Positions 1 through 32,221 of a stretch of 32,221 nucleotides of DNA are shown here, in pieces; the first letter of the stretch is position 1; the number at the start of each line of letters is the position of its first letter. This DNA is from Microbacterium sp. GTDB taxonomy: Bacteria; Actinomycetota; Actinomycetes; Actinomycetales; Microbacteriaceae. The stretch spans positions 1 to 32,221 of the forward strand of contig JAPSIX010000006.1 in the NCBI GenBank assembly GCA_031178475.1. Reading direction: 5' to 3'. A program made the position numbers and the translations under genes. Under the pieces are notes generated by a model, which saw only the letters and a list, made by a program, of their open reading frames with translations, was not told the origin of the DNA and ran no database searches.

Positions 1-2326
<2,326 letters not shown>

Positions 2327-2396
2327 GAATCCGTCTCCTTCTGATCGGATGGAAGCGACAGGCGGTTCCATCTTGCTCGCCGAGAGAGCACTGCGG

Positions 2397-2417
2397 CTAG
2401 CAAGGCGTGCCTTACCA
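2397..2417. promoter_or_regulatory. Possible DtxR/IdeR-like iron box in the acnA leader
   Basis: The plus strand has an interrupted palindrome with arms AAGGC/GCCTT and a flanking CTAGC / TTACC. The 16 bases from 2401 match 14 positions of a typical actinobacterial iron-box half (CAAGGCTTGCCTAACC) as I recall it, but the left flank is one base short. Iron control of aconitase is known in corynebacteria, so the position is sensible. The call is weak. Confidence 0.25.
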
Positions 2418-2452
2418 GTTTGCGCCTCCGGCCCGCTCGGCGAAAGCGTGCC

Positions 2453-2476
2453 ATTTATCTTGATGTCAAGATAAAT
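2453..2476. promoter_or_regulatory. Perfect 24-bp palindromic operator upstream of acnA
   Basis: Two 11-base arms, ATTTATCTTGA and TCAAGATAAAT, flank a TG centre and are exact reverse complements. The site is strikingly AT-rich in a 70% GC region. It lies 127-150 bases before the acnA start. On the minus strand it overlaps a possible -10 (TAGATT, 2479-2474) and the start point expected from it, so a repressor bound here would block acnA. The form (long symmetric arms, short centre) fits a dimeric MarR-family protein. TamR of Streptomyces, a MarR protein, is reported to bind near aconitase genes; I recall its sites as similar but could not check. Confidence 0.7.
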
Positions 2477-2501
2477 CTAGCATGGCGGGCAAGAGCGGTC
2501 G

Positions 2502-3236
2502 CTATGACCGCGGCCGGTAGAGACGGCGTGTTGCCAGCCAGGTGAGCGCGAGCAGCGCGGCGAAGAACGGCAACCCCATGGCGAGCTTCACCGCGCCGAG
2601 CGTGGCCACGTCGCCGGCGAAGTAGAACGGCAGCTGCACCGCCAGGCGAAGCAGGAACAGCAGCGCCCAGGCGACGGAGAGCCAGAAGAAGACTCGTCGC
2701 TTGACAGGGTCGGCGCGCCACGCCAGACCCTCGCCGGTGAGGAACCCGACCGCGAGCCCGATCAGGGGCCAGCGCACGAGGGCCGAGATGAGGAACGCCG
2801 ATCCGTAAGCGATGTTGGTGATGAAGCCGACCACGAACTGGTCTTCGGCGCGTCCGGTGAACAGCGGCAGCCCCGCGGCGACGACCGCGGCGACCAGGCC
2901 GGACAGCGCCGCGGTGGGCGGCGACTTCATGGCGAGGCGGACGATGGCGAAGACCGCCGCGATGCCGACGGACAGGCCCAGCGACAGCAGCAGCTCGCGC
3001 GTGATCGTGTAAGTGACGATGAACCCGAGCAGCGGCAGGACGGACTCCATGATCCCCCGCCAGCCGCCGATGACCTGCCAGACCATCTGGCCGGTCGTCT
3101 GCCCGGCGTCCGGGTCGATGCCGGCGCGCCGCGCCGCGGAACCCAGCGCCGACCCGACGACCTCGGCGGCGGACGGGTCGACAGGCTGGTCCCCGTCGCG
3201 CTCGTCAGCCGGCTCGCCGGAGGGCTGTCGGGTCAC
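2502..3236 (-). CDS. DUF3159 family integral membrane protein
   Basis: 244 residues with a hydrophilic acidic N-terminus (about 1-60) followed by about six hydrophobic segments, with recognisable stretches such as GWRGIMESVLP, FITNIAYGSAFLISALVRWPLIG and GDVATLGAVKLAMGLP-like text. It matches the actinobacterial DUF3159 family, whose function is unknown; it is presumably in the cytoplasmic membrane. The GTG start at 3236 overlaps the stop of the DUF3710 gene in a GTGA arrangement, so translation is probably coupled. It is the last gene of the dut-DUF3710-DUF3159 operon, 175 bases before acnA on the same strand. Confidence 0.88.
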   Translation of the reverse strand: MTRQPSGEPADERDGDQPVDPSAAEVVGSALGSAARRAGIDPDAGQTTGQMVWQVIGGWRGIMESVLPLLGFIVTYTITRELLLSLGLSVGIAAVFAIVRLAMKSPPTAALSGLVAAVVAAGLPLFTGRAEDQFVVGFITNIAYGSAFLISALVRWPLIGLAVGFLTGEGLAWRADPVKRRVFFWLSVAWALLFLLRLAVQLPFYFAGDVATLGAVKLAMGLPFFAALLALTWLATRRLYRPRS

Positions 3237-3820
3237 GCCGCGCCCGGCGTCGACGGCATCTTCAGCGGGATCAGATCGCGGGGAGGCATCGGTGACGAGC
3301 CGCGCACCACGACGATGGAACGGAACAGGTCCTCGACCTGCTCGGCCGCTGCGGGGTCGGATGCCGCGTCGCCGCCGATCACTCCGCGCAGGAACCAGCG
3401 CGGACCGTCGACACCGACGAATCGGGCCAGGCGCATGCCGGATCCCTCCGCAGCGGTCGCGGGCACTTCGGCGAGGAGCTCCTTGCCCAGTGGCCCCTCG
3501 CGCTCCTCGACACGCCCGCCCTGCTTGCGGATCTGGTCGCGCAACTGTATCCGGGTCTCGTCCCAGAGCCCACGTGAGCGCGGAGCCGCGAACGGCTGGA
3601 CCTGCAGTGATGACCCGGCGTAATCCAGCCCCACCGCGACGATGCGCTTGGTCTGCTCCTCGACCTCGAGGCGAAGGTTCAGCCCCTCCCGCGGCAGCAC
3701 CTTGATGCCCCCGAGGTCGATGTAAGGACGCACCGGGTTGGCCTCGGCATCGTCGAAAGGACCTGCGGCGGCCCGGTCGGCAGGCGCGGACTTGCCCGTC
3801 GGTTCAATCTCTTCAGTCAT
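3233..3820 (-). CDS. DUF3710 domain-containing protein
   Basis: 195 residues, soluble, with no signal peptide or membrane segment. The N-terminal 20 residues are charged and low in complexity. The core has the family pattern: PYIDLGGIKVLP (about 32-43), a strand-rich stretch with LDYAGSSLQVQPFAAPRS, then GLWDETR, and near the end MRLARFVGVDGPRWFLRGVIGG. DUF3710 proteins occur in actinobacteria directly after dut; no biochemical role is established to my knowledge. The ATG start shares one base with the dut stop (TGATG) and its stop overlaps the next gene, so the three genes form a tight coupled operon. Confidence 0.9.
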   Translation of the reverse strand: MTEEIEPTGKSAPADRAAAGPFDDAEANPVRPYIDLGGIKVLPREGLNLRLEVEEQTKRIVAVGLDYAGSSLQVQPFAAPRSRGLWDETRIQLRDQIRKQGGRVEEREGPLGKELLAEVPATAAEGSGMRLARFVGVDGPRWFLRGVIGGDAASDPAAAEQVEDLFRSIVVVRGSSPMPPRDLIPLKMPSTPGAA

Positions 3821-4266
3821 CAGTTCTTCCCCTGCGTGTAGCCCGTGGATCCGAAACCGCCGTCGCCGCGTACGCTCTCCGGCAGCACATCGACCGGGAT
3901 GAACCGCGCCTGGTGGACAGGCATCAGGATGAGCTGGGCGATGCGGTCCCCGACGGCCACATCGTACGCGCTCGCGCTGTCGGTGTTGAGCAGGCAGACC
4001 TTGATCTCACCGCGATAGCCGGCGTCCACGGTGCCGGGTGCATTGACCACGGTGATGCCGTGCTTGGCCGCGAGGCCGCTGCGCGGCACGACGAAGGCCG
4101 CGTATCCCGCGGGGAGCGCGACTCGCACACCGGTGCCGACGAGCGCGCGGGCGCCCGGCTCCAGGCGCACCGCCTCGGCGGCGACCAGGTCGGCGCCGGC
4201 GTCGCCGGGGTGCGCGTACAGCGGAGCGGCGGCGGCGATAATGGGGACGTCGACGGAATGAGTCAC
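3820..4266 (-). CDS. dut: dUTP diphosphatase (deoxyuridine 5'-triphosphate nucleotidohydrolase)
   Basis: Hydrolyses dUTP to dUMP and pyrophosphate, which keeps uracil out of DNA and supplies dUMP for thymidylate synthesis. 148 residues is a normal length for the homotrimeric family. The conserved motifs appear in order: DAGADL (residues 22-27), PRSGLAAKHG, the uridine-binding stretch around GTVDAGYRGEI, GDRIAQLIL, and the mobile C-terminal GFGSTG. The GTG at 4266 is taken as the start. No good ribosome site precedes it, but a TANNNT hexamer ends 6 nt upstream, which suggests a leaderless message. The 5' end overlaps the divergent DUF3093 gene if that gene starts at 4258. Confidence 0.96.
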   Translation of the reverse strand: MTHSVDVPIIAAAAPLYAHPGDAGADLVAAEAVRLEPGARALVGTGVRVALPAGYAAFVVPRSGLAAKHGITVVNAPGTVDAGYRGEIKVCLLNTDSASAYDVAVGDRIAQLILMPVHQARFIPVDVLPESVRGDGGFGSTGYTQGKN

Positions 4267-4755
4267 CCCATGAGGCTAATGCAGAACAACCCGCGCACCG
4301 CCCGCGAGCTCTATCACGAGCGGCTCACGCCGAGCCTGTGGGCGCTGGTGACCGTCGCGCTCCTCGGGCCGATGGCCGCCCTGGTCTTCGTCCCGATGAG
4401 CCCCACCGTGGCGCTACTGGTCGGTGTCGCCGTCTCGATGGGGCTGCTCGTCCTGGCAGTCACGCTCTCCCCCACCGTGCGGGTGGCAGAGACGACGCTG
4501 TACGCGGGTCGCGCGCATATCGACGCGCGCTGGCTGGGCGAACCGGAGGCCTTCACGGGCGACGCAGCGCAGGATCGGCGGACAAAGGACATCGCCCGCG
4601 ACGGCTGGAACCTCATCCGCGGCGGCGTCGACGGCGTGGTGGTCGTGCCGCTGACCGATCCCGCTGATCCGGTGCGCAGCTGGACGATCTCGTCGCGCAC
4701 CCCAGACCGACTCAGCGCGGCGATCCGCACGGCCAGGGACGCTGCGGGCGTCTGA
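4258..4755 (+). CDS. DUF3093 family membrane protein
   Basis: 165 residues if started at ATG 4258; ATG codons at 4270 and 4279 are in frame and equally possible. Residues around YHERLTPSLWALV lead into two membrane segments (about 27-70), then a C-terminal cytoplasmic domain with VRVAETTLYAGRAHIDARWLGE and SRTPDRLSAAI. This is the DUF3093 pattern; function unknown. The gene is divergent from dut, and the presumed starts overlap or almost touch, so each promoter must lie inside the neighbour's coding region. A GATAAT hexamer at 4237-4242 is a candidate -10. The pairing dut / DUF3093 / DUF4193 is a recurring actinobacterial arrangement. Confidence 0.85.
   Translation: MSHPMRLMQNNPRTARELYHERLTPSLWALVTVALLGPMAALVFVPMSPTVALLVGVAVSMGLLVLAVTLSPTVRVAETTLYAGRAHIDARWLGEPEAFTGDAAQDRRTKDIARDGWNLIRGGVDGVVVVPLTDPADPVRSWTISSRTPDRLSAAIRTARDAAGV
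4273..4278 (-). promoter_or_regulatory. Putative -10 element for leaderless dut transcript
   Basis: The minus strand reads TAGCCT, then CATGGG, then the GTG start. A -10 box ending 6 nt before the start codon would place transcription initiation on or next to the GTG. The same TAGCCT-N6-GTG arrangement precedes the ATP-grasp gene at 15567. No clear -35 is seen. Confidence 0.5.
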
Positions 4756-4767
4756 GCCCGGGCGGCA

Positions 4768-4801
4768 GAACGCGCCCCGCCGATGAGGGCGGGGCGCGTT
4801 C
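4768..4801. terminator. Bidirectional hairpin between DUF3093 and DUF4193 genes
   Basis: Perfect 14-bp stem (left arm GAACGCGCCCCGCC, 4768-4781; right arm 4788-4801) with a 6-base loop GATGAG. It sits between the convergent stops at 4755 and 4811. There is no T-tract, as is common in high-GC actinobacteria. Confidence 0.85.
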
Positions 4802-4810
4802 GGGATGTCG

Positions 4811-5104
4811 TCAGGCCGCGCATTCCTTGCAGATGGGGCCGTCAGCGCCGTCGTGGTCGAGCTGCGAGCGGTGCTTCACCAGGAAGCAGCTCATGCAGGT
4901 GAACTCATCCTGCTGGGCGGGCAGCACGACTACGTCGAGCTCCACGTCCGAGAGATCGGCGCCGGGAAGCTCGAAGCCGCTGGGGTTGTCGGCGTCCTCG
5001 ACATCACCGGAGGTGGATCGAGTGTCCGGCACACGCTCCTTGAGGGCATCGATCGACTCTGTGTCGTCTTCGCTCTTACGTGGGGCGTCGTAGTCGGTGG
5101 CCAT
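4811..5104 (-). CDS. DUF4193 family protein with C-terminal zinc ribbon
   Basis: 97 residues. The N-terminal half is acidic and probably disordered (MATDYDAPRK onward). The middle has the family signature ELPGADLSDVELDVVVLPAQQDEFTC in pieces, and the end carries two CxxC pairs, CMSC and CKEC, about 20 residues apart, which should bind one zinc ion. DUF4193 is a conserved actinobacterial family without an assigned function. The ATG is preceded by GTGGAG about 9 nt upstream. A possible promoter (TTGCGA at 5200-5195, 17-nt spacer, CAAACT) lies on the minus strand in the gap shared with sepH. Confidence 0.9.
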   Translation of the reverse strand: MATDYDAPRKSEDDTESIDALKERVPDTRSTSGDVEDADNPSGFELPGADLSDVELDVVVLPAQQDEFTCMSCFLVKHRSQLDHDGADGPICKECAA

Positions 5105-5306
5105 GCGTTAGGTCTCCACTTCCGTGGTGCGAGTGGTTTGAGGGATGCCGATTCGGGTGAGCGGCGGGCATAGTTTGCATGAGTGCGGCGCATTTCGCAA
5201 ATGCTTCCGCCTGCGCCAGGGAAAACTCGCGGCGCGCCCGCCGTATTCCCGGGATGCCCGGCGTCGCGTGGCACCATGAACGCACACCCATCAGAGGGGC
5301 ATTCGC

Positions 5307-6356
5307 ATGGAAAACGTCACCATCGTCGGCACTGAAGCGGGAGTCCTCGTCCTCGCCACCGAGTCCGGCCAGCGCTTTGCGCTGCCCATCGACGACGTGC
5401 TGCACCGCGAGATCCGCCGCGCCACCCGCGAAGCCGAGCCGTCCGCCGCGCGGCTGGCCGCCAGTCCCCGCGATATCCAGGCACACATCCGCGCCGGTCT
5501 GTCCGCCCGCGACGTCGCCGAACTGCTCGGCGTCAGCGAGTCGGACGTCGCCCGCTTCGAGGGGCCGGTCCTCGCCGAGCGGGAGCACATCATCGGGCAG
5601 GCCCTCGCCGTGCCGGTGCTGATCGGCAGCGATGTCGAGCCGGACGCGCAGCCCACGTTCGGCACCGCCATCCGTGCGAAGCTCGCCGAGGTGGAGGCCA
5701 TCGACGAGCGGTGGGCCAGCTGGAAGGACGAGGCGGGCTGGACCGTCAAGCTCGAGTTCACCGCCAACGAGGTCGCCCACGACGCGCGCTGGAACTTCGA
5801 CCCGCGGCGCAGCACTCTGGCGCCGCTCAACGCCGACGCCACTCAGTTGTCCCGTCAGGGATCACTGCCGGACGGGCTGATCCCGCGTCTGCGGGCGATT
5901 GACGCCGAGAAGGTGTCGCCGTACAAGGACGACAGCCGGTTCGACTCCGGCGCCTTCGGCCCGCGCGGTCTCCCCCAGCAGGACGCGCAGGAGGATGAGG
6001 CACCGACGGCGCCCGAGCGCGCCAACGCTGCCGTGCAGGATGCCGCCCGGCGCGCACCGGAGGAGTCGCACACCAGCGCGGAGACCGCCGATCTGCTGGA
6101 GGCGCTGCGCCGCCGCCGCGGTCAGCGCGAGTCCGCGCCGCTGTTCGACGACGAGGAACAGCGCTCCGAGCCGAAGCCGATCGCCCTGTTCGGGGATGAG
6201 GAGACGGACTCTGGGGCCGGCGAGCCCAGCGAGGAGCGTTCCGCGGATCGCGAATCCCGTCCCGAGCCGTCTGATAATGCGGGGGGCCGTCGGCGCCGCC
6301 GCAATTCGATGCCCTCGTGGGACGAGATCGTCTTCGGCGCCCGCACCGACGAGTAG
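5307..6356 (+). CDS. sepH: Septation protein SepH (DUF3071 family)
   Basis: SepH is an actinobacterial cell-division protein reported to bind FtsZ and promote filament assembly. 349 residues. The N-terminal DUF3071 domain (about 1-165) contains a helix-turn-helix, SARDVAELLGVSESDVARFEGP (about 67-88), and the conserved AGWTVKLEF...DARWNFDP stretch. The middle (about 200-320) is a charged, low-complexity linker. The C-terminus ends in the conserved RRRRNSMPSWDEIVFGAR-type tail, also typical of the family. The ATG at 5307 follows AGAGGGG with 8 nt spacing. It is transcribed away from DUF4193 and stops 7 bases before the convergent phosphodiesterase gene. Confidence 0.93.
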   Translation: MENVTIVGTEAGVLVLATESGQRFALPIDDVLHREIRRATREAEPSAARLAASPRDIQAHIRAGLSARDVAELLGVSESDVARFEGPVLAEREHIIGQALAVPVLIGSDVEPDAQPTFGTAIRAKLAEVEAIDERWASWKDEAGWTVKLEFTANEVAHDARWNFDPRRSTLAPLNADATQLSRQGSLPDGLIPRLRAIDAEKVSPYKDDSRFDSGAFGPRGLPQQDAQEDEAPTAPERANAAVQDAARRAPEESHTSAETADLLEALRRRRGQRESAPLFDDEEQRSEPKPIALFGDEETDSGAGEPSEERSADRESRPEPSDNAGGRRRRRNSMPSWDEIVFGARTDE

Positions 6357-6362
6357 TTCGCC

Positions 6363-7490
6363 TCAGCGGGCGAACGCGCCGAGGCGGATCAGCGGCACAC
6401 GCCACTCCTCCGGCGACACACCGCCGTGCTGCCCGATCATGCCGCGTCCCCGCTGGTCGGGTGCCTCCGCGTCGTAGACTGCGGCACTCCCGCGTGCGAC
6501 CACGACGAGATCACCGATGCGCGCCCGCGCGGCATCCGATGCCTCGGGGCCGAACAGCCCATCGTCCACCGCCTCCGTCCGACTGAGCACGTCGGCGAAC
6601 CCCGCCAGGCCCTCCCGCCAGTGACCGAGGACACCGGCGAGTTCGGCATCCTCCGCCAGGTAGACGTGCAGCATCCGCGGTTCTCCCCCGATGTGCTGCA
6701 CGCCGTCGTGCCATCCCCCGGCCGCCTCCAGGACCAACTGCCGGTGGACGGGGACGTCGATCATGCCGTGGTCGGCGGTGACGGCGACGCCGACGCCGGA
6801 CGGCACGCGCAGCGAGAGTGCGGCGTCGATGTCCTCCAACGCTGCCACCCACTCCGGGGAGTCCACCCCGTGCTTGTGTCCGGCCTTGTCGGCTTCGGGA
6901 AGATAGCAATAGACCAGGGCGCCGTCGTGAGCGTCGGCGAGCTCCCATGCCAGCTCCACTCGTTCCGCGGCGGTCCGTGCTGGGTGATACTGGGCGCCGC
7001 GGAGCGTCGCGCGCGTGAACCCGCTCGTCGCGTACGCCGGGAGTCCGACCGCGAGGGCGGGATGGCCGGCCGCCGACGCCTGCTCGAAGATCGTCGGCAT
7101 GGGTTGCCAGACCTCCGGATCGATCCCGGCGCGCTCCCAGTCGCTGAGCTGATTGACGAGGACGTCGCGTTCCGGGTCGCGCACCCGGTAGCCGACCAGG
7201 CCGTGCTCGCCGGGCTGCTTCCCGGTCAGGATGCTGGTCAGCGCGGCGGCCGTGGTGGTCGGGAAGACCGACGCGATCACGTCCTTCTTGGCCATGGCGG
7301 CGGCGAGGGTGCGCGCGTGCCCGGCGTGCGCGCGCAGCGGGATCGCGCCGAGCCCGTCGACGACCACGAGAACCGCCGATCGCGCGGGCGGGAACCACGA
7401 CGAGTCTCCGCGCAGAGCGGCCAACAGCTGCGGCGCCACCCCGGCGATGCTCCGGGTCGTGTCGGGGCTGGACGGTAGCATGAGAGACAT
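6363..7490 (-). CDS. Alkaline phosphatase superfamily protein (nucleotide pyrophosphatase/phosphodiesterase type)
   Basis: 375 residues, cytoplasmic by appearance (no signal peptide). Metal-site elements of the type I phosphodiesterase/nucleotide pyrophosphatase family are visible: Asp45 in VVVDGLG, a threonine nucleophile in FPTTTAAAL (78-80), the Asp201-His205 pair in [11 protein letters not shown], and Asp240-His241 in TADHGM. The ligand set supports a two-zinc phosphodiester or phosphomonoester hydrolase; the substrate cannot be read from the sequence. The gene is divergent from parC with 83 bases between starts. ATG 7490 is used; no strong ribosome site is seen, and ATG 7481 is an in-frame alternative. 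Orthologues beside sepH and parC are common in actinobacteria as far as I recall. Confidence 0.9.
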
Positions 7491-7573
7491 CCGGGCCAGT
7501 CTTTCACAGGGGTCCCGACGCCTCGCTCCCGAACAGCGATGCGAGTCCGCACCGATCGTCCAGCAGGAAGTCC

Positions 7574-10012
7574 ATGCCGCGCAGCGAGTCGCCCGAGTCC
7601 GTCCAGGAGCGCATCCAGGACATCGATCTGTCCCAGGAGATGCAGGGGTCGTTCCTCGAGTACGCGTACTCGGTGATCTACTCTCGAGCACTCCCCGACG
7701 CGCGCGACGGACTCAAGCCGGTGCAGCGGCGCATTCTCTACCAGATGGCGGAGATGGGTCTGCGGCCGGATCGCGGTCACGTGAAGAGCGCACGTGTCGT
7801 CGGCGAGGTGATGGGTAAGCTCCACCCGCACGGCGATTCGGCCATCTACGACGCCCTCGTCCGGCTCGCCCAGAGCTTCGCTCTTCGCGTTCCGCTCGTC
7901 GACGGGCACGGCAACTTCGGCTCGCTCGACGACGGTCCCGCGGCATCGCGCTACACCGAAGCGCGCCTTGCGGCATCCGCTCTGGCCATGACCGAGAGTC
8001 TCGACGAGGACGTCGTCGACTTCGTACCGAACTACGACGGGCAGTTCCAACAGCCCGCCGTGCTGCCTTCGGCGTTGCCGAACCTGCTCGTCAACGGCGC
8101 GAGCGGGATCGCGGTCGGTATGGCGACGAACATGGCGCCGCACAACCTCATCGAGGTGGTCGGCGCAGCCAATCACCTGCTGGCGAACCCGGAGGCGACG
8201 ACCGAAGAGCTGATGGAGTTCGTCCCCGGCCCGGACTTCCCGTCCGGGGGGATCCTGATGGGACTCGACGGCGTCAAGGACGCCTACCTCACCGGGCGCG
8301 GGGCGTTCAAGCTGCGGGCGAAGACGTCGATCGAGTCGCTCGGCCCTCGCAAGACCGGCATCGTCGTCACCGAGCTGCCGTACCAGGTGGGCCCCGAGCG
8401 GGTGATCGAGAAGCTCAAGGACGCCGTCACCGCCAAGAAGCTGCAGGGCATCAGCGATGTGCAGGACCTGACGGATCGTCACAACGGGCTGCGTCTGGTG
8501 ATCTCGGTCAAGACCGGATTCGACCCGGCAGCGGTGCTGGAGCAGCTGTTCCGCTACACGCCGCTCGAAGACTCCTTCTCCATCAACAGCGTGGCGCTCG
8601 TCGACGGCCAGCCCCGTACCCTCGGGCTGCGCGAGCTGCTCGACGTGTACCTGCAGCACCGCGTCGAGGTGGTGACACGACGCAGCAAGTACCGCCTCGA
8701 CCGTCGCAAGGAACGACTGCATCTCGTGCGAGGGCTGCTGGTCGCGATCCTCGACATCGACGAGGTCATCCAGGTCATCCGCACCTCGGACGACTCCGAC
8801 ACCGCGCGGGCGCGGCTGCAGACCGTGTTCGACCTCGACGAGGTCCAGGCCGAGTACATCCTCGAGCTGCGTCTGCGGCGCCTGACCAAGTTCTCCCGCA
8901 TCGAACTCGAGGCCGAACGCGACAAGCTGCTGAAGGAGATCGCCGAACTCGAGACGCTGCTCTCGGACCCTGCGCTTGTGCGCGCCCAGGTCTCGCGCGA
9001 GCTGGATGCCGTCTCCGAGACGTTCGGTACGCCGCGGCGCACCATGCTGCTCAACGCCGCTCCTCCGAAGGTGCGCTCGACCAAGTCATCAGCCGATCTG
9101 CAGATCGCCGACGCGCCGACCGTGCTGCTGGTGTCGACCACCGGCCGCGCGGTACGCGTGGATGCCGAGGCCGGGTCGAGGATCACGGTGCCCGCGCGGC
9201 GGAGCAAGCACGACGCGATCCTGGCGTCGCTCGCCACCACCACACGCACCGAGGTCGGCGCGGTGACCAGCCACGGCCGGGTGCTGCGCTTCACGCCCGT
9301 CGACGTGCCGGCGGTGCCTGCGGCATCCGTGCAACTGGGCGCCGGAGTGCGCATCGCCGACTATCTGGGCATCACCGACCGGTCGGAGCGAGTGGTCGGG
9401 CTGATCCGCTTCGACGACGAGACCCCGTACGCACTCGGCACACGCGACGGTGTCGTCAAGCGCGTCGTCCCCGCCACACTGCCGCCGCGGCCGGAGATCG
9501 AGATCATCGGCCTCAAGTCGAAGGATGTCGTGATCGGCGGTGCGTCCGCACCCGACGACGCCGAGCTGGTCTTCGTCTCGAGCGACACCCAGCTGCTGCG
9601 CTTCTCGGCTGCCAACGTCCGCCCGCAGGGTGCGCCGGCGGGCGGTATGACAGGCATCAAGCTGGCCGCGGGAGCCGAAGTGGTCTTCTTCGGCGCTGTC
9701 GCGTCGGGATCCGACGCCGTCGTCGTCACCGTCTCCGGGTCGGCCGGAGCGATCCCCGGTACGGATCCCGGACGCGCGAAGGTCAGTGAGTTCGGCGAGT
9801 TCCCCGCGAAGGGGCGCGCCACCGGCGGCGTACGGGCCCAGTCCCTGCTGAAGGGCGAGGACCGCCTGACCCTCGCCTGGGTCGGCGTGGAGCCACGCGC
9901 GGTCGGTCCGGACGGCGCCGCACGCACCCTGCCCGCCCGTGGTGCCCGCCGCGACGGATCCGGCGTCCCGCTCGACGCCGTTGTCGGCTCGGTGGGAACA
10001 GCGATCGGCTGA
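7574..10012 (+). CDS. parC: DNA topoisomerase IV subunit A
   Basis: Breakage-rejoining subunit of topoisomerase IV, which decatenates daughter chromosomes with ParE. 812 residues. The catalytic tyrosine is Tyr127 in ASRYTEARL. The quinolone-resistance region is intact, [10 protein letters not shown], with Ser89 and Asp93 at the positions equivalent to Ser83 and Asp87 of E. coli GyrA. A winged helix and tower domain follow, then a long coiled-coil gate (about 430-475) and a C-terminal beta-pinwheel (about 500-800). The gyrase-specific QRRGGKG box is absent, which separates it from GyrA. ATG 7574 follows AGGAAG with short spacing. It converges on parE, so the two subunits are not in one operon. 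Confidence 0.95.
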
Positions 10013-10029
10013 TCCGCCCGGCCGCGGCG

Positions 10030-10058
10030 AACCTGCCGGCTCACGTGCGCGGCAGGTT
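10030..10058. terminator. Hairpin downstream of parC
   Basis: Arms AACCTGCCG (10030-10038) and CGGCAGGTT (10050-10058) are perfect complements around an 11-base loop, 17 bases after the parC stop. It probably ends parC transcription. Confidence 0.65.
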
Positions 10059-10059
10059 T

Positions 10060-10095
10060 CGGCATCCGCTGCGCCGATCGATGGCGCGGATGCCG
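10060..10095. terminator. Second hairpin between parC and parE
   Basis: Arms CGGCATCCGC (10060-10069) and GCGGATGCCG (10086-10095) pair perfectly; an inner GCC/GGC pair extends the stem past a 3-base bulge to the loop GATCGAT. It could stop transcripts from either side. Both arms contain the GGATGCCG octamer that is over-used throughout the window. Confidence 0.6.
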
Positions 10096-10158
10096 GAAGG
10101 TGCCGCGCATGCGTGATCCGCGCCCGAGAACCCGCCGCCTCGCGCCGTCCGCGATCGG

Positions 10159-12285
10159 CTAGGCGTCGATGGCGTCGCGATCGAGGCGGTCGCTCGAGGT
10201 CATGATGAACTCGCGCCGGGGCGCCACCTCGTTGCCCATCAGCAGTTCGAACGTGCGCACCGCGGCGTCGGCCGCTTCGGCGTCGCCCAGAGTGACCCGG
10301 CGCAGCAGCCGGCCGGAGCGGTCCATCGTCGTGTTCGCCAGCTGATCGGCATCCATCTCGCCCAGGCCCTTGTACCGCTGGATGGGGTCCTGCCAGCGCT
10401 TGCCGGCCTTCTGCAGCTTCGTCAGCAGAGCGTGCAGCTCCGCCTCCGAGTAGGTGTAGATGGTCTCGTTGGGCTTCGACCCCGGGTTCATCACGATCAC
10501 GCGGTGCAGCGGAGGGACCGCCGCGTACACGCGCCCCGCCTCGACCAGTGGGCGCATGTAGCGGAAGAAGAGAGTGAGCAGCAGCGTGCGGATGTGCGCG
10601 CCGTCGACGTCGGCGTCACTCATCAGGATGACCTTGCCGTACCGTGCGGCGTCGAGGTCGAACGTCCGACCTGAGCCGGCTCCGATCGTCGTGATGATCG
10701 CCGCGCACTCGGCGTTGCCGAGCATGTCGCTCACCGACGCCTTCTGCACGTTGAGGATCTTCCCGCGGATGGGCAGCAGTGCCTGGAACTCGCTGTTGCG
10801 GGCGTGCCTGGCCGTGCCGAGGGCGGAATCGCCCTCCACGATGAACAGCTCACTGCGGCTCACGTCGCTGGATCGGCAGTCCACGAGCTTCGCCGGCAGC
10901 GAAGACGACTCCAGCGCCGTCTTACGGCGCTGAGTCTCCTTGTGGGCGCGGGCCGAGATGCGCGCCTTCATCTCGGAGACGACCTTGTCCAGCAGCATGG
11001 ATGCCTGGTTCTTGTCGTCGCGCTTGGAAGAGGTGAAGCGTTCGGCGAGCTGCTTGCGAACCACCTGCGCGACGATGCTGCGCACGGCGGGTGTGCCCAG
11101 GACCTCCTTTGTCTGCCCCTCGAACTGCGGCTCGGGCAGCGACACGGTGAGCACGGCGGTGAGACCGGCGAGCACGTCGTCCTTCTCGAGCTTGTCATTG
11201 CCCGCCTTCAGACGACGGGCATTCTGCTCGACCTGGCCCCGCAGCGTCTTCAGCAGCTCCTGTTCGAAGCCCTGCTGGTGAGTGCCGCCCTTCGGCGTGG
11301 CGATGATGTTCACGAACGAGCGGATCACGGTGTCGTAACCGGTGCCCCACCTCAGGGCGATGTCGACCGCGCATTCGCGCTGCACCTCGGTCGCGCGCAT
11401 CGAGCCGTCCGGCTGCAGCACCGGAACCGTCTCGGTGAACGACCCGGTGCCCTGCAGTCGCCAGGTGTCGGTGACCGGTGCATCCGGGGCGAGGTAGTCC
11501 ACGAACTCGGCGATGCCACCCTCGTACAGGTACGAGGTCTCGACGGGAGCAGCCGGTGCGGCATCCGTCTCGGTGATCGGCGCGTCGGGCCGGGGACGCT
11601 CATCGCGGATCAGCAGCTCGAGGCCGGGTACGAGGAACGCGGTCTGCCGTGCACGGTTCTCGAGCTCTGCGAGCTGGAAGGCGGCGTCCTTCGTGAAGAT
11701 CTGCCGGTCGGCCCAGTAGCGAACCCGTGTGCCGGTGACGCCCTTGGGCGCCTTGCCGATCACGCGCAGCTCGCTGCGCTCCTCGAACGGAGTGAAAGGC
11801 GCGTCGGGCCGCGGCTCGCCGTCGTCGGCGAAGATGCCCGGCTCTCCGCGGTGGAACGACATGGCGTACGTCTTGCCGCCGCGGTCGACCTGCACGTCGA
11901 GCCGCTCCGAAAGCGCGTTGACGACCGACGCCCCGACGCCGTGCAGACCACCGGATGCCGCATACGAGCCGCCGCCGAACTTTCCGCCCGCGTGCAGCTT
12001 GGTGTAGACGACCTCGACGCCGGACAGGCCGGTGCGCGGCTCGATGTCCACCGGCACGCCGCGGCCGCGGTCGCGCACCTCGACGCTGCCGTCGGAATGC
12101 AGCACGATGTCGATCCGCGAGCCGTTGCCCGCGACGGCCTCGTCGACGGAGTTGTCGATGATCTCCCAGAGGCAGTGCATGAGACCCGGCGAGCCGTTCG
12201 AGCCGATGTACATGCCCGGTCGCTTCCGTACCGCCTCGAGCCCCTCGAGCACCTGCAGATGATGGGCGGAATACTCGGCAGTCAC
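10159..12285 (-). CDS. parE: DNA topoisomerase IV subunit B
   Basis: ATPase subunit of topoisomerase IV. 708 residues from GTG 12285. The GHKL ATPase domain is clear: EIIDNSVDEA with the catalytic Glu-Asn, the DRGRGVPVD loop, and GGLHGVGASVVNALS. The transducer domain follows, then the TOPRIM domain with LFIVEGDSALGTA, and SDADVDGAHI carrying the metal-binding Asp pair, then the C-terminal RYKGLGEMDADQL. A proline-rich insertion near PRPDAPITETDAAPAAPVE lies in the transducer. The GTG is chosen because homology begins there (TAEYSAHHLQVLEGLEAVRKRPGMY-type start) and TAGAAT lies 8 nt upstream. It is divergent from the DUF7455 gene. Confidence 0.95.
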   Translation of the reverse strand: MTAEYSAHHLQVLEGLEAVRKRPGMYIGSNGSPGLMHCLWEIIDNSVDEAVAGNGSRIDIVLHSDGSVEVRDRGRGVPVDIEPRTGLSGVEVVYTKLHAGGKFGGGSYAASGGLHGVGASVVNALSERLDVQVDRGGKTYAMSFHRGEPGIFADDGEPRPDAPFTPFEERSELRVIGKAPKGVTGTRVRYWADRQIFTKDAAFQLAELENRARQTAFLVPGLELLIRDERPRPDAPITETDAAPAAPVETSYLYEGGIAEFVDYLAPDAPVTDTWRLQGTGSFTETVPVLQPDGSMRATEVQRECAVDIALRWGTGYDTVIRSFVNIIATPKGGTHQQGFEQELLKTLRGQVEQNARRLKAGNDKLEKDDVLAGLTAVLTVSLPEPQFEGQTKEVLGTPAVRSIVAQVVRKQLAERFTSSKRDDKNQASMLLDKVVSEMKARISARAHKETQRRKTALESSSLPAKLVDCRSSDVSRSELFIVEGDSALGTARHARNSEFQALLPIRGKILNVQKASVSDMLGNAECAAIITTIGAGSGRTFDLDAARYGKVILMSDADVDGAHIRTLLLTLFFRYMRPLVEAGRVYAAVPPLHRVIVMNPGSKPNETIYTYSEAELHALLTKLQKAGKRWQDPIQRYKGLGEMDADQLANTTMDRSGRLLRRVTLGDAEAADAAVRTFELLMGNEVAPRREFIMTSSDRLDRDAIDA

Positions 12286-12293
12286 GATTCCCG

Positions 12294-12299
12294 ATTCTA
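12294..12299 (-). promoter_or_regulatory. Putative -10 element for parE
   Basis: The minus strand reads TAGAAT, one base from the TATAAT consensus, followed by 8 nt and the GTG start. This implies a leaderless or nearly leaderless parE message. No -35 with usual spacing is visible. Confidence 0.5.
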
Positions 12300-12461
12300 T
12301 TCGCCCGATGCCACAATCCCCGCAGACACTCCCCGGGGAACGCGTCCTGCGGTCGGCGACGTACGCGCAGAGCGAAACACGCCGTGATCCGGGCATGCGC
12401 CGGCCGTACTCATGGTTGTATTGAGCATCCGACGAGGACAGACACCTGAGGAGGCACCGAG

Positions 12462-12674
12462 ATGAACGCTACGACTGAGCGAGAGACCGTCGAGTACCGC
12501 CTCACCGCCATGGACCGCTGCGACTCGTGCGGTGCGCAGGCCTACATCGCCGCCGAGGTGAACGGGTCGGAACTGCTGTTCTGCGCCCACCACGGACGCA
12601 AGTACGAAGAGAAGCTCCGAACCGTCGCCTCCAGCTGGCACGACGAGACGGCGCGCCTGATCGAAGCGGTCTGA
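12462..12674 (+). CDS. Small DUF7455-like zinc-ribbon protein
   Basis: 70 residues. A CxxC (CDSC, residues 21-24) and a C-terminal CxxH (CAHH) about 22 residues later suggest one zinc site. Phrases such as TAMDRCDSCGAQAY and LLFCAHHGRKYEEKL match a small conserved actinobacterial family (DUF7455, by recognition) that is often found between the principal sigma factor and parE. Function is unknown. The ATG has a strong ribosome site (GAGGAGG, 7 nt spacing). TATTGA at 12419-12424 is a weak -10 candidate. The gene is divergent from parE. Confidence 0.85.
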   Translation: MNATTERETVEYRLTAMDRCDSCGAQAYIAAEVNGSELLFCAHHGRKYEEKLRTVASSWHDETARLIEAV

Positions 12675-12692
12675 CCTCCCCGCACACGCCCC

Positions 12693-12720
12693 TGACGCCC
12701 GAGCCCGTGCCCGGGCGTCA
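12693..12720. terminator. Bidirectional hairpin ending DUF7455 and racemase genes
   Basis: Arms TGACGCCCG (12693-12701) and CGGGCGTCA (12712-12720) are perfect complements around a 10-base loop. The right arm includes the stop codon of the minus-strand racemase-like gene. Confidence 0.7.
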
Positions 12721-13770
12721 GCTGTATCTGCGCGGCACCAGTGGCGAGATCCGTGTGAGGATCTCCTCCCCCACGGTGTCGATGCGCTCTGCGAGTGCGG
12801 TGGCGTCGCGCTCGCCCCACTCGCCCGCTCCGAACAACCGCACGGAGTCGCCGATGCGCGCACCCGGCCAGGCCCGCACCGAGCTGACGGCGGACTCGAT
12901 CCGCACCACCTCCCTGGCACCTGCCCGGGTACCTGCGGGCATCCCGGCGAGCGTGGACGGGATGCCGTGCAGCCAGCCCGCCCCGATCAGCACCTCGTCA
13001 TCGCTCACGTCCACCACGCGCGCCTCGAGTGTCGCGATCGGCAGCGTACCCGGGATCACCGGTCCGTCGGCGGAGCGGATGCCGTAGCAGAAGGCTCCGA
13101 CGCGGCTGACCGTGCCGCGCAGTTCAGGCCGCCACCACGATGCGGCCGACGCGGTGAGGTGGAGTGCGGAGGGACGGCATCCGGCGTCCCTCACGACGTC
13201 GACGGCGGTGGCGAAGGCACGCGCGGCTTCGTCGTCTTCGGCGTCGCTGGCCTCGGCGAGATGGCTCCACACCCCCGCGAGTTCGATCAGACCGTCGCGC
13301 TCGGCGGCGCCGGCCTCGGCCACGGCGTCCGCCCACTCCTCCGGACGAAATCCGTTTCGATGCAGGCCGGTGTCGATCTTCAGGTGCACGCGGGCGGCGA
13401 CGTGCGCCGCCGACGCGGCTGCGACGACCCGCCGGAGATATGGTGCGGTGCCCACACCGAGATCGATATCGGCGTCGATCGCGGCGTGCACCTCATCGGG
13501 GTCAGACGTCGCCCAGGCGAACACGCGCGGACCGTCTCCGACGCGCGCGCGGATGCGCAGCGATGTCGGCACGTCGTATCCGCCATACATGGCGACGGGC
13601 TCCGGAGCCCCCAGAGAGGCGTCGACCATCTCCTCCAGGCCGTGTCCGTACGCGTCGTCCTTCATCACGAGCATGAGCTGTGATGGTGCGATGCGCTCCT
13701 GCACGGCCGCGATGTTGCACGCCAGCTGTGCGCGGGAGATCCGCAGTACGGGAGTGCTCAGTGCGTCCAT
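12718..13770 (-). CDS. Alanine-racemase-like protein with PLP lysine but no catalytic tyrosine segment
   Basis: 350 residues, fold type III PLP enzyme. The N-terminal barrel is complete: Lys37 in VMKDDAYGHG (PLP Schiff base), Lys131 and Arg138 in HLKIDTGLHRNGF, His170 in GVWSHLAEA, and SRVGAFCYGI at the barrel end. In the C-terminal domain the stretch that normally holds GxxVSYGxTY, including the second catalytic base (Tyr265 in the Geobacillus enzyme), is missing: VVDVSDDE runs straight into VLIGAGWLHGIPS. The VGRxxMD stretch is also replaced. Alone it should not be a normal alanine racemase. ATG 13770 follows AAGGCGG with about 9 nt spacing and overlaps the end of the upstream racemase-like gene by 13 bases. 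It is third in the operon with the ATP-grasp ligase. See the findings for the heterodimer idea. Confidence 0.88.
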   Translation of the reverse strand: MDALSTPVLRISRAQLACNIAAVQERIAPSQLMLVMKDDAYGHGLEEMVDASLGAPEPVAMYGGYDVPTSLRIRARVGDGPRVFAWATSDPDEVHAAIDADIDLGVGTAPYLRRVVAAASAAHVAARVHLKIDTGLHRNGFRPEEWADAVAEAGAAERDGLIELAGVWSHLAEASDAEDDEAARAFATAVDVVRDAGCRPSALHLTASAASWWRPELRGTVSRVGAFCYGIRSADGPVIPGTLPIATLEARVVDVSDDEVLIGAGWLHGIPSTLAGMPAGTRAGAREVVRIESAVSSVRAWPGARIGDSVRLFGAGEWGERDATALAERIDTVGEEILTRISPLVPRRYS

Positions 13771-14444
13771 TCGCGCACCGCCTTCAGCCCTGCCACCGTG
13801 ACGAGCTCGGCGACGTCCAGTCCGGTGAGCCGGGACCACATCGCGAGAGCGTCGCGCGCGGGTCCGTCACCGCCGAAATAGACGACGTCGCCGCCCTCGC
13901 GCACCGCCGCGTCACCGATGTCGACCACGCAGACATCCATGGCGACGCGCCCGACGATCGGATGAAGTTCCCCCGCCGCCTCCACCTGGGCGCGATTGCC
14001 CAGTGCCCGCACGACCCCCTGGGCGTACCCGCCGGTGACGAGCGCGACGGTCGTGTCTGCGACCGCACGGTGGGTGTAACCGTACGACACGGCCTCACCG
14101 GCGCGCAGCGGCTTCGTCGACAAGATCCGTCCGATCAGGCTCATGGCCGGCTCGAGGCCGGATCCGGGGAGCCCGAACAACTGCGCCGGCAGGATGTCGG
14201 GCCGGCCGACACCGCGCGCCGGGACTCCGTCGCGGGCGAGCTCTGGCACCACCTGCTCGTCGACCAGAACCTCACCCGCCCCCGCGTCCAGGACGATGCG
14301 CGACACCTCCCGCACGCCGTGCCCGTAGGCGTCCGCGCGGAGATCGGCGACACGACCTCCGGCGGCGATGGCGGCGGAGGCGTTGTCGCGCAGGGCGCGT
14401 GCCGACACCACGGCACGCGGCAGGCTCCTGGAGCCCGGGGTCAT
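13758..14444 (-). CDS. Short alanine-racemase-like protein with catalytic tyrosine but no PLP lysine
   Basis: 228 residues, against about 370 for alanine racemase. It begins with the first barrel strands (PRAVVSARALRDN), but the lysine is replaced: Arg36 in DLRADAYGHG. About 140 residues of barrel strands 3-7 are absent; after PELARDGV it resumes at RPDILPAQLFGLPGS, the barrel end. The C-terminal domain is complete, with Tyr121 in GEAVSYGYTHRA, TGGYAQGVVRAL, and Met169-Asp170 in VGRVAMD. It therefore carries exactly the elements missing from the next gene. ATG 14444 overlaps the ATP-grasp stop in an ATGA arrangement. There is no frameshift or stop that would make it a pseudogene, and codon use is like its neighbours. 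Confidence 0.88.
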   Translation of the reverse strand: MTPGSRSLPRAVVSARALRDNASAAIAAGGRVADLRADAYGHGVREVSRIVLDAGAGEVLVDEQVVPELARDGVPARGVGRPDILPAQLFGLPGSGLEPAMSLIGRILSTKPLRAGEAVSYGYTHRAVADTTVALVTGGYAQGVVRALGNRAQVEAAGELHPIVGRVAMDVCVVDIGDAAVREGGDVVYFGGDGPARDALAMWSRLTGLDVAELVTVAGLKAVREWTH

Positions 14445-15472
14445 CGGCGGCTGGCCTCGATCACGGGTCGGTGCTTCGCCCTGGAGCCGGTGCGGATGCC
14501 GGTGGCACTCACCCTGGTCTCGTAGAGCCCTGGCGTCCAGTTGCCCTCGATCAGCACCGGGCGGTCGGGACCGACCGCGACATCCCACCCGACGTACGGC
14601 ACGGTGGGCACCTCGCGGGCGGCGCGGTCGACCAGAGCGATGACCTCGTCCCACAGCGGCACCCGGAAGTCGACGATCGAGGCGCCGGAGTCGGGGTGCG
14701 CCTCGTAGCGACTGAGGTGCTTTCCGGTGTGGCCGGGGCCGAAGGACCGGCCGTCATCGTCGATCATCGTGAAGAACCCACCCCAGGTGAACTGGTCGCT
14801 CACGGCGCCTCGCCCGAACTTCTGCGCCGCCATCAGCACGTGCACGCGCGAGCCGTCGAAGAACGTGGCGACGCGGGTCGTGTTGACGGTGCCTGCACAG
14901 TACTCCGCGAGGTACGGATGCTGCACGATGGGCTCCTCGATGAGCCGCTCCCCGCGCTCGATCAGCTCCGCGCGGAGAGCGTCGAGGTCGGAGTGCTCGG
15001 CGGTGTCGTAGCGGAACACGCCCTTGCCCTCGCGACCGACCGGCTTCTTGGCGATGATCACCGGGTGCCGCTCCACGAAGGAGCGGAAATCGTCGAGCGT
15101 GCTGTCCTCGAGGTCGATCCACTCCCGGCCGAGGTACTCGGCGAAGCGCTTGTTGAACGACAGCTTGTTCTCGAACACCAGGACGTCGGTGCGGTCGTTC
15201 AGTGCGGCCGCGAGGTGATGCTGGATGAGAGACGTCATGAACGTCTTGCGCTCACGCCGCGTGAGCAGCGCGAAGTCGGCCTCGTAGTAGTCGATGTAGG
15301 CGGTGTCATGAAAGGCCGCCCAGACGAGCATGTCCACGAAGATGCGCGGCGCCCACTTGCCCTGCTCCTGCGCGATCTGCGTCGCGAACGCCCAGACGCG
15401 GCCGGCATCGAACGAGGTCGCTCGCTTCAGGAAGTACTTCACGCGCGCCATCAGGGCGACGTCTCGGGACAC
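14441..15472 (-). CDS. Sugar-transfer-associated ATP-grasp family ligase, copy 1
   Basis: 343 residues from GTG 15472. It resembles the ATP-grasp family PF14397, annotated as sugar-transfer associated. Recognisable parts: VIIAKKPVGREGKGVF (nucleotide-binding lysine and glycine-rich loop), EEPIVQHPYL, AGTVNTTRVATF, the GGFFTMIDDDG stretch, and VPYVGWDVAV...LIEGNW (metal-binding Glu and Asn). It should form an acyl phosphate and then an amide or similar bond; acceptor unknown. GTG 15472 is preferred because AAAGG lies 7 nt upstream, TACCAT (15515-15510) is a plausible -10, and the length then equals copy 2; ATG 15511 is the upstream alternative. It heads a coupled operon with the two racemase-like genes. 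Confidence 0.85.
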   Translation of the reverse strand: MSRDVALMARVKYFLKRATSFDAGRVWAFATQIAQEQGKWAPRIFVDMLVWAAFHDTAYIDYYEADFALLTRRERKTFMTSLIQHHLAAALNDRTDVLVFENKLSFNKRFAEYLGREWIDLEDSTLDDFRSFVERHPVIIAKKPVGREGKGVFRYDTAEHSDLDALRAELIERGERLIEEPIVQHPYLAEYCAGTVNTTRVATFFDGSRVHVLMAAQKFGRGAVSDQFTWGGFFTMIDDDGRSFGPGHTGKHLSRYEAHPDSGASIVDFRVPLWDEVIALVDRAAREVPTVPYVGWDVAVGPDRPVLIEGNWTPGLYETRVSATGIRTGSRAKHRPVIEASRR

Positions 15473-15554
15473 GGGCGAACCTTTCGACGCGGACAGATCA
15501 GAACGTCCCATGGTAGTCGCTCCGCCGCCGCGTTCCCCGTGAACAGGGGTCTGT

Positions 15555-15560
15555 TAGCCT
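15555..15560 (+). promoter_or_regulatory. Putative -10 element for leaderless ATP-grasp copy 2
   Basis: TAGCCT, then GGGTCG, then the GTG start at 15567. No ribosome site is present, so a leaderless message is the simplest reading. The element lies in the 94-base gap between the two divergent ATP-grasp genes. Confidence 0.5.
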
Positions 15561-15566
15561 GGGTCG

Positions 15567-16598
15567 GTGGATCAGAAGCGTTTGCGCATCCGGTACCTGT
15601 TCGACCGGGCACGGCGCCTCAATCCGACCCAGCTGATCGAGCTCGCCCGCCAGGTGAAGCGGGTCTCGAAAGCCCCGCTGCCGGTCATCATCGGCGACAT
15701 GCTGTGGTGCTCGGTGCGCTACGAGATGGGCTTTCGCGACTACGTGGTGTGGGACATCCGCATCCTGAAGGCCCGTGAGCGTGCCACCTGGATGACGCAT
15801 CCCAAGGCGTTCCGCCTGAACAAGACGCTGAACGCGCCGGAGTCGAAGACCATGCTCGGCGACAAGATGCGCTTCCTCACGGACTTCGCCGACCTGACCC
15901 GCCGCGACTGGATCGACGCGTCGACCGCGTCGGACGAGGATCTTCGCGCTTTCCTCGCGAAGCACCCCCGCGTGATCGCGAAGCCCGCGGCCGGCGAAGG
16001 GGGCGCGGGTATCGCGGTCTACGACGCGGCCGAGGTCGACGACGTCTCCGCCTGGCACGCCGAGCTGATCGAACGGGATCAGACGCTGCTCGAGCAGGTG
16101 CTCGAGCAGCACGACGACCTCAACGCGGTCTATCCCGACAGCGTGAACACCGTGCGCATGATCACTTACCGCGACCCCCAGGGCGAGCTGCACGTCATCG
16201 CCTCGGTGCTGCGCATCGGCAACGGCGCGGTCATCGACAACTTCGCCTCCGGTGGCATGTTCACCATGCTCGACGACGAGGGCGTGGCCCTGTACCCCGC
16301 TGTCGACAAGCAGTCGAACATCTACCGACAGCACCCGGTGACGGGCACGACCATCCAGGGCATTCGGGTGCCGTTCTACGACCAGGTGGTGGAGATGGTC
16401 GCCGAGGCGTCCAAGCGCCTGCCGTCGGTGCCCTATGTCGGCTGGGACATCGCCATCACTCCCGACGGTCCCGCGCTGATCGAGGCGAACCACAATTCGA
16501 GCGTGTTCCAGATGAAGCCGTCGGCGTCTGGCATCCGCACCGGCCTGCTGCACCGTTACCGCGAGGCGATCGGCGCGGACGTCGTCGACAAGAGGTAA
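15567..16598 (+). CDS. Sugar-transfer-associated ATP-grasp family ligase, copy 2
   Basis: 343 residues, paralogous to the divergent copy 1. Shared landmarks: DMLxW near residue 48, VIAKPAAGEGGAGIAVYD for nucleotide binding, EQVLEQHDDL, DSVNTVRMITY, GGMFTMLDDEG, VPYVGWDIAI...LIEANHN, and SGIRTG near the end. The shared SGIRTG tail and VNTxR motif mark one subfamily with different acceptor-side residues (for example NHNSSVFQMKPS here against NWTPGLYETRVS in copy 1), so the two may use different substrates. It converges on murJ. Homologues are annotated as hypothetical or as hexapeptide/sugar-transfer proteins; no function is established to my knowledge. Confidence 0.88.
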   Translation: MDQKRLRIRYLFDRARRLNPTQLIELARQVKRVSKAPLPVIIGDMLWCSVRYEMGFRDYVVWDIRILKARERATWMTHPKAFRLNKTLNAPESKTMLGDKMRFLTDFADLTRRDWIDASTASDEDLRAFLAKHPRVIAKPAAGEGGAGIAVYDAAEVDDVSAWHAELIERDQTLLEQVLEQHDDLNAVYPDSVNTVRMITYRDPQGELHVIASVLRIGNGAVIDNFASGGMFTMLDDEGVALYPAVDKQSNIYRQHPVTGTTIQGIRVPFYDQVVEMVAEASKRLPSVPYVGWDIAITPDGPALIEANHNSSVFQMKPSASGIRTGLLHRYREAIGADVVDKR

Positions 16599-16608
16599 GG
16601 CCGACGCG

Positions 16609-16634
16609 CAGCATCCTCGGTACGAGGGACGCTG
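16609..16634. terminator. Imperfect hairpin between ATP-grasp copy 2 and murJ
   Basis: CAGC(A)TCCTCG and CGAGG(GAC)GCTG pair with small mismatches around GTA, in the 40-base gap between convergent stops. It is a plausible but not strong terminator. Confidence 0.4.
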
Positions 16635-16638
16635 GGGA

Positions 16639-18222
16639 TCAGCCCCGGCGGCGGATGGTGCGCAGCGCCGTCTTCAGCTCCGGCACGCGGAACGTCGCGA
16701 GCAGCGCGACGTAGACGCCGGCGGAGACGAGCGCGACGAGCGCGGCGCCGACGGCGCCCCACAGCCTCTCCTGCATCATCCAGCCGTCCATGCCGCCGGT
16801 GAGCAGGAAGACCCCGTAGCCCGCGAGTCCGGCCGGCACCGCCATCAGAGCGAAGCGCAACAGCGCGCGCCAGGTCGGTCCGAGGCCGAGCGGGCCCAGC
16901 TTGCGCCGGAGAAGGATGGTCGCGACGATCGTCTGGATGATGCCGGATGCCGACTGCGCGAGCGCCACGGCGGCGGCACGGAACTCGAGTGGGGTAGTGA
17001 AGGCGACCGCGAGGGTCAGGAGGAGCACGAGCGCGGCCTGCACGAGCGTGAAGACGAACGGTGTGCGCGCGTCGCCGTACGCGTAGAACGTGCGCTGCAC
17101 GATGAACAGCACGGCCATCGGCAGCAGGCTCACCAGGAAAGCGAGCAGCACGGGTGCGATCGCGGCGGCCGTCTGCGGGCTGTCGCTGAACAGACGCGAG
17201 ACCGGCAGCACGGCCGCAGCGACGGCGGCCGTCGCCACGACGATGAACAGGCCGAGGATACGGATCGACTGGGCGACGTCCGCACGCAGATCCTCGTGGC
17301 GCTCTGCGGCGGCGTGCTCGCTGATGCGGGTGAAGTAGGGCGTCCCGATGGCGAGGATGATGAGCGAGTAGGGCACCATGTACACGAGCCACGCCGTCTG
17401 GGACGCGAAGACCGACGCGTGCTCGCCCGACGACGGCGTCACCACGCGCGACTGGACGATGCCGACCAGCTGACCGAGCAGCGCCGTGAGGAACGTCCAC
17501 GTCGCAAGCCGCCCCATATGGCCGAGACCCATCCCGCGCCAGCGGAAGTCCAGCCGCAGCGGGATACCCGCGCGCCGCCAGAACAGCGCCAGGATGACCG
17601 TCTGCGCGACGACGCCGAAGGTCGCCGTGCCGGCGAGCGTCATCACCATCGCCGTATCCCAGCCGGCGAGCGAGCTGCGGCTCTGGCCGAACAGCACGAT
17701 GAACAGGGCGAAGCCCGCGATGGACACGATGTTGTTGACGATGGGCGCCCAGGCGTAAGGCGTGAAGATCTTGCGGGCGTTGAGGATCTCGCCGAGCAGG
17801 GCGAACATGCCGTAGAAGAACAGCTGCGGGATGCACCAGTAGGCGAAGTGCGTGGCGAGGGCGTGCTGCTCAGGACCGAAATCCGCGAACAAGCTGATCA
17901 GGAGCGGCGCGCAGAGCGTGGCCACCAGCGTGACACCCGCGAGGAGCAGGGATCCGAGCGTCAACAGCTTCGCGAGGAAGTCGTGCCCCTGGTCGCGCTG
18001 GGCGCTGGCCCGCACGACCTGGGGAACGATCACGCCGGTCAGCACGCCGGCAGAGATCACCTGGTAGATGTTGTTCGGCAGCTGATTCGCGACGGCGAAC
18101 GCGTCGGAGGCCTGGCCGATCGTGTTGATCGCCGCGACGAGCACGATCGACCGCAACAGCCCGCTGAGGCGGGACGCGAGAGTCCCCGCCGCGATCGTGG
18201 CGCTGGCGCGACCGAGTCCCAT
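16639..18222 (-). CDS. murJ: Lipid II flippase MurJ (MviN family)
   Basis: 527 residues, polytopic, with about 14 hydrophobic segments as expected for the MOP-superfamily flippase that moves lipid II across the membrane. Landmarks: the N-terminal ASRLSGLLRSIVLVAAINT, SDAFAVANQLPNNIYQVISAGVL, VPQVVRA, GEILNARKIF, and YSLIILAIGTPYFTRISEHAA. The long C-terminal pseudokinase extension known from mycobacterial MviN is absent. It starts 48 bases after the CofE-like gene on the same strand, so rpoD, the CofE-like gene and murJ are probably co-transcribed. Its position beside ligase and racemase genes points to cell-wall work. Confidence 0.93.
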   Translation of the reverse strand: MGLGRASATIAAGTLASRLSGLLRSIVLVAAINTIGQASDAFAVANQLPNNIYQVISAGVLTGVIVPQVVRASAQRDQGHDFLAKLLTLGSLLLAGVTLVATLCAPLLISLFADFGPEQHALATHFAYWCIPQLFFYGMFALLGEILNARKIFTPYAWAPIVNNIVSIAGFALFIVLFGQSRSSLAGWDTAMVMTLAGTATFGVVAQTVILALFWRRAGIPLRLDFRWRGMGLGHMGRLATWTFLTALLGQLVGIVQSRVVTPSSGEHASVFASQTAWLVYMVPYSLIILAIGTPYFTRISEHAAAERHEDLRADVAQSIRILGLFIVVATAAVAAAVLPVSRLFSDSPQTAAAIAPVLLAFLVSLLPMAVLFIVQRTFYAYGDARTPFVFTLVQAALVLLLTLAVAFTTPLEFRAAAVALAQSASGIIQTIVATILLRRKLGPLGLGPTWRALLRFALMAVPAGLAGYGVFLLTGGMDGWMMQERLWGAVGAALVALVSAGVYVALLATFRVPELKTALRTIRRRG

Positions 18223-18270
18223 GCGTCGCCTTCCTGTCTCCTCGCCGCGGGCGAGCCCGTGCGGGGACGG

Positions 18271-18969
18271 TCAGAGGGTGCGGATGATGCCCATCGGCGT
18301 CGATTCGTGCCCCTGGCCGAGCGGGTTGTCGCGGAGGATCGCGACGAGTCGCTGCTCGCCGGCGCGGTCGAGCGTCGAGCCGAGGATGTTGCCGCCGATG
18401 TCGTTGATGTCGACGACGGCCACCTCGACCCCCTGAGGGATCAGATCCCTGATGTGCTGGGCGACCTGCTTCGGCTTCTCCGGCCCGAGCACGACCGCCG
18501 TGTTGTACGGCGGGATCGTGTGCGAGGTCGGACCGTCGATGGAGCGTGCCTTGTAGCCGGCGATCCGGTAGAAGTCGCCTCGACGGCCGAACGCCTTGGT
18601 CACGGCAGAGACTGCGGCGGCGACGAGGATGCGGGGTGTTCCGCACTCGCGCAGCGCCATCTCCATCGTCTCGGGCATGCCCAGGCCGATGCCGTAGCTG
18701 GTTCGGGTGACGTACTTCGACAGGAAGAGCGCGAGCCGGCGCGGCTGGATCTCGTCGAGCTGGTACGACCGGCCCTGGGTGATCGCGACGATCTTCTCCG
18801 TGACGAAGAGGATGTCCCCCGGCTGCAGTGTGCCCGCGGTGTACTCGCGCACGATCTCATCGAGATCGTCGCCCGGCATCACGACGCGTGTGCGGATCGG
18901 GATGCGCTGGTACGACGTGCCGTCGATGTCGACGCTGAGGGCCTTGCCCTTGTTCGCCTCGGCCATCAT
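18271..18969 (-). CDS. CofE-like (F420-0:gamma-glutamyl ligase family) protein
   Basis: 232 residues, soluble. It matches the PF01996 family: [18 protein letters not shown] resembles the N-terminal CofE signature, followed by [14 protein letters not shown], and the C-terminal half has [15 protein letters not shown] and LRDNPLGQG. True CofE adds glutamate to coenzyme F420-0 using GTP. No other F420 gene is in this window, and the context (sigma factor upstream, murJ downstream) suggests a different acceptor, so I do not call it cofE. The first ATG (18969) overlaps the rpoD stop in an ATGA arrangement; the adjacent second ATG (18966) would give TGATG. Translation is coupled to rpoD either way. 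Confidence 0.85.
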
Positions 18970-20255
18970 TCGAGGTAGTCCCGCAGGGACTGCGAGCGGC
19001 TGGGGTGACGCAGCTTCGCCATGGTCTTGGACTCGATCTGACGGATGCGCTCGCGTGTCACGCCGAACGTGTCGCCGATCTGGTCGAGCGTCTTCGGCTG
19101 GCCGTCGCCGAGGCCGAAGCGCATCCGGATGACGCCCGCCTCACGCTCGGAGAGCGAGTCGAGCAGCTGCTCGAGCTGGCGCTGCAGCATGGTGAAGCCG
19201 ACGGCATCGGCCGGAACGACCGCCTCGGTGTCCTCGATGAGGTCGCCGAACTCGCTGTCGCCGTCCTCACCCAGCGGAGTGTGCAGAGAGATCGGCTCGC
19301 GGCCGTACTTCTGCACCTCGATGACCTTCTCGGGGGTCATATCCAGCTCACGCGAGAGCTCTTCGGGCGTGGGCTCGCGGCCCAGGTCCTGCAGCATCTG
19401 ACGCTGCACGCGGGCAAGCTTGTTGATGACCTCGACCATGTGCACCGGGATGCGGATGGTGCGCGCCTGGTCTGCCATCGCCCGGGTGATCGCCTGACGG
19501 ATCCACCAGGTCGCGTACGTGGAGAACTTGAAGCCCTTTGTGTAGTCGAACTTCTCCACGGCGCGGATGAGGCCGAGGTTGCCCTCCTGGATGAGGTCGA
19601 GGAACTGCATGCCTCGACCGGTGTAGCGCTTGGCGAGCGAGACGACCAGACGGAGGTTGGCGCCGAGCAGGTGGCTCTTGGCGCGCTGGCCGTCACGGGC
19701 GACCCACTGCAGGTCGAGTCCGAGCTGGCTGGACTTCTCAGCCGCGCTCATGTGCGAGAGCTTCTCCTCGGCGAAGAGGCCGGCCTCGATGCGCATGGCG
19801 AGCTCGACCTCTTCGGCCGCGTTCAGCAGGGCGACCTTGCCGATCTGCTTCAGGTAGTCCTTCACCGGGTCAGCCGTGGCGCCCGTGATCTGCGTGGAGT
19901 AGACCGGGACGTCGTCCTCGTCGCTGGAGGAGATGACGATCGCGCCGGTGGGCAGGGGCTCGGTGAAGGCGACCTTCTTGTCGCCCTCATCCTCTTCGGG
20001 CTCGGGCGCGGCGTCCGCGGCATCCTCGTCGACGTCGGGCGCGTCGTCCTTCTTGCCGGCACGCTTGGCCGGAGCCTTCTTGGCTGCGGGCTTGGCGGGC
20101 TTCTTGGCCGCGGGCTTCGCGGCCGCCTTGCGCGCCGGGGCCTTGACGGGCTCGACGGTGTCGTCTGCGGTCGTCTCGTCGAGTTCGGGCGTGGCCGCCT
20201 CGGCGGTCTTCTTCGTCGTGGTCGTCCGGGTCTTCTTGGTCGTGGCAGGAGTCAC
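18966..20255 (-). CDS. rpoD: Principal RNA polymerase sigma factor (sigma-70 group 1)
   Basis: Primary sigma factor, also called sigA or hrdB in actinobacteria. 429 residues. Residues 1-100 are rich in Lys, Ala, Pro, Thr and acidic blocks and probably disordered, as in actinobacterial homologues. Region 1.2 ([16 protein letters not shown], about 129-144), region 2 (about 196-266, [39 protein letters not shown]), region 3, and region 4 ([36 protein letters not shown]) are all intact. GTG 20255 is preferred over the upstream ATG 20282 because AAAGG sits 6 nt before it and homology starts there. It overlaps the CofE-like gene. Confidence 0.95.
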
Positions 20256-20317
20256 GTTTCGCCTTTCACAGGGGCGGTGCACACGCCCCCGGCCATTTCG
20301 GACACTAGTAAGACCCT

Positions 20318-20370
20318 TGTCAAGCCCGGCGCCGGAACGCCGATTGACAACGGGTCAGAGATCCATTATC
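20318..20370 (-). promoter_or_regulatory. Promoter region of rpoD
   Basis: On the minus strand there is an extended -10, TGT-GATAAT (hexamer 20370-20365), and farther downstream a perfect -35 hexamer TTGACA (20323-20318), whose -10 at 17 nt is only CGAAAT. The DNA is less GC-rich than its surroundings. On the plus strand of the same stretch TTGACA (20344-20349), a 17-nt spacer and TATCAC (20367-20372) look like a promoter firing towards the PAC2 gene in antisense. Confidence 0.45.
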
Positions 20371-20398
20371 ACACACCGCACGGCCAAGGGCCTGCAGT

Positions 20399-21328
20399 TC
20401 AGCGCTGCTTGTCATCGTCGCCGGGGCGGCGCGTGGCGAGATAGCGCTCCAACTCGGCGGCGAGCTCGTCGGCGCTGGGCAGGTCGCGCTCGTCGAATCC
20501 ACGCTCCTCGCCCTCCTCGGCGTCGCGGCCCGACATGTAGGCGTCGTAGCGCGTCTCTAGGGTGTGCACCATCTGCAGCAGCTCCTCGCTGCCCTGGACC
20601 TGCTCCTCGACGCGCGTCAGGTACTCCTCGCGGGCGAGGTGGACGGCATCCATCTTCAGGACGAGGCCGGTCGCGACCATGATCTTGTCCGCCGCGGCGA
20701 GCACCGTGTCGGGATATTCGGTGTCGGCGAGGTAGTGCGGCACGAGCAGCACGAAACCGGCGATGCGCACGTCCTGCTGAGCGATGCGGAACTCGAGCAG
20801 ATGCCCCGCGGTCGACGGCACCTGCGTGCGCGGACGCCAGACCGAATGAGCGGCGACCAGGTCGCGACGGTTCCCGCTCACCGTGGTGCCGAGCGGCCTG
20901 GTGTGAGGCACCGGCATGGCGATCGAATGCACCCAGGTGACACCGGCGACCTGGAACGCGTCGACGAAGTCGAGTACGACATCCGAGAAGGCGTTCCACG
21001 CGAAGTCCGGTTCATAACCGGAGAGCAGCAGGAAGGGCTGACCGAGTGCGTCGTGCGCGAGGGAGAGGTCGAGCCGCGGCGGGCGGAATTCGCTCAGGTG
21101 GTCCTGATCGAACACGATGACCGGTCGCCGCGCCCGGTAGTCCAGCAGTACGTCGTTGTCGAAGATCGCGATCGGATCGGGCGACGTGGTCGCGTGCAGA
21201 TGCTCGATGAGCCCGGACACCGCGCCGCCGGCATCCGTGAAGCCGGTGAGCAGGATGACGAGCGGCAGTCCGGTGGGCACGTCGGGTCCGCCGGAGATCG
21301 GCTCGTACAGCTCTGCGGAGAAGGGCAT
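20399..21328 (-). CDS. PAC2 family protein (proteasome assembly chaperone-like)
   Basis: 309 residues, soluble. The PAC2 fold is recognisable: LPLVILLTGFTDAGGAVSGLIEHL (about 21-44), FDNDVLLDYRARRPVI, LLLSGYEPDFAWNAF, WVHSIAMPVPHTRP, and LLVPHYLADTEYP. The C-terminus (about 235-300) is charged and probably helical or coiled-coil. In eukaryotes and archaea the family assists proteasome assembly; the bacterial role is not established. ATG 21328 has TAGCAT ending 6 nt upstream, which suggests leaderless transcription. It is divergent from the aminopeptidase and lies upstream of rpoD on the same strand, with the rpoD promoter in the gap. Confidence 0.88.
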   Translation of the reverse strand: MPFSAELYEPISGGPDVPTGLPLVILLTGFTDAGGAVSGLIEHLHATTSPDPIAIFDNDVLLDYRARRPVIVFDQDHLSEFRPPRLDLSLAHDALGQPFLLLSGYEPDFAWNAFSDVVLDFVDAFQVAGVTWVHSIAMPVPHTRPLGTTVSGNRRDLVAAHSVWRPRTQVPSTAGHLLEFRIAQQDVRIAGFVLLVPHYLADTEYPDTVLAAADKIMVATGLVLKMDAVHLAREEYLTRVEEQVQGSEELLQMVHTLETRYDAYMSGRDAEEGEERGFDERDLPSADELAAELERYLATRRPGDDDKQR

Positions 21329-21334
21329 GACTCC

Positions 21335-21340
21335 ATGCTA
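21335..21340 (-). promoter_or_regulatory. Putative -10 element for PAC2 gene
   Basis: The minus strand reads TAGCAT, then GGAGTC, then ATG. GGAG is too close to the start to be an ideal ribosome site, so the TANNNT-N6-start reading is favoured. Confidence 0.45.
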
Positions 21341-21429
21341 CGAGCCGCACGTCACCCCGGGCAGGTGTTGTGCGTGCTGACAGCGAACACGCGCCGGCGT
21401 CGCGGCGGAGCCCGACCGCGCCCGCTCCT

Positions 21430-21435
21430 TAGGAT
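21430..21435 (+). promoter_or_regulatory. Putative -10 element for leucyl aminopeptidase gene
   Basis: TAGGAT, then GGAAGC, then ATG 21442. This mirrors the arrangement of the divergent PAC2 gene, so both promoters sit in the 113-base gap. Confidence 0.45.
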
Positions 21436-21441
21436 GGAAGC

Positions 21442-22917
21442 ATGACGCTTCCCGTGATCTCGACGACGACCGATCCTTTCCCCGGAGGCGCTGCAGACGC
21501 CGCCGTTCTCGTCATCCCCGATCCGGAGGGCTCGCCCGAATCGATCGAGGGCTTCGACGGTCTGGCTGAGGCGCTGTCGGGAATCGGCTTCCGCGGCACT
21601 GCGTCTGCCTTCACCAGGGTGCACCTGCCCTCCCTCTCCGCGCTCCCCCTCGCCGTGGTGAGTGCGGGCAAGGATGCCGACGCCGCCGCTGTCCGTGACG
21701 CCGCGGCGACGGCGCTGCGCACGCTCACCGGCTTCTCGACGGTGGCTGTCTCGCTCGCGCCCGGCCTGCAGGAGCACGCGATCGCCGCGGCGGAGGGTGC
21801 GCTGCTGGGCGGGTACCGGTTCGACGACTACCGCGCGCAGAAGAAGCCGAGTCGGGCGGATGCCGTGGTTCTGCACGCCCCGGACATCGACGATGAGGCT
21901 CTCCTGCAGGCTCGTGCCGTCGCCGAGGGCGTCGCCCTGGTCAAGGATCTCGTGTCGGTTCCAGCCGAATGGCAGAGCCCGGCAGAGCTGGCGCAGGCGG
22001 CAGCGGATGCCGTCGCCGAGCTGGCCGTGGAGGTCGAGGTGCTCGACGAAAAGCAGCTCGAGGAGCAGGGCTTCGGAGGCATCGTCGGCGTCGGGCGCGG
22101 TTCCGACCGCCCGCCCCGGCTCGTGCGCCTGGACTACTCCCCCGCTGATGCCGGCCGTCACATCGCCCTGGTGGGCAAGGGCATCACCTTCGACACCGGT
22201 GGGCTGTCGTTGAAGCCCGCGGCGAGCATGGTCGGCATGAAGTTCGACATGGCGGGGGCCGCGACCGTGCTCGCCGCCATCCGCACCATCGCCGCCTTGC
22301 AGCTGCCGGTGCGCGTGACGGCCTGGATGTGCATCGCCGACAACATGCCTTCTGGTCGCGCGACCCGCCCGGGCGACGTGCTCCGGATGCTGGACGGTCA
22401 GACGGTCGAGGTGCTGAACACCGACGCCGAGGGCCGCCTCGTGCTGGCAGACGGGCTGGTGGCGGCCAGCCGCGAGCAGCCCGACGTCATCGTCGACGTG
22501 GCGACGCTGACCGGCGCGATCCTGGTCGCCCTCGGCAAGCGGCACACCGGAGTGATGGGCGAGGAGGGCGTCGTCCGCGAGTTCCTGGATGCCGCTGCGG
22601 TCGCGAACGAACCGGCGTGGCCGCTGCCGCTGCCGGAGTACATGGAGGAGTCTCTCGAATCGCAGATCGCCGACATGGTGAACGCGAACATGGGAGATCG
22701 GTCCGGTGGCTCGCTGTTCGCAGGGCTGTTCCTGCAGCGCTTCGTCGGCCGGGCCGGCGAGGGCGAAGACGCACCCCGAATCCCGTGGGTGCACCTGGAC
22801 ATCGCCGGATCGGCAGAGCACACCGGCTCGCCGTACGGCTTCACCGAGAAGGGGCCCACCGGCGCGACGGTCCGCTCACTCGTCGCCTTCGCGCAGGCAT
22901 CGATCAAGGAGGCGTGA
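21442..22917 (+). CDS. pepA: Leucyl aminopeptidase (M17 family)
   Basis: Cytosolic two-metal exopeptidase that removes N-terminal residues from peptides. 491 residues, normal for the family. The N-terminal domain (about 1-165) is the variable macro-like part. The catalytic domain carries Lys246 in VGKGITFDTGG, the metal-binding FDMAGAATVL stretch, the family signature NTDAEGRL (326-333) with its Asp, Glu and Arg, and LTGAILVALGKRHTGVMG. The C-terminal GPTGATVRSLVAF is typical. Its stop shares one base with the lpd start, so they are coupled. Pairing with lpd and the E2 gene is a recurring actinobacterial arrangement. Confidence 0.95.
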   Translation: MTLPVISTTTDPFPGGAADAAVLVIPDPEGSPESIEGFDGLAEALSGIGFRGTASAFTRVHLPSLSALPLAVVSAGKDADAAAVRDAAATALRTLTGFSTVAVSLAPGLQEHAIAAAEGALLGGYRFDDYRAQKKPSRADAVVLHAPDIDDEALLQARAVAEGVALVKDLVSVPAEWQSPAELAQAAADAVAELAVEVEVLDEKQLEEQGFGGIVGVGRGSDRPPRLVRLDYSPADAGRHIALVGKGITFDTGGLSLKPAASMVGMKFDMAGAATVLAAIRTIAALQLPVRVTAWMCIADNMPSGRATRPGDVLRMLDGQTVEVLNTDAEGRLVLADGLVAASREQPDVIVDVATLTGAILVALGKRHTGVMGEEGVVREFLDAAAVANEPAWPLPLPEYMEESLESQIADMVNANMGDRSGGSLFAGLFLQRFVGRAGEGEDAPRIPWVHLDIAGSAEHTGSPYGFTEKGPTGATVRSLVAFAQASIKEA

Positions 22918-24290
22918 TGGCAACTCACGAGTTCGACGTCGTCATTCTCGGCGGCGGCAGCGGCGGCTACGCGGCCGCGCTGCGCGCCAGCGAGCTGGGT
23001 CGCCGCGTGGCGCTCATCGAGAAGGACAAGCTGGGCGGCACGTGCCTGCACCGCGGCTGCATTCCCACCAAGGCGCTGCTGCACGCCGCCGAGGTCGCCG
23101 ACCACATCCGCACGGCGGGCAAGGTCGGCGTCACCGCGACCCTGGACGGCATCGACGCTGCCGGGGTGCGCGCGTACCGAGAGGGCATCGTGGCCAAGAA
23201 GCACAAGGGCCTCGAGGGTCTCATCAAGGCGCGCGGGATCACCGTGGTGTCGGGTTCCGGGCGCCTGGAGGCGGACCGCTCGGTGACCGTCGGCGAGGAC
23301 CGCTACGTCGGAGCGGACATCGTGCTGGCCACCGGCTCCTACAGCCGTTCGCTCCCCGGACTGGAGATCGGGGGCCGCATCATCACCAGCGAGCAGGCAC
23401 TCGCGCTGGAGACGATCCCCGAGCGCGTCATCGTCCTCGGCGGTGGTGTCATCGGGGTGGAGTTCGCGAGCGTCTGGCGCTCCTTCGGCGCCGAGGTGAC
23501 CATCGTCGAGGCGCTGCCGCATCTCGTGCCTAACGAGGATGTCGCGCTGAGCAAGGGCCTCGAGCGGGCGTTCCGCCGCCGCGGGATCACCTACTCGCTT
23601 GGCGTTCGATTCCAGTCGGCCGAGCAGGACGACTCGCAGGTCACCGTCACCCTGGAGGACGGCACGACCTTCAGCGGTGACTACCTGCTGGTCGCCGTAG
23701 GGCGCGGTCCCGCGAGCGACGACCTGGGCTTCGAGGAGGCCGGGGTGCGTCTCGAGCGCGGGTTCGTCCAGACCGACGAGCAGCTGCGCACCGACGCTCC
23801 TGGCGTGTGGGCCGTGGGCGACATCGTGCCAGGTCTGCAGCTCGCCCATCGCAGCTTCCTGCAGGGCATCGCGGTCGCCGAGCGCATCGCAGGGATGAGC
23901 GTGCCCGCCGTGCCCGAGTCGCAGATCCCGCGGGTCACGTACTGCAGTCCAGAGGTGGCGTCCGTGGGACTCACCGAGGACGCTGCCGTCGCCGAACACG
24001 GTGCGGATGCCGTCGTCTCGTACGAGTACAACCTCGCCGGCAACGGCAAGAGCGAGATCATCGGCACGGGCGGAACGGTGAAGGTCGTCCGCCAGAAGGA
24101 CGGACCGGTCCTCGGGGTGCACCTGCTCGGCGACCGCGTGGGAGAGCTCATCACCGAGGGGCAACTGGCCGTCTCGTGGGAGGCTCATCCCGAGGACATC
24201 GCCCCTCTGATCCACGCGCATCCCACCCAGAGCGAAGCGCTGGGTGAGGCGTTCCTCGCCCTGGCGGGAAAACCGCTCCACGCACTCTGA
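22917..24290 (+). CDS. lpd: Dihydrolipoamide dehydrogenase (E3)
   Basis: FAD enzyme that reoxidises dihydrolipoamide with NAD+ in 2-oxoacid dehydrogenase complexes. 457 residues. The FAD-binding GGGSGGYAAALRA is at the N-terminus; the redox disulfide is Cys43-Cys48 in GTCLHRGCIPTKA; the NAD-binding GGGVIGVEFASVW is central; and the C-terminal interface has HAHPTQSEALGEA with the active-site His-Glu pair. ATG 22917 overlaps the pepA stop (TGATG) and has AAGGAGG upstream. The E2 gene follows after 66 bases, which supports a shared role in pyruvate or 2-oxoglutarate oxidation. Confidence 0.96.
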   Translation: MATHEFDVVILGGGSGGYAAALRASELGRRVALIEKDKLGGTCLHRGCIPTKALLHAAEVADHIRTAGKVGVTATLDGIDAAGVRAYREGIVAKKHKGLEGLIKARGITVVSGSGRLEADRSVTVGEDRYVGADIVLATGSYSRSLPGLEIGGRIITSEQALALETIPERVIVLGGGVIGVEFASVWRSFGAEVTIVEALPHLVPNEDVALSKGLERAFRRRGITYSLGVRFQSAEQDDSQVTVTLEDGTTFSGDYLLVAVGRGPASDDLGFEEAGVRLERGFVQTDEQLRTDAPGVWAVGDIVPGLQLAHRSFLQGIAVAERIAGMSVPAVPESQIPRVTYCSPEVASVGLTEDAAVAEHGADAVVSYEYNLAGNGKSEIIGTGGTVKVVRQKDGPVLGVHLLGDRVGELITEGQLAVSWEAHPEDIAPLIHAHPTQSEALGEAFLALAGKPLHAL

Positions 24291-24317
24291 TCCGCAACAA
24301 TCGACGCCCGAGGTCAC

Positions 24318-24323
24318 TAAGCT
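24318..24323 (+). promoter_or_regulatory. Possible -10 element before the E2 gene
   Basis: TAAGCT lies 33 bases before the ATG at 24357, in the 66-base gap after lpd. With the strong GAAGGAGA ribosome site it could give the E2 gene its own transcript besides read-through from pepA-lpd. No convincing -35. Confidence 0.3.
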
Positions 24324-24356
24324 GAAGGCGTCACAGATTTCTGAAGGAGACTCCGC

Positions 24357-26219
24357 ATGAGCACACCCGTGGTCCTCCCCGCTCTCGGTGAGAGCGTCAC
24401 AGAGGGTACGGTCACCCGCTGGCTGAAGCAGGTGGGCGACACCGTTCAGGCGGATGAGGGCCTGCTCGAGATCTCGACCGACAAGGTCGACACCGAGATC
24501 CCCTCCCCCGTCAGCGGCGTGATCGAGGAGATCCTCGTCGCCGAGGACGAGACGGTCGAGGTCGGAGCGCTCCTCGCGCGCATCGGCGACGGCAGCAGCG
24601 CGGGCGGCAGCGGCGACGCGCCGGCTGAGACCGCGTCGGCACCCGAGGCCGCACCCGCACCCGCATCCGAGGCCGCGCCGGCCCCGGAGTCGGCACCGGC
24701 CGCGCAAGCTGAGACGCCGGCCACGGAGCAGCAGGCTGCGCCGGCTGAGTCCGAGCAGGCACCTGCCGCGGAGGCGGCACCCGCCGCGTCCGGCGACGCC
24801 ACCGATGTCGTGCTCCCAGAGCTGGGCGAGAGCGTCACCGAGGGTACGGTCACTCGCTGGCTGAAGCAGGTCGGAGACGACGTGGCCGTGGACGAGGCTC
24901 TGCTGGAGATCTCCACCGACAAGGTCGACACCGAGATCCCCTCCCCCGTGGCCGGCACGCTGCAGGAGATCCTGGCAGCTGAGGATGAGACCGTCGCGGT
25001 CGGTGCCGTGCTCGCACGCATCGGCTCCGGTGCACCCGCGGCTCCGGCTCAGGAGGCCCCTGCAGCTCCCGCTCAGGAGGCTCCCGCCCAGGAGGCTCCC
25101 GCACAGGCGGCGCAGGGTGCCCCAGCGCAGGAAGCGCCGTCCGCTCCCGCGCAGGAAGCGCCGGCTCAGGAGGCTCCCGCGCAGGAGGCTCCCGCGCCAG
25201 CCCAGGCCGCGCCCGCCGCGCAGCAGGCAGCCGCTCCGGCTCCGTCCGCCGCTCAGCCTGCCCCGGCACCCGCACCCGCGCCGCCGCAGGCGACGCCGGA
25301 CGCCCCCGCAGCGGAGTCCGACACGCTGTACGTCACGCCGCTCGTGCGCCGTCTCGCCGCACAGCAGGGCGTCGATCTTTCGACCGTCAAGGGCACGGGC
25401 GTCGGCGGTCGCATCCGCAAGGAGGATGTGCTGAAGGCTGCCGAGTCGAAGAGCGAGGCGCCCGCCAGCGCCGCACCGGCCGCCAAGCCGCTCGAGGTCT
25501 CGCCGCTGCGTGGGACGACCCAGTCGATGTCGCGTCTGCGCAAGGTCGTCGCCGAGCGCGCCGTCGCTTCGATGCAGCAGACCGCACAGCTGACGACCTT
25601 CGTCGAGGTCGACGTGACGAAGCTCTCGGCGTACCGCGACCAGGTCAAGGGCGAGTTCCAGCAGAAGACGGGCAACAAGCTCTCCTTCCTGCCGTTCTTC
25701 ACCCTCGCCGCCGCTGAGGCGCTGCAGGCGTTCCCCATCATCAACTCGACGGTCGACGGCGACAAGATCGTCTACCCCGAGACGGAGAACATCTCGATCG
25801 CGGTGGACACCGAGCGCGGCCTGCTCACCCCGGTGGTGCGCGACGCGGGCACGAAGAACCTCGCCCAGCTCGCGCAGGACATCGCCGATCTCGCCACCCG
25901 CACCCGCGACAACAAGCTGAAGCCCGATGAGCTCGCCGGCGGCACCTTCACGGTGACGAACACCGGCTCGCGCGGCGCACTGTTCGACACCCCGCTGGTG
26001 TTCCTGCCGCAATCGGCCATCCTCGGCACCGGCATCGTCTTCAAGCGCCCCGGTGTGGTGACCGTCGACGGAGTCGACGCGATCGCGGTCCGTTCCTACG
26101 TGTACCTGGCGTTGTCCTACGACCACCGCACGATCGACGGCGCGGACGCCGCACGCTTCCTGGGTGCGCTGAAGGCGCGCCTCGAGGCGGCGGACTTCGC
26201 GCCGCAACTCGGGATCTGA
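24357..26219 (+). CDS. sucB: 2-oxoacid dehydrogenase E2 (dihydrolipoyllysine acyltransferase, sucB/dlaT type)
   Basis: Core acyltransferase of a 2-oxoacid dehydrogenase complex. 620 residues in order: lipoyl domain 1 (about 1-78, Lys43 in STDKVDTE), an Ala/Pro/Glu linker, lipoyl domain 2 (about 147-224, Lys189 in the same motif), a long linker with repeated QEAPA units, the E3-binding domain (about 325-360, YVTPLVRRLAAQQGVD, GVGGRIRKEDV), and the catalytic domain ending in DHRTIDGADAARF with His590 and Asp594. Homologues are usually annotated as the 2-oxoglutarate E2, but in several actinobacteria the single E2 serves pyruvate dehydrogenase, so the substrate is open. It follows lpd and has a strong ribosome site. 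Confidence 0.93.
   Translation: MSTPVVLPALGESVTEGTVTRWLKQVGDTVQADEGLLEISTDKVDTEIPSPVSGVIEEILVAEDETVEVGALLARIGDGSSAGGSGDAPAETASAPEAAPAPASEAAPAPESAPAAQAETPATEQQAAPAESEQAPAAEAAPAASGDATDVVLPELGESVTEGTVTRWLKQVGDDVAVDEALLEISTDKVDTEIPSPVAGTLQEILAAEDETVAVGAVLARIGSGAPAAPAQEAPAAPAQEAPAQEAPAQAAQGAPAQEAPSAPAQEAPAQEAPAQEAPAPAQAAPAAQQAAAPAPSAAQPAPAPAPAPPQATPDAPAAESDTLYVTPLVRRLAAQQGVDLSTVKGTGVGGRIRKEDVLKAAESKSEAPASAAPAAKPLEVSPLRGTTQSMSRLRKVVAERAVASMQQTAQLTTFVEVDVTKLSAYRDQVKGEFQQKTGNKLSFLPFFTLAAAEALQAFPIINSTVDGDKIVYPETENISIAVDTERGLLTPVVRDAGTKNLAQLAQDIADLATRTRDNKLKPDELAGGTFTVTNTGSRGALFDTPLVFLPQSAILGTGIVFKRPGVVTVDGVDAIAVRSYVYLALSYDHRTIDGADAARFLGALKARLEAADFAPQLGI
24366..24605 (+). repeat. First copy of duplicated lipoyl-domain coding sequence
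   Basis: The DNA encoding lipoyl domain 1 is nearly identical over long stretches to 24804-25030, including shared blocks such as GAGGGTACGGTCAC and CTGGCTGAAGCAGGT. The similarity at DNA level points to an intragenic duplication or ongoing gene conversion. Confidence 0.85.
24804..25030 (+). repeat. Second copy of duplicated lipoyl-domain coding sequence
   Basis: Partner of the copy at 24366-24605. The block GACAAGGTCGACACCGAGAT around the lipoylated lysine is shared exactly, while the stretch around the linker junction differs. Confidence 0.85.
25038..25204 (+). repeat. Degenerate tandem repeats encoding the QEAPA linker
   Basis: About eight units of CAGGAGGCTCCC or near variants (CAGGAAGCGCCG, CAGGAGGCCCCT), separated by short Ala/Pro codons. 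They encode the flexible linker before the E3-binding domain of the E2 protein. Unit number is likely to vary between strains. Confidence 0.8.
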
Positions 26220-26223
26220 CGGC

Positions 26224-27654
26224 TCACCCCTTTCCGGATGGCTGGTCCGCGACGTCGTACACGTCGCGGACCAGCCATCGGTCTTTCTCACGCACCAGCA
26301 CGAGCATCTGCTCGCCGCGCTGCGACGTCTCGCCCAGCCTGAGGACGGCCACGTCACCGTAGTCCTCCACCGGTGTGATCTCCCGCTCGGTACCGGCGCC
26401 AGCCAGGCGTTCGAGCACCACGTTCGCGGCATCGGCGACGATCGATGTGCGGCATTCGCCGTCACCGCCCGCTGAGCATGCCGCGATCGCCTCAAGGAGG
26501 TCCCGAGCAGCGGAAGCGATGTCCCGGGTTTCCGATCCGCCTGCGCGGACGGAGGAATCCTCCGGCCTCGGCTGGGTCGGCGGCGGATCTGTGACCGGCG
26601 TGGCCGTCTCTGCCCGACTCGCCGTCTGCGACCCGTCCGACGCCGGCTGACCCATCGTGTGCGCTGCGGAGAGCCGCTCCGTCGCCTCGGAGCCGCCGTC
26701 AGTGGGCCAGATGAGTCCGACGACCAGCACCATGCCGGCTGCGGCGGCTCCGACGGCGACGACACGGCTTCGGCGTGGGTTCGTCCGCGCGCCGTTCTCG
26801 ACCCGGCGATCGTGCGCCCACCGGTGAAGGCGCCCCCGCAGCTCGTCGATCGACACCGTGATGAGGCTGAGCCTCGCCGTCACGACTCCGGGTAGCGCCG
26901 ACAGGGGCGAGTCTCGTACCGGTTCAGCCCGATCCCGACGCCGGGCGCCACCGGAACGCTGTGGGGAGACATGCTCGACGGTCTGCGGCAGCAGCGCTCG
27001 GTGTGCGGGGAACTCGCTCACTCGTTCGGGGACGAACACGTCGCGCTCGATGGCGCGTGGCGCCGCCAGCTCACTGAGTTCGCCCTCCCACCTGGGAATG
27101 ACGCGTCGCACCGCTCGCAGGTCATCCGGCATCCGCTCTATCTCGCCGAGCAGCCGCTCCATCGCTCGATCAACGCAGGCGGCTCGCAGCCGGGCGACGA
27201 CCTCGCGTGTTGCGGCCGCGCATGGGCTCCCCTCCCCGGGGACGAACAGCGGACGCGCGTCGTCGGCAAGCCACCAGCATCCGCTCACCGGATCCTCGTC
27301 GACCTCTTCGAGGCCGCGCAGCATGCTACCGGTCAGTGTGACGATCTCGCCCGGTGCCAGTGGCCGCTCGGCGCTCGCTCGTCGGCCGAGGAACGCGTCG
27401 ACGCGGTCGGGACACCACGGAAGGAGCACATCGTGTCCGTCTGTTCGGCGCACCACGTCAAGCACCCCCGCGACGTGCTCGGCGCCGGCATACCGCCACA
27501 GCACGGTATCCGCGTCCTCTGCGGCCACCCGCACCCGCACGTCCTCGCCCGCCACGACGAGCGCGCCGCTGAAGGCCGACTCGTGCTCGTCGACGCGGCG
27601 GATCGTTCGGTGTGCGCCCGGCAGGAGCGTGGTGCTGGCATCCATGACGTCCAT
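26224..27654 (-). CDS. Single-pass membrane protein with degenerate kinase-like N-terminal region
   Basis: 476 residues from ATG 27654 (ATG 27645 also possible). I do not recognise a named family. Residues 20-150 resemble a worn protein-kinase fold: VRVAAEDADTVLWRYAGAEHV, LLPWCPDRVDAFL in the hinge position, PGEIVTLTGSMLRGLEEV as the helix before the catalytic loop, and WWLADDARPLFV in place of the metal loop. No HRD, DFG or VAIK element is present, so it would be a pseudokinase. One membrane segment lies at 298-316, followed by a Pro/Thr-rich stalk and an outer domain (about 375-476) with two cysteines. Its 3' end holds a strong hairpin. It converges on the E2 gene with a 4-base gap and is divergent from DUF4191. 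The kinase reading is inference. Confidence 0.75.
   Translation of the reverse strand: MDVMDASTTLLPGAHRTIRRVDEHESAFSGALVVAGEDVRVRVAAEDADTVLWRYAGAEHVAGVLDVVRRTDGHDVLLPWCPDRVDAFLGRRASAERPLAPGEIVTLTGSMLRGLEEVDEDPVSGCWWLADDARPLFVPGEGSPCAAATREVVARLRAACVDRAMERLLGEIERMPDDLRAVRRVIPRWEGELSELAAPRAIERDVFVPERVSEFPAHRALLPQTVEHVSPQRSGGARRRDRAEPVRDSPLSALPGVVTARLSLITVSIDELRGRLHRWAHDRRVENGARTNPRRSRVVAVGAAAAGMVLVVGLIWPTDGGSEATERLSAAHTMGQPASDGSQTASRAETATPVTDPPPTQPRPEDSSVRAGGSETRDIASAARDLLEAIAACSAGGDGECRTSIVADAANVVLERLAGAGTEREITPVEDYGDVAVLRLGETSQRGEQMLVLVREKDRWLVRDVYDVADQPSGKG
26237..26279. terminator. 19-bp perfect hairpin inside the end of a coding region
   Basis: Arms 26237-26255 and 26261-26279 are exact reverse complements (each begins or ends with GATGGCTGG / CCAGCCATC) around the loop CGTAC. 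It lies 18 bases after the E2 stop and wholly inside the last codons of the convergent membrane-protein gene. It most likely terminates E2 transcription. Confidence 0.75.
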
Positions 27655-27755
27655 GACAGCGCATCCCGCTCCCGCCCGGGCGGCTGCGCGGCGCGTTGGG
27701 GAGAACTGCCGCGGAACCGACGACTGTGCAGGGCGATGGGAGCCCGACGACTCGG

Positions 27756-27761
27756 TAGGCT
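27756..27761 (+). promoter_or_regulatory. Putative -10 element for DUF4191 gene
   Basis: TAGGCT, then GGAGGGT, then ATG 27769. Either a leaderless message or a very short leader; the GGAGG is only 2 nt from the start. Confidence 0.45.
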
Positions 27762-27768
27762 GGAGGGT

Positions 27769-28479
27769 ATGGCAAAGCGTGCTCCCGAATCCGAGAAGCG
27801 TCCGGGTTTCTTCTCACAGATCCGTTCACTGTTCCGGTTCACGCGCGAGATCTATCCCTGGCTGCCGTGGGCTCAGATCGCGATCCTCGTCGGCGGTGTG
27901 CTCATCGGGCTCATCATCGGCCTGCTCCTCGGTCAGGCGGGCGTTCTTCCGCTCATCCTGTGGGGCATCACCGGCCTCATGTTCGGCTTCCTGGGCGCGA
28001 TGTTCCTCATGACCCGCCTTTCGACGAAGGCGATGTACGCCAAGATCGACGGCATGCCCGGTGCAGCGGGCCACGTGCTCAGCACCAGCCTCGGCCGCAG
28101 CTGGCAGGCTTCCGACACTCCGGTGGGCATCAACCCCAAGACGCAGGAGGCGGTCTACCGCACGGTCGGACGCGGCGGGATCGTCGTCGTCGGCGAAGGC
28201 GCCCGCGGTCGACTCACCCGGCTCGTCAACGAGGAGCGCGTGAAGGCGCAGCGCGTCGCCCACGGCGTTCCGGTCACCGTGCTGTACGTCGGCCACGGCG
28301 AGGATGAAGTGCCGATCTCCGACCTGGCCAAGACGATCAAGAAGCTGCCCAAGGCGATCGACAAGGCGACAATGGCCGCCGTCATCCGCCGGCTCGAATC
28401 GGTGTCGCAGTCACTGTCGTCGCTGCCGATCCCGAAGGGCATCGACCCGACGAAGATCCGCGCGCAGCGCCCCCGCTGA
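27769..28479 (+). CDS. DUF4191 family membrane protein
   Basis: 236 residues. After a basic N-terminus (KRAPESEKRPGFFSQIRSLF) there are two membrane segments (about 33-53 and 57-80, with GGVLIGLIIGLLLGQAG and GITGLMFGFLGAMFLM). The long cytoplasmic part has AAGHVLSTSLGRSWQ, TPVGINPKTQEAVYRTVGRGGIV and a C-terminal SVSQSLSSLPIPKGIDPTKIR tail. This is the DUF4191 pattern; members are widespread in actinobacteria, in several genomes near lipoate or glutamine synthetase genes, but have no assigned function. It is divergent from the pseudokinase-like gene. Confidence 0.9.
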   Translation: MAKRAPESEKRPGFFSQIRSLFRFTREIYPWLPWAQIAILVGGVLIGLIIGLLLGQAGVLPLILWGITGLMFGFLGAMFLMTRLSTKAMYAKIDGMPGAAGHVLSTSLGRSWQASDTPVGINPKTQEAVYRTVGRGGIVVVGEGARGRLTRLVNEERVKAQRVAHGVPVTVLYVGHGEDEVPISDLAKTIKKLPKAIDKATMAAVIRRLESVSQSLSSLPIPKGIDPTKIRAQRPR

Positions 28480-28486
28480 GTCGCGC

Positions 28487-28518
28487 AGAACGGCCGCTCC
28501 CGAGGGGGCGGCCGTTCT
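28487..28518. terminator. Bidirectional hairpin between DUF4191 and rimK
   Basis: Perfect 11-bp outer stem, AGAACGGCCGC (28487-28497) with GCGGCCGTTCT (28508-28518), extended by a T-G wobble and CCC/GGG around a GAG loop. It lies between convergent stops and reaches the rimK stop codon. Confidence 0.8.
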
Positions 28519-29705
28519 CATTCCCCGAGGGGCTCCTTCGGCAGCCGGCGTACCTTGGCGCGGCGGCGCCGACGCTCGGGGATCATCGAGCGCATCTCCT
28601 CAAGCTTGCCGAAGCACAGCAGACGGTCCTCCGCCTCGAGCACGACGTGCTTGCGCGGGTTCGGGATGACGCTGACGCCCCGATGCAGGGTCAGCACCGT
28701 GATGTCCCGCTCCCACAGACCCAGATCACCCAGTTGCTTGCCGACCTGCTCAGCGCCGGCGTGCACGAGCAGCTCGGCCACTCCGTAGCCTGTGGACACG
28801 CTCAGCCGCTGGCGGACATCGATCTCGGGGAACGCGACCTGGTTGGCGATGTAGTCGATGATGGCGCCGGCGACGTCGAGCTTGGTCGCCGCCTCGATGC
28901 CCTGCAGGCCGGGCGAGGAGTTGACCTCCATCACGAGCGGGCCCTCGTCGCCCTCGAGCATGTCGACGCCGGCCACGCGGAGACCCATGATCTGCGCCGA
29001 TCGCACCGCCGTCTGCTCGAACACGGGGTCGAGGGTGACCGGTTCGACACGGCCTCCGCGGTGCACGTTCGAGCGGAACTCGTCGCCATCGGCCACGCGC
29101 CGCATGGCGGCGACGACACGGTCGCCCACGACGAGCGCCCGGATGTCGCGGCCGCGGCTCTCGGCGATGAACTTCTGGATCAGCACGTTCTGCTTGGTCG
29201 AATGCAGCGTCTCGATGATCGCCTCGGCCACCTTCACCTGCGGGGCGAGGATCACGCCGATGCCCTGGGTGCCTTCGAGCAGCTTGATCACGACCGGTGC
29301 GCCGCCGACCCGTTCGATGGCCGGACGCACGTCGGCCCGGTTGCGGACGAACGCCGTCGCCGGCATGGCGATGTTGTGCCGGGAGAGGATCTGGTTCGCG
29401 CGCAGCTTGTCACGGGCGCTGGTGATGCCATTGGCCGTGTTCGGGGTGTACACGTCCATCTGCTCGAACTGCCGCACCACGGCGGTGCCGAAGTAGGTGA
29501 TCGAGTTGCCGATCCGCGGAAGGATCGCGTCGTAGTCGCTGAGCTGGCGACCACGGTAGAACAGGTCGGGAGCGTCGGCGGTGAGGTCGATCGCGAACCG
29601 CAGGGTGTTCAGCACCTTGACGTTGTGGCCTCGCTGCTGGGCCGCCGCCCGCAGGCGCTGCGTCGAATAGGCCTGCGGGGCGCGGGAGAGGACAGCGATC
29701 TTCAC
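28518..29705 (-). CDS. rimK: RimK-family alpha-L-glutamate ligase with C-terminal TrkA_C (RCK_C) domain
   Basis: 395 residues, about 95 more than E. coli RimK. Residues 1-95 form the N-terminal domain (MKIAVLSRAPQAYST, LPRIGNSITYFGTAVVRQFE); residues about 105-295 are ATP-grasp, with PVVIKLLEGTQGIGV, IQKFIAESRGRDIRALVVGD, and MEVNSSPGLQGIE carrying the metal-binding Glu and Asn. RimK adds glutamates to the C-terminus of ribosomal protein S6 in E. coli. The extra end (about 305-375: YGVAELLVHAGAEQVGKQL, ERDITVLTLHRG, EAEDRLLCFGKLEEM) matches TrkA_C, a small ligand-binding domain of potassium channels. GTG 29705 has AGGAAA upstream. It is divergent from rimB with 25 bases between starts. Confidence 0.93.
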   Translation of the reverse strand: MKIAVLSRAPQAYSTQRLRAAAQQRGHNVKVLNTLRFAIDLTADAPDLFYRGRQLSDYDAILPRIGNSITYFGTAVVRQFEQMDVYTPNTANGITSARDKLRANQILSRHNIAMPATAFVRNRADVRPAIERVGGAPVVIKLLEGTQGIGVILAPQVKVAEAIIETLHSTKQNVLIQKFIAESRGRDIRALVVGDRVVAAMRRVADGDEFRSNVHRGGRVEPVTLDPVFEQTAVRSAQIMGLRVAGVDMLEGDEGPLVMEVNSSPGLQGIEAATKLDVAGAIIDYIANQVAFPEIDVRQRLSVSTGYGVAELLVHAGAEQVGKQLGDLGLWERDITVLTLHRGVSVIPNPRKHVVLEAEDRLLCFGKLEEMRSMIPERRRRRAKVRRLPKEPLGE

Positions 29706-29730
29706 AGAGGTTTCCTGCCAGGATGTAGGG

Positions 29731-30222
29731 GTGGGTCGGCCTTCTCATTCAAACACGCTGACGGGGTGGCGCGAGTGGGTCGCGCTCCCCGATCTCGGCA
29801 TCGACTGGATCAAGGCGAAGATCGACACCGGCGCCCGCACCTCCTCGCTGCACGCGTACGACCTGCGCGAGTTCGAGCGGGAGGGTGAGGAATGGGTGCG
29901 CTTCACCGTGCGGCCGTGGCAGGAGAGTCAGGCGGATGCCGTGCGGGTCGAGTTCCCGGTGCACGATCGCCGTGCCGTGCGCAGCTCGTCGGGCCATGCG
30001 CAGGAGCGGATCGTCGTGCAGCTGGTCATCCGTCTCGTCGACCGCGAGGTGCTTTCCGAAGTGACGCTCAGCCGGCGCGATGAGATGGGATTCCGGATGC
30101 TGATCGGCCGCGAGGCACTGCGGAACGGCTTCATCGTGGATCCTGCTCGTTCCTTCCTGGGCCCGCGTGCGCCGAGGGAGGCGCGCAAGCGCAACCGCGG
30201 GAAGGCGGTCGGTCCCGAGTGA
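29731..30222 (+). CDS. rimB: RimB-like retropepsin (ATP-dependent zinc protease family)
   Basis: 163 residues. The aspartic protease motif DTGA is in KIDTGARTSSLHA (about 32-44), with a second conserved stretch ETLSRRDEMGFRMLIGREALRNG-like (seen as VTLSRRDEMGFRMLIGREAL). These are the marks of the RimB / COG4067 family, retropepsin-like enzymes reported to remove the glutamates that RimK adds. The N-terminal GWREWVALPDLGI is also typical. GTG 29731 is used; AGGATG lies just upstream. The divergent pairing with rimK, with almost no space for separate promoters, supports a modify/demodify pair. The C-terminus is basic. Confidence 0.9.
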   Translation: MGRPSHSNTLTGWREWVALPDLGIDWIKAKIDTGARTSSLHAYDLREFEREGEEWVRFTVRPWQESQADAVRVEFPVHDRRAVRSSSGHAQERIVVQLVIRLVDREVLSEVTLSRRDEMGFRMLIGREALRNGFIVDPARSFLGPRAPREARKRNRGKAVGPE

Positions 30223-30225
30223 CGG

Positions 30226-30654
30226 TCAGCCCCGAACGAGCAGGGTGCCGGCGGCCTTGTCATGCAGGCCGCGCTGATCGGCGTCCCAGATCACTGCGGG
30301 GATCACGAGGACCAGCAACAGGGTGCGGACCACCGGCCGCCACAGCCCTACCCAGCCGCCCTGCTGCCGCACGACGCGCATGCCGAGGATCCGGTGGCCC
30401 GGACTGCCGCCTGCGGTCGGAATGAACAGGATCTGCAGCACGGCGAAGACCATCATCGGCGCGAACTGGCGCCAGCCCGCCTCCGCCGGCAGCGCGAACT
30501 GGTCGTAGCCAAGGAAGCCGGTGGCGATGATCGTGGCCGCGAGGTAGTCGATGAGCAGCGCCCCGATCCGCCGGCCGGGCCGGGCAATGCTTCCGGTGCC
30601 TGCGGGGGGAAGGCCGAGCCGCTCACCGGGGTACGCATTCGCAGCATCCGTCAC
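30226..30654 (-). CDS. RDD family membrane protein
   Basis: 142 residues. The RDD domain is recognisable: ARPGRRIGALLIDYLAATIIATGFLG (first segment with the Arg and Asp-Tyr), a middle segment MMVFAVLQILFIPTAGGSPGHRILGMRVV, and VVRTLLLVLVIPAVIWDADQRGLHDKAAGTLLV with the final Asp and the HDKAAGT motif. About three membrane segments. Some RDD proteins act in ion transport; function here is unknown. GTG 30654 has TAGGCT ending 6 nt upstream and no ribosome site. It ends 3 bases after the rimB stop in convergent orientation and is divergent from glnA. Confidence 0.9.
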   Translation of the reverse strand: MTDAANAYPGERLGLPPAGTGSIARPGRRIGALLIDYLAATIIATGFLGYDQFALPAEAGWRQFAPMMVFAVLQILFIPTAGGSPGHRILGMRVVRQQGGWVGLWRPVVRTLLLVLVIPAVIWDADQRGLHDKAAGTLLVRG

Positions 30655-30660
30655 CGTCCC

Positions 30661-30666
30661 AGCCTA
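30661..30666 (-). promoter_or_regulatory. Putative -10 element for leaderless RDD gene
   Basis: The minus strand reads TAGGCT, then GGGACG, then GTG. The region just upstream of it is the GlnR double box of glnA, so GlnR may also affect this gene. Confidence 0.45.
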
Positions 30667-30676
30667 CCGGCGGGCC

Positions 30677-30714
30677 GTAACATGCCCGAAACACGACGGA
30701 CACGGCAGAGAAAC
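30677..30714 (+). promoter_or_regulatory. GlnR double operator of glnA
   Basis: Four half-sites at exact 6-base spacing: GTAAC (30677-30681), GAAAC (30688-30692), GACAC (30699-30703) and GAAAC (30710-30714). This fits the GlnR consensus of actinobacteria, gTnAc-n6-GaAAc repeated, with one mismatch in the third half-site. It lies 62-99 bases before the glnA start, as expected for nitrogen control. Confidence 0.8.
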
Positions 30715-30733
30715 GGCGTCGCCGTAGCCTGCG

Positions 30734-30739
30734 TAAGGT
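30734..30739 (+). promoter_or_regulatory. Putative -10 element of glnA
   Basis: TAAGGT lies 20 bases downstream of the GlnR double box and 37 bases before the ATG. TAGCCT at 30725-30730 is an alternative. Confidence 0.4.
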
Positions 30740-30775
30740 TGCATTGGACCGATACCCGATCAGGAGTACTCCTAC

Positions 30776-32200
30776 ATGTTCAAAGATTCCTCAGAGGTAC
30801 TGAGCTTCATCAAGGACGAGGGCATCAAGTTCCTCGACATCCGCTTCACGGACCTCCCCGGTGTCCAGCAGCACTTCAACATCCCGGCAGCATCCGTCGA
30901 CGAGGACTTCTTCCGCGACGGCCAGCTGTTCGACGGCTCGTCGATCCGCGGGTTCGCGAGCATCCACGAGTCGGACATGCAGCTGATCCCCGATGTGACC
31001 ACGGCGTACCTCGACCCGTTCCGCGCCGAGAAGACGCTGATCATGGTCTTCGACATCTACAACCCTCGCACCGGCGAGACCTATTCGAAGGACCCACGTC
31101 AGGTGGCCAAGAAGGCCGAGAAGTACCTCGCGTCGACGGGCATCGCCGACACCGCGTTCTTCGCTCCCGAGGCGGAGTTCTACGTCTTCGACGACGTGCG
31201 GTACGAGGTCACCGCGGGCAAGAGCTTCTACGCGGTCGACTCCGACGAGGCGGCCTGGAACTCCGGTCGCAAGGAGGAGGGCGGGAACCTCGGCAACAAG
31301 ACGCCGTTCAAGGGCGGTTACTTCCCCGTCTCCCCCGTCGACAAGCAGGCCGACCTGCGCGACGACATCTGCCTGAAGCTCGCTGAGGCCGGTCTCTTCG
31401 TGGAGCGCTCGCACCACGAGGTCGGCACGGCGGGTCAGGCGGAGATCAACTACCGCTTCGACACCATGGTGCGCGCCGCCGACGACGTGCTGAAGTTCAA
31501 GTACATCGTGAAGAACACCGCCGAGGAGTGGGGCAAGACCGCCACCTTCATGCCGAAGCCGCTGTTCGGCGACAACGGCTCGGGCATGCACACCCACCAG
31601 TCGCTCTGGCTCGACGGCACGCCGCTGTTCTTCGACGAGACCGGCTATGCGCAGCTCAGCGACACCGCCCGCTGGTACATCGGCGGACTGCTGAAGCACG
31701 CACACGCGGTGCTCGCCTTCACCAACCCGACCCTGAACAGCTACCACCGCCTGGTCAAGCACTTCGAGGCGCCGGTGAACCTGGCCTACTCGGCGGGCAA
31801 CCGCTCGGCGGCGGTGCGCATCCCGCTGACCGGCTCGAACCCCAAGGCCAAGCGCATCGAGTTCCGCGTGCCGGACGCCTCGGGCAACCCGTACCTGGCG
31901 TTCGCCGTGCAGCTGATGGCGGGCCTGGACGGCATCAAGAACCGCATCGAGCCGATGGAGCCGATCGACAAGGATCTGTACGAGCTCCCGCCGGAGGAGG
32001 CCAAGAACATCCCGCAGGTGCCGAACTCCCTGCTGGACTCGCTCGAGGCGCTCCGCAACGACCACGACTTCCTGCTCGAGGGCGGCGTGTTCACCAAGGA
32101 GCTCATCGAGACCTGGATCGACTACAAGTACAACAACGAGATCCTGCCGATGGCGCAGCGCCCGCACCCGTACGAGTACGAGCTGTACTACGGCGTCTGA
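30776..32200 (+). CDS. glnA: Glutamine synthetase, type I
   Basis: Makes glutamine from glutamate, ammonia and ATP; a cytoplasmic dodecamer. 474 residues. Landmarks: FDGSSIRGF (about 50-58), [30 protein letters not shown] with metal-binding residues, [18 protein letters not shown], and [34 protein letters not shown] in pieces. Tyr402 in [11 protein letters not shown] is at the position of the adenylylated tyrosine of E. coli Tyr397, so the enzyme is probably the adenylylated I-beta form controlled by GlnE. ATG 30776 follows AGGAG with a self-complementary flank (AGGAGTACTCCT). Transcription is probably under GlnR through the upstream double box. Confidence 0.97.
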
Positions 32201-32221
32201 ACCTGCCGCCTCGCCGAGAAA

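Follow-up and report, generated by a model that had tools for sequence, protein, structure and literature searches.

A pair of overlapping racemase-like genes in Microbacterium probably encodes the unlike subunits of a heterodimeric PLP racemase

The window analysed here, the whole 32,221-nucleotide stretch of contig JAPSIX010000006.1 in a Microbacterium sp. assembly (GCA_031178475.1), carries two overlapping racemase-like genes on its reverse strand. The longer, at 12718..13770, encodes a protein of 350 aa (P0001, here the long subunit), and the shorter, at 13758..14444, one of 228 aa (P0002, the short subunit). Both assignments combine an open reading frame with a Pfam domain (PF01168 for the long, PF00842 for the short), residue conservation and an AlphaFold2 model. 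A first-pass annotation of this DNA had noted a 13-base overlap, and the frame coordinates bear it out: the end of the short gene and the start of the long gene share positions 13758..13770 of the reverse strand, an arrangement that suggests translational coupling of the two. Directly upstream of the short gene, a sugar-transfer-associated ATP-grasp gene (PF14397; 14441..15511, reverse strand) overlaps the short-gene start with its own end by 4 bases (14441-14444); we regard it as a possible partner only.

Pfam assigns PF01168 to positions 1-219 of the long protein (6.8e-39), together with a weak and incomplete PF00842 match at 37-127 (6.5e-6; 26.2 bits against a cut-off of 25). In the short protein PF00842 spans positions 1-120 (3.5e-26), and PF01168 leaves a sub-threshold trace at 5-53 (E 0.093). 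The 168-bit cut-off of the NCBIfam model TIGR00492 (alr) is reached by neither P0001 (93.4 bits) nor P0002 (100 bits), so that the enzyme would escape annotation based on that model. The solved structures nearest by sequence to both proteins are alanine and related amino-acid racemases. Among at least 80 named loci, the closest relatives of the pair come from Microbacterium, with up to 59% identity; a weak PF01168 match also occurs elsewhere in the window's own genome (L002).

Alanine racemase is a textbook homodimer and drug target. Its residues are numbered here by what we take to be the scheme of the G. stearothermophilus enzyme. Passages of PMC3245724 on the S. aureus enzyme describe Lys39 as the carrier of PLP, which is held by Tyr43, Ser204, Arg219 and Tyr354 of the first monomer. 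In the same passages the catalytic tyrosine is Tyr265', the amide of Met312' contacts the carboxylate of the substrate, both Tyr284' and Arg290' sit along the entry, and Arg309 is printed without the mark of the second monomer; Lys129, Arg136 and His166 as used here appear there as Lys131, Arg138 and His168 (PMC3245724).

The long subunit possesses Lys37 (equivalent to Lys39; codon 13660..13662, reverse strand), Tyr41, Lys131, Arg138, His170, Ser208 and Arg223 within a complete PLP barrel, and its C-terminal domain is without the Tyr265 segment and without GRxxMD. The short subunit possesses Tyr121 (Tyr265, the presumed catalytic tyrosine in trans; codon 14082..14084, reverse strand), Tyr140 (284), Arg146 (290), Arg166 (309) and Met169-Asp170 (312-313, on the substrate-carboxylate side in trans; codons 13935..13940, reverse strand). 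Its barrel is mostly deleted with the start kept, and Arg36 stands where the PLP lysine would be. The first-pass annotation had named Lys37, Arg138 and His170 in the 350-residue protein, and Tyr121, Met169-Asp170 and an arginine in place of the lysine at 36 in the 228-residue protein; all of them were found where it had put them.

A set of related pairs was assembled from protein searches of 249 Microbacteriaceae genomes, in many of which short and long genes adjoin, from a scan of the named loci (mostly complete racemases) and from fetched regions. After one of the two rows for G225 had been dropped, along with L072, whose contig equals that of G184 in length, the 81 long and 81 short rows came down to 79 distinct pairs, no two longs of which are more than 95% identical. 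These comprise 69 pairs from 68 Microbacteriaceae genomes (two of them in G225) plus 10 named loci. Among the latter, L080 belongs to a MAG labelled Cellulomonadaceae; the pair may thus occur outside Microbacteriaceae, or the label is wrong. A row cut by a contig end (L_G112) was kept; G113, G038 and G213 were seen in part or in lists; and fusions, tandem copies, second pairs and G124, with its long at a contig end, stand outside the 79. Contig 9 of G225 carries two short-long pairs, both on one strand, in a stretch of under 8 kb (L161, about 9.2-17.0 kb).

An alignment of 66 complete racemases served to locate the residue columns through their motifs. K39, Y43, K129, R136, H166, S204, R219 and G221 are present in 79/79 longs. 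The shorts have Tyr265, R290 and M312 in 79/79, R309 in 76/79 and H166 in 0/79; their Y284 column holds Tyr in 69 and Phe in 10, and their D313 column Asp in 70 and Asn in 9. A lysine or tyrosine restored in relatives, which the first-pass annotation had named as counter-evidence, was looked for among these pairs: the PLP lysine occurs in 0/79 shorts and the Tyr265 segment in 0/79 longs. Every long therefore has the barrel residues of the alanine racemase fold (PLP lysine, Tyr43, Arg136, His166, Ser204, Arg219), every short has those of its C-terminal domain (Tyr265, Arg290, Met312), and no chain of any of the 79 pairs combines the PLP lysine with the trans tyrosine as a homodimer subunit would. 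Consistent with this, the invariant columns in 23-row profiles include cis residues for the longs and trans residues for the shorts.

The complementary active-site losses first proposed for the two proteins thus hold for the sorting of Lys39 and Tyr265, but they are not total. Some trans residues are left in the longs, with Asp in the D313 column of 53/79, Tyr in the Y284 column of 21/79, Arg in the R290 column of 7/79, and Met in the M312 column of one of the 79 (G104). The longs' R309 column depends on the alignment, reading as a gap in 77 and Pro in 4 of 81 rows, or as Arg in 11/79 with the window included. Tyr354, a cis residue, is Tyr in 45/79 longs, 23/79 shorts and 45/66 complete racemases. 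Four shorts have Arg at R136 and four at R219, in columns that are poorly aligned. Across 79 distinct pairs, the division of residues between the two proteins is real and not a product of chance.

The Asn found at Asp313 in nine shorts (G044, G191 and G076 among them) also occurs in the complete first tandem copies of Curtobacterium and G150. Titles of structures of D-cycloserine-resistant Alr from M. tuberculosis give the same change as D322N.

Short proteins range from about 197 to 383 aa, with approximate starts. A dead barrel is largely kept in 12/79 (more than 110 barrel columns filled), and some shorts have hardly anything besides the C-terminal domain. When starts were picked by script, the two genes overlap by exactly 4 bases in 31/45 pairs and to any extent in 40/45. 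Divergence of short and long is correlated over the 79 pairs (r 0.78; r 0.5 was reached in 0/1000 shuffles), though such in-step divergence would also follow from shared ancestry alone.

Next, we asked how the two genes are distributed. Among 59 genomes of the window's genus, with pair-type and complete genes separated by score and position, the short and long profiles pick out an identical set of 47, in every one of which (47/47) the pair is adjacent, on one strand and with the short first. Pair-type matches are lacking in the other 12: of these, 11 have their matches in frames carrying both halves, and the twelfth, G575 (81% complete), has a single partial frame. One gene without the other, which had been put forward as a finding that would speak against an obligate partnership, was seen in 0/59 genomes, 47 having both and 12 neither. 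The two genes are always together, as an obligate heterodimer would have them. Outside Microbacteriaceae, ordinary Alr was what we found among the matches listed from an order-wide search of 297 genomes, of which 30 loci were read. Four near-complete genomes of code g50 (G049, G119, G174, G223) gave, in protein searches, no match to the long protein and weak matches to the short; G049 does match with a profile, so its racemases are divergent. A further locus, L243 (G057 contig 1), is a 316-aa frame with only the N-terminal part of a racemase and one TGA inside the match.

Both window proteins are confidently modelled, as single chains, with alanine-racemase folds. AlphaFold2 gave the long subunit a pLDDT of 95.5 and a pTM of 0.92, and the short subunit 93.0 and 0.88, from alignments of window and named-locus sequences; these included complete racemases, and the folds are therefore partly expected. 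Alignment to structurally known alanine racemases, a check suggested at the outset, succeeded for both: the long model matches S. coelicolor Alr (5fag_B) over 348 residues (Z 42.2, rmsd 2.1), and the short model matches M. tuberculosis Alr (6scz_A) over 221/228 residues from residue 6 onwards (Z 20.8, rmsd 2.3). Broad-specificity racemases (4dyj, 4beu) and lysine racemase (4dza) share this fold, and both models align with them. The long model ranks actinobacterial Alr first, whereas the short model matches 4dza (Z 20.0) about as well as it does the best Alr (Z 20.8).

These data bear on whether the two frames are decaying pseudogenes of a duplicated alr. Decay would account for two proteins that both fall below the NCBIfam alr cut-off and are missing parts of the family domains. 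However, active-site columns that stay invariant over 79 distinct pairs, genes that overlap, co-occurrence in 47/47 genomes and confident models are not what decay would leave, and with a probability that we put close to nil, pseudogene decay is ruled out by the conservation across the 79 pairs.

In some genomes the two parts are joined in a single frame, and in both orders. Short-then-long fusion frames are found in G243 (766 aa) and G234 (832 aa), and long-then-short frames in G136 (629 aa), G073 (796 aa), G188 (647 aa) and G234 (671 aa); these sizes are open-frame lengths, so the proteins may be shorter. The G243 fusion consists of a dead racemase with a barrel followed by a long, and the linker of the 832-aa frame of G234 is rich in Ala, Ser and Pro. 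Four genomes of code g78 (G077, G140, G192, G238) carry a second pair in the order long-short, with a 4-base overlap in three and 11 bases between the genes in the fourth. Residues are divided in these second pairs as in the others, with one exception, the R309 column, where the longs have Arg and one short has Thr. Natural fusions tie the short to the long and thereby lend support, if indirect, to a physical complex.

We then considered whether the split or fused forms would be catalytic. D-Ala is required for peptidoglycan. In six genomes that are 97-99% complete (G136, G234, G077, G140, G192, G238), all Ala_racemase_C matches lie in a split pair or a fusion. PF01168 agrees, its further hits in these six being weaker (at most 66 bits) and located in frames that carry no Ala_racemase_C match, and so does a complete-Alr profile for five of the six, having been run without G136. 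TIGR01121 (D-amino-acid transaminase) exceeded its cut-off in 0/8 genomes, the six included, and in 1/14 control genomes. Six genomes that need D-Ala and show no complete Alr suggest that the split or fused enzyme works there; it is very probably catalytic in those six, with another source of D-Ala being possible. This argument holds for codes g78 and g74, not for the window's genus.

Among 70 scanned genomes with a pair or fusion (G136 is not one of them), 62 contain a full-length match to complete Alr, and in these the pair need not be catalytic. The remaining eight are G000, G077, G140, G238, G073, G192, G188 and G234. G000 is the window's own genome, a 77% complete assembly in which complete Alr was not found; given that completeness, an assembly gap is the likely cause. 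G073 and G188 carry a complete, distant racemase (L237 and L238, respectively) and were for that reason not counted among the genomes without complete Alr. L237 and L238 stand in genomes whose other racemases are split or fused, and by their motifs they look like broad-specificity racemases.

The origin of the pair was examined with barrel trees, one of 83 rows and a more careful one of 61 rows that includes 23 of the 79 longs. In these trees the pair longs and the complete second copies of tandem racemases form one clade (99/97), and the complete second copies fall in two places among the longs. A single clade of degenerate longs was rejected (AU p 0.0025, 61 rows), indicating that loss of the trans residues happened two or more times or was reversed. 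The longs of the g78 second pairs and the g74 fusions are placed among ordinary Alr (98/91); splits therefore exist in that lineage too, which makes two gene lineages. In a C-domain tree of 133 columns, few for such a tree, the shorts of the g74 fusions lie inside the pair shorts (97). We also considered the complete tandem copies (Curtobacterium L071 and L073, Herbiconiux L077, G040, G150 and G166) as ancestors of short and long. They were rejected in that role, as in the barrel trees the first copies join ordinary Alr and the second copies join the longs, making the second copy a complete second racemase, not the short.

Cumulatively, residue complementarity, co-occurrence, gene coupling, fusions in both orders, two lineages and genomes with only split or fused forms point to a heterodimer. 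Judged by sequence, the two genes probably encode different subunits of a fold-III PLP racemase that arose from the homodimeric alanine racemase and became an obligate heterodimer. In this enzyme the long subunit would bind PLP on Lys37 inside its barrel and supply the cis residues. The short subunit would be a racemase that has lost its own activity and now consists mainly of its C-terminal domain. It would stand in for the second monomer and contribute, in trans, Tyr121 as the other catalytic base, Met169-Asp170 next to the substrate carboxylate, and also Arg146 and Arg166. One active site per dimer would be built instead of two. Physical association and catalysis are what we infer from these patterns, above all for the window's own pair.

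A different role for the short subunit would be that of a prozyme-like regulator, acting on a complete Alr or on the long and donating no residues. Dead paralogues that activate a partner are known, as portions of PMC5201418 describe for the AdoMetDC prozyme of T. brucei, and most scanned genomes with the pair also contain a complete Alr on which a regulator might act. However, a regulator need not keep Tyr265, Arg290, Arg309 and Met312 (76-79 of 79) while its PLP site is lost; the longs are without a Tyr265 of their own; and the fusions join the short to the long. We therefore consider regulation improbable. The T. brucei system does resemble the pair in coupling a catalytic subunit to a catalytically dead paralogue, yet the enzyme is unrelated and, according to PMC5201418, its activation works by relieving autoinhibition; in the pair, by contrast, the dead paralogue would donate catalytic residues.

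The heterodimer can be set beside two further known systems. It shares with homodimeric Alr/DadX (PF01168 + PF00842; PDB 5fac, 6scz, 1sft) the fold, the cofactor site, the cis and trans residues and, as the passages of PMC3245724 have it, an active site formed from two chains. Those enzymes are made of identical complete chains with two sites per dimer; here, by contrast, the cis and trans sets are mostly on different chains, so that only one site should form. The pair should then work like alanine racemase, to judge from its residues, but without the complete chain of that family. The second system is the heteromeric serine palmitoyltransferase, in which an active subunit is paired with one that lacks the lysine. 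It resembles the pair as a PLP enzyme with a lysine-less subunit and differs in being of fold type I as opposed to fold III here. In the portion of the open-access literature covered, we found no description of heteromeric or paralogous racemases, or of such racemases in Microbacteriaceae.

The substrate may be Ala or a D-diamino acid of the peptidoglycan bridge, and two readings fit the heterodimer. By the first, the pair is a second alanine racemase whose split arose by drift, a duplicated homodimer having decayed with its substrate unchanged. This is conceivable, if doubtful. G077, G140, G192, G238, G136 and G234 have only split or fused forms, one of which presumably makes their D-Ala, and the placement of the degenerate longs, which fail to form a single clade (AU p 0.0025) and have complete copies among them, is what repeated decay would produce. 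On the other hand, the complete Alr match in 62/70 pair or fusion genomes suggests a separate job for the pair, and its absence from 12/59 genomes of the genus makes it either dispensable or linked to a variable trait.

Type-B peptidoglycan is a trait of Microbacteriaceae. The second reading, which we likewise hold only tentatively, is that the pair makes the D-Orn, D-Dab or D-Lys of the type-B cross-bridge, together with neighbouring ligases (MurT/GatD or ATP-grasp). In the window, two ATP-grasp genes (PF14397) and MurJ lie upstream of the pair at 14441-18222, a neighbourhood that points to the cell wall. We examined 75 loci, 69 with a pair or fusion and 6 with complete tandem copies. MurT and GatD are near 42/75 and ATP-grasp is near 20/75, and the two are never found together (Fisher p 7e-10, a value that is descriptive only because the loci are related). 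Parts of PMC10757982 describe Microbacterium walls with D-Orn, L-Lys or Dab by strain, and D-Orn versus L-Lys as varying even within clades; the pair is likewise patchy (47/59). In other bacteria MurT/GatD amidates the D-Glu of peptidoglycan precursors, according to the sources in the parts covered. From the neighbourhood alone, a D-diamino-acid racemase for type-B peptidoglycan is an attractive assignment.

Several observations weaken this link to the neighbours. The loci belong to a syntenic block with rpoD (67/75 loci) and parE (66/75), so the neighbours may simply be inherited. An ATP-grasp homologue is present in 12/12 genomes of the genus without the pair and in 37/47 with it (in G559 weakly), and hence missing in 10/47. 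Of 36 pair genomes in the genus whose match is strong, 35 have the homologue next to the pair; in 32/35 it lies on the opposite strand, which makes the three overlapping genes of the window an exception. ATP-grasp as an obligate partner was thus not supported, being also found where the pair is absent. Near the pair, 39/75 loci also contain an F420-0:gamma-glutamyl-ligase-like protein (PF01996), which lies within 4.5 kb in 35 of them (L070, for example).

A broader proposal is that Microbacteriaceae repeatedly turned a homodimeric PLP racemase into an obligate heterodimer or a single-chain pseudo-dimer with one site, the two partners having shed opposite halves of the catalytic set, mostly as a D-diamino-acid racemase for type-B cross-bridges and in some members replacing alanine racemase. 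Taken as a whole this is speculative, and we think it rather unlikely to hold in every part. What the family does offer is a natural series from a symmetric to an asymmetric enzyme, consisting of complete second copies, near-full shorts with a dead barrel, shorts like a C-terminal domain, and fusions in both orders, and this series extends over at least two gene lineages. Should the substrate prove to be a D-diamino acid, it would become possible to test directly where type-B peptidoglycan obtains that residue.
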